The notes under the pieces were generated by a model. It was not told the origin of the DNA. It searched no databases and saw only the letters and a list, made by a program, of their open reading frames with translations. A DNA stretch of 41,117 nucleotides, from positions 1-41,117 of the forward strand of contig QBMN01000014.1 in the NCBI GenBank assembly GCA_003241845.1, given 5' to 3'. Positions 1 to 41,117 of the stretch are shown here, piece after piece (the first letter of the stretch is position 1; each line of letters begins with the position of its first letter). The translations under genes were made by a program, and so were the position numbers. The DNA comes from Shackletoniella antarctica (GTDB taxonomy: Bacteria > Cyanobacteriota > Cyanobacteriia > Phormidesmidales > Phormidesmidaceae).

Positions 1-1369
1 CTCCCCCCTCCTCCACCGCGCCCGCCAAACCCTCACCCAGGCCGCTGCCCGCTACTCCACCGCGCTCCAGGGCGGCTCTAGCCCAACCAACCTGGCGGCG
101 GTCAAACAGGGCCTGGGCCAGCTCGAGAGCCTCAGCGCCAAGCTCGAGTCGCGCTGTCTGCGGGTGGCGGTGTTTGGCCTAGTGAGCCGGGGCAAGTCGG
201 CGGTGATCAACGCCCTGGTGGGTGAAAATATGCTTGAAACTGGCCCCCTGCACGGGGTCACGCGCTGGCCCCGGTCGGTGTACTGGCAGCTAGAGCTGGA
301 GGGCGACCAGCCCTGGCAAATCGAGCTGATTGACACCCCCGGCCTCGATGAGGTGGGCGGCGATGTGCGCGCCGATATGGCCCAAACCGTCGCCACCCAG
401 GCCGACTTGATTGTGTTTGTGGTGGCCGGAGACATGACCCGGCTAGAGTACGAGGCCCTGCTAGCCCTTCAGCGAGGGCAAAAGCCGCTGCTGCTGGTAT
501 TTAACAAAATAGACCTGTACCCAGAGGTCGATCGCCAGGCCGTATACGACAGCCTAAAAAATCTGCGCAACGAGCTGGGCGAAGACGGCCCCGACACCCA
601 GCTGGCCGTAGACGAAGTGGTGATGGTGGCCGCTAGCCCGGCGGCTCTCAAGGTGCGGGTCGAGTGGCCCGATGGCCACACCACCGAAGAATGGGAACCT
701 CAGCCAGCTCAGATTGAGCCGCTAAAATCGGCGCTGCTGGCCATTGTGGCCCAGGATGGCCCGGCCCTGGTGGCCCTCAACGCCCTGCGCAATGCCCGCC
801 TGATCGAGGGCGACATGGTGGGCCACATGACCCGACTGCACCGCGATCGCGCTGACGACACCATCTGGCAGTTTGCCAAGTACAAAGCCGCCGCAGTGGC
901 CCTCAACCCTATTGCTGGCCTCGACCTGCTGGGCGGGGTGGTAATCGACCTAGTGATGATTCGCACCCTGGCTCGGCTCTACGGCTTCCCGATTACGGGC
1001 CACGAGGCGGGGCGGCTGTGGCGGGCAATTCTCAAAAGCTCGGGCACCCTGTTGCTGAGCGAGTTGGGCAGCGGGCTGCTGGGGGCGGGCAAAACCACCG
1101 CCGCCCTGGTTACCCTGGTCGATAGCCCTTCAGGGATAGCGGCGCTGGCCGGGGCCATGACCGCCCAGGCCAGCGCCGCAGGCTACGGGTCGTACATCGT
1201 GGGTAAAGCGGCCCAAACCTACCTAGAGCAGGGCTGCACCTGGGGGCCAGAGGGGGTGAGCGCCACCCTAGCCGCCATCCTCAAAGACACAGACACGTCG
1301 GCCACCCTAGCCCGTCTGCGCCACGAGGTCGAGGGCGATTTAGTCGAGGCATCGGCGTCTCGGGGCTAG
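1..1369 (+). CDS. Era-like GTPase with C-terminal DUF697 domain (5' end cut by window)
   Basis: The reading frame is open from base 2, so the N-terminus lies outside the window; the GTG at 164 would begin only just before the P-loop and is not the true start. The G1 P-loop (GLVSRGKS, 176-199), the G3 motif (DTPG, 332-343) and the G4 motif (NKID, 503-514) are all visible, so it should bind and hydrolyse GTP. The C-terminal third has hydrophobic stretches around NPIAGLDLLGGVVIDLVM, typical of the DUF697 domain that follows Era-type GTPases in cyanobacteria. It is probably membrane-associated; its cellular role is not established. Family assignment is firm, function unknown. Confidence 0.88.
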   Translation, partial: SPLLHRARQTLTQAAARYSTALQGGSSPTNLAAVKQGLGQLESLSAKLESRCLRVAVFGLVSRGKSAVINALVGENMLETGPLHGVTRWPRSVYWQLELEGDQPWQIELIDTPGLDEVGGDVRADMAQTVATQADLIVFVVAGDMTRLEYEALLALQRGQKPLLLVFNKIDLYPEVDRQAVYDSLKNLRNELGEDGPDTQLAVDEVVMVAASPAALKVRVEWPDGHTTEEWEPQPAQIEPLKSALLAIVAQDGPALVALNALRNARLIEGDMVGHMTRLHRDRADDTIWQFAKYKAAAVALNPIAGLDLLGGVVIDLVMIRTLARLYGFPITGHEAGRLWRAILKSSGTLLLSELGSGLLGAGKTTAALVTLVDSPSGIAALAGAMTAQASAAGYGSYIVGKAAQTYLEQGCTWGPEGVSATLAAILKDTDTSATLARLRHEVEGDLVEASASRG

Positions 1370-1447
1370 TGCTGTCGCCTATCCGGGGCAAAATCTGCAT
1401 GGGGCACGAGCTGCTCGTCAGCGATCGCATTAAGCGAGGTCAAATTG

Positions 1448-1744
1448 CTACCGCCAAGAATTCCTTGAGCTGGGGGCAGAGACATTTTGACTGGCGAGTT
1501 CTTGCACATGGCCGGGCCGGAGTTCGAGCCAGTCAATCACTTGATTTACAGGCCAGCCTCTATAGTCGGCGATCGCATGAATCTGAGCCAGCGTAATGGT
1601 GGGTATCGGATCGCTCAGCCACGATCTAATGACGTGTCTTTGTATGTGTAGGGCAGCTTCTAAATGTTGTTTTTCATGGTGATTAAGCTCTTGCTTTAGC
1701 CACTTTGTTAGGGCGTTGGTATTCCAAGGATAGTAGCTTTGCAT
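1448..1744 (-). CDS. Small hypothetical protein with helix-turn-helix-like C-terminal half
   Basis: This 98-residue protein reads convergently towards the GTPase gene. I do not recognise the family. Residues about 45-75 (TITLAQIHAIADYRGWPVNQ) look like the second half of an XRE/Cro-type helix-turn-helix, in which 'L..IA.y.g..v..vi.wl' is the usual pattern. The N-terminal half is charged and histidine-rich and could be helical. The ATG at 1744 has only a weak purine-rich ribosome site upstream. It may be a small DNA-binding regulator, but that is inference from a short motif. Confidence 0.5.
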   Translation of the reverse strand: MQSYYPWNTNALTKWLKQELNHHEKQHLEAALHIQRHVIRSWLSDPIPTITLAQIHAIADYRGWPVNQVIDWLELRPGHVQELASQNVSAPSSRNSWR

Positions 1745-1931
1745 AGCACACAGGATCTTCTATAGCTGCCGGGGAGCCAGGCAGAGGGGCAATCGTCTCC
1801 AAGCATAAAACTCAAAAGTGACAACTTTGTGATGGACGCGGACTAGCGCCTTTTGACCTATGGCAATGGCCTACGCCGAAGCTTGAGGAGTTGTTGCCGA
1901 TGGGGTAGGGCGCATACCTCATCCCCTCGGT

Positions 1932-2390
1932 TCACTGACCCCGGTTCAGCTGCATCATCTGCCAGGTAATCAACGTGCCCACCGGGCTCCAAAGCAGGTA
2001 GGGCAGCAGCAAGAAAAATGCGGCCATGGCTACCTGGGCCACTGGCCAGGCGAACAGCAGCCCAAACACAAACCCCGCCGCCCCGATCGCCATGCCCACG
2101 CGCAAGCTCTGCAATTTGCACATCACCGGGGTGTAGCTCATAATCAGCAGCTCTAGCAAGACATACCCCGCCATGAACCACCAGCTCTGGGTTTGGCTCC
2201 AAACGATGTAGGCTGACCAGCCGCCGCAGATAAATACCACCGTCCACACAACCGGAATGGCAAACTCGAAAGTGAGCCAGTCGGGGCGACGCTGCCGCTT
2301 AAACCACTTAATGTCGCGGGAGCTGAGCAGGCTGGAGGCAGACGCGATCGCTACCCCCACTACCGCAATTACCAACCAGGCTGGAAACAT
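1932..2390 (-). CDS. TspO/MBR family-like integral membrane protein
   Basis: The 152-residue product is almost entirely hydrophobic with about five membrane-spanning segments, the size and topology of TspO/MBR (tryptophan-rich sensory protein, translocator) proteins. After the first helix it has the family-like stretch RRPDWLTFEFAIPVVWTVVF, matching the usual 'KP.w.P....WT.LY' loop-helix. Tryptophans are abundant. TspO proteins bind tetrapyrroles and act in stress signalling in cyanobacteria. A GAGG ribosome site lies six bases before the ATG. The gene stands alone. The canonical 'KPxWxPP' is degenerate, so it could be a divergent TspO-like branch. Confidence 0.7.
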   Translation of the reverse strand: MFPAWLVIAVVGVAIASASSLLSSRDIKWFKRQRRPDWLTFEFAIPVVWTVVFICGGWSAYIVWSQTQSWWFMAGYVLLELLIMSYTPVMCKLQSLRVGMAIGAAGFVFGLLFAWPVAQVAMAAFFLLLPYLLWSPVGTLITWQMMQLNRGQ

Positions 2391-2514
2391 TGTTTACCTC
2401 GCAGAGCCTGATTAAACTAAACCAGACCAGGGCCGCCGCGACATCTTACCCATGACACAACTTAAAGAACTGGTGGACTGGAGATGACAGCCTGCCATGA
2501 GCTTTGAAGTAGTT

Positions 2515-2745
2515 TCATGCAGATAGGGGAGCGGTCATACACCGACGCTCGCGATCGGCAGCATAGGCGATGCAGGCTTTTAGATCTTCTCGCGTCAGGT
2601 CGGGAAAGTCGTCGAGAATTTCGGCTTCGGTCATCTCGGAAGCTAGATACTCAAGCACTTCGTAGACGGTGATGCGTAAGCCGCGTACGCAAGGTTTGCC
2701 GCTGCGCTTATTGGGTTCAATTGTGATGTAGTTTCGGTAGTCCAT
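2515..2745 (-). CDS. DUF433 domain protein (antitoxin-like)
   Basis: The 76-residue protein begins YITIEPNKRSGKPCVRGLRI and continues with TVYEVLEYLASEMTEAEIL, the hallmark of DUF433, a small helical domain. In many cyanobacteria DUF433 is the antitoxin-like partner of a DUF5615 PIN-like nuclease encoded immediately downstream. Here nothing coding follows between 2514 and the TspO-like gene at 2390, so the gene appears to be an orphan. A good ribosome site (AAAGGAA) precedes the ATG. It shares its strand with the Argonaute gene, which ends 160 bases upstream of its start. Confidence 0.85.
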   Translation of the reverse strand: MDYRNYITIEPNKRSGKPCVRGLRITVYEVLEYLASEMTEAEILDDFPDLTREDLKACIAYAADRERRCMTAPLSA

Positions 2746-2906
2746 AGATTATTCCTTTGGGGTTTGGGCGCGGCGATCGCGCATGGATGGGTGAAGAATT
2801 TATGCGCTTAGGGTAGATTGTTTGGCAAGAAAACTATCAGGGGAGTTGGGTTCCGCTGGCGCTTCACCCAACCTACAATAGCTGGCTAGTAAAATATTCT
2901 ACGCTC

Positions 2907-5099
2907 TTAGACAGCAATCAACTTTTCTCGACCAATATTTTGGAGAATACTTATCTGACCAATGCGCTGAAACTCCTTACTACTTTTGTCAGCTAGATGA
3001 AGTACCCAAGGCAGCCGACATGAGCGAAAACCACTTGCAGGATGTAATTGAGTGAGGTGGTAAGTTTGTAAAGCTAATAATTCAAGAGGAGCATCCCCAT
3101 ACTCATGAACGACCCTTAAAGGTCTTACACTACCAATATTCTTAACAACTGCTTGGCTTGTTACTATGATAAAAGAACGTTCTTTTGGCATGAATACAGT
3201 GCTGCCGACTTGAGCGTCCCGATAGACTTTCCTTCCATCTTGCATGACTTCCTGCCCCATTCTTCCTGCCCCACTTTTGCGTACCCCTACAAGATCTACA
3301 GAGATTTCCTGCTCCTTCAATGCTGTTAACGTTTGGTCAAATTCTCCTGATTGAATCAAGCCATCTCTCATTAACAGTATTCTTTTAGGATAACGGTTGC
3401 AGATATTGTGAAATTTAATAACAAGTTTAGAAACCGTTTGCCAAACTCCTTGTCCAGAAAAGCGCTCTCCTCTCTGGACATCAGGAAGTTCCCAACCTAA
3501 GCTTTGCCCATTAGCTAGCACAGCAAAAGCTGAAGTTCCATAATACAGTTCTCGATTTGTACCAGTATCGAAACCAATAATCAGTTCTGCGGCGTCAGGA
3601 TGATCTATTGGCTCCAGGCGTAAAGGTTGCCAGCCAGCTTTACATAATAAACCCAGAACTACATTTATAGCTTTGCTAGCATCAGCTTTTGGCTGAGGCA
3701 CTATAAATTGAGTGGCAATACCAGCTTTCAACGCTTCCACTCTAATTTGTTGTTTACGCTCGTTAGGTGACCATGGCATAACTACTAGAACAGTTTTTAT
3801 ATTTTCATTTGACCATGTTTGCCAAAACATTTGTCGATCAAGTGCACCTTCAGGCAATTGACTTAGTACTCGATAGGAATCAATGTGTATCTGTGTATCG
3901 CTCTTTTGAGCTACTTCTTTTAGGCATTTTTCAACTTCTGAAGGATATTTAGGCATCTCATTAAAGAGATTAAGACAACCAAAGTTGGTCTCTCCAACTT
4001 TAACACAGCCTTTATAACTAACTTTAGCAGCCTTATCTACCTCCCCCTTCAAGGCAAATAGCTTTGCTGCCGGAAGAATACACCCATTTGCCATTAGTGG
4101 CTTAGGCAAAGAATGAATCTTGTAGATTACCTCTAGAATTTTTTGAGCGGTTTTTTCACATTCTTTCAGTCGAGTATCTAAATTCTTCTTGATATGGCTA
4201 AAAACTTCTTGAATATTCTTCTGCTCTTTTTTCTCGGATTGTTCCGAGATACTTGCCAACATTTCCATCGTCAGGCTAGGTGAAAGCCTTTGAGAAAGAT
4301 GAGTTACCACTTGAGCATTCCATTGATTCGCTCTTTTTACGTAAACAACACGCGAATTCTGTATTTCTTCCTCTGTCGCCCCGGTTTGGCGATGATAACC
4401 CGCTAAAGTCATCCCCAAGCTTTCAATCAAAGATTCATCGGGTGTTTTATCAGAGACTCCTTCATATCGCCAACTAATGTAATTATTGCTCTTATCTTTG
4501 TATGTGTTTCGAACGTAACTGATTGGGATGTCAGGGTATTCATCTTGCCATTTATGAAGATTCCATGGAGTATAAAAGCGATGATGTAAATCTATCTCTA
4601 GATATAGAATGCCTTCAGAATCAATATTGATGTCTATTCTTCTCCCCTTATGCACTTCCCAACCCTTGCCATATTTCTCTTTGCCTGCATCTCCCGTTAC
4701 CCACCAAATCAATCCGCCTTCAGAAGCTCTTTCAATGGCTGTCGAGTTCCACATCCTTAATTGTTTTTCTAGTTTTCTTCTCTCTAAACCTTCTAATCCT
4801 TTAAGCTCTAAAGAGTCGGCACAGTTTAATTTTCTTGTAGAAATAAGTCTCAATTCCCAGTTTTCGCCTTGCAAGCGATCTAAGCTAACAGCCTCTTGAG
4901 TTATAATTTTTGACCCTAATCTGGTCGCAGGGGTTCCAAGTTTATAGCAAATGCTAGAAATTGCTTTTTGTTCGTCGCCTTGATCAGGATTTTCCTTAAA
5001 GCTACAGCTATATTCATAAATTAAAAGCTCAGAATCACTCAATTGTTTCACAAGGAAACGGTTCAACACGACTTCAGTATCTTCAAATTCAAGTTTCAT
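2907..5099 (-). CDS. Long prokaryotic Argonaute with intact DEDD catalytic tetrad
   Basis: The 730-residue protein is a full-length (N-PAZ-MID-PIWI) prokaryotic Argonaute, a guide-directed nuclease that in cyanobacterial and bacterial examples uses short DNA guides to cut DNA. The PIWI tetrad can be placed as D511 (IIGFDTG), E545 (RGERFSG, the glutamate finger), D579 (LLMRDG) and D704 (LHLADK). The 34-residue spacings D-E and E-D equal those known for Thermus Argonaute (478/512/546). The MID 5'-phosphate pocket (about 445-470, NERKQQIRVEALKAGIATQF) lacks the usual tyrosine and has Arg where Lys is common, so guide-end binding may be unusual. It resembles the long-A group containing SeAgo and LrAgo. 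Base composition is visibly A+T-rich against its neighbours and the gene contains no HIP1 octamer, suggesting acquisition by transfer. No cas or nuclease partner gene adjoins it. Confidence 0.92.
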   Translation of the reverse strand: MKLEFEDTEVVLNRFLVKQLSDSELLIYEYSCSFKENPDQGDEQKAISSICYKLGTPATRLGSKIITQEAVSLDRLQGENWELRLISTRKLNCADSLELKGLEGLERRKLEKQLRMWNSTAIERASEGGLIWWVTGDAGKEKYGKGWEVHKGRRIDINIDSEGILYLEIDLHHRFYTPWNLHKWQDEYPDIPISYVRNTYKDKSNNYISWRYEGVSDKTPDESLIESLGMTLAGYHRQTGATEEEIQNSRVVYVKRANQWNAQVVTHLSQRLSPSLTMEMLASISEQSEKKEQKNIQEVFSHIKKNLDTRLKECEKTAQKILEVIYKIHSLPKPLMANGCILPAAKLFALKGEVDKAAKVSYKGCVKVGETNFGCLNLFNEMPKYPSEVEKCLKEVAQKSDTQIHIDSYRVLSQLPEGALDRQMFWQTWSNENIKTVLVVMPWSPNERKQQIRVEALKAGIATQFIVPQPKADASKAINVVLGLLCKAGWQPLRLEPIDHPDAAELIIGFDTGTNRELYYGTSAFAVLANGQSLGWELPDVQRGERFSGQGVWQTVSKLVIKFHNICNRYPKRILLMRDGLIQSGEFDQTLTALKEQEISVDLVGVRKSGAGRMGQEVMQDGRKVYRDAQVGSTVFMPKERSFIIVTSQAVVKNIGSVRPLRVVHEYGDAPLELLALQTYHLTQLHPASGFRSCRLPWVLHLADKSSKEFQRIGQISILQNIGREKLIAV

Positions 5100-5532
5100 G
5101 GAGAATATTAACCTCGCTTACTGGTTTTGAAAGCAGTCTTATGATAAAGATGTGCTTGCTCAATTCAACTATCTTCAAATTCTAATCTGGGAGATTCTTT
5201 GCCACTGATTACAGTCCTTCAAATTATTTTTCTGGTTTAACCCACTCTTCAAGGTCATTTCCACGGTTGACGGGGAGCTTTTGTACCACTATTGTCTTAC
5301 ATTAAGCCGTTCAGCAGGACGGTGGCCACGCAGAACTCGAAAATCTTAGCGCTGTCTGAAGGTGTGCTACCACCAACAGACAGCTAACCCCGCAAATCTA
5401 ACACGCAGATTGCGAGGCTAGGCTCATCGTACCCTAGCCCCCCCAGTTTGAACTTCAACTGCGGGTGGCTAGGGTTTTCGCGTTCTGTTTTCTTCCCATC
5501 ACCAAAGGAAACAGAACCCATGTTTGAATATC
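5100..5532. other. Gene-poor region upstream of the Argonaute, with decayed coding scraps
   Basis: There is no intact gene in these 430 bases. The first 200 are A+T-rich like the Argonaute gene. On the minus strand a short open frame (5224-5304) ends KLPVNRGNDLEEWVKPEK-stop, which reads like a genuine protein C-terminus. The 13-mer TATCTTCAAATTC of the Argonaute start region (5078-5090) recurs exactly at 5170-5182, where the minus frame reads LEFEDS-stop against LEFEDT at the Argonaute N-terminus. From 5330 the composition returns to the G+C-rich norm. An inverted repeat (GTTCTGTTT, 5482-5490, with AAACAGAAC near 5515) lies just before 5520. Confidence 0.4.
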
Positions 5533-5691
5533 TCAAACCGACCCCATCTCCATGCCGCCCGCCAGCGACATCCCCGGCACAACCTCCCCACCAGGCACCA
5601 TCTGGATGGCGATTCCGGTACGGATCGCTTCGCGAATCGCCACCAAAACCGTGCTGATTGAGTAAAGCACCCTGCCCGCCCCCGGCAGCAT
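5533..5691 (-). pseudogene. Unidentified 52-codon frame, probable C-terminal gene remnant
   Basis: The minus strand reads from an ATG at 5691 through a well-formed protein-like stretch (STVLVAIREAIRTGIAIQMV, then PGGEVVPGMSL) to a TGA at 5533. The residue pattern, a regular amphipathic helix followed by a Pro-Gly-Gly turn, looks like real coding sequence. I cannot name the family. It lies head-to-head against the ABC-transporter remnant beginning at about 5718, so both are probably debris of larger genes joined by deletion. It could alternatively be a short intact gene. Confidence 0.35.
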
Positions 5692-5717
5692 CACCCCTTG
5701 TCGTCGGAGGCTGCGAT

Positions 5718-5942
5718 GTGGGCCTGCTCAAGGATGTGGTGGTGACGGCCTTTTTGCCGATGCTGGGCAATACGCTGATTTTGATCGGCATGGTGGTGCC
5801 GATGCTGTGGCTGCCTTTGAAACTTACCCTGCTGGCGTTGGCCACGATTTCTCTGTTTTCGCTGACTACGCTGCGCCGCCGCCGTATTAAAAAGGTGTCG
5901 CGCCAGCAGGAGGGGGCGATCGCCGCCGCCACCGCCGACCGA
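5718..5942 (+). pseudogene. Fragment of ABC exporter permease/ATPase (membrane domain only)
   Basis: The plus frame reads VGLLKDVVVTAFLPMLGN, two hydrophobic segments, then TTLRRRRIKKVSRQQEGAIA. This matches the middle of the transmembrane domain of type I ABC exporters (MsbA/HlyB-like), where 'LL.D.....LL...L.L.GM' is followed by 'SR..R..EG.....A.E'. Both the start and the whole nucleotide-binding domain (Walker A, signature, Walker B) are missing. Only about 75 codons survive before the frame runs into the convergent end of mutL. It is clearly not functional. Confidence 0.65.
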
Positions 5943-6008
5943 CTGGTCTGCGTCGATGACGTTTGCGGCAGCGCTGATTCAGAGGCTTTAGTGGGTCATG
6001 CTCTGCTG

Positions 6009-7754
6009 CTACTCAATGCCGTGGCTTTTGCCCACCACCCAGCTGCGGCGAAAGAAGCGAGCCAGGCTGGTTTCGCTTAGCGTTAGACAGATCGGTCTGC
6101 CGTGGGGGCAGGTGCGGGGGTTGCGGGTCTGCTGCCAGTCGTCGAGCAGGGTTTGCAGAGTGGCGAGGTCTAGGGGGGTGCCGTTGCGAATGGCGGTGCG
6201 GCAGGCGATCGCCACCTGGGCCGTATCCAGGTTGCCGCCCAGGCTGAGTTCGAGCAGGGCATCGGGCAGGTCGGGGCGATCGCACAACGGCTCCGGCGCG
6301 GCGCGAATTGCCCAGCGATTTGGCCCAAACTCTTCGGTCGCTAAGCCCAGCCGTTGCAGTTGCTCAAGCTGCTTGCCGGTCAGCCCTTCTAGCACGACGG
6401 GAGTGGGTAAGGGCACCAGCCGCCACTGGGCTTGCAGCCGCTCGTAGAGCACCCGCTCGTGGGCGATGTGCTGCTCAATCAGGCACAGGCCATCGGGCTG
6501 CTCGGCCAAAATGTAGCGGTGGTGAATTTGGGCGATCGCCCTTAACCTACCCACCCGTTCCCGATAGGGCAGCTGATCTGACAGATCGGCAGTGCCGTAG
6601 GCCCCGCTCGGTTCTGCCGTCTGGAGCAGTTGGGTGACGCGCTGCTGCTGGCTGGCTTCGGGCCGGGCGGCGGCATGCTGCCCTAGCAGCGTCTCAATGT
6701 GGCTCTGGCAGAGCGCCGTCCACTGGTCGAGCTGATGCAGGTACAGGGTGCTTTTGTCGGGGCGGCGGTTCCAGTCAATGGCGCTGGGGGCGACGGTCAA
6801 CTGCACAAACGCTAGGGGGTAGCGGTGTCGGGGCAGGGTATAGCGAAAGGCATTGATAATGCTTTGCTCTAGCTCAGGCACCGTCACCAGCCGGCCGTTT
6901 ACCGCTACTTTTACCCAGTCGGGCCGGGGGCGGTGGCAGCGATCGGGCAGGCCAATTAGGCCGTAGATGCTGGCCTGTAGAGAATCCTGTAGAGAATTAT
7001 CGCTACCCTCAGCCCAGGGAGCGGTTTGCCAACCTTCGTGCAAATCGCTGTCGTTGACGGCCCGCACCAGCTGGGTCACTAGCCCTCGGGCGGTGGGGCT
7101 AGGGGTGAGGGTCAGCCAGGGGCGATCGCCCACCTGCACCACCCAGGTCACCGTGGGATGGGCCAGAGCGCAGTGGTAAATCACCCGCTGCACCTGGCGC
7201 AGCTGCCGGGGCAGCGTCGGCAGTCGCTCCCGGCGAGCGGGCCAGTCTTTAAACAGATCGGTAACTGTCACCACGGTGCCCTGGCCCAGGGCCGCCGGGG
7301 TGGTCTCTAGGGCCTCGCCGGTCGCCGAGTAGGTGACGCGCCAGCCCGACTCGGCACCGGGGGGGCGGCTGCAAATCTCTAGCTGGGCCACCTGGGCCAG
7401 GCTGTGCAGCGCCTCGCCGCGAAAGCCCAGGCTGGCGACCCGCCACAGGTCAGCCTGGGTGCGAATTTTGCTGGTGCTGTGGGGAACCGCAGCCTGAAGC
7501 AGGTTATCTAGCGCCATCGCCGTGCCGTTGTCGGCCACCTGCACCCGTCCCTGGTCGGGCCAGAGAGCCAGGGTAATGTGGGTCGCCTGGGCATCGAGGG
7601 CGTTCTCAATCAGCTCGCGCACCGCCGCCGCCAGCGAGTCAATCACCTCTCCGGCGGCAATGCTGTAAATCACGTCGCCGGGCAGCGATTGAATGCGGCT
7701 AGAAACAGAATTAGAAACGCTGTCGACGGTGATGGGGCAAAGCTCCAGGGGCAA
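6009..7754 (-). CDS. mutL: DNA mismatch repair protein MutL
   Basis: MutL couples MutS mismatch recognition to strand incision. The 581-residue product has the GHKL ATPase motifs in order: IAAGEVI and RELIENALDA (Glu and Asn of motif I), VADNGTAM (motif II), STSKI and SLGFRGEAL (motif III). The C-terminal domain has EQHIAHERVLYE in place of the endonuclease signature DQHA(x2)E(x4)E, with ACRTAIRNG and CPHGRP also present, so it is the nicking type of MutL in slightly altered form. The only possible start upstream of the conserved N-terminus is TTG at 7754, which directly follows an in-frame TAG. No mutS is nearby; the gene stands alone. Confidence 0.95.
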   Translation of the reverse strand: MPLELCPITVDSVSNSVSSRIQSLPGDVIYSIAAGEVIDSLAAAVRELIENALDAQATHITLALWPDQGRVQVADNGTAMALDNLLQAAVPHSTSKIRTQADLWRVASLGFRGEALHSLAQVAQLEICSRPPGAESGWRVTYSATGEALETTPAALGQGTVVTVTDLFKDWPARRERLPTLPRQLRQVQRVIYHCALAHPTVTWVVQVGDRPWLTLTPSPTARGLVTQLVRAVNDSDLHEGWQTAPWAEGSDNSLQDSLQASIYGLIGLPDRCHRPRPDWVKVAVNGRLVTVPELEQSIINAFRYTLPRHRYPLAFVQLTVAPSAIDWNRRPDKSTLYLHQLDQWTALCQSHIETLLGQHAAARPEASQQQRVTQLLQTAEPSGAYGTADLSDQLPYRERVGRLRAIAQIHHRYILAEQPDGLCLIEQHIAHERVLYERLQAQWRLVPLPTPVVLEGLTGKQLEQLQRLGLATEEFGPNRWAIRAAPEPLCDRPDLPDALLELSLGGNLDTAQVAIACRTAIRNGTPLDLATLQTLLDDWQQTRNPRTCPHGRPICLTLSETSLARFFRRSWVVGKSHGIE

Positions 7755-7988
7755 CTAGCTCTATGCTACTGCGCGGCTACGGCACTGGAACAAAGGATCT
7801 AGCAGCGGCTACAGGCCCCGAGACTCAGCCCTAAACCACCGCACGACCCCAGGGGATGAATTAATTTTTTCAATTAACGTGAATGGGCTAGAGGGTAACT
7901 TTGTCTACTAATTTCAATAAAAGTTTGCACGACCTATTAAGGTTTGTTACATTACAGAAGAATGCCTTTTCCTAGGATCCTCCTCACC

Positions 7989-8366
7989 ATGAATCGATTT
8001 TTTGGCCTGCTGCCCAAGCCTTCGCCGCTGCGGCCCGACTCTCGGGTATACGATTTGAAAGAACGCTTAGACTGGGGCGAACCGGCGCTGACTATTATTG
8101 ACGTGCGCGATCGCACCGACTTCAACGAGAGCCGCATTACCGGCGCTATCTCCATGCCCGCAGACTCGCTGCTTGCCACGGCGGCTAGCAGCTTTGAAGC
8201 TACCCGTGACCTCTACATCTACAGCAACACCGATGAAGAATCTGCCGCTGTAGCTGAACAGCTGCGCGGGGCCGGGTTTTTGCGAGTTGCCACTGTGCGG
8301 GGCGGGGTTGCCGCCTGGAAGGCCGCAGGGTTTCCGGTGGAGCTGGTTACGTCGTCGGTGGTCTAG
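7989..8366 (+). CDS. Rhodanese-like domain protein lacking the catalytic cysteine
   Basis: The 125-residue protein (start chosen at MNRFFGLLPKPSPLRP; an upstream ATG at 7944 would add 15 unlikely residues) is a single rhodanese fold. It has TIIDVRDRTDFNESRITGAI near the N-terminus and VRGGVAAWKAAGFPV at the end. The active-site loop, where sulfurtransferases have a cysteine (C....[RKS]), reads YIYSNTDEES, so serine replaces cysteine and sulfur transfer is not expected. Such inactive rhodaneses usually serve as binding or regulatory modules. An A+T-rich promoter-like region lies upstream at 7857-7943. Confidence 0.85.
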   Translation: MNRFFGLLPKPSPLRPDSRVYDLKERLDWGEPALTIIDVRDRTDFNESRITGAISMPADSLLATAASSFEATRDLYIYSNTDEESAAVAEQLRGAGFLRVATVRGGVAAWKAAGFPVELVTSSVV

Positions 8367-8485
8367 ATAATCTGTCAAACTTGAATGGGTTGGGTGGGTG
8401 GAGCGCCAGCGGCACGCAGCTAAGTGTCGCTGGGCTACGCTTTTTTGCACCCAGCCTGCAAATTCTAGCGGTCGAGGCAGCTGGC

Positions 8486-9544
8486 ATGGTTATGGGGCAG
8501 GCGAGGGCAGACGAGTCGTGCGGCAGCAGCCCCCTAGCGTCAAGTACGTTTACACCCCATCGGGTGGTGACCTACAGCCGCGCCCACACGCTGGTGCCCA
8601 CCTACGAATGCTTTAACCGCTGCACCTACTGCAACTTTCGCACCGACCCAGGCCAATCACCCTGGGTGAGCTTAGGTCAAGTTGCTCGGCAGATGCCCCT
8701 GCTGCACCAGCAGGGGGTCTGTGAGGTGCTGGTGCTCAGTGGCGAAGTGGCTCCCCACAGCCCCCGTCGGGCCGACTGGCTGCGCCATATTTACCAAATT
8801 TGCGAACTGGCCCTAGGGGCTGGGCTGCTGCCCCACACCAATGCTGGCCCCCTCAGCCGCGACGAGATGGCCCAGCTTCAGCAGGTGAATGTCTCCATGG
8901 GCCTGATGGTGGAACAGGTAACGCCCAGCCTGTTAGAGACTGTTCATCGCCATGCCCCCAGCAAGCGACCAGAGATTCGTCTACAGCAGCTAGAGTGGGC
9001 CGGAGAACTGGGGATTCCGTTTACCACCGGCCTGCTGCTGGGCCTGGGAGAGAGTGAGTCCGACTGGGTCGATTCACTGCGGGCGATCGCCACCCTCCAC
9101 ACCCGCTATGGCCACATTCAAGAGGTCATTCTGCAACCCCACAGCCCCGGCCAACAGCAGCTTCAGCGGGGTACAGCGCTAGCTGAGACAGCTCTGGTGC
9201 AGGCGGTGCAGCTGGCAAAAGCCCACCTGCCCAAGAACGTTGCCATTCAGATTCCACCCAACCTAGTCAGTCGGGAGGGGCTGCTGGCCTGTCTAGAGGC
9301 AGGGGCGACGGATCTAGGCGGCCTTAGCCCAGTGGATGAGGTGAACCCCGACTATGACCACCCCACGCCGGAGTCGCTCAGGGCGGCGATCGCCCCCGCC
9401 GGCTGGCAGCTTCAGCCCCGTCTGCCCATCTACCCCCAGTACGACCCCTGGCTCCCGTCACCGCTACAACCCTTAGTCCACACCTGGCGCGCTTCCCAGA
9501 GAGGCAGTCGTTCCGAGCCGGTTCCTTCAGAGTATCCCAACTAA
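8486..9544 (+). CDS. cofG: CofG, FO (8-hydroxy-5-deazaflavin) synthase radical-SAM subunit
   Basis: CofG, with CofH, makes 7,8-didemethyl-8-hydroxy-5-deazariboflavin, the F420 chromophore and the antenna of cyanobacterial photolyases. The radical-SAM cysteines are in YECFNRCTYCNF (CxxxCxxC, C42/C46/C49 from this start). Downstream come VLVLSGEVAP, the NAGPLSRDEM segment and GLLLGLGE, all in family order. The frame is open back to 8381, but the start at 8486 is preferred because GAGG sits eight bases upstream and the extra 35 codons cover a repeat-like intergenic sequence. cofH is not in the window, as is common in cyanobacteria. Confidence 0.93.
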   Translation: MVMGQARADESCGSSPLASSTFTPHRVVTYSRAHTLVPTYECFNRCTYCNFRTDPGQSPWVSLGQVARQMPLLHQQGVCEVLVLSGEVAPHSPRRADWLRHIYQICELALGAGLLPHTNAGPLSRDEMAQLQQVNVSMGLMVEQVTPSLLETVHRHAPSKRPEIRLQQLEWAGELGIPFTTGLLLGLGESESDWVDSLRAIATLHTRYGHIQEVILQPHSPGQQQLQRGTALAETALVQAVQLAKAHLPKNVAIQIPPNLVSREGLLACLEAGATDLGGLSPVDEVNPDYDHPTPESLRAAIAPAGWQLQPRLPIYPQYDPWLPSPLQPLVHTWRASQRGSRSEPVPSEYPN

Positions 9545-9697
9545 AAAGCATCCATTTTCAGGACGCGAACTCGGCCCGTTGGGCCAGTCGCGGTGAGACT
9601 CCGGATAAGTATTTAGTTGGAACAATCTAAGCCTAAGCAAATCGCCTCACCCACCCACAACAGGGTAAAATCCTCACAGTCCAACCGAGGTTTTCCG

Positions 9698-9916
9698 ATG
9701 GCTGCTCCCCAAACCTGCCCGATGTGCGGTGTCAAAATTTTGGTGGGCATTGTCGGGGGCGATCGCGTGCTCTTCTCGGCGGGGCCACCGGGTACCCGCG
9801 CTCGGCTCTACGCGCGGGTCTGCCGCTACGTCGACAAACCCGGCTGCATCAACAAAGACGGCGGCAGCCAGACCGCTAGTCCCAACGACTACTACAATCC
9901 CGACCTGCCTAGGTGA
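9698..9916 (+). CDS. Small conserved-looking cysteine-rich protein
   Basis: The 72-residue product starts MAAPQTCPMCGVKILVGIVG and has a CPMC knuckle near the N-terminus plus two later cysteines (RVCRYVDKPGC), so it could hold one zinc ion. The core (GDRVLFSAGPPGTRARLYARV) looks structured. The start at 9698 is favoured over the longer frame from 9617 because CGAGG lies seven bases before it. I do not recognise a named family; similar small zinc-ribbon-like hypothetical proteins occur in cyanobacteria. It is the last gene before the structured repeat. Confidence 0.6.
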   Translation: MAAPQTCPMCGVKILVGIVGGDRVLFSAGPPGTRARLYARVCRYVDKPGCINKDGGSQTASPNDYYNPDLPR

Positions 9917-9974
9917 TGCCGATTTTAGATTTTGGATCGGCAATTTTGGCGGCACATTCCCTGAGCCTTTGGAC

Positions 9975-10112
9975 TGACCGCTGAGCCAAGGACTAGAAGT
10001 CCAAGGCTCAAAGCCGAAATCCTCTTCAGAGGATTAGAGTCTGGTTATCTCAGTCTGCTTTAGCAGACTTGAGCGATGAGCCAGGGAGTTCACTCCCTGG
10101 CGGTTGTGGCCA
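9975..10112. repeat. Four-hairpin structured repeat, copy 1 (downstream of mazG)
   Basis: Four hairpins stand in a row: 9983-10009 (GAGCC/GGCTC and GGAC/GTCC around an AA/AA internal loop), 10018-10035 (ATCCTC-TTCA-GAGGAT), 10052-10069 (AGTCTGC-TTTA-GCAGACT) and 10081-10100 (CCAGGGAG-TTCA-CTCCCTGG). The last three have TTYA tetraloops. The linkers are 8, 16 and 11 bases. Flanking TGACCGC (9975) and GTGGCCA (10106) could pair weakly and close the array. A second copy at 11156-11405 has identical stems and spacing. It could be a structured RNA, a palindromic mobile repeat or a transcription end. Confidence 0.8.
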
Positions 10113-10162
10113 GAGTCCATCAGCCTATGGGCGTTTCGGGAATAGTTTAGCCACCTTGACCG

Positions 10163-10207
10163 GGCAGGTTGGGCGGTGCCCACCATTAACTTTCAGCCCA
10201 CCCTGCC
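10163..10207. repeat. Short inverted repeat at the 3' side of mazG
   Basis: GGCAGGTTGGGC is followed about 20 bases later by GCCCACCCTGCC, complementary at 11 of 12 positions, and GGGCGGTGCCC makes a smaller hairpin inside. The motif resembles the GGTGGGCAGTGCCCACC hairpin inside the second structured repeat (11234-11250). It may terminate mazG transcription, but there is no thymine run, so a dispersed palindromic repeat is as likely. Confidence 0.45.
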
Positions 10208-10213
10208 TTAGGC

Positions 10214-11059
10214 TTAAGAACTGGCCAGCCGCGCCTTGGCCTGCTGCCACAGCGCCTCTAGCTCGTCAACGGAATACTCGCTCAACGGCTTCTCCGCTAC
10301 CGCTTCTACCAGCTCAAACCGGCTGATGAAGCGGCGGTTGGTGCTTTGCAGCGCCTCTGAGGGGTCGAGGTCATACCAGCGGGCCAAATTCACCAGGGTA
10401 AACAGCAGATCGCCCAGCTCCGCCTGCTGGTTTGCTTTCGGCTCGTGGGCCAGGGCCTGGCGAAACTCGTCGAGTTCTTCGTGGAATTTGGCCCACACAT
10501 CGTCAATGGTTTCCCACTCAAACCCGGCTTTGGCGGCCTTGGCGGAGATTTTGCTGGCGGCCATCAGCGGCGGCAGAGTACGGCTGTATTTGGTCAGCTT
10601 GGGGGTTAACCTGTGCGGGTCGTGGGGAATGCCTTTTTCCTCGGCCTTGATGCGATCCCAGTTTTGGCTGACTTCTTCGGGGGTTTCGCCGGTCGCGTCG
10701 CCAAAAATATGGGGATGGCGGCGCACCAGCTTGTCGGCAATGCCGGTGGCCACGGTGCCCAGGTCAAAGTCGCCGCTGTCGCTGGCAATCTGCGCTTGCA
10801 GCACCACCTGGAGCAGTAGGTCGCCGAGTTCTTCTGCGATCGCCCCCTGCTCACCCACCTGAATTGCATCGACCACTTCGTAGGCTTCTTCGATCACGTA
10901 GGGAATTAGGCTGGTGGGGGTTTGGGCCAAATCCCACGGGCAGCCGGTTTCGGGGTGGCGCAGCTGGGCGATCACATCGATCAAGCGCTCTAGGGCGGCA
11001 AGAATGGCGGCGCGGTGATTAGAGGTAGACCAGTCAGAGGGGAGGGGGGCAGCAACCAT
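10214..11059 (-). CDS. mazG: Nucleoside triphosphate pyrophosphohydrolase MazG
   Basis: MazG hydrolyses non-canonical and excess NTPs to NMPs and pyrophosphate. The 281-residue, two-domain length is that of E. coli-type MazG. The first domain carries HPETGCPWDLAQTPTSL followed by IEEAYEVVDAI and EELGDLLLQVV, the metal-binding EExxE...ExxD residues. The second has FEWETIDDVWAKFHEELDEF and ELGDLLFTLVNLARW. The gene is flanked on both sides by the same multi-hairpin repeat in the same orientation, which is the odd feature of this locus. It shares no operon with its neighbours, although nearby xseA/xseB and mutL make this a DNA-maintenance stretch. Confidence 0.95.
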   Translation of the reverse strand: MVAAPLPSDWSTSNHRAAILAALERLIDVIAQLRHPETGCPWDLAQTPTSLIPYVIEEAYEVVDAIQVGEQGAIAEELGDLLLQVVLQAQIASDSGDFDLGTVATGIADKLVRRHPHIFGDATGETPEEVSQNWDRIKAEEKGIPHDPHRLTPKLTKYSRTLPPLMAASKISAKAAKAGFEWETIDDVWAKFHEELDEFRQALAHEPKANQQAELGDLLFTLVNLARWYDLDPSEALQSTNRRFISRFELVEAVAEKPLSEYSVDELEALWQQAKARLASS

Positions 11060-11155
11060 GGCAAAACCGCGTTGACGACAATGTCTATTTTGGGGTGTGT
11101 CTATTTTGGGGTGTGATCACGCCCTAGCTGCAAGGGCAAGTGGGATCGCTAGGTC

Positions 11156-11405
11156 TGGCCGCTGAGCCAAGGACTGAAAGTCCAAGGCTCCAAGCAGAAA
11201 TCCTCTTTAGAGGAATGTCACTGAATTAAGGCTGGTGGGCAGTGCCCACCCTACAGCAGATCAAGGCTTCTGACGATCTGCAAGGGTTAATTTCAGCTTA
11301 TGTCAGTGCCATTCCTCTTTAGAGGATTAAGAGCCGAGTGCCCCAGTCTGCTTTAGCAGACTTTTGCTGTGAGCCAGGGAGTTCACTCCCTGGTAGTTGT
11401 GGCCG
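11156..11405. repeat. Four-hairpin structured repeat, copy 2 (upstream of mazG), split by an insertion
   Basis: Hairpins at 11164-11190, 11199-11216/11311-11328, 11345-11362 and 11374-11393 match copy 1 stem for stem, with linkers of 8, 16 and 11 bases once the extra DNA in hairpin 2 is removed. TGGCCGC (11156-11162) and GTGGCC (11399-11404) could close the structure. Stems and linker lengths are conserved, while the linker sequences between hairpins 2-3 and 3-4 differ, which points to selection on structure or recent dispersal of a defined element. It lies upstream of both mazG (minus) and xseA (plus). Confidence 0.8.
11201..11326. mobile_element. Approximately 100-bp MITE-like insertion inside hairpin 2
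   Basis: The palindrome TCCTCTTTAGAGGA occurs at 11201-11214 and again at 11313-11326, exactly 112 bases apart, bracketing 98 bases whose ends are inverted (ATGTCACTGA and the complement of TCAGTGCCAT, 9 of 10). The interior carries the hairpin GGTGGGC-AGT-GCCCACC (11234-11250). Copy 1 of the repeat has the hairpin uninterrupted. The arrangement suits a very small non-autonomous element with a 14-bp target duplication, or a duplication-based insertion; no coding sequence is present. Confidence 0.55.
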
Positions 11406-11692
11406 AAGTTTGCAATTCATGAGCATTCTGGAGAATTTCCCGCATTGGCTGATCACCTTAACAGGGGTACATTCCCCTGCCTGCTGGCATTCAGTTTATG
11501 ATGTTAGACGCTTTCCACAGCCTCTGCCTGGGGAGGATGTTTAATCCCGTGGCCCTGCATAACTGTGGCTCTGCGTGAACCAGGGTGCGGGCCAGCCGCG
11601 ATGCAGCTTCATTTGGGGCCTTTGTGCCCCCACCACAAACGAGACAGTGAAGAAACGAGACAGTGAAGAAACGAGATTAGTGCAAAAACGCG
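11406..11692. other. Region before xseA with small hairpins and a 16-bp tandem repeat
   Basis: There is no gene here. A hairpin CAGGGG-TACATT-CCCCTG lies at 11462-11479 and GGGGC-CTTTGT-GCCCC near 11615-11630. Immediately before the xseA start the 16-mer AAACGAGACAGTGAAG is repeated at 11637-11652 and 11653-11668, and a partial third unit begins at 11669. Because the repeat supplies purine-rich GAGA/GAAG stretches just ahead of the ATG, changes in copy number could alter initiation. Confidence 0.5.
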
Positions 11693-12934
11693 ATGCCTGA
11701 TTTTGAGCTGACCTCAGTCACCACGCCAGCCGCCCTTAGCGTCGGTGGCCTAGTTGACTACATCAAAGCCGTGCTAGAAGATGACCCCACCCTGCGCCAG
11801 GTGTGGGTGGTGGGCGAAGTCTCTAGCGCCAACCCCCACGCCAAGGGGCTGTTTTTTACCCTCACCGACCCCGATACCGGGGCGGCGATCAACGCCGTGG
11901 CTTGGCGCAGTCAGCAGGCTAGGCTGACGACACTGCCCACGGTGGGCGAGCAGGTGATTGCCCTGGGCACCGTGAAGGTCTACCCCCAGCGCAGCAGCTA
12001 CCAGCTAACGGTATGGCAGGTGCTGCCCAGCGGTGACGGCCTCAAGGCCCTGCGCTACCGCCAGCTGCGCCAGCGGCTGAGCGCTGAGGGGCTTTTCGAC
12101 CCCGAGTTTAAGCGATCGCTGCCCGCCCTGCCCCAGACCATTGCCGTGGTATCGTCGCCCCAGGCGGCGGCGTGGGGAGACATTCAGCGATCGCTGCGCC
12201 ACCACCACCCCGGCCTGCACGTTCTCTTTTCGCCCGCTACGGTGCAGGGCGACAGCGCCCCCGCATCGATCGCCACGGCGATTGATCGCGTCGCCGCCGA
12301 TGGCCGCGCCGAGGTGCTGATTTTGGCGCGGGGCGGCGGGGCCAGCGAAGATTTGGAATGCTTTGACGACGAGCGGGTGGTGCGGGCGGTGGCCAACTGC
12401 CCAATCCCGGTGGTGACGGGCATTGGCCACCAGCGCGATGAATCGCTGGCGGATCTGGCGGCGGATCTGTGCGCCCATACGCCCACGGCGGCGGCGATCG
12501 CCGCCGTCCCCGCCCTGGCCGATTTGGTCGAGGCCCACCGCCAGCGGGCTGTTCACCTCAAAACCCTGGTGACCGAACACCTGCTCGATGCCCAGAGCGA
12601 TGTGCAGCGCCTCGGTCAGCGGCTGCTGCAGGTGCGCCTCGACCAGCGGGTGCAGCAGCAGCTGATCTACCTCAAACAGCTCAAGCGACGGCTGGTGCAG
12701 GGGGCACAGGTAGAGCTACGGCAGGCGAGCGATCGCACCGCCGCCCTGCGCAGCCACCTGCTCACCCTTAACCCCGATACGGTGGTGAGGCGAGGCTATG
12801 CCCTCGTGCGAGACGAAGCCGACCAGCTCGTCACCCAGGCCAAAACCGTCTCCCCTGGCCAAACCCTACAGGTGCAGCTTGCCGAGGGCCACCTGACGGT
12901 TGTCGTCACCGAGGTTCACCCCCCGCCAGAATAA
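11693..12934 (+). CDS. xseA: Exodeoxyribonuclease VII large subunit
   Basis: XseA is the catalytic subunit of ExoVII, a metal-independent single-strand exonuclease that digests from both ends in repair. The 413-residue protein begins with an OB-fold (VGGLVDYIKAVLEDDPTLRQ, WVVGEVSS, FTLTD). The conserved core follows with FDPEFKRSLPALPQTIAVVS, ARGGGASEDLECFDDE and TGIGHQRDESLADL, then a long glutamine-rich helical region and the C-terminal LLTLNPDTVVRRGYALVR. The ATG at 11693 fits the family. xseB follows 74 bases after the stop, with a hairpin in between. Confidence 0.96.
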   Translation: MPDFELTSVTTPAALSVGGLVDYIKAVLEDDPTLRQVWVVGEVSSANPHAKGLFFTLTDPDTGAAINAVAWRSQQARLTTLPTVGEQVIALGTVKVYPQRSSYQLTVWQVLPSGDGLKALRYRQLRQRLSAEGLFDPEFKRSLPALPQTIAVVSSPQAAAWGDIQRSLRHHHPGLHVLFSPATVQGDSAPASIATAIDRVAADGRAEVLILARGGGASEDLECFDDERVVRAVANCPIPVVTGIGHQRDESLADLAADLCAHTPTAAAIAAVPALADLVEAHRQRAVHLKTLVTEHLLDAQSDVQRLGQRLLQVRLDQRVQQQLIYLKQLKRRLVQGAQVELRQASDRTAALRSHLLTLNPDTVVRRGYALVRDEADQLVTQAKTVSPGQTLQVQLAEGHLTVVVTEVHPPPE

Positions 12935-12950
12935 TCGGGGTTAATTGATT

Positions 12951-12972
12951 GGGCAAACACCCAGGTTTGCCC
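12951..12972. other. Hairpin between xseA and xseB
   Basis: GGGCAAAC-ACCCAG-GTTTGCCC forms a perfect 8-bp stem. There is no thymine run, so it is not a standard terminator; it could stabilise or pause the xseA-xseB transcript and help set the ratio of small to large subunit. Confidence 0.5.
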
Positions 12973-13008
12973 CTACCCTCTCACCCATCCACTCCCTACC
13001 CACCCACC

Positions 13009-13224
13009 ATGCCCAAAAAAGCCGCCGCCGAAGCCTGGAGCTACGAAACCACCGTCGCCACCGTCGAAGGCATCATCGCTGACCTCGAATCGGGTAGCCT
13101 GCCCCTAGCGGCGGTGCTGACCCAGTTTGAGCAGGCCGTGCAGGCGCTCACCCAGTGCGAGACCTACCTGCAAGAAAAGCAGCAGCAGGTCGATGTGCTG
13201 ATCGAGACCTTGGCCGACGAGTGA
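13009..13224 (+). CDS. xseB: Exodeoxyribonuclease VII small subunit
   Basis: The 71-residue protein matches XseB, the small helical subunit that binds several copies per XseA. It shows WSYETTVATVEGIIADLESG, then SLPLAAVLTQFEQAVQ and ALTQCETYLQEKQQQVDVL, the family's two-helix pattern with the conserved 'LE.G.LPL'. The start is the ATG at 13009 (MPKKAAAEA); the frame extends to 12949, but that stretch contains the inter-gene hairpin. Partner of the gene directly upstream, so co-transcription is expected. Confidence 0.93.
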   Translation: MPKKAAAEAWSYETTVATVEGIIADLESGSLPLAAVLTQFEQAVQALTQCETYLQEKQQQVDVLIETLADE

Positions 13225-13346
13225 GCGGCCAACCCCAACCGCAGCCCCCAACCTACACCAGATGATTGAGGTTAGGGTCTGCTAAAAAAAAGTTAGGGAA
13301 TACTGAAGGTAGGTTTTCGACTATTCCTTAGACCACTGATTTTCCC

Positions 13347-16300
13347 TTGAACCTAGACCCTGCCATTGCCCCCACCCCGATCGTAGTTTCCCCTGAGACG
13401 ACGGTGCTAGCGGCGATCGCGGCCATGCAGCCGATCGCCCGCTCATCGCGCTCGGGCGATCGCCAGCCAGCCTGGGAGTCTAGCGCCAACTGCGTGATCG
13501 TCGTAGATGGGAGGCAGGTGGTGGGCATTTTGACCGCCAGCGATGTGGTGCGGCTGACCGTGGCCCAACGGCCCCTGGAGTCGATCGCGATCGCTGAGGT
13601 GATGACTCAGCCCGTCGTGACCCTAGAAAAGACCCCCACGGCGACGGTGGCGGCGGCGATCGCCCGGCTGCGGCGGCACAGCATTCGCCATTTGCCCGTG
13701 GTCAATCACCAGGGAGAGCTGGTGGGGTTGGTCACCCAAGACAGTATCTTTGCCCTGATGGAGACTGGCTTCGCCCCTGGGGCAGAAACCGAGGCCGAAC
13801 TGCCCCTAGCCCCTGTGCCCTTTGCTTGGGAAATGGAGTTGCAGGCATCTCAGCACTACCTGAGCGATATTCTCAACAACACCAAAGCCTGCATCTGTAG
13901 CTTTCGCCTGTATGCCAACGGCACCTCTGAGTACGACTACTATTCCCAGGGCAGCGAGTTAATCTATGGCTATTCTCCCCAGGCTTTCAAAGCCCAGGCC
14001 AAGCTGTGGGCATCGCGGGTGCTGCCCGAAGATTTAGAGACCGTGGTTTTGCCCGCCGCGCAGGCCGTTTATGCAGGCCAGACCCACATTGACTTAGAGT
14101 TTCGATTTCGCCACAGTGATGGGTCGCTGCGGTGGATCGCAGAAAGTGTTACGTCGCGCTGGGATCAGGCCCAGCGCTGCTGGATAATAACCACCGTGGC
14201 CGTCGATACCAGCGATCGCAAGCAGGCCGAAATCGCCCTGCAAGCCAGTGAAGCCCGCTTTCGGGCCGTGTTTGAGCAGGCGGCGGTGGGCATTAACCAG
14301 GCCGATGCCTCGGGGCGGTTTATTCAAGCCAACCAATATTTTTGCGATTTGTTGGGCTATACCGAGGCAGAGCTTCTGAGCCTGCGCTATCAAGACATTA
14401 TTCACCCCGATGACCTAGCCCGAGATCGCCCCCTCCACGCTCGTCAGTTTCGAGGGGAGTTAGACTGTTTCACCGCAGAGCGGCGCTATCGTCATAAATC
14501 GGGCGAGTGGATCTGGACAGAGATGACCCTGTCAGTTGTTCGAAATGAAGCCGGGCAAATTTTGTCTGATCTGGCGGTGGCGGTCGGTATTCGCGATCGC
14601 AAGCAGGCCGAAATCGCCCTGCAAGCTAGCGAAGCCCGCTTTCGGGCCGTGTTTGAGCAGGCGGCGGTAGGCATTAACCAGGCCGATACCTCGGGGCGGT
14701 ATATCCAGGCCAACCAGTATTTCTGTGACCTGTTGGGCTATACCCAGTCAGAACTCCTGACCTTCAGCTACCAAGACATTACCCACCCCGAGGATTTAGC
14801 CCGAACCCAGGCTCTCCAGGCTCGCCAGTTTCAGGGAGAGTTGGGGGCGTTTACGGCAGAACGGCGCTATCGCCATCGGTCTGGCGAGTGGATTTGGACG
14901 GAGCTGACCCGGTCGCTGATCCGCAATGAGGCGGGGCAGGTGTTTTCTGACCTGGCGATCGTGGTGGATATTCGCGATCGCAAACGGGCCGAGCTGGCCC
15001 TGCGGCAGAGTGAGGCCAAGAGTCGAGCCATTCTGGCTGTTTTGCCCGACCTGATGTTTCGCCTGGGGGCCGATGGCCGCTACCGAGAGGTGATCAATCC
15101 TTGCCCTGAGCTAGAACTTTTCTTTCAAGGCCGTGACCCAGTGGGAAAGCGCCTGGTAGATTTTGTCCCGGCAGACATCGCCACCCGCAAGCTGAGCGTG
15201 ACGCGGCAAGTCTTAGCCACCGGGGCATTGCAATGCTATGAGCAGCAGTTCGAAACCCCCGCTGGCCGTCGCTACGAAGAGGTGCGGGTAGTCAAAAGCG
15301 GCGATGATGAAGTGCTGTACATGATTCGCGATATTAGCGATCGCAAGCAGGCCCAGGCCCAGATCATTCACAACTCCCTGCACGACCCGCTGACGGGGCT
15401 GCCCAACCGCACGCTGCTGAGCGATCGCCTCAACGCGGCCATTCACCGGGCCCAGCGTCACCCGCACTATCAGTACGCAGTGCTGTTTCTCGACCTCGAC
15501 CGGTTCAAGGGCATTAACGACAGCCTGGGCCACGGCGTCGGCGACCAGCTGCTGATGGCGATCGCCCAAAAGCTGCGCACCCACATTCGCGCCGCCGATG
15601 TCGCGGCCCGGCTCGGGGGCGACGAATTTGTGCTGCTGTTAGAAGACATCGACGGCCCAGATAAGGCCGTGGCCGTGGCCGAGCGCATCTTAGCCGACTG
15701 CCAAACTCCCCTGATGCTTGAGGGCCACGAGGTGTTGACCGGGGTCAGCATTGGCATCGCCATCGGTGCTGAACGGTATACCGCAGCGGCGGAACTGATT
15801 CGCGATGCCGATATTGCCATGTATCGGGCCAAACATCGGCAGCGGGGCACCTATCAGTTTTTTGACCCGGCCATGCATACCCAGGTGCTCGCCCAGCATA
15901 CCCTAGAGGTAGAGCTGTACCGGGCGATCGAGCAGAATGAGCTGACGGTCTACTACCAGCCCGTGATGGATCTCGAGCAGGATCGCCTGATGGGTTTTGA
16001 GGCCCTGGTGCGCTGGCCCCACCCCACCCAGGGGCTGCTCACCCCCGATGTATTTTTGCCCTGCGCTGAGGCCACGGGGTTAATTGTGTCGCTCGATCAC
16101 TGGGTGCTGCGCCAGACCTGTCGACAGCTCAGCATTTGGCAGCAGCAGTTTCCCCACTGTGCCCCCTTGTGCATGGGCATAAATCTCTCGGCCCAAAATT
16201 TTGCCACCGTCTCTCTGCTAGAGGATATTGACGCCGTTTTGGCCGAGACGGGGATATCGGGGAACTGCCTCAACCTAGAAATCACTGAAAATATGCTGAT

Positions 16301-16673
16301 TCAGGATATGGAAAAGGCCGCCTATCTGCTCACCCAGCTGGCCGATCGCGGCATTGGCATCAGCATTGATGACTTTGGCATGGGCTATTCTTCGCTGCAA
16401 TATCTCCACCGCTTTCCCCTCACCCATCTCAAAATTGATCGCAGCTTTGTGCAGCACCTCGACAGCGACAGCCGCGACTACGCCATGGTGCAAATGATTT
16501 TGGGCCTGAGCCAGCAGCTGGGGCTATCGGCGATCGCCGAGGGCATCGAAACGCCGCAACAACTGCACCTAATTAGAGCAATGGGCTGCCAGTTTGCCCA
16601 GGGCTATCTGTTCTCAAAGCCCCTGCCCGCCGCTGAAATCGATACCTATCTAGGGTTTTCTGAGAAAGGCTGA
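13347..16673 (+). CDS. CBS-PAS(x4)-GGDEF-EAL cyclic-di-GMP signalling protein
   Basis: This 1,108-residue protein joins two CBS domains (about 9-142), four PAS domains (about 165-289, 290-416, 417-543, 544-670), a GGDEF diguanylate cyclase (about 680-840) and an EAL phosphodiesterase (about 850-1105). GGDEF is intact at 757-761, with the inhibitory RAAD site five residues before it. EAL is intact at 885-887, with NLEITENM, IDDFGMGYSS, LKIDRSFV and AEGIET. Both activities are therefore plausible. No transmembrane segment is visible, so it should be cytoplasmic, sensing through CBS (adenyl nucleotides) and PAS ligands. The second and third PAS domains are recent tandem duplicates. The start is a TTG at 13347; the next ATG would cut into CBS1. 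Confidence 0.93.
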   Translation: MNLDPAIAPTPIVVSPETTVLAAIAAMQPIARSSRSGDRQPAWESSANCVIVVDGRQVVGILTASDVVRLTVAQRPLESIAIAEVMTQPVVTLEKTPTATVAAAIARLRRHSIRHLPVVNHQGELVGLVTQDSIFALMETGFAPGAETEAELPLAPVPFAWEMELQASQHYLSDILNNTKACICSFRLYANGTSEYDYYSQGSELIYGYSPQAFKAQAKLWASRVLPEDLETVVLPAAQAVYAGQTHIDLEFRFRHSDGSLRWIAESVTSRWDQAQRCWIITTVAVDTSDRKQAEIALQASEARFRAVFEQAAVGINQADASGRFIQANQYFCDLLGYTEAELLSLRYQDIIHPDDLARDRPLHARQFRGELDCFTAERRYRHKSGEWIWTEMTLSVVRNEAGQILSDLAVAVGIRDRKQAEIALQASEARFRAVFEQAAVGINQADTSGRYIQANQYFCDLLGYTQSELLTFSYQDITHPEDLARTQALQARQFQGELGAFTAERRYRHRSGEWIWTELTRSLIRNEAGQVFSDLAIVVDIRDRKRAELALRQSEAKSRAILAVLPDLMFRLGADGRYREVINPCPELELFFQGRDPVGKRLVDFVPADIATRKLSVTRQVLATGALQCYEQQFETPAGRRYEEVRVVKSGDDEVLYMIRDISDRKQAQAQIIHNSLHDPLTGLPNRTLLSDRLNAAIHRAQRHPHYQYAVLFLDLDRFKGINDSLGHGVGDQLLMAIAQKLRTHIRAADVAARLGGDEFVLLLEDIDGPDKAVAVAERILADCQTPLMLEGHEVLTGVSIGIAIGAERYTAAAELIRDADIAMYRAKHRQRGTYQFFDPAMHTQVLAQHTLEVELYRAIEQNELTVYYQPVMDLEQDRLMGFEALVRWPHPTQGLLTPDVFLPCAEATGLIVSLDHWVLRQTCRQLSIWQQQFPHCAPLCMGINLSAQNFATVSLLEDIDAVLAETGISGNCLNLEITENMLIQDMEKAAYLLTQLADRGIGISIDDFGMGYSSLQYLHRFPLTHLKIDRSFVQHLDSDSRDYAMVQMILGLSQQLGLSAIAEGIETPQQLHLIRAMGCQFAQGYLFSKPLPAAEIDTYLGFSEKG
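14214..14975 (+). repeat. Intragenic tandem duplication of a 127-codon PAS unit
   Basis: Two 381-bp units, 14214-14594 and 14595-14975, each begin DRKQAEIALQASEARFRAVF and are identical for their first 31 residues. They differ at about 26 of 127 positions overall, concentrated in the second half. The break falls exactly at the DRKQAE linker helix, as expected for recombination between linkers. The third linker (14976) reads DRKRAELALRQSEAKSRAIL and is more diverged. Confidence 0.9.
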
Positions 16674-16768
16674 GAGCCTTGTCGGCAGCGGTATTCAGGG
16701 CGAATCTGAAGTGATAGAGTGCCAGGAAAATCGCCCGTTAGGGCCAAAACCCTTGCACCTGATTGCCG

Positions 16769-17213
16769 ATGTACCACCGTCCCAGCCCAGGCCAACTGAG
16801 TTTTGAAGTCTTCTATCTGCCCTTTGAAGGCAAACTCTCAGGAGAGAATCGCTGGGTAAAACTGGCAGAGTTGATTTCGTGGGAGGCGTTTAAATCGAGC
16901 TACGCGGAGCAGTTTAGCGATCGCCAGGGTGCCCCAGCGAAATCATTTTGACTGACATTGGGGGCGCTGATTATCAAAGAACTGCGTCCTCAGAAGGCTC
17001 GTGGTATTCGCCTCAGTGGGCCACCCTTGGGACGGCCCTAAGGCGGGGGCTAATGCCGAAGTCGACCGCCAAGCCCAAACGGACGCTAAGATTCGCAATG
17101 CAGCTGAAGGTAAGTTTGGCCAGGGCAAACGCCGCTGCTCCCTCGGGCGGGTCATGGCCAAGTTGGCCCATAGTACTGAAACCGCGATCGCCAATCTTGC
17201 GAGGCCCTATTAA
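16769..17213 (+). pseudogene. Decayed transposase, N-terminal part (IS5/IS1182-like)
   Basis: The frame opens MYHRPSPGQLSFEVFYLPFE and continues GENRWVKLAELISWEAFKSS, the start of a DUF772-type transposase. A TGA after KSF (about 16949) probably replaces an arginine CGA, since the same frame goes on LTLGALIIKEL. After an internal deletion the reading continues GIRLSGPPLGRP, then a frameshift leads to AEVDRQAQTDAKIRNAAEG and KFGQGKRRCSLGRVMAKL. With a nonsense codon, deletion and frameshift it cannot be active. It joins directly to a fragment of an unrelated transposase. Confidence 0.75.
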
Positions 17214-17239
17214 TCGCAGTGCCGCTACAGCGAGGCCGA

Positions 17240-17662
17240 ACCGCTCTACCGCGACGACGGGCCTATGTCATTCTTTTCAGCAGTGACCTGACATTGGCGG
17301 CGACGGTGCTGGTGGACTATTACCGTTTGCGCTTTCAGATTGAATTCAATTTCCGCGATGCTAAGCAGTTCTGGGGACTCGAAGACTTTATGACCGTAAA
17401 ACCCACCACGGTCACCAATGCCGCCAGTCTGGCCTTCTTTATGGTTAACCTCTCCCATTGTCTGCTCAAGTCGTTTCGCCTCAACCATCCCCAGGCCTCC
17501 ATCCTCGACCTCAAGGCCTATGCTCGCGGCCATCGCTATGCCGCAGAAATCATCAATCTCCTTCCCCAAAAACCCAAACCCGGTTTCTGGTCCCAAGCCC
17601 TCAACCGCTTAACCAATCTGGGACGCATTCATCCTGCTCCTAGCCTGTCTAACTCTGCCTAA
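17240..17662 (+). pseudogene. IS4-family transposase, C-terminal fragment
   Basis: The frame reads AYVILFSSDLTLAATVLVDY, then YYRLRFQIEFNFRDAKQFWG, which contains the YREK signature of IS4 transposases (Y-2-R-3-E-6-K), and ends NLGRIHPAPSLSNSA. Only the last 140 or so codons survive; the N-terminal DDE part is absent and the 5' side is fused to debris of a different element. The surviving part looks well preserved, so the truncation may be fairly recent. Confidence 0.75.
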
Positions 17663-17814
17663 TTTGGCGAAGGTATTGGAAAGGCCCCCGGAGTCGTCAT
17701 AACTTCGCATCTTTACCTCGAACTCAGGTACCTATCAGCAGAAAGATGCAGCGGCAGCGGGTACAGGTTATCCTGGAGTCAATTTCGTATGTGTAGAGTT
17801 CGGAGATTTGTCTT

Positions 17815-18309
17815 ATCGCTAAGAAACAAAAAGCCACTGTCAATCGCGACATTAGAGACCCTGAGGTTCTGCTGATCACTCAGACTGGCGAAAACCTGGG
17901 CGTTATCGACACCAGAGACGCCCTCAAGATGGCCAAAGAGAGCAAACTCGATCTGGTAGTCGTTTCCCCCAGTGAAGATGGCCCCCCAGTGGCTAAAATC
18001 ATGGACTACGGCAAGCTCCAGTATCAGCAGAATAAGCGCCAGAAGCAGACCTCTCGCCCCTCCGTTAAAGAGGTCAAGTTCCGCCCCAACATTGGCGAAT
18101 CTGACTACACCTTGCGGATCAACCGAGCAACTGAGTGGTTGAGCAAAGGGGATTCGGTTAAGTTTTTAGTGCGGCTGCGGGGGCGAGAGCACCAGCACCG
18201 CGATCGCGCCACCGATCTACTGAATCGGGTTGTAGACGACCTGAACGAAGCCGGTAAGGTGCAATCCTTTGACCATCGTGCCCTCACTCTGTTCCTGGCA
18301 CCAGCGTAA
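17815..18309 (+). CDS. infC: Translation initiation factor IF-3 with non-canonical start codon
   Basis: IF-3 keeps 30S subunits free and proofreads the initiator tRNA and start codon. The coding frame clearly extends upstream of the first ATG (17929): KKQKATVNRDIRDPEVLLIT, then GENLGVIDTRDALKMAKESK is the conserved IF-3 N-domain. A TAG at 17794 limits the extension, and no ATG, GTG or TTG occurs in between. The best start is ATC at 17815 (MAKKQK..., nine bases after GGAG at 17802-17805), giving 164 residues; ATT at 17806 is the alternative. Rare AUU/AUC starts are known for infC and underlie its autoregulation. The C-domain (SVKEVKFRPNIGESDY, SVKFLVRLRGREHQHRDRA) is complete. It is not linked to rpmI/rplT, which lie 5 kb away. 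Confidence 0.93.
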   Translation: MAKKQKATVNRDIRDPEVLLITQTGENLGVIDTRDALKMAKESKLDLVVVSPSEDGPPVAKIMDYGKLQYQQNKRQKQTSRPSVKEVKFRPNIGESDYTLRINRATEWLSKGDSVKFLVRLRGREHQHRDRATDLLNRVVDDLNEAGKVQSFDHRALTLFLAPA

Positions 18310-18334
18310 ACAATAAGAAGTAGGCACAAATAAA

Positions 18335-18362
18335 ACAGGGGTCAGGCTACCCTGCCCCCTGT
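18335..18362. terminator. Hairpin downstream of infC
   Basis: ACAGGGG and CCCCTGT pair around an inner TCAGG/CCCTG stem, making a strong G+C-rich hairpin 25 bases after the infC stop. There is no thymine run, so it may be a 3'-stabilising or factor-dependent end rather than a classical terminator. Confidence 0.5.
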
Positions 18363-18407
18363 GTTGAAGGAATATCTCAATGTCTAAACCCAGTATTCCC
18401 AAATCGC

Positions 18408-18566
18408 CTACTCACGCAGCCCAGGAATAATCATATCCAGCAGCAGCGACACGGTGCCCCTGGTGCCCCCGGTGCCAATGCCTGACGGAAACACGCCGCG
18501 AATCAGGTGCCGGTCAGCCAGGGAGTCGGCCAGGTGGCTGTCGTCGTCTACCAGCAAAAGGCACAT
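18408..18566 (-). pseudogene. Unidentified 52-codon frame, probable C-terminal remnant
   Basis: In the gap between infC and pyrR the minus strand reads MCLLLVDDDSHLADSLADRH, then LIRGVFPSGIGTGGTRGTVS and LLLDMIIPGLRE-stop. The sequence is protein-like in composition and ends cleanly, but I cannot name it. It is too short to be a typical whole gene and no good ribosome site was seen, so a decayed 3' end is the likeliest reading. Confidence 0.3.
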
Positions 18567-18795
18567 GGGGTGGCGGTGGGTTTAGGGCGGCAGCTTTGAG
18601 AGGTCTTGGGGCGCATCGCTCCAGGTATAGAGTATTGCTCGTTGCTTGCGATACAGACACGTCGGTCGAGCGATCACTCCTACAGCACAGTTCGCCGCCC
18701 CAGAAATTCCTCCGGCAATACCGTCGCCAGAGGCCGCTGTAACAACGCTGGGATCAAGCTATAGTGGGTCTTTACCGCCCTCAGGAGCGCTGCCC

Positions 18796-19338
18796 ATGGC
18801 GACCAGCAGCACCGTCATTGAAATTCTGTCCGCCGAAGAGATGCGCCGCACCCTCAACCGGCTGGCCTCGGAGGTGGTGGAGCGGGGCGGCGATCTGAGT
18901 CGCCTGGTGCTGTTGGGGATTCACACGCGGGGGGTGCCCCTGGCCCACCTGCTGGCCCAGCAAATTCAGCGGCTGGAGGGGGTAGATCTGCCGGTGGGGG
19001 CGATCGACATCACCCTATACCGCGACGACCTCGATAAAATCAGCACTCGCACCCCGGCCCGCACCGAGATTCCCTTTGACATCAGCGATCGCACCGTTGT
19101 CCTAGTTGACGACGTGATCTTCAGTGGCCGCACCATTCGCGCCGCCCTCAACGCCGTGATCGACTACGGGCGGCCCAGCGCCATTCGTCTAGCGGTGCTG
19201 ATCGACCGGGGCCACCGCGAGCTGCCCGTGCACCCCGACTACGTGGGCAAGATCCTGCCCACCGCCAAAGATGAGGCGGTGAAGGTGTTTTTGCAGGATG
19301 TAGACGGGCGCGACGGGGTGGAATTGCTCAAGGGGTGA
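18796..19338 (+). CDS. pyrR: PyrR bifunctional regulator/uracil phosphoribosyltransferase
   Basis: The 180-residue protein carries the type I phosphoribosyltransferase PRPP loop [18 protein letters not shown] and the PyrR-typical [12 protein letters not shown] and LYRDDLDKI. In many bacteria PyrR binds pyrimidine-operon mRNA in response to UMP and has weak UPRTase activity. In cyanobacteria it is usually a lone gene and attenuation is unproven. The start is ATG 18796 with AGGAG eight bases upstream; the frame extends to 18646 but the extra 50 residues look non-coding. It is followed 85 bases later by fni. Confidence 0.93.
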
Positions 19339-19423
19339 GGGGGTGTTACGTCTGGTGTGCGATCGCCGCCACAGCGTCCCATTCTTACCTACGATGGAGA
19401 ACGTCGATTTAGCTTAACTCCCT

Positions 19424-20470
19424 GTGACTGCACTGCCCGCCGTTCCTGAAACCCAGGCCCGCAAGGCCGACCACCTGCGCATTTGTTTAGAAGGGCAGGT
19501 GCAGTGTGCCCAGGCAACAACTGGGCTAGAGCGCTATCGGTTCACCCACTGCTGCCTGCCTGAGCTAGACCTGCAAGACATTGACCTGGGCACGACCTTT
19601 CTAGGCCATCGGCTGGGGGCACCGCTGCTAATCTCGTCGATGACCGGGGGCACCGACGAAGCCCACCAGATTAATCGTCGGCTAGCCACGGTGGCCCAGC
19701 GCTACGATCTAGCCATGGGCGTGGGTTCCCAGCGGGTGGGGGTAGAAAATCCTGACCTCATGGAGACATTTGCAGTCAGACCCCAAGCTCCCGGCATTTT
19801 GCTGTTGGCGAACCTGGGGGCGGTGCAGCTCAACTACGGTTATGGCCTCGATCAGTGCCGTCGGGTAGTCGATCAGCTAGGGGCTGACGCCCTAATTTTG
19901 CACCTCAACCCGCTCCAAGAGGCCGTGCAAACCGGCGGTGACACCAACTTTAAAGGGCTGTTGGAAAAGATTGCGCAGCTCTGCGCAGTGCTGCCCGTGC
20001 CCGTAATCGCCAAAGAGGTCGGCAACGGCATCTCAGCCCCAATGGTGCGGCGGCTAGTGGAGGCCGGGGTAGCCGCAGTGGATGTAGCCGGGGCCGGGGG
20101 CACCTCCTGGGCCAGGGTAGAAGGCGAGCGAGCAACGGATGCCCACCAGCGACGGCTGGGACAAACCTTTGGAGAATGGGGACTGCCGACGGCAGAATGT
20201 ATTTTGCAGGCGCGAAAGACTGCGCCAGCTCTACCGCTGATTGCCTCCGGCGGGCTACGCCACGGGCTAGATATAGCCAAGACCCTGGCCCTAGGTGCTG
20301 ACCTGGCAGGGCTGGCGATGCCGTTTTTGCGGGCGGCGAGCGAGTCAGAAGCAGCGGTGGCTGCCCTGGTTGAAGTGCTGATGGCAGAAATGAAAACAGT
20401 GCTGTTTTGTACAGGGCAACAGAATCTCGCTGGGCTGCGCCAGCTAGGGGTGCTGGAAAAGGTTGATTGA
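19424..20470 (+). CDS. fni: Type 2 isopentenyl-diphosphate delta-isomerase
   Basis: This 348-residue FMN enzyme interconverts IPP and DMAPP, needed for carotenoids, the phytol tail and quinones. Signature segments are [15 protein letters not shown], then [62 protein letters not shown] and [20 protein letters not shown]. The start codon is GTG at 19424. No mevalonate or MEP genes adjoin it. It is an ordinary full-length cyanobacterial idi2. Confidence 0.95.
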
Positions 20471-21021
20471 GATAACGGTAGTCATAAAACCTCATCTCGG
20501 TTCAGATCTAGATCTGCGGTTTTCCTAGCGGCAGAACTCTACTTCTAGACTTGGATAAGGTCTACGTACAGCCTAATAAAACAAGTACCAATAGTCGTCA
20601 TCAATGCTGCTCCATAGCGGTTTTCGTTTTAGTGAGATAGATCCTGTCTAAGTTGCAGATCCCTCCAGTTTTTGGCTGTCTAAGTTCCACTCTATATCCC
20701 CCCTTGCTAAGGGGAGCAGAGGGAATCATCGCGATGTGCTTTTCTCAAGTAAAATCTGCTATAGAAAACTAAACATCTAGTTTAAGCTGTGCTCAGATAA
20801 AGTTACCTCAGCAACTGAGATGCCTTAGGGTATTGGCAAAAACTATGAAACTTATAGGAAAGTGAAGCTGTAAAACCACAGTATTGGGGAGGCAACAACC
20901 CATCGAAAACGATGACTTTGCGAACAATAAAGTTGATGTAATTTTGGCAGAATTACATTTATTATTGTGCCTACGGGCTGCAAAATTGAGCCTCAGACAA
21001 AACATCTGTTTATTTAAGCGT
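20471..21021. other. 550-bp A+T-rich gap with a degenerate MITE-like inverted repeat
   Basis: No gene is supported. CCATAGCGGTTTTCGTTTTA (from 20612) and, inverted, CTATAGCAGATTTTACTT (complement of about 20748-20765) are related ends of a roughly 150-bp sequence. Between them lies CCCCCCTTGCTAAGGGG, a common cyanobacterial palindromic motif. This suggests an old non-autonomous element. The stretch 20768-21021 probably holds the promoter of the META-domain gene. Confidence 0.35.
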
Positions 21022-21813
21022 GTGGTGATTTTATCTCGCTCTGCAGCGATCGCTACAGCTGCTGCTACGGCCTTCATCGGAGCTGCGGCCTGCGTTGCCC
21101 CCGCCCCTGCCTCCAGCGTGCCGCCCCTCACCGGCACCGTTTGGGAATTGCAGCAAATTCAAATGAGTGACGGTGCTCTGCTAACGGCTAACCCACCCCA
21201 AAATTACACCGCCGAATTTGCCGAAGATGGCCAGGTGTTTGTCCAGGCCGACTGCAACCGCGCCATTGGAGAATTTACCGAATCTGCCGACAGCCAGCTC
21301 AGCGTGCGGCTGGGGCCAACTACCCTGGCCGCACGCCCCGAGGGCAGCATTGGCCCCCAGTTTTTGCAGGCCCTGAGCAATGCCAATCTCTACTTTTTCC
21401 AAGACGACGATTTATTTATTGATCTGGCCTTCGATAGCGGCACTATGCAGTTTTCGAGCACGCCTACTCCGCCCCTCTTTGGCACCGTCTGGCAGCTTCA
21501 GCAGATTCAGTTCAGCGACGGCACTCTGCTAGTGGCCGAGCCGCCCGAAAACTACACTGCCGAGTTTTCAGAAGATGGCACCCTGGTGGTGCGGGCCGAC
21601 TGCAACCGGGGCCGGAGTGGGTTTTCGATCTCTGACGATCGCAGTCTAGAGGTTGAGCCAATCGCTACTACCCGAGCCGCTTGCCCAGAGGGGTCAATTG
21701 GCAATGAGTTCGTGCAGGCGCTTGGCAACGCTGGGATTTATTTCCTCCAGGGTGGCGACTTGTTCATAGACCTGACCTCTGACAGCGGCACCATGCAGTT
21801 TTCTGCCGATTAG
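21022..21813 (+). CDS. Secreted protein with two META (HslJ-like) domains
   Basis: After a hydrophobic alanine-rich leader (SAAIATAAATAFIGAAACVA) that looks like an export signal come two repeats of the META domain. The first runs from LTGTVWELQQIQMSDGALL to FDSGTMQFSS, and the second from LFGTVWQLQQIQFSDGTLL to SDSGTMQFSAD. Each repeat has ADCNRG/ADCNRA and an alanine-Arg-(Ala/Pro)-EGSIG motif, as in HslJ-type outer-membrane or periplasmic proteins. The two copies are clearly duplicates. The start is uncertain: GTG at 21022 or 21025 begins just before the leader, while the frame stays open to 20884 (TTG). The lipobox is weak. Role unknown; HslJ relatives affect envelope stress tolerance. Confidence 0.75.
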   Translation: MVILSRSAAIATAAATAFIGAAACVAPAPASSVPPLTGTVWELQQIQMSDGALLTANPPQNYTAEFAEDGQVFVQADCNRAIGEFTESADSQLSVRLGPTTLAARPEGSIGPQFLQALSNANLYFFQDDDLFIDLAFDSGTMQFSSTPTPPLFGTVWQLQQIQFSDGTLLVAEPPENYTAEFSEDGTLVVRADCNRGRSGFSISDDRSLEVEPIATTRAACPEGSIGNEFVQALGNAGIYFLQGGDLFIDLTSDSGTMQFSAD

Positions 21814-21851
21814 AGTCTGCCGATTGGGCCCTGCCGAGGGGGCCTAGGCTA

Positions 21852-21889
21852 AAAAAAGACCGAGAGGGGTATCGCCTCTCGGTCTTTTT
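21852..21889. terminator. Bidirectional Rho-independent terminator
   Basis: GACCGAGAGG (21858-21867) and CCTCTCGGTC (21875-21884) form a perfect 10-bp stem with a 7-base loop, flanked by an A-run on the left and a T-run on the right. It therefore works in both directions, ending the META-domain gene on the plus strand and rpaA on the minus strand. Confidence 0.93.
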
Positions 21890-21914
21890 CACTGCAATGT
21901 ATCTGGCCAATGCC

Positions 21915-22637
21915 TTAGGAATTGACGGCTACCGCTGGCAGCTCGAGGCAGTAGCCTGCGCCATAGACAGTTTTAATAAACTTTGGGTGTCGGGGGTCGG
22001 GTTCTAGCTTGGTGCGCAGGTGCCTCACGTGGACGCGAATAGTTTCGATATCGTCGTTGGGTTCGTAGCCCCAGACCTCTTGCAAGATCTGACTGGGGGA
22101 GACGGTCTGCCCGTGGCGCTGCAGCAGGCAGTGCAGCAGCTCAAACTCTAGGTGGGTGAGCTTGACGGTGCCGTCAAACCAAATTGCCTCATAGCGCTCT
22201 GGAATCAGGGTTAGGGGGCCGTAGTTAAGAATTTCGTTGTGTTTAGCAGCCTGGGGAATGCGGTCGGTGCGGCGCAGCAGGGCGCGCACGCGGGCCAGCA
22301 TTTCGTCTAGCTCAAAGGGTTTAGTCAGATAGTCATCGGCCCCGGCGTTGAAGCCGTCGACCTTATCTTGGGTTTGTGACAGAGCCGTCAGCATGAGCAC
22401 AGGGATATCGGCGGTACGGTGATCGCGCCGCAAACGCTGACATACGGTGAGACCGTCTACCTTGGGTAGCATCAGGTCGAGCATGATCAGGTCGGGAATT
22501 AGCTGAACGGCCAAGGCTTGGCCTCTAACACCGTCTCCAGCTTGATTTACGTCGTAGCCCGCCATCTCTAAGTTGACGGAAACAAGTTCCGCGATCGCCG
22601 GGTCATCATCAATGACGAGAATACGGGGCATTATCAA
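21915..22637 (-). CDS. rpaA: RpaA-type OmpR-family response regulator
   Basis: The 240-residue protein is a receiver plus winged-helix regulator. The phosphoacceptor is D54 ([13 protein letters not shown]), with T84 and K106 (YLTKPF) completing the receiver site. The linker [20 protein letters not shown] and the output domain ([20 protein letters not shown], then [20 protein letters not shown]) closely resemble cyanobacterial RpaA, the circadian-clock output regulator activated by SasA, rather than RpaB. No kinase gene adjoins it. The start could be either of two ATGs (22637 or 22631). Confidence 0.87.
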
Positions 22638-23174
22638 CTAATCTCGACAACTTAACTCGAATCAACTATCTGATCTGAGCTGTAGCCTTGCAGAACAACC
22701 ACTGGGGGCCAACCGCAGGCTGACCTCTCAACCCACACAAATAGCTTTATCAGAGGCTGTATCAGAACAATACAATTGCTAAACAAATTATAAGCATATT
22801 GGGCAACATGCCTAAATTTTCCTGCTTACTCTAGGCGAATTTTTGGCAAACAAACCTCACCCCAGTCTAGAAATGGAGTTCTGCCCCTGGGAAAACTATA
22901 GATTCCGATCTGGACTTGTTACCGTCGCAGCTGTCGGTTTTTAGCCCTGTTAGTGGTGCTAATCCTAAAAACGCCTGCCCCAACCTAGCCCTGGCGTCAG
23001 CAGGCCACGAATTGTGTGAGTAAGATTGTGCTGGTAGATTGTGCTGGTAGATTGTGTAAACAAGCTTAAGCAGCGCAGAAATCTGACAAACGGGGCACCG
23101 CAAGCCAGCTTTTCATCACCGCTGGCCACCACATTTGCCTGCTGCACCGTTCACTGAATTTTCTAAGCTTAAAA
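22638..23174. other. Gap between rpaA and tRNA-Asn with a 13-bp tandem repeat
   Basis: No gene is supported in these 537 bases. AGATTGTGCTGGT is repeated at 23023-23035 and 23036-23048, with a partial third copy at 23049-23056. The part nearest rpaA (22640-22850) is A+T-rich and probably contains its promoter, but I cannot assign boxes with confidence. Confidence 0.5.
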
Positions 23175-23246
23175 CTCCCCAGGTAGGATTCGAACCTACG
23201 ACCAATCGGTTAACAGCCGACCGCTCTACCACTGAGCTACTGAGGA
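23175..23246 (-). tRNA. tRNA-Asn (anticodon GUU)
   Basis: The complement folds as a 72-nt tRNA. The acceptor stem TCCTCAG pairs with CTGGGGA, the D-arm holds AGCTCAGTGGTAGAGC, the anticodon loop reads CTGTTAACC with GTT, and the T-arm contains GGTTCGAATCC. The discriminator base is G and CCA is not encoded. GUU reads Asn codons AAC and AAU. Confidence 0.96.
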
Positions 23247-23453
23247 TTACGTGCGAAACCTATACTAGCTACAAGAGTGTAGTCTTGACAACCCTCCAGG
23301 CCATCTTTTTTCTGGCCCTTTTTCTGGAAGATGGCCCCGTCAGAGCGCGCCAGGCCCAAATTATGGCCCATTAAACGTAGTATTGACCATGGGTTTCCCA
23401 GAATGGGGGACAGTCGTGATACTATTGAAAGCTGTGTCGAAATTGTGGTAACC

Positions 23454-23651
23454 ATGCCCAAGCTTAAGTCTCGTAAAGCTGCCGCTAAGCGCTTTCGTCG
23501 CAGTGGCAGCGGCAAAATTATGCGTCGCAAGGCGTTTAAGAACCACCTGCTACAGCACAAAAATGCTAAGCAGCGCTCCCGGCTATCTAAGGCCGTGGTG
23601 GTGTCTGAGGAAGACGCCCCTAATGTGGAACTGATGCTGCCCTATCTCTAG
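23454..23651 (+). CDS. rpmI: 50S ribosomal protein L35 (bL35)
   Basis: The 65-residue, very basic protein starts [20 protein letters not shown] and contains [19 protein letters not shown], the standard bL35 pattern and length. The frame is open further upstream, but that part is not L35-like. rplT follows 66 bases later, the usual pair; infC, which often leads this operon in other bacteria, is elsewhere. Confidence 0.97.
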
Positions 23652-23717
23652 GGTCAGGGCAGTTCACCAAAGGCTCGATTTACATCTGATTTCCATAGTC
23701 CCAAGGGTTAAACAGTC

Positions 23718-24068
23718 ATGGCACGTGTCAAGCGCGGCAACGTAGCACGCAAGCGCCGCAAAAAAATTCTCAAGTTGGCCAAGGGGTTTAGGGGTTCGCA
23801 CTCTAAGCTGTTTCGCACTGCTAATCAACAGGTGATGAAGGCGCTGCGGTACGCCTATCGCGACCGCCGCAACCGGAAGCGCGATTTTCGTCGCCTGTGG
23901 ATCACTCGCATCAATGCGGCATCTCGCATGCACGGTTTGAGCTATAGCAAGTTAATTAGCCAGCTCAAGCAGGCAGATATTGACCTCAACCGCAAAATGC
24001 TGGCCCAAATGGCGGTGCTCGACCCCGCTGGGTTTGCCAAGGTGGTCGAAGTCGCTAACCAGGCCTAG
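23718..24068 (+). CDS. rplT: 50S ribosomal protein L20 (bL20)
   Basis: The 116-residue protein begins [20 protein letters not shown] and has [20 protein letters not shown] and [20 protein letters not shown], diagnostic for bL20. This protein binds 23S rRNA early in 50S assembly and in several bacteria represses its own operon. It is the second gene of the rpmI-rplT pair. Confidence 0.97.
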
Positions 24069-24257
24069 AGTATTTCAGCTAAATGTTTGTCCTAGATTTA
24101 ACCGAGTTCATCCCAGCGGGCTGAACTCGCATCTTTGGAAGGGATATTTTTTAGCTGGGATGCTTTTAGAGTCTGCGGGCAGAACTGCGGCCGTAGTCTA
24201 AGCTCAGCGGCACTGCGGTTTGCCAGTGCTCTGGCAGCAATATGGTTCAACGGCACT

Positions 24258-25025
24258 ATGGCCTGGAACTGGCTTGGGTTTGGTTTGGTTCTGGGGGCGC
24301 AGATGGTTGCGCTCCCAGCTTTTGCTGCTGATCTAGACACAATTCGCGATCGCGGGCACCTCGTGGTAGCAGTGCGCGAGGGCTGGCGACCCCTAAGCTT
24401 TCGCCAAAGCGATGGCACTCTGGCGGGGCTAGAAATTGACATTGCCCGAGGGCTGGCGGCAGAAATCTTCGCTGACCCTGGGGCGGTGGTGTTTGAGGTG
24501 GTGCCCAACCCTGATCGCCTGCCCGCCGTGCTAGATGATCGGGTCGATGTGGCGATCGCGGGGCTGACCCTTACCCCCGGAAGGCAGCGCCTGGTTACCT
24601 TTAGCCCGCCCTATTACCTAGACGGGGCTGGGGTGCTGGTGCGAGACCCCCGGTTTCGGAGCCTAAACGACCTACGGCAGCGGCGACTGGGATTGTTGCA
24701 GGGGTCGAGCACCGTGGCGGTGGTGCGCCACCTGCTGCCCCAGGTCATGCTCACGCCGCTGGCCAGCTACCAAGAGGCGCTTAGTCGCCTCAGCAGCGGC
24801 CAAATCGACGGCTTTGCCGGAGATGTAACCGTGCTGACAGGCTGGCAGCACGACCACAGCGGCTACTACCTAGTGCCCAGTCTGATGTCGACAGAGCCGC
24901 TGGCGATCGCGCTGCCTAAGGGCACCCAGTACACCGAACTACGCGCCCTGGTGAGTGAAACAGTCAACACCTGGCACCACAGCGGCTGGCTAGAGGAGCG
25001 GGCTACCTTCTGGGGGTTGCCCTAG
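24258..25025 (+). CDS. Periplasmic amino-acid-type solute-binding protein
   Basis: From the ATG at 24258 the product (255 residues) has a signal peptide ending ...VALPAFA before ADLDTIRDRG. The SBP_bac_3 fold follows: GHLVVAVREGWRPLSFRQSD, GTLAGLEIDIARGLAAEIF, VDVAIAGLTLTPGRQRLVTF and LGLLQGSSTVAVVRH. It should bind a small polar solute for an ABC importer or act as a sensor domain, but no permease or ATPase gene adjoins it. The frame extends to 24135, but the extra residues lie before the signal peptide. Substrate cannot be told from the sequence. Confidence 0.88.
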   Translation: MAWNWLGFGLVLGAQMVALPAFAADLDTIRDRGHLVVAVREGWRPLSFRQSDGTLAGLEIDIARGLAAEIFADPGAVVFEVVPNPDRLPAVLDDRVDVAIAGLTLTPGRQRLVTFSPPYYLDGAGVLVRDPRFRSLNDLRQRRLGLLQGSSTVAVVRHLLPQVMLTPLASYQEALSRLSSGQIDGFAGDVTVLTGWQHDHSGYYLVPSLMSTEPLAIALPKGTQYTELRALVSETVNTWHHSGWLEERATFWGLP

Positions 25026-25068
25026 CCATGGCAAGATAGGTTAGACCTGACGTGCGGAAAAAGATCGG

Positions 25069-25608
25069 ATGGAAGACAGCAACCTGCTCCTTATATACCT
25101 GGGTATTCTGCTGACGTTGCTGAGCGCAGCCGCCTTTTTTGTGGTGCGCCAGGTGATCAAGACCCGCCGCATCGAAAGCACCCTGGGGCGACTGCAATCG
25201 CGGCTGACCAAAGAAAAGGGCACCGCCCAAGAATATTATGAGCTGGGCAGCCTGCTGCTCGACAAAAAGCTCTATACCCAGTCGGCCCTATACCTTCAGC
25301 AGGCCATTCGGCAGCTGGACGACGACGACACCGAAAACGCCGCCGTGGTCTATAACGCCCTGGGCTATGCCTACTTTGCCCAAGACCAGTACGACCTGGC
25401 CATTCGCAACTACAAAGAAGCGCTGAAAATCTCCCCCGAGTACGTCACCGCCCTCAACAACCTGGGCCACAGCTACGAGCGCAAACAGCTGATGCCCCAG
25501 GCCCTAGAGAACTACCAAGCCGCCCTGACCCTAGAGCCTAAAAACACTACCGCCCGCCGCCGCTTTGACTCGCTGAAAAAGCGGATGGCTCCAGCTGAGA
25601 AACCCTAG
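25069..25608 (+). CDS. Membrane-anchored TPR protein
   Basis: The 179-residue protein has one N-terminal transmembrane helix (LLLIYLGILLTLLSAAAFFV), a basic linker and three tetratricopeptide repeats (EYYELGSLLLDKKLYTQSAL; VVYNALGYAYFAQDQYDLAI; ALNNLGHSYERKQLMPQALE). It should present a protein-binding surface in the cytoplasm at the thylakoid or plasma membrane. It starts 43 bases after the solute-binding gene. Cyanobacterial relatives are often assigned to photosystem assembly by similarity alone; that is not shown here. Confidence 0.85.
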   Translation: MEDSNLLLIYLGILLTLLSAAAFFVVRQVIKTRRIESTLGRLQSRLTKEKGTAQEYYELGSLLLDKKLYTQSALYLQQAIRQLDDDDTENAAVVYNALGYAYFAQDQYDLAIRNYKEALKISPEYVTALNNLGHSYERKQLMPQALENYQAALTLEPKNTTARRRFDSLKKRMAPAEKP

Positions 25609-25770
25609 CCGTTGCGACCGGACATCACCTGACAGATGCAGCCATGGCCAAACCGGCTTTATGAAAACCCAGTTTTTAGGGTATATGGAAAGTAAGGGAT
25701 CTTGCTAAGAAAGGATATTTCACCGCTGATCTATCTCTGATTGAGACCCGGTTGTTTTAAGGAGTGGTTT

Positions 25771-25932
25771 ATGCGCTTCGATTCTAGTACCCCAATAACT
25801 CGCTTTTTCTCATTTCTAGTGACGGTGTCCGCCATCATAGCCTTTGGCTTTATTGCCTGGAAAGCCTTTGATGTCTGGAGTTCTGACCCAGCGGTCGAAG
25901 GCATTGAGCAGATCTTGCAGCCGCAGAAATAG
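25771..25932 (+). CDS. 53-residue single-span membrane protein
   Basis: A strong ribosome site (AAGGAG, 25759-25764) precedes the ATG at 25771 by six bases. The product has one hydrophobic segment (FFSFLVTVSAIIAFGFIAWK) and a short acidic tail (DPAVEGIEQILQPQK). The clean initiation signal and membrane segment argue that it is real. I do not recognise the family. It sits between a TPR gene and thiE on the same strand. Confidence 0.65.
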   Translation: MRFDSSTPITRFFSFLVTVSAIIAFGFIAWKAFDVWSSDPAVEGIEQILQPQK

Positions 25933-25992
25933 CCCCAGAGGCTGGCCCTGGCCTGGTAGGATGTGGAGGTTCTTTGCCCCCCGTTAGTTTCC

Positions 25993-27075
25993 ATGCCGGA
26001 GTTGCCTGGGCTGCCAGCGCTGCCCACCAGTGCCGATGCCGCCGTCTATCGCATTCTTGACGCCAACCTCGACCGGGCGCGGGAGGGGCTGCGCATCATT
26101 GAAGAATGGTGCCGATTTGGGCTGAATAACTCGGCCCAAACTGAGCAGCTCAAGCACCTGCGTCAAACCCTAGCCCAGTGGCACGCCCCGGAGCTGCGCC
26201 TCGCCCGCAATACCCCCGGCGACCCCGGCACCGCCCTCACTCACCCCCAGGAGGCCGAGCGCACCAGCGTTACAGCGGTTTTGCAGGCCAACTTTTGCCG
26301 GGTGCAGGAAGCGCTGCGGGCGCTAGAGGAGTACGGCAAGCTCTACCGGAATGAGCTGGCGGCGGGCAGTAAGGCCATGCGCTACCAGATCTATACCCTG
26401 GAGAGCGAGATTTTGGGCGGGCACCGGCAGCAGCGGCTGAGCCAGGGGTTGACCTATCTGGTGACTTCTCCCAGCGATCGCCTCTTGCCCATCGTCGAGG
26501 CGGCGCTCCAGGGCGGCATTGCCCTGGTGCAGTACCGCGATAAGCAGACCAATGACTGCCTGCGGCTAGAGCTAGCCCAGCAGCTCAAGGAGCTCTGCCA
26601 CCGCCACGGGGCGCTGTTTTTGGTCAATGATCGCGTTGATCTTGCCCTGGCTGTCGAGGCCGACGGCGTCCATCTGGGCCAAACCGACCTGCCAATTTCG
26701 ACGGCCCGGCAGCTGCTCGGCAGCCAGCGGATTATTGGCCGCTCGACCACTAACCCCGATGAAATGCAGCGGGCGATCGCCGAGGGGGCCGACTACATTG
26801 GCGTTGGCCCGGTCTACGCCACCCCCACCAAGCCCAACAAGGCCGCCGCTGGCCTCGACTACGTGCGCTACGCCGCCGAGCACGCCACGGTGCCCTGGTA
26901 TGCGATCGGCGGCATCAACACCGAAAACCTGGCCGAAGTATTGCAGGCCGGAGCCGAGCGGGTCGCCGTCGTTCGATCCATCATTGAGGCTGAGAACCCG
27001 ACTCTGATTGCCCAGTACTTTGCGGCCCAAACCAACCACCGCCAGAGGTTTCATGGCGTAGCGGTGGCTGGGTAA
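25993..27075 (+). CDS. thiE: Thiamine-phosphate synthase ThiE with N-terminal ThiD2-like domain
   Basis: ThiE couples HMP-pyrophosphate with the thiazole phosphate to make thiamine phosphate. The N-terminal 130 or so residues (RILDANLDRAREGLRIIEEW, VQEALRALEEYGK) match the ThiD2-like extension common in cyanobacterial ThiE. The TIM-barrel follows with QYRDKQ, FLVNDRVDLALAVEADGVHL, IGRSTTNPDEM, YIGVGPVYATPTKPN and YAIGGINTENL. The start is ATG 25993 (MPELPGLP), 360 residues. thiS follows 51 bases downstream. I saw no TPP riboswitch ahead of it. Confidence 0.95.
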   Translation: MPELPGLPALPTSADAAVYRILDANLDRAREGLRIIEEWCRFGLNNSAQTEQLKHLRQTLAQWHAPELRLARNTPGDPGTALTHPQEAERTSVTAVLQANFCRVQEALRALEEYGKLYRNELAAGSKAMRYQIYTLESEILGGHRQQRLSQGLTYLVTSPSDRLLPIVEAALQGGIALVQYRDKQTNDCLRLELAQQLKELCHRHGALFLVNDRVDLALAVEADGVHLGQTDLPISTARQLLGSQRIIGRSTTNPDEMQRAIAEGADYIGVGPVYATPTKPNKAAAGLDYVRYAAEHATVPWYAIGGINTENLAEVLQAGAERVAVVRSIIEAENPTLIAQYFAAQTNHRQRFHGVAVAG

Positions 27076-27126
27076 ACACCGATTGGGGATTTTTATGATT
27101 GGCGATTTTGAGGCGATTTTGAATTG

Positions 27127-27384
27127 ATGCACCCCATGCAAGACCCGACGCAAGACCCGACGCAAGATTCGACTACAGACAGGTTTTATGTTTTAGTCAA
27201 CGGCGAATCTCGACCCTGCACAGCAGAGACTTTACTACCTGCTTATTTAGCAGTCCTCGGCCTCAATCCTCGCCTGGTGGCGGTGGAGTACAACGGCGAA
27301 ATTCTCCATCGGCAGCTGTGGGAAACTACCCATCTGCGCCCCGACGACAGGCTAGAGATTGTCACCATCGTGGGTGGTGGTTAA
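27127..27384 (+). CDS. thiS: Sulfur carrier protein ThiS
   Basis: ThiS carries sulfur as a C-terminal thiocarboxylate to thiazole synthase. The protein has FYVLVNGESRPCTAETLLPA, LVAVEYNGEILHRQLW and ends DRLEIVTIVGGG, the essential Gly-Gly tail. It is co-oriented with thiE. The N-terminus carries a repetitive QDPTQDPTQDS tail encoded by three 12-bp repeats (27139-27174), so the first 17 or so residues are not part of the ubiquitin-like fold. The start is ATG 27127, or 27136. Confidence 0.93.
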   Translation: MHPMQDPTQDPTQDSTTDRFYVLVNGESRPCTAETLLPAYLAVLGLNPRLVAVEYNGEILHRQLWETTHLRPDDRLEIVTIVGGG

Positions 27385-27500
27385 GGCCTGTAGGTACGGG
27401 TTTCCGACGCTGGTTGGGGCTAATTTAACCGGGCGGCGTCAGCACTTCGCGTTACATTAAAGACATAAAGCACTCCACGTTAGCACTGCGGTTTTACTCG

Positions 27501-28445
27501 ATGGTTAAACAACTCTTTCAACGCCTTAAGCCGTTTCTCAAGCCCCTCATGGCTCTGGTATTGGCTGTAGTTTTGGTGTTTGGCCCCGCCAGCGGAGCCT
27601 GGGCCGCCGCGGGCGGGCGCATGGGGGGCGGTAGCTTTCGGGCACCCGCACCGCGCATGAGCCCCAGCCCTCGCACCTACGCCCCCGGCGGCGGCGGCGG
27701 CTACTACCCTGGCGGCGGCTTTGGTATGCCCTTTCTGTTCCCGTTTATTGGCATTGGGGGCGGGTTTGGCGGGTTGTTTACCCTGCTGATTTTTATTGCG
27801 ATCGCCAACGTGGTGGTGCGCGGCCTGCGGGGGGCCACCTCCGACGATGACTACGCAACCCCCATGGGCGGCAGCAACCCATCCGTGGCCGTGGCCAAAC
27901 TTCAGGTGGGGCTGCTAGCCGAGGCCCGTGAACTACAGGACGACCTCAATCGCCTGGCCACCACCGCCGACACCGGCACCTCCCAGGGGTTGGCTAAGCT
28001 GCTGCAAGAGACCACCCTATCGCTGCTGCGCCACCCCGACTACTGGGCCTACGCCGCCAGCGAAGACAAGCAAACCCGCCTGCTCAGCGCCGAGCAAGAG
28101 TTTAACCGCTACACCCTCTCGGCCCGCAGCCGCTTCAGCGAAGAGACCATCTCTAACGTCAACAGCCAGATCACCCAGGCGGCACCCAAGGCCGCGCTCC
28201 CCGGCGATACTGACCAGGCCCCTGGCGAATATATTTTGGCCACGGTGGTGGTGGCCACCCAGGGCAAGCTCGACCTACCCAATGTCTCTTCAACGGCTGA
28301 CCTACGGCAGGCTCTCAGCCAAATTGGCGCGGTCTCTAGCGAAAACCTGCTGGCAGTAGAGGTGCTGTGGACGCCCCAGCAGTCTGGGGAAACCCTAAGT
28401 TCTGATGAGCTAGTGGCTGCCTATCCTGAACTGAAACTGATCTAA
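27501..28445 (+). CDS. DUF1517 membrane protein
   Basis: The 314-residue protein has a cleavable signal (ALVLAVVLVFGPASGAWA-AA), a Gly/Pro/Ser-rich stretch (GGRMGGGSFRAP, GGGGGYYPGGGFG), one strong transmembrane segment (LFTLLIFIAIANVVVRGLRG) and a soluble C-terminal domain beginning VAVAKLQVGLLAEARELQDD. This architecture is DUF1517, conserved in cyanobacteria and plastids (alb4/FLAP1-like relatives). Function is unsettled; plant relatives affect photoprotection. A terminator follows. Confidence 0.9.
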   Translation: MVKQLFQRLKPFLKPLMALVLAVVLVFGPASGAWAAAGGRMGGGSFRAPAPRMSPSPRTYAPGGGGGYYPGGGFGMPFLFPFIGIGGGFGGLFTLLIFIAIANVVVRGLRGATSDDDYATPMGGSNPSVAVAKLQVGLLAEARELQDDLNRLATTADTGTSQGLAKLLQETTLSLLRHPDYWAYAASEDKQTRLLSAEQEFNRYTLSARSRFSEETISNVNSQITQAAPKAALPGDTDQAPGEYILATVVVATQGKLDLPNVSSTADLRQALSQIGAVSSENLLAVEVLWTPQQSGETLSSDELVAAYPELKLI

Positions 28446-28471
28446 GCCTCGGCCTAGCCCAGCCCCTTCTC

Positions 28472-28524
28472 ATACGCCTTCCAAAACTTACGTCTTCCAG
28501 AACTGTGGAGGGCGTATTTTTTTT
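28472..28524 (+). terminator. Rho-independent terminator after the DUF1517 gene
   Basis: ATACGCCTTCC (28472-28482) pairs with GGAGGGCGTAT (28507-28517; one G-T pair), followed by a run of eight Ts. The loop is long (24 bases), but stem plus U-tract fit intrinsic termination of the plus-strand gene. Confidence 0.75.
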
Positions 28525-28535
28525 GCAGCTTAAGA

Positions 28536-28577
28536 GTATCCCAACTCAAGTATCCCAACTCAAATATCCCAACGAAC
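28536..28577. repeat. 14-bp tandem repeat
   Basis: GTATCCCAACTCAA occurs at 28536-28549 and 28550-28563, with a degenerate third unit (ATATCCCAACGAAC) at 28564. Related single copies of GAGTATCCCAACT lie after cofG (9531) and near 40974 (GAGTATGCCAACT), so the core may be a dispersed short repeat of this genome. Confidence 0.7.
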
Positions 28578-28758
28578 GGCCCTACTCCCCGAGCCAAACT
28601 CCTGAGGACTTGTGTGCAAAGGTGTCCTAAGGAGAAGGACTGTTGCAATAGCCGAGGCAGTCTGCGGAATTCAGCGACAATAGCACTAGCGCTGGGTCTC
28701 TTATCAGCCTCAACCCCGACCCAGTCTAACCCCCCCTAAACCCCTTGGGAATACGGCC

Positions 28759-30062
28759 ATGGCATCGATGCATCGCCCGGTCTGAACCCTTGATTTAGAT
28801 GATGTTTACCAATATCTCGACAGCGACCCCCAAGGGTTAACCGAGCTGGAAGCCCAGCGGCGGCTAGAGCGCTACGGCCCCAATGAACTGCCTGAACCCG
28901 CCCACCGACCGCTGTGGCTGCGCTTTACCGACCAGCTCACTCACTTTATGGCGCTGCTGCTGTGGGTGGCGGGCATTTTGGCTTTTGTCTCCCAAACCCC
29001 AGCCCTGGGCTGGGCGATCTGGGCGGTGATTTGGATTAACGCCGTGTTTAGCTTCTCCCAGGAGTTTAGGGCCGAGCAGGCGCTGGCGGCATTAAAGAAC
29101 GTGCTGCCGGCCCAGGTGCGCGTGTTTCGCCAGGGTAAGCTGGTGCAAATTCCAGCCCGAGATTTGGTGCGGGGGGATGTGATGCAGCTAGAGGATGGCG
29201 ATCGCATCTCCGCCGATGCCCGCTTGGTCAGTGAAGACCTGCAACAGCGCTACTCGCGCCAGCGGGAAATACCCTTTGACTCGCGGCGGCGGATGATGAC
29301 CGTGGTGCTCGATTGGCAAGCTGATCTCTGGCCCGACACCTTTCCCCAGGCTACCCAGGTGGCCTTTACTAAGGGCGCGCCCCTAGAGGTGGTGCGCCAC
29401 TGCCAGAGCATTTTACGCAACGGCACCGCAGGCAAACTGGGCCATGACGACTGGGAACAGGTGGTGGCGGCCAACGACAGCTTTGCCCGCCAGGGGTTTC
29501 GGGTACTGGGGCTGGCGGCCCGCCCCGGTGGAGACGAGCTGCGGGATATGAAAGCTCAGGATTTGGAGCAGGGGCTAACCTTCGTGGGTCTGGTGGCACT
29601 GGGCGGGCATTCGCGTCACCATGGTGACCAGCGACTACGGGCTGACCGCCGAGGCGATCGCTCAGCAGATCGGCCTCTTAGACGACAGCCATCCCAGCCA
29701 CGAGCCAGTGCGGGTGATTACCGGTGAAACCCTAGGCCACCTCTCCGACGCTCAGCTCCAGCAGATGGTGAAGTACCGCTCGCGGCTGGTATTTGCCCGC
29801 ATGTCGCCCGAGCACAAACTGCGGCTGGTGGAAGCCTACAAGGCCACCGGGGCGGTGGTGGTGGTGACCGGCGACGGCGTCAACGATGCCCCGGCCCTGC
29901 GATCGGCCCACATTGGCATTGCCATGGGCCTCAACGGCACCAACGTGGCCCGCGAGGCCGCCGACATTGTGCTCACCGACGACAACTTCGCCACCATCAT
30001 CAGCGCTATTGAAGAAGGTCGCACCATTTATCAAAATATTCGCAAGTTCATCACCTACATCC
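28759..30062 (+). pseudogene. Cation-transporting P-type ATPase, multiply disrupted
   Basis: The N-terminus (DSDPQGLTELEAQRRLERYG, PLWLRFTDQLTHFMALLLWV) and ion-pump parts (EDGDRISADARLV; VVVTGDGVNDAPALRSAHIG; VLTDDNFATIISAIEEGRTI) are recognisable. A TGA at 28783 replaces the expected tryptophan codon. The stretch with the TGES loop and the phosphorylated DKTGT is deleted after DARLV, and a deletion with frameshift follows VGLVALG at about 29605. The 3' part, including the C-terminal membrane helices, is cut off at 30062 by transposon sequence. It cannot make a working pump; it resembles an E1-E2 Ca/cation ATPase. Confidence 0.88.
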
Positions 30063-30177
30063 CAGCAATTATAAATTCGAGAATAGTTAGGATGTATTAC
30101 CCGTGGTTGCTGGTGTCGACTCGTCGAGCATGAAGTCAATCAGATGTTGCCAGGAGTCAAAGAGCAGGTACTTGGTT
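30063..30177 (-). mobile_element. Right-end fragment of an ISNCY-like element (minus orientation)
   Basis: The minus strand reads TKYLLFDSWQHLIDFMLD and on to a TAA at 30087-30089, a transposase-like C-terminus. The left edge, CAGCAATTATAAATTC (30063), matches the end CAGCAATTGTAAATTC that begins the plus-oriented copy at 30178, as expected for the terminal inverted repeat of an element lying in reverse. Two partial copies of the same or related element are thus placed back to back, the first one interrupting the ATPase gene. Confidence 0.55.
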
Positions 30178-30800
30178 CAGCAATTGTAAATTCAGAATTT
30201 GACAGTTTTCCAGCCCCACCGCGAGGATAGAACAACCGGATGGAGGCGATGCCATGGAAGAGCAACGGCTGAGTTTTGCGCTCATGCTGAGCTACCTGAA
30301 TCGAGTGCTGGAGGGGGTTGAGGATCCCCGTCAGCCGAGTAATGCTCGACGCTATCACCTCTGGGATCTGGTGTTGGGGGCCTTTTCGGTGTTTTACCTG
30401 CAATGCCCGTCCTTTTTGGAGCATCAGCGGCAGATGCAGAGCCGCCACGGGCACAACAATGCCCAACGGTTGTTCGGCGTGATGACGATACCGACGCCGA
30501 ATCAGATTAAGAACGTGGTGGATGGGGTGAGTGCCGCGCTGTTGTTTCCAGTCTTTCGCTGGGTCTGCCAAGCCCTATCGGCGCAGGGATTTCTAAAGGC
30601 GTACGAGGTGCTGGGTGGGCAGATCTTGGTGGGGCTCGATGGCACGGAATACTTTTCTTCAGCCTCGATTCACTGCGCTCAATGTTCCCACCGCACCCAC
30701 AAGAGCGGCGACGTCAGCTATCACCACGATGTGATTTTGCCCGTCATCGTCGCGCCAGGGCAGGAGCAGGTGATTTCCCTGATGCCCGAGTTCATTCGCC
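30178..30800 (+). mobile_element. ISNCY-like transposase, N-terminal fragment
   Basis: Beginning at the end sequence CAGCAATTGTAAATTCAG, this copy encodes from 30254 MEEQRLSFALMLSYLNRVLE, FSVFYLQCPSFLEHQRQMQS, LFGVMTIPTPNQIKNVVD and VGLDGTEYFSSASIHCAQC. The LDGTEYFSS block probably holds the first catalytic aspartate. The homology stops after VISLMPEF (about 30797), roughly half a normal transposase. It was cut off by ISAs1-like DNA. Confidence 0.75.
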
Positions 30801-30801
30801 C

Positions 30802-31108
30802 GGCCATAGCGCAGGGTAATCGCATCTAAATTGGCTAATTGCGATACAGACAAATTGCACACTTTCTGACAGGAGCGCAGATTCACTGGTTTTAGGCGAT
30901 GATTATGACTGGTCTCATGCCGAGACTGATTCCTGGGCCATTTAAAAGGCCATTAATGAAGCGTAGAACACTGTTTTTCTCGACACTCTGTGAGTTTAAG
31001 ACTGATTTTCTCTAAATTTGAGCATTTTCGACCTCTCGTTTCATATGCATTTGACTGTGTCTGCTAGCGTTTATACGAAATAAGATGCGATTACCCTGGG
31101 CCATAGCG
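30802..31108. mobile_element. 287-bp non-autonomous element (MITE) with 10-bp target duplication
   Basis: The element runs 30812-31098. Its ends are CAGGGTAATCGCATCTAAAT at the left and, inverted, CAGGGTAATCGCATCTTATT at the right. It is flanked by the perfect direct repeat GGCCATAGCG (30802-30811 and 31099-31108). No coding sequence lies inside. The same terminal sequence ends the neighbouring ISAs1-like fragment at 31438-31457, so it was probably moved in trans by that family's transposase. Joining the flanks restores an ISAs1-like reading (AIERYGRA) on the minus strand. Confidence 0.85.
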
Positions 31109-31457
31109 CTCGATGGCCACAAAGCCATCGGCCCCAGCCAGCACCACTAGGATGACTATCGTCACAATAGACGCCAGGCTGTGGTGTTGGGTTCTGTCCA
31201 CGCGGGGATCCCGGAGATGCTGAAAATGCTGGAGGACGCTCCGTCTTAAAATCTTAGTTTCTCGGGTCTGCTGAGGACTCAGCACTCGTTGACCAAAGCC
31301 TTGAGCCATGGTGACTCTCCACGCGGATGAGGGGGACAGTTTCCCATTAACCCCGATGAACGGCGCTCCCGATGTCTCAAGGACAACTAAACGCTCAACC
31401 TCTATCTCTCGCATTCTGTCAAGTACAATTTATACCAAATTAGATGCGATTACCCTG
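31099..31457 (-). mobile_element. ISAs1-family element, N-terminal fragment
   Basis: The minus strand from the ATG at 31414 reads SVLQHFQHLRDPRVDRTQHH, then SIVTIVILVVLAGADGFVAI and ERYG, the transposase-associated N-domain of ISAs1 (H-repeat) elements. The element's outer end is CAGGGTAATCGCATCTAATT (complement of 31438-31457). The rest of the transposase, including the catalytic core, is missing: after ERYGRA the sequence passes (across the MITE) into the ISNCY-like fragment. Confidence 0.75.
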
Positions 31458-31797
31458 GCCCACGTTTCCCAAACAGTTTGGCTGTATCGAAGATGCCAGG
31501 GCCTTTTGCCAACACTTTTTTGCCTGGTATAACCAGGTGCATCATCATGGGGGCATTGGTCTATTGACACCTGCAATGATGCATTCAGGCCAAGCTGACG
31601 TCGTCACTCAGCAACGACAAGCTGTCTTAACCACGGCTTATCTTGCCCATCCTGAGCGCATTGTCCATCATCCGCCCAGTCCACCCGTTGTGCCCACTGC
31701 CGTTTGGATCAATCCACCGATGGCTGCTCCTAACAGCCAGGCGGTTCCACACTAATCTCTTTTTAGTTTCTGTCTCATTTTTGTTGACACATTCCGA
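31458..31797 (+). mobile_element. IS3-family transposase, C-terminal fragment
   Basis: The frame reads FPKQFGCIEDARAFCQHFFA, WYNQVHHHGGIGLLTPAMMH, and ends after VPTAVWINPP...SQAVPH at 31755, the C-terminus of an IS3-type integrase-core transposase (InsO/orfB). The right end GTCTCATTTTTGTTGACACA (about 31778-31797) looks like the terminal repeat. The 5' part was removed or displaced by the ISAs1-like element whose end abuts it at 31457. Confidence 0.75.
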
Positions 31798-31841
31798 CCG
31801 GCTTGAGCGCAATGGCCATCACTATATTTGGGGGGTATGAA

Positions 31842-32585
31842 ATGTCGGTTTCTATCATCATTCCTACCTGGAACGAAGCGACCTGCCTGGGCCGCACCCT
31901 GGGTCTGTTGCAGAGTCTCAACCCGCCCCCCTGCGAGATTTTGCTAGTGGATGGGGGCAGCAGCGATCGCACCGTCACCATCGCCCACGCCTACGCCGAC
32001 CGGCTGCCTCTCACGGTGATCCACGCCCCGGCCCCAGGCCGCTCGGTGCAAATGAACCTGGGGGCTACCGCCGCCAAGGGCGATGCCCTGTGCTTTCTCC
32101 ATGCCGATACCCTGGTGCCCGACGACCTGGTGCCTCTGGTGCAGAGCACCCTGGCCCACCCAGACATCGCCTGTGGGGGGTTTGTGTCGCTCATGACTGG
32201 CCCCCACGCCACTCGCTGGGCAATCTCGCTACACAACGCCCTCAAAACCTACTATGCGCCGCTGCTGTTTCGGCCCCACCTGTTCTTCGCGCGGGGGCTG
32301 CGGCTGCTGTTTGGCGACCAGGCGATGTTTTGCCGCCGCGCCGACTTTCTCGCCTGCGGCGGCTTCGACCCCGCCCTGCCAATTATGGAAGAAGCCGATC
32401 TCTGCCTCAAGCTTTGCCGCCGAGGCCGCATTCGCCAGCTCAACCGCGTGGTGCAGTCTTCCGATCGCCGGGTTGCCGCCTGGGGAGCTTTAAAGGCCAA
32501 CGCCATTTATCTAATGATTGGCCTTCTCTGGGGGCTGGGGGTGCCCGCCACTACGCTAAAGCAGTTTTATGAAGAGGTGAGATGA
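31842..32585 (+). CDS. TIGR04283-type family 2 glycosyltransferase
   Basis: The 247-residue GT-A protein has SVSIIIPTWNEATCLGRTL, EILLVDGGSSDRTV, APAPGRSVQMNLGATAAKGD, CFLHADTLVP (DXD-like HAD) and MEEADLCLKLCRRGRI. This is the family named TIGR04283 (arsenosugar biosynthesis-associated glycosyltransferase). The start is chosen at ATG 31842, directly before SVSIIIP. It lies a few dozen bases after the transposon remnants and ends just short of the convergent DUF547 gene. The name comes from phyletic association; the real substrate is unproven. Confidence 0.85.
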   Translation: MSVSIIIPTWNEATCLGRTLGLLQSLNPPPCEILLVDGGSSDRTVTIAHAYADRLPLTVIHAPAPGRSVQMNLGATAAKGDALCFLHADTLVPDDLVPLVQSTLAHPDIACGGFVSLMTGPHATRWAISLHNALKTYYAPLLFRPHLFFARGLRLLFGDQAMFCRRADFLACGGFDPALPIMEEADLCLKLCRRGRIRQLNRVVQSSDRRVAAWGALKANAIYLMIGLLWGLGVPATTLKQFYEEVR

Positions 32586-32590
32586 TTGCG

Positions 32591-33289
32591 TTACTCGGTG
32601 GGCTGCTGGTTTAGCCCCCAATCGTAGGGCAGGTACTCTAGCTTGGTAAGCGCTGACAGCGGCGGGGTAGGGGCCAGATACGAGCCGATATAGTCGGGCA
32701 CCGAAGCCGCCACCCGCAAAAAGTCTTCGCCGTACCACTTAAAAATCTTGCTGCAATAGAGCACCCCGGCTCCGGCGTCGTAGCGCACCTTGTCAGGGTT
32801 ATGAATGAAGCGGTGGGCATCGGTTTCGAGCTGGGCCTCAACGATGTCGGGCCAGTAGGCCTCATTGCGCAGAATAGGGCACCCCCCTGCGGCACACACC
32901 AGGGCAAAGTGAATGCGCGGCTCTTTGAACTGGGGCCGCAGGGTGCCGTGCTCAATGCCGTCGAGGCTGGTAGGTTTGCCGTCGAGTTGGTAGAGCGATC
33001 GGCTAAAGAAGCGGTTAAAGCTCAGCCAGTTGGGCAGCCCCAGCACCTTTGGTAAAACCGAGTCGATGGGGTACTGCTTGAGCACCTGCTGAATGGTGAG
33101 ACCGTTGTAGAGGTTGATCAGCAGAGCCAGAGATTCTTCAGTGGTGAGGCCGTCTAGGCGGTTGGGCAGAGAACCCAACCATGCCCCTAGGGCGGAGCTA
33201 TCTGACTGCTGCCAGCGGGCGTAGTCGACTCGGCCCTGGTCGTCAACATAGGTCTGAAGCAGGGTATTCCAGGGGGTAAAATCCAGCAT
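32591..33289 (-). CDS. DUF547 domain protein
   Basis: The 232-residue protein matches DUF547: FTPWNTLLQTYVDDQGRVDY, ALLINLYNGLTIQQVL, then SLYQLDGKPTSLDGIEHGTL, FALVCAAGGCPILRNEAYW and YCSKIFKWYGEDF. The conserved His and Cys (HFALVCAA, CP) suggest an enzyme or metal-binding fold of unknown activity. Its 3' end comes five bases from the glycosyltransferase stop, and its ATG overlaps the longest possible start of the rhodanese gene on the other strand. This order recurs with the same neighbours in other cyanobacteria, as far as I recall. Confidence 0.87.
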   Translation of the reverse strand: MLDFTPWNTLLQTYVDDQGRVDYARWQQSDSSALGAWLGSLPNRLDGLTTEESLALLINLYNGLTIQQVLKQYPIDSVLPKVLGLPNWLSFNRFFSRSLYQLDGKPTSLDGIEHGTLRPQFKEPRIHFALVCAAGGCPILRNEAYWPDIVEAQLETDAHRFIHNPDKVRYDAGAGVLYCSKIFKWYGEDFLRVAASVPDYIGSYLAPTPPLSALTKLEYLPYDWGLNQQPTE

Positions 33290-33314
33290 GGCCGATCTCC
33301 TGTGCCGGTTGTGT

Positions 33315-33827
33315 ATGTCTCTGATGCTAACGCCGATGAATCTAGGACGAGCCGCAGCCTGGTGGGTGGTCTACCGCTGGGTGCAGCGGTCATTTCCGGG
33401 GGTGCCCACCGTGACAACCCAAGGTCTGGCAGCTTGGTTAAGCCAGGGCGAAGCGTATAGCCCTATGGGGCCTCCCCCTATTCTGCCTATTGTGATCGAT
33501 GTGCGGCGAGACTACGAGTTTGCGGTGAGCCACCTGCCCCAGGCCCACCACGCGCCAAATTTAGATGCGGTGCTGGCCCTGGGGTTAGCCCCCCAGCAGC
33601 CGATTGTGGTCTACTGCTCGGTGGGCTACCGCTCGGCCCGGCTGGTGGCTCAGCTGCAAGCGGCGGGGTACAGCGAGGTCTACAATCTGGCGGGGTCGAT
33701 CTTTCAGTGGGCAAATGAAGGAAGGGTGTTGGTGAGCCAAGGGCAGCCCGTTGCCGCCGTGCATCCGTTCAACCCAATTTGGGGCCTGCTGCTCAAACCA
33801 GAGCTTTCCAGCCTGCCTGAAGAATGA
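33315..33827 (+). CDS. Rhodanese-like protein with active-site cysteine
   Basis: The rhodanese domain has IVIDVRRDYEFAVSHLPQAH and the catalytic loop VVYCSVGYRSARLVAQL with cysteine in the right place, so sulfur transfer (or arsenate-type chemistry) is possible. An N-terminal hydrophobic-basic leader (MSLMLTPMNLGRAAAWWVVY) may associate with membrane. The longest frame starts at 33288 and overlaps the divergent DUF547 start, so a later ATG (33315, 33324 or 33336) is more likely. It ends close to the convergent TIGR04282 gene. Confidence 0.82.
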   Translation: MSLMLTPMNLGRAAAWWVVYRWVQRSFPGVPTVTTQGLAAWLSQGEAYSPMGPPPILPIVIDVRRDYEFAVSHLPQAHHAPNLDAVLALGLAPQQPIVVYCSVGYRSARLVAQLQAAGYSEVYNLAGSIFQWANEGRVLVSQGQPVAAVHPFNPIWGLLLKPELSSLPEE

Positions 33828-33839
33828 ACTATTCAGAGG

Positions 33840-34514
33840 CTATGGGGCAGCGTTGGCCAAAATTTGCTCCCACTGGGGCAGGTCTTCGGGTCGGTCTATG
33901 TCTGTCAGCGGGGCCAGCAGCTCTACAGCTAGCCCCTGGGAAGTGGCTATCGCTCGGGTTTGGGCTAGCACTTGGTCTGTGCCCCAGGCGATCGCTTCAA
34001 ATAGGGCGGGCTGCGGCTGGCGCAGGCCAATCAGGTAGTAGCCGCCGTCGGTGGCGGGGCCGAGCACCACATCGGCGCTTTGCAAGGCCCTGAGGGCGGC
34101 GGCTAGGTGGGCAGTGCCCAGGGCCGGGCAGTCGCTGCCAATGGCGATCGCCCCCACCCTGCCCGCCGCAAAATTTTGCTCAAAAGCAGCCATTAGTCTG
34201 GCTCCCAGATCGCCCTCGCCCTGGGGATAGTAGGTGATGCGATCGCCTAGCCAGCCCTGCATTTGGGCCTCGTTGCCCCCGGCAAAGTGGACTTCTATTG
34301 CCAGCGGGAGCTGCTGAGCGGCAGCGGTGACCTGCCCCAGCACATGCTCGGTCATAGCCCGCTGTAGGGCGGCGGCCCCCGCTGGCCCCAGGTGAGGAAT
34401 CAGCCGGGTCTTGGTGCGCCCCGGCTCGGGGTAGCGGGTAAACAGCAGCAGCCCAAAAGCCCCTGGGGGTTGAGAGTCAGCAAGATCTATCATGGTGGAT
34501 GGGAAATGTCTCAA
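33840..34514 (-). CDS. TIGR04282-type glycosyltransferase (CofC/MobA-like fold)
   Basis: The 224-residue protein has LLLFTRYPEPGRTKTRLIP, GDLGARLMAAFEQ, AIAIGSDCPALGTAHLAAAL, DVVLGPATDGGYYLIGL and LTDIDRPEDL, the TIGR04282 pattern (DUF2064 nucleotidyl/glycosyltransferase). It completes the four-gene cluster with TIGR04283, DUF547 and rhodanese. Families 04282 and 04283 were named for co-occurrence with an arsenosugar radical-SAM enzyme, but no arsM or arsS gene is in this window. The ATG at 34514 or one a few codons in is the start. Confidence 0.87.
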   Translation of the reverse strand: MRHFPSTMIDLADSQPPGAFGLLLFTRYPEPGRTKTRLIPHLGPAGAAALQRAMTEHVLGQVTAAAQQLPLAIEVHFAGGNEAQMQGWLGDRITYYPQGEGDLGARLMAAFEQNFAAGRVGAIAIGSDCPALGTAHLAAALRALQSADVVLGPATDGGYYLIGLRQPQPALFEAIAWGTDQVLAQTRAIATSQGLAVELLAPLTDIDRPEDLPQWEQILANAAP

Positions 34515-34671
34515 CTGGACTGGCTGACACCAAATTCGAACCGCATCACCCCGGTTCCCACAAGGTCAAACCGTAGGGGCGTTGGCGCAGCCGTAGGGAC
34601 AAATTGCATTCGCCCGGTTTAACCGGGGACAACCAAACCGGATTTAGTATAAGACTACAGAAGCGATCCAC

Positions 34672-34698
34672 AAAAAAAGGCGCGGCCTAGGCCGCGCC
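34672..34698 (-). terminator. Rho-independent terminator of the Deg/HtrA gene
   Basis: GGCGCGGCC-TA-GGCCGCGCC (34679-34698) is a perfect palindrome, and on the minus strand it is followed by seven Ts (As at 34672-34678). It lies about 70 bases past the protease stop, a classical intrinsic terminator. Confidence 0.9.
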
Positions 34699-34767
34699 TA
34701 ACTGCATCAGTTTTGCCCGGTCAAGGTCAGCAAGGGGCCACCCGGAGGGCAGAACCGGGTAGATGCA

Positions 34768-36060
34768 TTACTGGGTTGGCAGGTTGCCAGGGCGCACCGA
34801 AATAGTCTGCTCACGGCCATCGCGCCGCAGGGTCAGCGACAGATTTTGCCCGACCGACGAACGCTCCACGGCCTGCTGCACCGCCGCGCTCTCGGTCACC
34901 GGCTGGCCTTCTATGGCCAAGATGATATCACCATCTCGCAGGCCACCCTGGGCCGCTGGGGAGTTGGGCATGACTCGGCCAATCAGCACGCCCGATTCTG
35001 CTTCTACAGAGAAGGGGCGGTTGGGGTCGCTGTTGATATTTTGCTTCAGCTCCGGCGTTAGGTTCACCATTTGAATGCCCAGATAGGCATGCTCAACTCG
35101 GCCAGTTTCGATCAGCTGGCTGCTGATGCGCTGCACGGTGTTGATGGGAATGGCGAAGCCAATGCCCTGGGCGCCCTGGATGATGGCGGTGTTGACGCCA
35201 ATAACCTCGCCGCTGAGGTTGAGCAGCGGCCCGCCAGAGTTGCCGGGGTTAATGGCGGCGTCGGTTTGAATGAAATCGACCCGCTTGTCGGGTATGCCCA
35301 CATCGCGGCTAGAGCGGCCGGTGGCGCTGACAATACCGGCGGTCACGGTGCTGTCGAGGCCGAGGGGGTTGCCAATGGCGATCGCCCATTCGCCCGGCTG
35401 AATTTGGTCAGAGTTGCTCAGGGCAACGGTGGGTAGATCGCTGGCCTCAATTTTGATCACGGCCACATCGGTGACCTCATCGGCCCCCATCACCCGGCCC
35501 GTAAAGCTGCGCCCATCCTTGAGGGTGACCTGCACCTCGTCGGCCCCGGCGACCACGTGGGCGTTAGTGATGATCTGGCCGTCGGCGGAGGTGATAAACC
35601 CTGAACCAACCCCCCGCTGCACCTGCTCACCCCGAGAGTTGGGCTGGTTGTTGCCAAAGAACTGGCGCAGGCGAGGATCTTGAAACATGGGCGGCACGTT
35701 GCTCTGCACGGTGCGGGCGGCATCGATGCGCACCACCGCAGGCCCAACCTGCCTGACAATATCGGCAATCGCGTTGGGGTTAGAAACCGAGGGGGCGATG
35801 GCCAGGGGAGTGCCGCTGCCCTGGGGCTGAGGGTCATTGTTTTGGGCCGGGCGATTCTGGGCCGAGCCATCTTGACGGCCCAAAAACCCGTTGTCCCACA
35901 AGGCATCGGTGACGGGGGCGTTGGTCGAGGGCTGCACCAGGGCGTTGAGGGCCTGGCTTCCGGCAGTGGCGATGCCTGCCCCTAGCACAACCAGCGCAAA
36001 CGACTTGACTACAGGCCGAAAACTGCGCCCAGAACCGCGACCCGACTCATCCTTATCCAT
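34768..36060 (-). CDS. Deg/HtrA-family serine protease (HhoA/HhoB/HtrA type)
   Basis: This 430-residue envelope protease degrades or refolds damaged proteins. After a short cytoplasmic tail comes a signal/anchor segment ([20 protein letters not shown]). The trypsin-like triad is H168 (ITNAHVV), D198 (TDVAVIKI) and S275 (NPGNSGGP). A single PDZ domain (about 315-425) has [15 protein letters not shown] and [12 protein letters not shown]. One PDZ and the anchor fit cyanobacterial HhoA/HhoB/HtrA; which paralogue cannot be decided from sequence alone. It is monocistronic with its own terminator. Confidence 0.94.
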
Positions 36061-36165
36061 TTTTGTTTCCTTTTTGGCTCTCGCATAATAACTATGACTA
36101 TAAAGCCATGGTATTGCGGTGCCATGGCGGGGCCGTGGCGAAGCTGTGACACTTTACCCCCGAGC

Positions 36166-36210
36166 CCTGTGCCAGATCACCCTGTGCCAGATCACCCCGT
36201 ACCAGATCAG
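36166..36210. repeat. 15-bp tandem repeat in the HtrA-RimK gap
   Basis: CCTGTGCCAGATCAC stands at 36166-36180 and 36181-36195, followed by a variant CCCGTACCAGATCAG at 36196-36210. A second repetitive patch (ATACCGGATACCCTG, then ACCCGATACCCTGAG) follows at 36245-36275. Both fill the 240-bp gap between the protease start and the rimK stop. Confidence 0.8.
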
Positions 36211-36304
36211 GCATGAGGCGATTCCAGGCTTTGGGTTTTGCTTTATACCGGATACCCTGTACCCGATACCCTGAGTCTGACGCTTCGTACCTCCCAGCGC
36301 AGCC

Positions 36305-37216
36305 CTAGTATTTAATGCGATCGCGATCTTGATCTTTATGGGGAGCGGCGTTCTTCGCCACAAAGTCGATGATTTTGCCTGCCACATCCATGCCGGTGGC
36401 GTTTTCGATGCCCTCTAGCCCCGGCGACGAGTTGACCTCCATCACCACCGGGCCGTGGTTAGAGCGCAGCAGATCAACCCCCGCCACCCGCAGCCCCATG
36501 GCCTTAGCGGCGCGAATGGCGGTGCTGCGCTCTTCGGGGGTGAGGCGCACATTGGTGGCCGATCCGCCCCGGTGCAGGTTAGAGCGAAACTCGCCGGGGG
36601 CACCCTGGCGCTTCATGGCGGCGACCACCTTGTCGCCCACCACAAAGCAGCGAATATCCATGCCGCCCGCCTCTTTGATAAACTCCTGCACCAAAATGTT
36701 GGCGTCGAGGCCGCGAAAGGCTTCGATCACCGACTTGGCTGCCTGCTGGGTTTCGGCCAGCACCACGCCAATGCCCTGGGTGCCTTCGAGCAGCTTAATC
36801 ACCAGGGGGGCACCGCCGACAATATCGACCAGCCCGTCAATGTCTTTGGTGGAGTGGGCAAAGCCCGTCACTGGCAGGCCAATGCCCCGGCGGGCCATGA
36901 TCTGGAGCGACCTGAGCTTGTCGCGCGACCTGGAAATCGCCATTGAGGTATTGGCCGTAAACACCCCCATGATCTCAAACTGGCGCACCACCGCCGTACC
37001 GTAGAACGTGTTAGACGCCCCAATGCGGGGGATCACCGCATCAATATCCACCAGGGGCTGGCTCTGGTACATCACCTTGGGCTGGTGGGAGGTGATATTC
37101 ATGTAGCAGCGCAGGTGATCGATCACCTCCACCTCGTGGCCACAGGCCTCCCCCGACTCTTTTAGACGCCGGGTCGAGTACAGGGTCGCATCCCTAGATA
37201 AAATCGCGATTTTCAT
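36305..37216 (-). CDS. rimK: RimK-type ATP-grasp ligase (S6 glutamylase/poly-glutamate synthase)
   Basis: RimK adds glutamate residues to ribosomal protein S6 and can make poly-alpha-glutamate. The 303-residue protein shows [20 protein letters not shown], then [51 protein letters not shown] and the ATP-grasp metal site [20 protein letters not shown]. The next gene on the same strand, a retropepsin-like RimB homologue, starts upstream and ends 12 bases before it. That is the known RimB-RimK pairing, in which the protease removes the glutamates. Confidence 0.93.
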
Positions 37217-37228
37217 GGCGGGCAGTGC

Positions 37229-37720
37229 TTAGGGGTGATCAGAGGCCAAAGGGTGCGGGGCAGGAAGGGGCTGTAGGTACGAACGTCCCGGATTGACCAG
37301 GTAGCGGCGGCGCACCGCCTGTCGCCCCAGCAGCATTCTAAAGCCCATTTCATCGCGGTTGGTCAGGGTGAGCTCAATGGCCCACAGGCTGTTGCCCACC
37401 TGCACCGAGGTTTCAATCACCGGGCGCAGTTCTGACTGGCCGCCAGAGTTACGGACGATGCGATCGTCTAGCAGAGGGGCCTCAGCGGCAACGATGTAAT
37501 CGTCATTGCGCTGCATTGGGTGAGCCTGAAACCGCACCATGGCCAGGCCGTGGCGCTCAAATCGCTCCACACTAAAGGCGTGCAGGGTTGAGGATCTAGC
37601 GCCGGTATCTACCTTAGCTTTGATGCTGTGAACCCCCAGCCCCGGCAGGGCAACCCATTCTCGCCAGCCAATCACTGTCGCCGTCTCAGCACCAAAACTC
37701 ATACCACCCCAGGCCCGCAC
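37229..37720 (-). CDS. RimB-like retropepsin-fold peptidase (putative ATP-dependent zinc protease family)
   Basis: The 163-residue protein has TVIGWREWVALPGLGVHSIK, the aspartic site KVDTGARSSTLHA (D38), and DEMGFRMLLGRQAVRRRYLV, diagnostic of PF05618. Family members were first called ATP-dependent zinc proteases, but RimB is a retropepsin-like aspartic peptidase that trims the glutamate tail added by RimK. It is directly upstream of rimK and co-directional, so the two likely form an operon. The start may be ATG 37720 or the more usual MSFGAETATV (37702). Confidence 0.9.
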   Translation of the reverse strand: MRAWGGMSFGAETATVIGWREWVALPGLGVHSIKAKVDTGARSSTLHAFSVERFERHGLAMVRFQAHPMQRNDDYIVAAEAPLLDDRIVRNSGGQSELRPVIETSVQVGNSLWAIELTLTNRDEMGFRMLLGRQAVRRRYLVNPGRSYLQPLPAPHPLASDHP

Positions 37721-37758
37721 ACCTCTGAGAGCATAACAGGACAGCGCCCGGTTTTATC

Positions 37759-39477
37759 CTACGGGGAAAGGGGGGCAGTGGGTTGCTCTTCTGGGGCATT
37801 TTCTGGGGTATTTTCTGGGGCAGCCCCTGCGCGTTCTAGGGCTGAGGCATTGACCAGACTGAGGGGGTAGGGAGCATTCTTTAGGGCGGTGGCAAAGGCG
37901 GCACTCAGCGCTGGCTCAAACCGCTGGTCACCCTCTAGGGTGAGCTTAAAGTAGGCCAAGCTTAAGACCTGCATGTAGCTCCACACCACCTCTGGGCGCA
38001 GCCCAATAATCTCAGGGGGAATGGGCACTGGCTGGTCGCCCGTTGCCACATCGCCAATGGTCGAGAAGTGGGTGCCCCGGTCGATCATAAGCAGATAGCG
38101 CGCCGGGGCCGTCAGCCAGGTAAAGGGCTGAAGCTGCTCTGGAAAAGCCGGGGCGATGGTGTCGGCGGTGCCAGCTACCATCATTGTCGGCACCGCAATG
38201 TGCCCATAGCCGGTTTCGCCAAACAGAGCGCTGCCGATCGGGTTGATGACAAAAATTGACCCTACCCGAGGGTCGACCAGGCTGGCGCCGGGGTTGCTCA
38301 CGCTGGCCGCCTGACACTGCAACAGCAGCGATGGGTTAAAGGAAAGGGTGCTCGGTGGGCAGACTTCAGCCAGCCCCTCAGAGTCAAAGGTGGCTCCGGC
38401 CAGGGCCAGAGCCGTGTAGCCCCCAAAGGATTGGCCGATTACCCCGACCCGGCTGAGGTTGAGCTGTCCTCGAATGGGGGAAGGGCTGGTGTTTAGGTTA
38501 GCTAGGGCATTGAGCGTCAGAGATACTTCCCGAGGCCGCCGCAGAAACTCTGCGTCTTGCACCACCGTGCTCGACAGCCCCGTCAGCAGGGCAGAGAGCT
38601 GTTGGTCATTGCTGCCGGTGTGCTCTAGGGCGGCCACCGCGATGCCAGCCTCAGCTAAGTATTCGGCCAGGTAGGTATAGCTGGCGCTGGTGCCCCCCAG
38701 CCCGTGGGAGATCACCACCAGGGGAAAGCCCTGGGGCGGCCTGCCCCGTCGCCGGGGCAGCACCTCGGGTAGGTAGAGCTGCACTGAGCGAGGCACCCCC
38801 GGCACCACCACCGCAATGCGACCGACGCTGTACTGGCGCTCGCTCTGCACCAGTTGCAGCAGTGATTCAGCATCGACGGGGTTGGCGGCGGCATCGGCCT
38901 GGGCGATCGCCCGCACCTCGGCAAAGGCCGCCTCTGACTGCAAAATCGCCTGGTTGATCTCCTGGGCGATCGCCAGCCCCTCGGCCAGGTCAACCCGCAT
39001 CACCCCGGTGGGGTAGGCTTTGAGCACGTTCACCAGGGTAAAGCCGGCATTGGGGTCGGCGGCAGCTAAAATCAGCGCCGCCCGCAGCGCCTGCACGTTG
39101 GCCTGGCGTACGGGGGTTTGCACCACCCGGCCAATCTGCTCTAGCAGCAGCACCCCCTGCTCGGTGTAGAGAAACTGGGCCACCGCCACCGGGCTGATAG
39201 TGGCCGGGGTGCTGAGCACGCCTTGAAATTGCTCTAGCTGGCTGCCAGAGATCTGAAGCTGCTGGCTATAGATCTTGAGCTGGGGGGTGAGTTCGCCGGT
39301 GGTGGCAAACCGCTCTAGATCGGCAATGGGTATAGACCGCTGAAAAATACCAAAGGAGACAATCAGCTCTTCGGCGCTATGGCCCGGAGCCGCTGCGACC
39401 ACGGCCCCCAGGATTCCCAAGGTCAAAGCAGCGCTGCGCCGCAGCCATAGCCGGGTGGTCTGCATCGGAGAGATCAT
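37759..39477 (-). CDS. Secreted alpha/beta hydrolase with DUF1400 N-terminal domain
   Basis: The 572-residue protein has a signal peptide (SAALTLGILGAVVAAAPGHS-A) and a DUF1400 domain (EELIVSFGIFQRSIPIADLE, FATTGELTPQLKIYSQQL). A dienelactone-hydrolase-like alpha/beta domain follows: VVISHGLGGTSASY (oxyanion), nucleophile S350 in GVIGQSFGGYTAL, acid in GTADTIAP and His in RGTHFSTIG. It is probably a periplasmic esterase or lipase; the substrate is unknown. The C-terminus ends with a low-complexity APENTPENAPEEQP tail encoded by short repeats. Confidence 0.9.
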   Translation of the reverse strand: MISPMQTTRLWLRRSAALTLGILGAVVAAAPGHSAEELIVSFGIFQRSIPIADLERFATTGELTPQLKIYSQQLQISGSQLEQFQGVLSTPATISPVAVAQFLYTEQGVLLLEQIGRVVQTPVRQANVQALRAALILAAADPNAGFTLVNVLKAYPTGVMRVDLAEGLAIAQEINQAILQSEAAFAEVRAIAQADAAANPVDAESLLQLVQSERQYSVGRIAVVVPGVPRSVQLYLPEVLPRRRGRPPQGFPLVVISHGLGGTSASYTYLAEYLAEAGIAVAALEHTGSNDQQLSALLTGLSSTVVQDAEFLRRPREVSLTLNALANLNTSPSPIRGQLNLSRVGVIGQSFGGYTALALAGATFDSEGLAEVCPPSTLSFNPSLLLQCQAASVSNPGASLVDPRVGSIFVINPIGSALFGETGYGHIAVPTMMVAGTADTIAPAFPEQLQPFTWLTAPARYLLMIDRGTHFSTIGDVATGDQPVPIPPEIIGLRPEVVWSYMQVLSLAYFKLTLEGDQRFEPALSAAFATALKNAPYPLSLVNASALERAGAAPENTPENAPEEQPTAPLSP

Positions 39478-39519
39478 GGGGGGGCCGGGTCGTTAGGGGT
39501 CACAGCGGTAGGTAGGGCA

Positions 39520-40014
39520 CTAGGGGGCAGCGGGGTGCTTTAAAAGGTGGTCGAGCAACCCTTCACAGGCATCTTGCAGCAGGCTGATCACGTAGTTAAA
39601 CCCCTCTACGCCACCGTAGTAGGGGTCGGGCACCTCTTGGTCGGAGTGGCTGCGACAAAAGTCGCACATCAGGCGCACTTTCTGGCGCAGTTGATCTTGG
39701 TGCTGACCGACGGGGGCAAGGGCCACAATGTCGCGATAGTTCTCGCGATCCATTGCCAAAATATAGTCGAAGCGGTCGAAGTCAGCCGGGTCAAACTGGC
39801 GCGCCCGCCCCACTAGCTCGATGCCCTGGGCCTTGGCGGCCTGGGCCATGCGGCGGTCGGGGGGGCTGCCCACGTGGTAGCTGGCGGTGCCCGCCGAGTC
39901 ACACACCACCTGATCGCTGAGCTGCCGCTGCTCAATCAAATGGTTCATGATGTTTTCAGCCGAGGGCGAGCGACAGATGTTGCCCAGGCACACAAACAAA
40001 AGCCGGGTGGTCAT
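39520..40014 (-). CDS. Low-molecular-weight protein-tyrosine phosphatase
   Basis: The 164-residue enzyme carries the phosphate-binding loop CLGNICRS (C9 nucleophile, R15) at its N-terminus and the general-acid aspartate D130 in VPDPYYGG. It dephosphorylates tyrosine in proteins such as exopolysaccharide-linked kinases or photosynthetic proteins. Its start is 12 bases downstream of the ybaB-like gene's stop on the same strand, suggesting co-transcription. Confidence 0.94.
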   Translation of the reverse strand: MTTRLLFVCLGNICRSPSAENIMNHLIEQRQLSDQVVCDSAGTASYHVGSPPDRRMAQAAKAQGIELVGRARQFDPADFDRFDYILAMDRENYRDIVALAPVGQHQDQLRQKVRLMCDFCRSHSDQEVPDPYYGGVEGFNYVISLLQDACEGLLDHLLKHPAAP

Positions 40015-40026
40015 AACACCGTGGGC

Positions 40027-40371
40027 CTACATGCCGGGCAGGTTGAGGCCGCCGGTGAGCACTTCCATGCGATCGCGCATGGTGTCCGTCGATTTTTCGT
40101 AGGCGTCTTTCATGGCAGCGGTGACTAGGTCGGAGAGCACCTCGGCCCCTTCGTTGATGGCATCGGGGGAGATCACCACGTGCTTGGGTTCCTGGTTGCC
40201 GCTCATGGTGACTTTCACCAGGCCGCCGCCCGACTCTCCCTCAATCTCCATTTGCTCCAGCTCTTCTTGCAGCTGCTTGGCCCCCTCTTGAATCTGCTGG
40301 GCTTTCTTGAAGGCCTCGGTCAGCTCCTTCATTTTGCCTAACCCAAACCCAAATCCTTGACCTTGTGACAT
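40027..40371 (-). CDS. YbaB/EbfC-family nucleoid-associated protein
   Basis: The 114-residue protein has the glycine-rich start [20 protein letters not shown], then [40 protein letters not shown] and a C-terminal helix ending [12 protein letters not shown]. YbaB dimers bind DNA with little sequence preference. In other bacteria the gene follows dnaX; here it is paired with a phosphatase gene. Confidence 0.94.
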
Positions 40372-40373
40372 GG

Positions 40374-40646
40374 AGTATCTCTCGAACGTACAGCGTGCTG
40401 GCGGCGTCCATCGGTCAGTGCCAATCAGCTATATGATTCTAGCGCCCAAGGGCAAAATCTAACGCCCATCTCAATAACACCTGATTAGCAAACACCTGAT
40501 TGGTAACACCTGATTGGTAACACCTGAGTAGGGTTATCTACCCTTGGCCGGGAGCTAGCCCAAACATTAGGCTTTTGGATATAGATAACTTCGGGCTGCC
40601 CGCTGGGGTATGGCGAGGTTGCTCACGGGAGGTGGAATTGTAGAAC
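40374..40646. other. Divergent intergenic region with a 14-bp tandem repeat
   Basis: This gap separates ybaB (minus) and the DUF1825 gene (plus). AACACCTGATTGGT stands at 40491-40504 and 40505-40518, flanked by variants at 40476 and 40519, giving four units. Both promoters must lie here, but no convincing boxes can be assigned. Confidence 0.7.
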
Positions 40647-40973
40647 ATGGGATTTTTTGATTCAGAACTCGTCCAGCAAGAGGCTCAAAAACTGTTTCAG
40701 GATTACCAATCGCTGACGCAGCTGGGGGGCAGCTACGGCAGGTTCGACCGAGAGGGTAAAAAGATGTACATTGCCCAGATGGAAGCCATGATGGAGCGCT
40801 ACCACATTTTTATGAAGCGCTTCGAGCTGTCTGAAGACTTTATGGCCAAGATGACCGTCGAGCAGCTCAAAACCCAGCTGGGCCAGTTTGGCATGACCCC
40901 TGACATGATGTTTCAGCAGATGCAGCAGACCCTAGAGCGCATGAAGGCCGAAATTGAGCCTGGCGGCAGCTGA
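40647..40973 (+). CDS. DUF1825 family protein
   Basis: The 108-residue protein starts MGFFDSELVQQEAQKLFQDY and has GRFDREGKKMYIAQMEAMME and FMKRFELSEDFMAKMTVEQL, followed by a methionine-rich C-terminal helix. This matches DUF1825, a small helical family almost confined to cyanobacteria, of unknown function. A GGAGG-like site (40628-40633) lies upstream. It stands alone, divergent from ybaB. Confidence 0.9.
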   Translation: MGFFDSELVQQEAQKLFQDYQSLTQLGGSYGRFDREGKKMYIAQMEAMMERYHIFMKRFELSEDFMAKMTVEQLKTQLGQFGMTPDMMFQQMQQTLERMKAEIEPGGS

Positions 40974-41051
40974 GAGTATGCCAACTAATAAACTATCCAA
41001 GCTATGCCCTCATCCCCCAACCCCTTCTCCCTAGCAGCCTGTCGGAGAAAC

Positions 41052-41117
41052 TCAGTCAGTCGCGATGAGACCGTGCAATCGCCTCAGGTTGAAGGCAAGG
41101 CAGACCAGAGACCACTC
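41052..41117 (-). mobile_element. Transposase C-terminal scrap at the window edge
   Basis: The minus strand reads EWSLVCLAFNLRRLHGLIAT-D-stop, matching the last residues of many DDE transposases (the E-W-x-L-V-C-x-x-x-N-L-K/R-R pattern of IS5/IS1182 and relatives). The element, intact or not, continues beyond the window. Confidence 0.6.

Follow-up and report, generated by a model that had tools for sequence, protein, structure and literature searches.

The window, by which we mean the whole 41,117-bp stretch of DNA that was analysed, carries a long prokaryotic Argonaute gene (ago) in a short cassette between the host genes for TspO and MutL, with the features listed here by their coordinates in the window.

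1932..2390, reverse strand: TspO gene, host flank (Pfam TspO_MBR, 2.5e-23)
2507..2518, reverse strand: start (MKLL) of a truncated DUF5615 gene (alignments with related loci)
2515..2745, reverse strand: DUF433 gene, downstream cassette edge (Pfam DUF433, 1.7e-24)
2907..5099, reverse strand: long prokaryotic Argonaute gene, 730 aa (uninterrupted ORF; TtAgo match; PADLOC pAgo)
2988..2990, reverse strand: catalytic D704 codon (column of TtAgo D660; D in 26, H in 2 and a gap in 1 of 29)
3363..3365, reverse strand: catalytic D579 codon (column of TtAgo D546; D in 28/29, G in one)
3465..3467, reverse strand: catalytic E545 codon (column of TtAgo E512; E in 29/29)
3567..3569, reverse strand: catalytic D511 codon (column of TtAgo D478; D in 29/29)
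4278..4553, reverse strand: PAZ domain, residues 183-274 (Pfam PAZ_3, 7.1e-26)
5291..5447, no strand assigned: region upstream of the small gene, common to intervals without ago (exact oligomers)
5448..5657, forward strand: truncated copy of a small dispersed gene, 'MFEYLEP', upstream cassette edge (alignment)
5666..6008, forward strand: high-GC stretch (GC 0.618) beyond the cassette, with a fragment like an ABC-transporter membrane domain
6009..7754, reverse strand: MutL gene, host flank (Pfam)

The column counts for the tetrad refer to an alignment of 29 proteins. The protein has the build of a long catalytic prokaryotic Argonaute (pAgo), with N, PAZ, MID and PIWI regions over its whole length, as judged from PAZ_3 and an alignment with TtAgo of Thermus thermophilus that covers residues 7-728 of 730 (E 6.1e-62), and with a DEDX tetrad. 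An earlier note on this DNA had claimed all four PIWI catalytic residues and proposed an alignment and profile searches as checks; both bear it out, D511, E545, D579 and D704 falling at the catalytic positions of TtAgo and the Pfam PAZ_3 and PADLOC pAgo (5.9e-288) profiles both matching. Its expectation that the enzyme cuts nucleic acid is likewise supported, a catalytically competent TtAgo/SeAgo-type Argonaute being predicted. In the MID domain, K449, R453, Q464 and K487 share columns with TtAgo R418, K422, Q433 and K457, whose numbering and role as the 5'-phosphate pocket we assume, and K and R are swapped between the two proteins at the first two positions (K449, R453). The NCBIfam argonaute equivalog NF048006, which is a curated test and not a definition of the Argonaute family, scored the protein at 21.4 bits, where its cut-off is 700. 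The Argonaute is probably a complete, working DNA cutter, related to a known defence protein of cyanobacteria. Homologue L014, which we take to be SeAgo of Synechococcus elongatus, is 61% identical to it, full-length, with the same tetrad and in the same part of the tree; however, inspection by eye of 1.5 kb next to L014 picked out no toxin-antitoxin gene, whereas the window gene lies in a slot of varying content in a Leptolyngbya-like genus that we take to be filamentous. TtAgo, for all its likeness along the alignment and at the four catalytic residues, is ~30% identical and is encoded on a plasmid of a thermophile.

The gene is A+T-rich, as had been noted from the sequence, with a GC of 0.399 against a mean of 0.606 (sd 0.037) and a GC3 of 0.315 against a mean of 0.714 (sd 0.064) among 30 other window ORFs. 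From this and from an apparent island free of the HIP1 octamer at 2781-5915, the earlier note had argued for recent acquisition. The octamer GCGATCGC is indeed absent between 2773 and 5916, but when the 54 HIP1 sites of the 41,117 bp were placed at random, 58% of the placements had a largest gap of 3,143 bp or more, and the gene's 2,193 bp have a 5% chance of holding no site. Chance alone is thus expected to yield a gap of this size, and the simulation rules out reading the missing octamer as a mark of foreign DNA. Low GC is weakened as a sign of recency by the copies of the sister species, which are likewise A+T-rich (GC3 0.326 and 0.318), and by a GC3 between 0.20 and 0.40 in 19 of the 24 homologous CDS compared; since two sister species have 91-92% identical, equally A+T-rich genes, composition is no clock. 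The limits of the island also required correction, alignments with related loci placing the cassette at ~2506-5665.

At the downstream edge, the DUF433 gene, presumably antitoxin-like, lies 161 bp downstream of ago on the same strand, next to the DUF5615 gene with which we take it to form a toxin-antitoxin pair. DUF5615 is whole in Tildeniella (L003:8872-9204; Pfam 4.1e-34), ends after four codons in the window and has an early in-frame stop in FACHB-60. The window DUF433 is identical at 225 of 228 bases (98.7%) to a second copy that the genome carries on contig 278, and 92.5% and 91.7% identical to the copies beside the sister agos, which makes it less likely that DUF433 arrived together with ago. 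At the upstream edge, the window copy of 'MFEYLEP' is without ~160 bp present in FACHB-60 and Tildeniella; its family occurs in at least 22 of 26 genomes and reaches at least 36 copies, among the matches listed. Exact oligomers of 5291-5447 recur in loci without ago (L073, L067/L096 and L132), and the ABC_membrane Pfam match in 5666-6008 is weak (E 0.018, below the cut-off). The earlier note had seen no cas, helicase or nuclease partner adjoining ago, and none was recognised beside it (a Cas4-like fragment near homologue L010 being weak, PADLOC 0.0011, NCBIfam 0.004), but the gene does not stand by itself, as DUF433, the DUF5615 start and the truncated small gene adjoin it. Among ORFs of 60 aa or more from TspO to MutL, part of which were scanned with profiles, no integrase or transposase was recognised, and the interval does not present itself as a transposon or integrative element; nor was a long exact repeat pair found at the cassette edges (2200-6200). 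On the TspO side, the window and seven other genomes align from ~2466, and G011 and G024 from ~2505. MutL matches occur in 26/26 congeners, with MutL followed by a different gene in the three loci opened, and the MutL/TspO junction was found in no other genome checked. The position of ago is that of a single draft assembly of 287 contigs, so that an assembly error joining it to MutL or TspO is possible.

The small gene and DUF433/DUF5615 bracket a slot of variable content both in sister genomes and at a second site of the window genome. At a HEAT/SpoIID-like locus (both labels given by eye), the slot holds ago in G011 and G025, the two sister genomes with ago (FACHB-60 and Tildeniella), DRT6 in G023 and HEC-01 in G008. 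CBASS fills the slot on contig 278 of the window genome, and ThsA on contig 24 of G025. Different defence genes between the same flanks in related strains, the pattern of hotspot cargo, are thus found at the HEAT/SpoIID-like locus, while the window copy of ago itself lies outside it. The slot model comprises 14 intervals, six of them with no clear defence gene, or seven if a weaker TIR ATPase match is dropped. The labels GST-like, Hsp20, ccmK-like, NYN, Cmr2-like, recO, leuB and ilvC were also assigned by eye, as were those of a transposase-like ORF in G001, integrase-like ORFs in G013 and a DUF5615-like ORF in L139, and a binomial calculation on neighbourhoods (16, in a later count 17; assumed base rates 2, 5 and 10%) is not used as evidence. 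It seems that ago sits in a movable slot that holds other defence genes in related genomes, and the cassette looks like slot content moved to the MutL/TspO junction, the alignments suggesting movement by recombination in the bracket sequences. A more speculative extension, which we regard as possible but doubtful, is that the multi-copy small gene and DUF433/DUF5615 may form a genus-wide frame of recombination arms swapping defence modules within and between genomes, with ago as one payload, locked in by decay of both arms. Defence hotspots of E. coli and Pseudomonas, in the portion of their description drawn on here, similarly have conserved flanks and exchangeable defence cargo; here, by contrast, a small gene dispersed in many copies forms one edge and DUF433/DUF5615 the other, and this bracket is met at several sites in the genome.

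Argonaute is present in 3 of 26 congeneric genomes, the window genome counted. In a tree of cyanobacterial homologues and two Thermus rows, with no long-B row, the three genus copies form one clade (support 100/100) and host families are scattered, and by its topology the tree shows that ago has passed horizontally among cyanobacteria. Of the recent acquisition proposed earlier, horizontal spread stands (scattered hosts, 3/26 congeners), while the recency drawn from composition and HIP1 does not. The look into sister genomes that the earlier note had proposed found two further copies, differing from the window ago by dS 0.40 and 0.46. The protein is maintained by purifying selection, with dN 0.024-0.043 against dS 0.30-0.46 in three pairwise comparisons (dN/dS near 0.1). 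That the gene is ancestral to the genus, passed down vertically and lost from most of its species, would agree with the single clade and with two copies at the same locus; however, it is unlikely given the different place of the window copy, the presence in 3/26 genomes and a dS that is lower for ago than for each of six control genes in every one of the three pairs. At fourfold sites, one control gene falls below ago in one pair (mazG, G000-G025, 0.241 against 0.267 for ago). The dS values of DUF433 are not independent support, since the window DUF433 is closer to the contig 278 copy than to those beside the sister agos. As to a carrier, plasmids gave 46 records, all below 60% identity and 33 of them Thermus, phages gave one weak record, and viral contigs gave no match to a single-protein query that finds close relatives only; none of these is favoured as the vehicle of ago.

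The reading that we prefer, and hold with good confidence, is that of an active DNA-guided, DNA-cutting long pAgo of the TtAgo/SeAgo type, carried as exchangeable slot cargo. This model proposes that the Argonaute would pick up short 5'-phosphorylated DNA from DNA degradation, that the MID and PAZ domains would hold it as a guide and that the PIWI tetrad would cleave complementary DNA, upon which incoming plasmid or transforming DNA would persist less. Across strains of the genus the slot between the small gene and DUF433/DUF5615 contains different, often defence, genes, and here its content (small-gene piece, ago, DUF433) is found at the MutL/TspO junction. The most likely function of the protein is to cut plasmid or transforming DNA with DNA guides, which is what has been reported of SeAgo; activity, guide type and target are judged by analogy with relatives. 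A screen for RSF1010 conjugation or maintenance in S. elongatus, in the portion of the report drawn on here, recovered ago with cas4, uvrD, recJcy, rpoD2 and one more gene (PMC10653904). Alternatively, the protein may mainly serve chromosome biology, using terminus guides and helping the cell to finish replication or to separate its chromosomes. Such a role has been reported for TtAgo and, in E. coli, for SeAgo and LrAgo. When expressed in that host, the latter two load terminus-derived DNA and aid division under ciprofloxacin (PMC10269773, in the part drawn on here). The relation to the SeAgo/TtAgo group speaks for such a role; however, we consider it improbable here, as ago is carried by only 3/26 congeners and so is not needed for replication in the genus, its slot holds defence genes in other strains, and the same part of that report gives no ciprofloxacin protection by SeAgo in its own host.

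In six loci of the seven-member clade with the window gene, a same-strand gene of a toxin-antitoxin family lies within ~450 bp downstream of ago: DUF433 (window, L002, L003), HicB-like/HicA and ParD/ParE (L008), PhdYefM/ParE (L009), and in L020 an RH3-type ORF (below the Pfam cut-off) followed by a HicB-like one; in the 18 loci opened outside the clade, none was apparent by eye. That ago and these genes cooperate, the toxin-antitoxin pair halting the cell as a fallback once Ago has been overcome, is nevertheless very unlikely, as the families differ between lineages, DUF5615 is disrupted in both the window and FACHB-60, and DUF433 also accompanies other slot cargo and is common (at least 1-21 matches per genome, among the matches listed).

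Predicted active long pAgos are reported, in the portion of a 2023 survey drawn on here, mainly from unicellular cyanobacteria, with PAZ and tetrad in 20/160 homologues and only two filamentous cases, both metagenomic assemblies and left out (PMC10653904). Three related cases are now at hand in one Leptolyngbya-like genus, Leptolyngbya sp. FACHB-60 being a named strain and the Tildeniella record being titled MAG. FACHB-60-like strains might transform more easily without ago, as found in S. elongatus, and the slot, if it holds up in a wider survey, would be worth searching for new defence genes of cyanobacteria. Small-gene and DUF433 neighbours were also seen by eye, among the matches listed, in G002, G010 (C34), G012 (C13) and G013 (C3).

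The Argonaute gene (ago), an unbroken open reading frame at 2907-5099 on the minus strand, lies in a cassette of about 2506-5665 that also holds a truncated small gene, a DUF433 gene and the first codons of a DUF5615 gene. Alignment with the two sister ago loci, in Leptolyngbya sp. FACHB-60 and Tildeniella torsiva UHER 1998/13D (a record titled MAG), shows shared sequence from ago to ~5665 and no clear similarity past ~5750. On the other side, a comparison of the window with the TspO loci of seven other genomes gives alignments starting at ~2466, or at ~2505 for two of the loci (FACHB-60 and G024), which places the lower edge at ~2506, just inside the start of DUF5615. In Tildeniella the DUF5615 gene is intact (110 aa, Pfam 4.1e-34), and in FACHB-60 it carries an early stop. 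Flanking the sister loci are HEAT-repeat and SpoIID-like genes (both labels assigned by eye), whereas the window copy lies between MutL and TspO. A different gene comes after MutL in each of the three congeners opened, and in the congener G023 MutL and TspO lie at 1.26 Mb and 5.37 Mb of the same 5.46-Mb contig. No integrase or transposase was recognised among the ORFs of at least 60 aa between the flanks of the island, and the cassette edges showed no pair of long exact repeats.

In the sister genomes, the HEAT/SpoIID-like interval starts with the small gene, which has no Pfam or NCBIfam match, and those intervals opened with DUF433 end in DUF433 or DUF433/DUF5615, bounding a slot of varying content. 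Fourteen small gene/DUF433 intervals were opened inside and outside this locus, of which seven hold strong defence-protein matches, the three ago intervals having been found via ago, such that the count free of this choice is four strong of 11. No clear defence gene was found in six intervals (G004, G001, G010, G024 twice, and G003 contig 423).

Slot contents by genome of the genus (G handles), with match values.
FACHB-60, Tildeniella and the window: ago
G023: DRT6 reverse transcriptase (PADLOC 1.4e-142)
G008: HEC-01 (PADLOC 1.7e-200 and 1.6e-65)
Contig 278 of the window genome itself: CBASS cyclase and 4TM effector (PADLOC 9.8e-105, 1.4e-89)
G025 (Tildeniella) contig 24: ThsA macro protein (3.9e-36)
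G003 contig 435: TIR ATPase, the eighth interval (8.5e-13)
G004: ParA-like gene and HEPN
G001: transposase-like ORF (by eye) and ATPase
G010: DUF6559, together with a second DUF433/DUF5615 pair

Low-scoring PADLOC matches carry little weight, since among ten window ORFs run as a small control a GTPase reached 7.6e-11, the one match under 1e-10, and no ORF went under 1e-30. The small gene is matched in 22 of the 26 genus genomes (up to 36 matches) and DUF433 in all 26 (1-21 each). Small genes with the MFEYLEP or a similar start include L002:5334-5696, at the FACHB-60 ago locus, and L101:3642-3923; a second, different DUF433/DUF5615 pair lies ~0.65 kb past the DUF433 of the CBASS slot on contig 278 (L132:6317-6851). 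The HEAT-side interval of G013, left out of the 14, contains a split Cas12k, with no DUF433 recognised there among ORFs of at least 80 aa and the 4 of 6 DUF433 matches listed. This Cas12k-like gene occupies two ORFs (L098:5493-7141), is scored nearly alike by the Cas12j and Cas12k models of PADLOC, has integrase-like ORFs (by eye) nearby, and may be what is left of a CRISPR-associated transposon.

Over its coding sequence, the window DUF433 shares 98.7% identity with its counterpart on contig 278, against 92.5% and 91.7% with the DUF433 genes next to the two sister agos, and the 135 bp upstream of it match contig 278 at 88.8% and the sisters at only 46-49%. The upstream cassette edge carries the upstream region of the small gene, also present in loci without ago, and ~160 bp of the window small gene are missing. 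The origin of the window copy fits a model by which recombination in both brackets, on the small gene side and the DUF433 side, would have placed it, followed by decay of both brackets.

A close ago occurs in three of the 26 genus genomes (the window genome, FACHB-60 at 92% and Tildeniella at 91%). In a fourth genome the sole match is distant (28%, part of the PIWI region), an order-wide search of 63 genomes added no further ago, and a class sample gave a match at E 0.001 in 58 of 388 genomes, about half of them distant. A 29-row tree groups the three copies from the genus with 100/100 support and places a gene from another family next to them (97/95); host genera and families are scattered over the rest, which indicates that ago has moved among cyanobacteria. 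One genus requires four changes on this tree, two of them forced by well-supported branches; ago looks to have been vertically kept there, since it adjoins the same ccmK-like genes (label by eye) in six tree rows of that genus. One homologous ago seems to be broken, its match falling into two parts (G121:C1:13646-17076, L024 plus an adjacent match).

The earlier note proposed recent acquisition on an A+T-rich, HIP1-free island. The A+T richness is real, ago having a GC of 0.399 and GC3 of 0.315 against means of 0.606 (sd 0.037) and 0.714 (sd 0.064) in 30 other window ORFs. However, the HIP1 argument adds little, as random placement yields a largest gap of at least the observed size (2773 to 5916, among 54 octamers in the window) in 58% of trials; the chance of ago itself lacking HIP1 is 0.05. 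Low GC, taken as a sign of recency, is no clock, because the sister copies (GC3 0.326 and 0.318) and 19 of 24 homologous CDS compared (0.20-0.40) share it. In the three genus pairs ago dS is 0.40, 0.46 and 0.30, and all six control genes exceed it every time (0.61-1.10, 0.49-0.95 and 0.43-0.57), so the cassette is probably younger than the species splits, yet not fresh, these being simple NG86 estimates with six controls only and an ago of unusual base composition. At fourfold sites ago was again lower, except that mazG fell under it in one pair (0.241 vs 0.267). An ago dN/dS of 0.08-0.10 across the three pairs indicates purifying selection.

The encoded protein (730 residues) matches the pAgo model of PADLOC at 5.9e-288 and scores 21 bits on the NCBIfam argonaute equivalog, far under the cut-off of 700. 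In a phmmer search against solved structures the top match was TtAgo of Thermus (E 6.1e-62, residues 7-728), whereas CpAgo, 6qzk and KmAgo matched over PIWI alone, and 1yvu gave a weak match; Pfam places PAZ_3 at residues 183-274. As the earlier note held, all four PIWI catalytic residues are present, D511, E545, D579 and D704 aligning with TtAgo D478, E512, D546 and D660. Across 29 aligned rows, the first two columns are invariant (D 29/29, E 29/29), the third has D in 28 and G in one, and the fourth D in 26, H in two and one gap. In the MID region, K449, R453, Q464 and K487 fall in the columns of four TtAgo residues, which we take to be R418, K422, Q433 and K457, presumably those that hold the 5' phosphate of the guide. 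SeAgo of S. elongatus is described as reducing natural transformation and RSF1010 maintenance (PMC10653904), and the window protein, being homologous, would most likely do the same. Searches confined to one open-access library returned no description of a Leptolyngbya Argonaute (sole return: promoters) or a Nodosilinea defense or genomic island (sole return: another phylum), no paper on DUF433 together with DUF5615 and, among the matches listed, no title on this locus in searches on defence hotspots and on Argonaute/toxin-antitoxin neighbourhoods.

Downstream of ago, 25 loci were opened (L024, L025, L027 and L032 left out), and six carry a toxin-antitoxin family gene on the same strand within ~450 bp, candidates having been checked by profile scan. 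All six belong to the window gene's own clade of seven; none was recognised by eye in the 19 others. Another ago has a weak Cas4-like fragment upstream (L010:15-847) and a long ORF without NCBIfam match downstream (L010:3836-5185). Elsewhere in the window, a P-type cation ATPase at 28948-30829 is divided between two ORFs that overlap, and after them comes a transposase-associated ORF (its Pfam match below cut-off).
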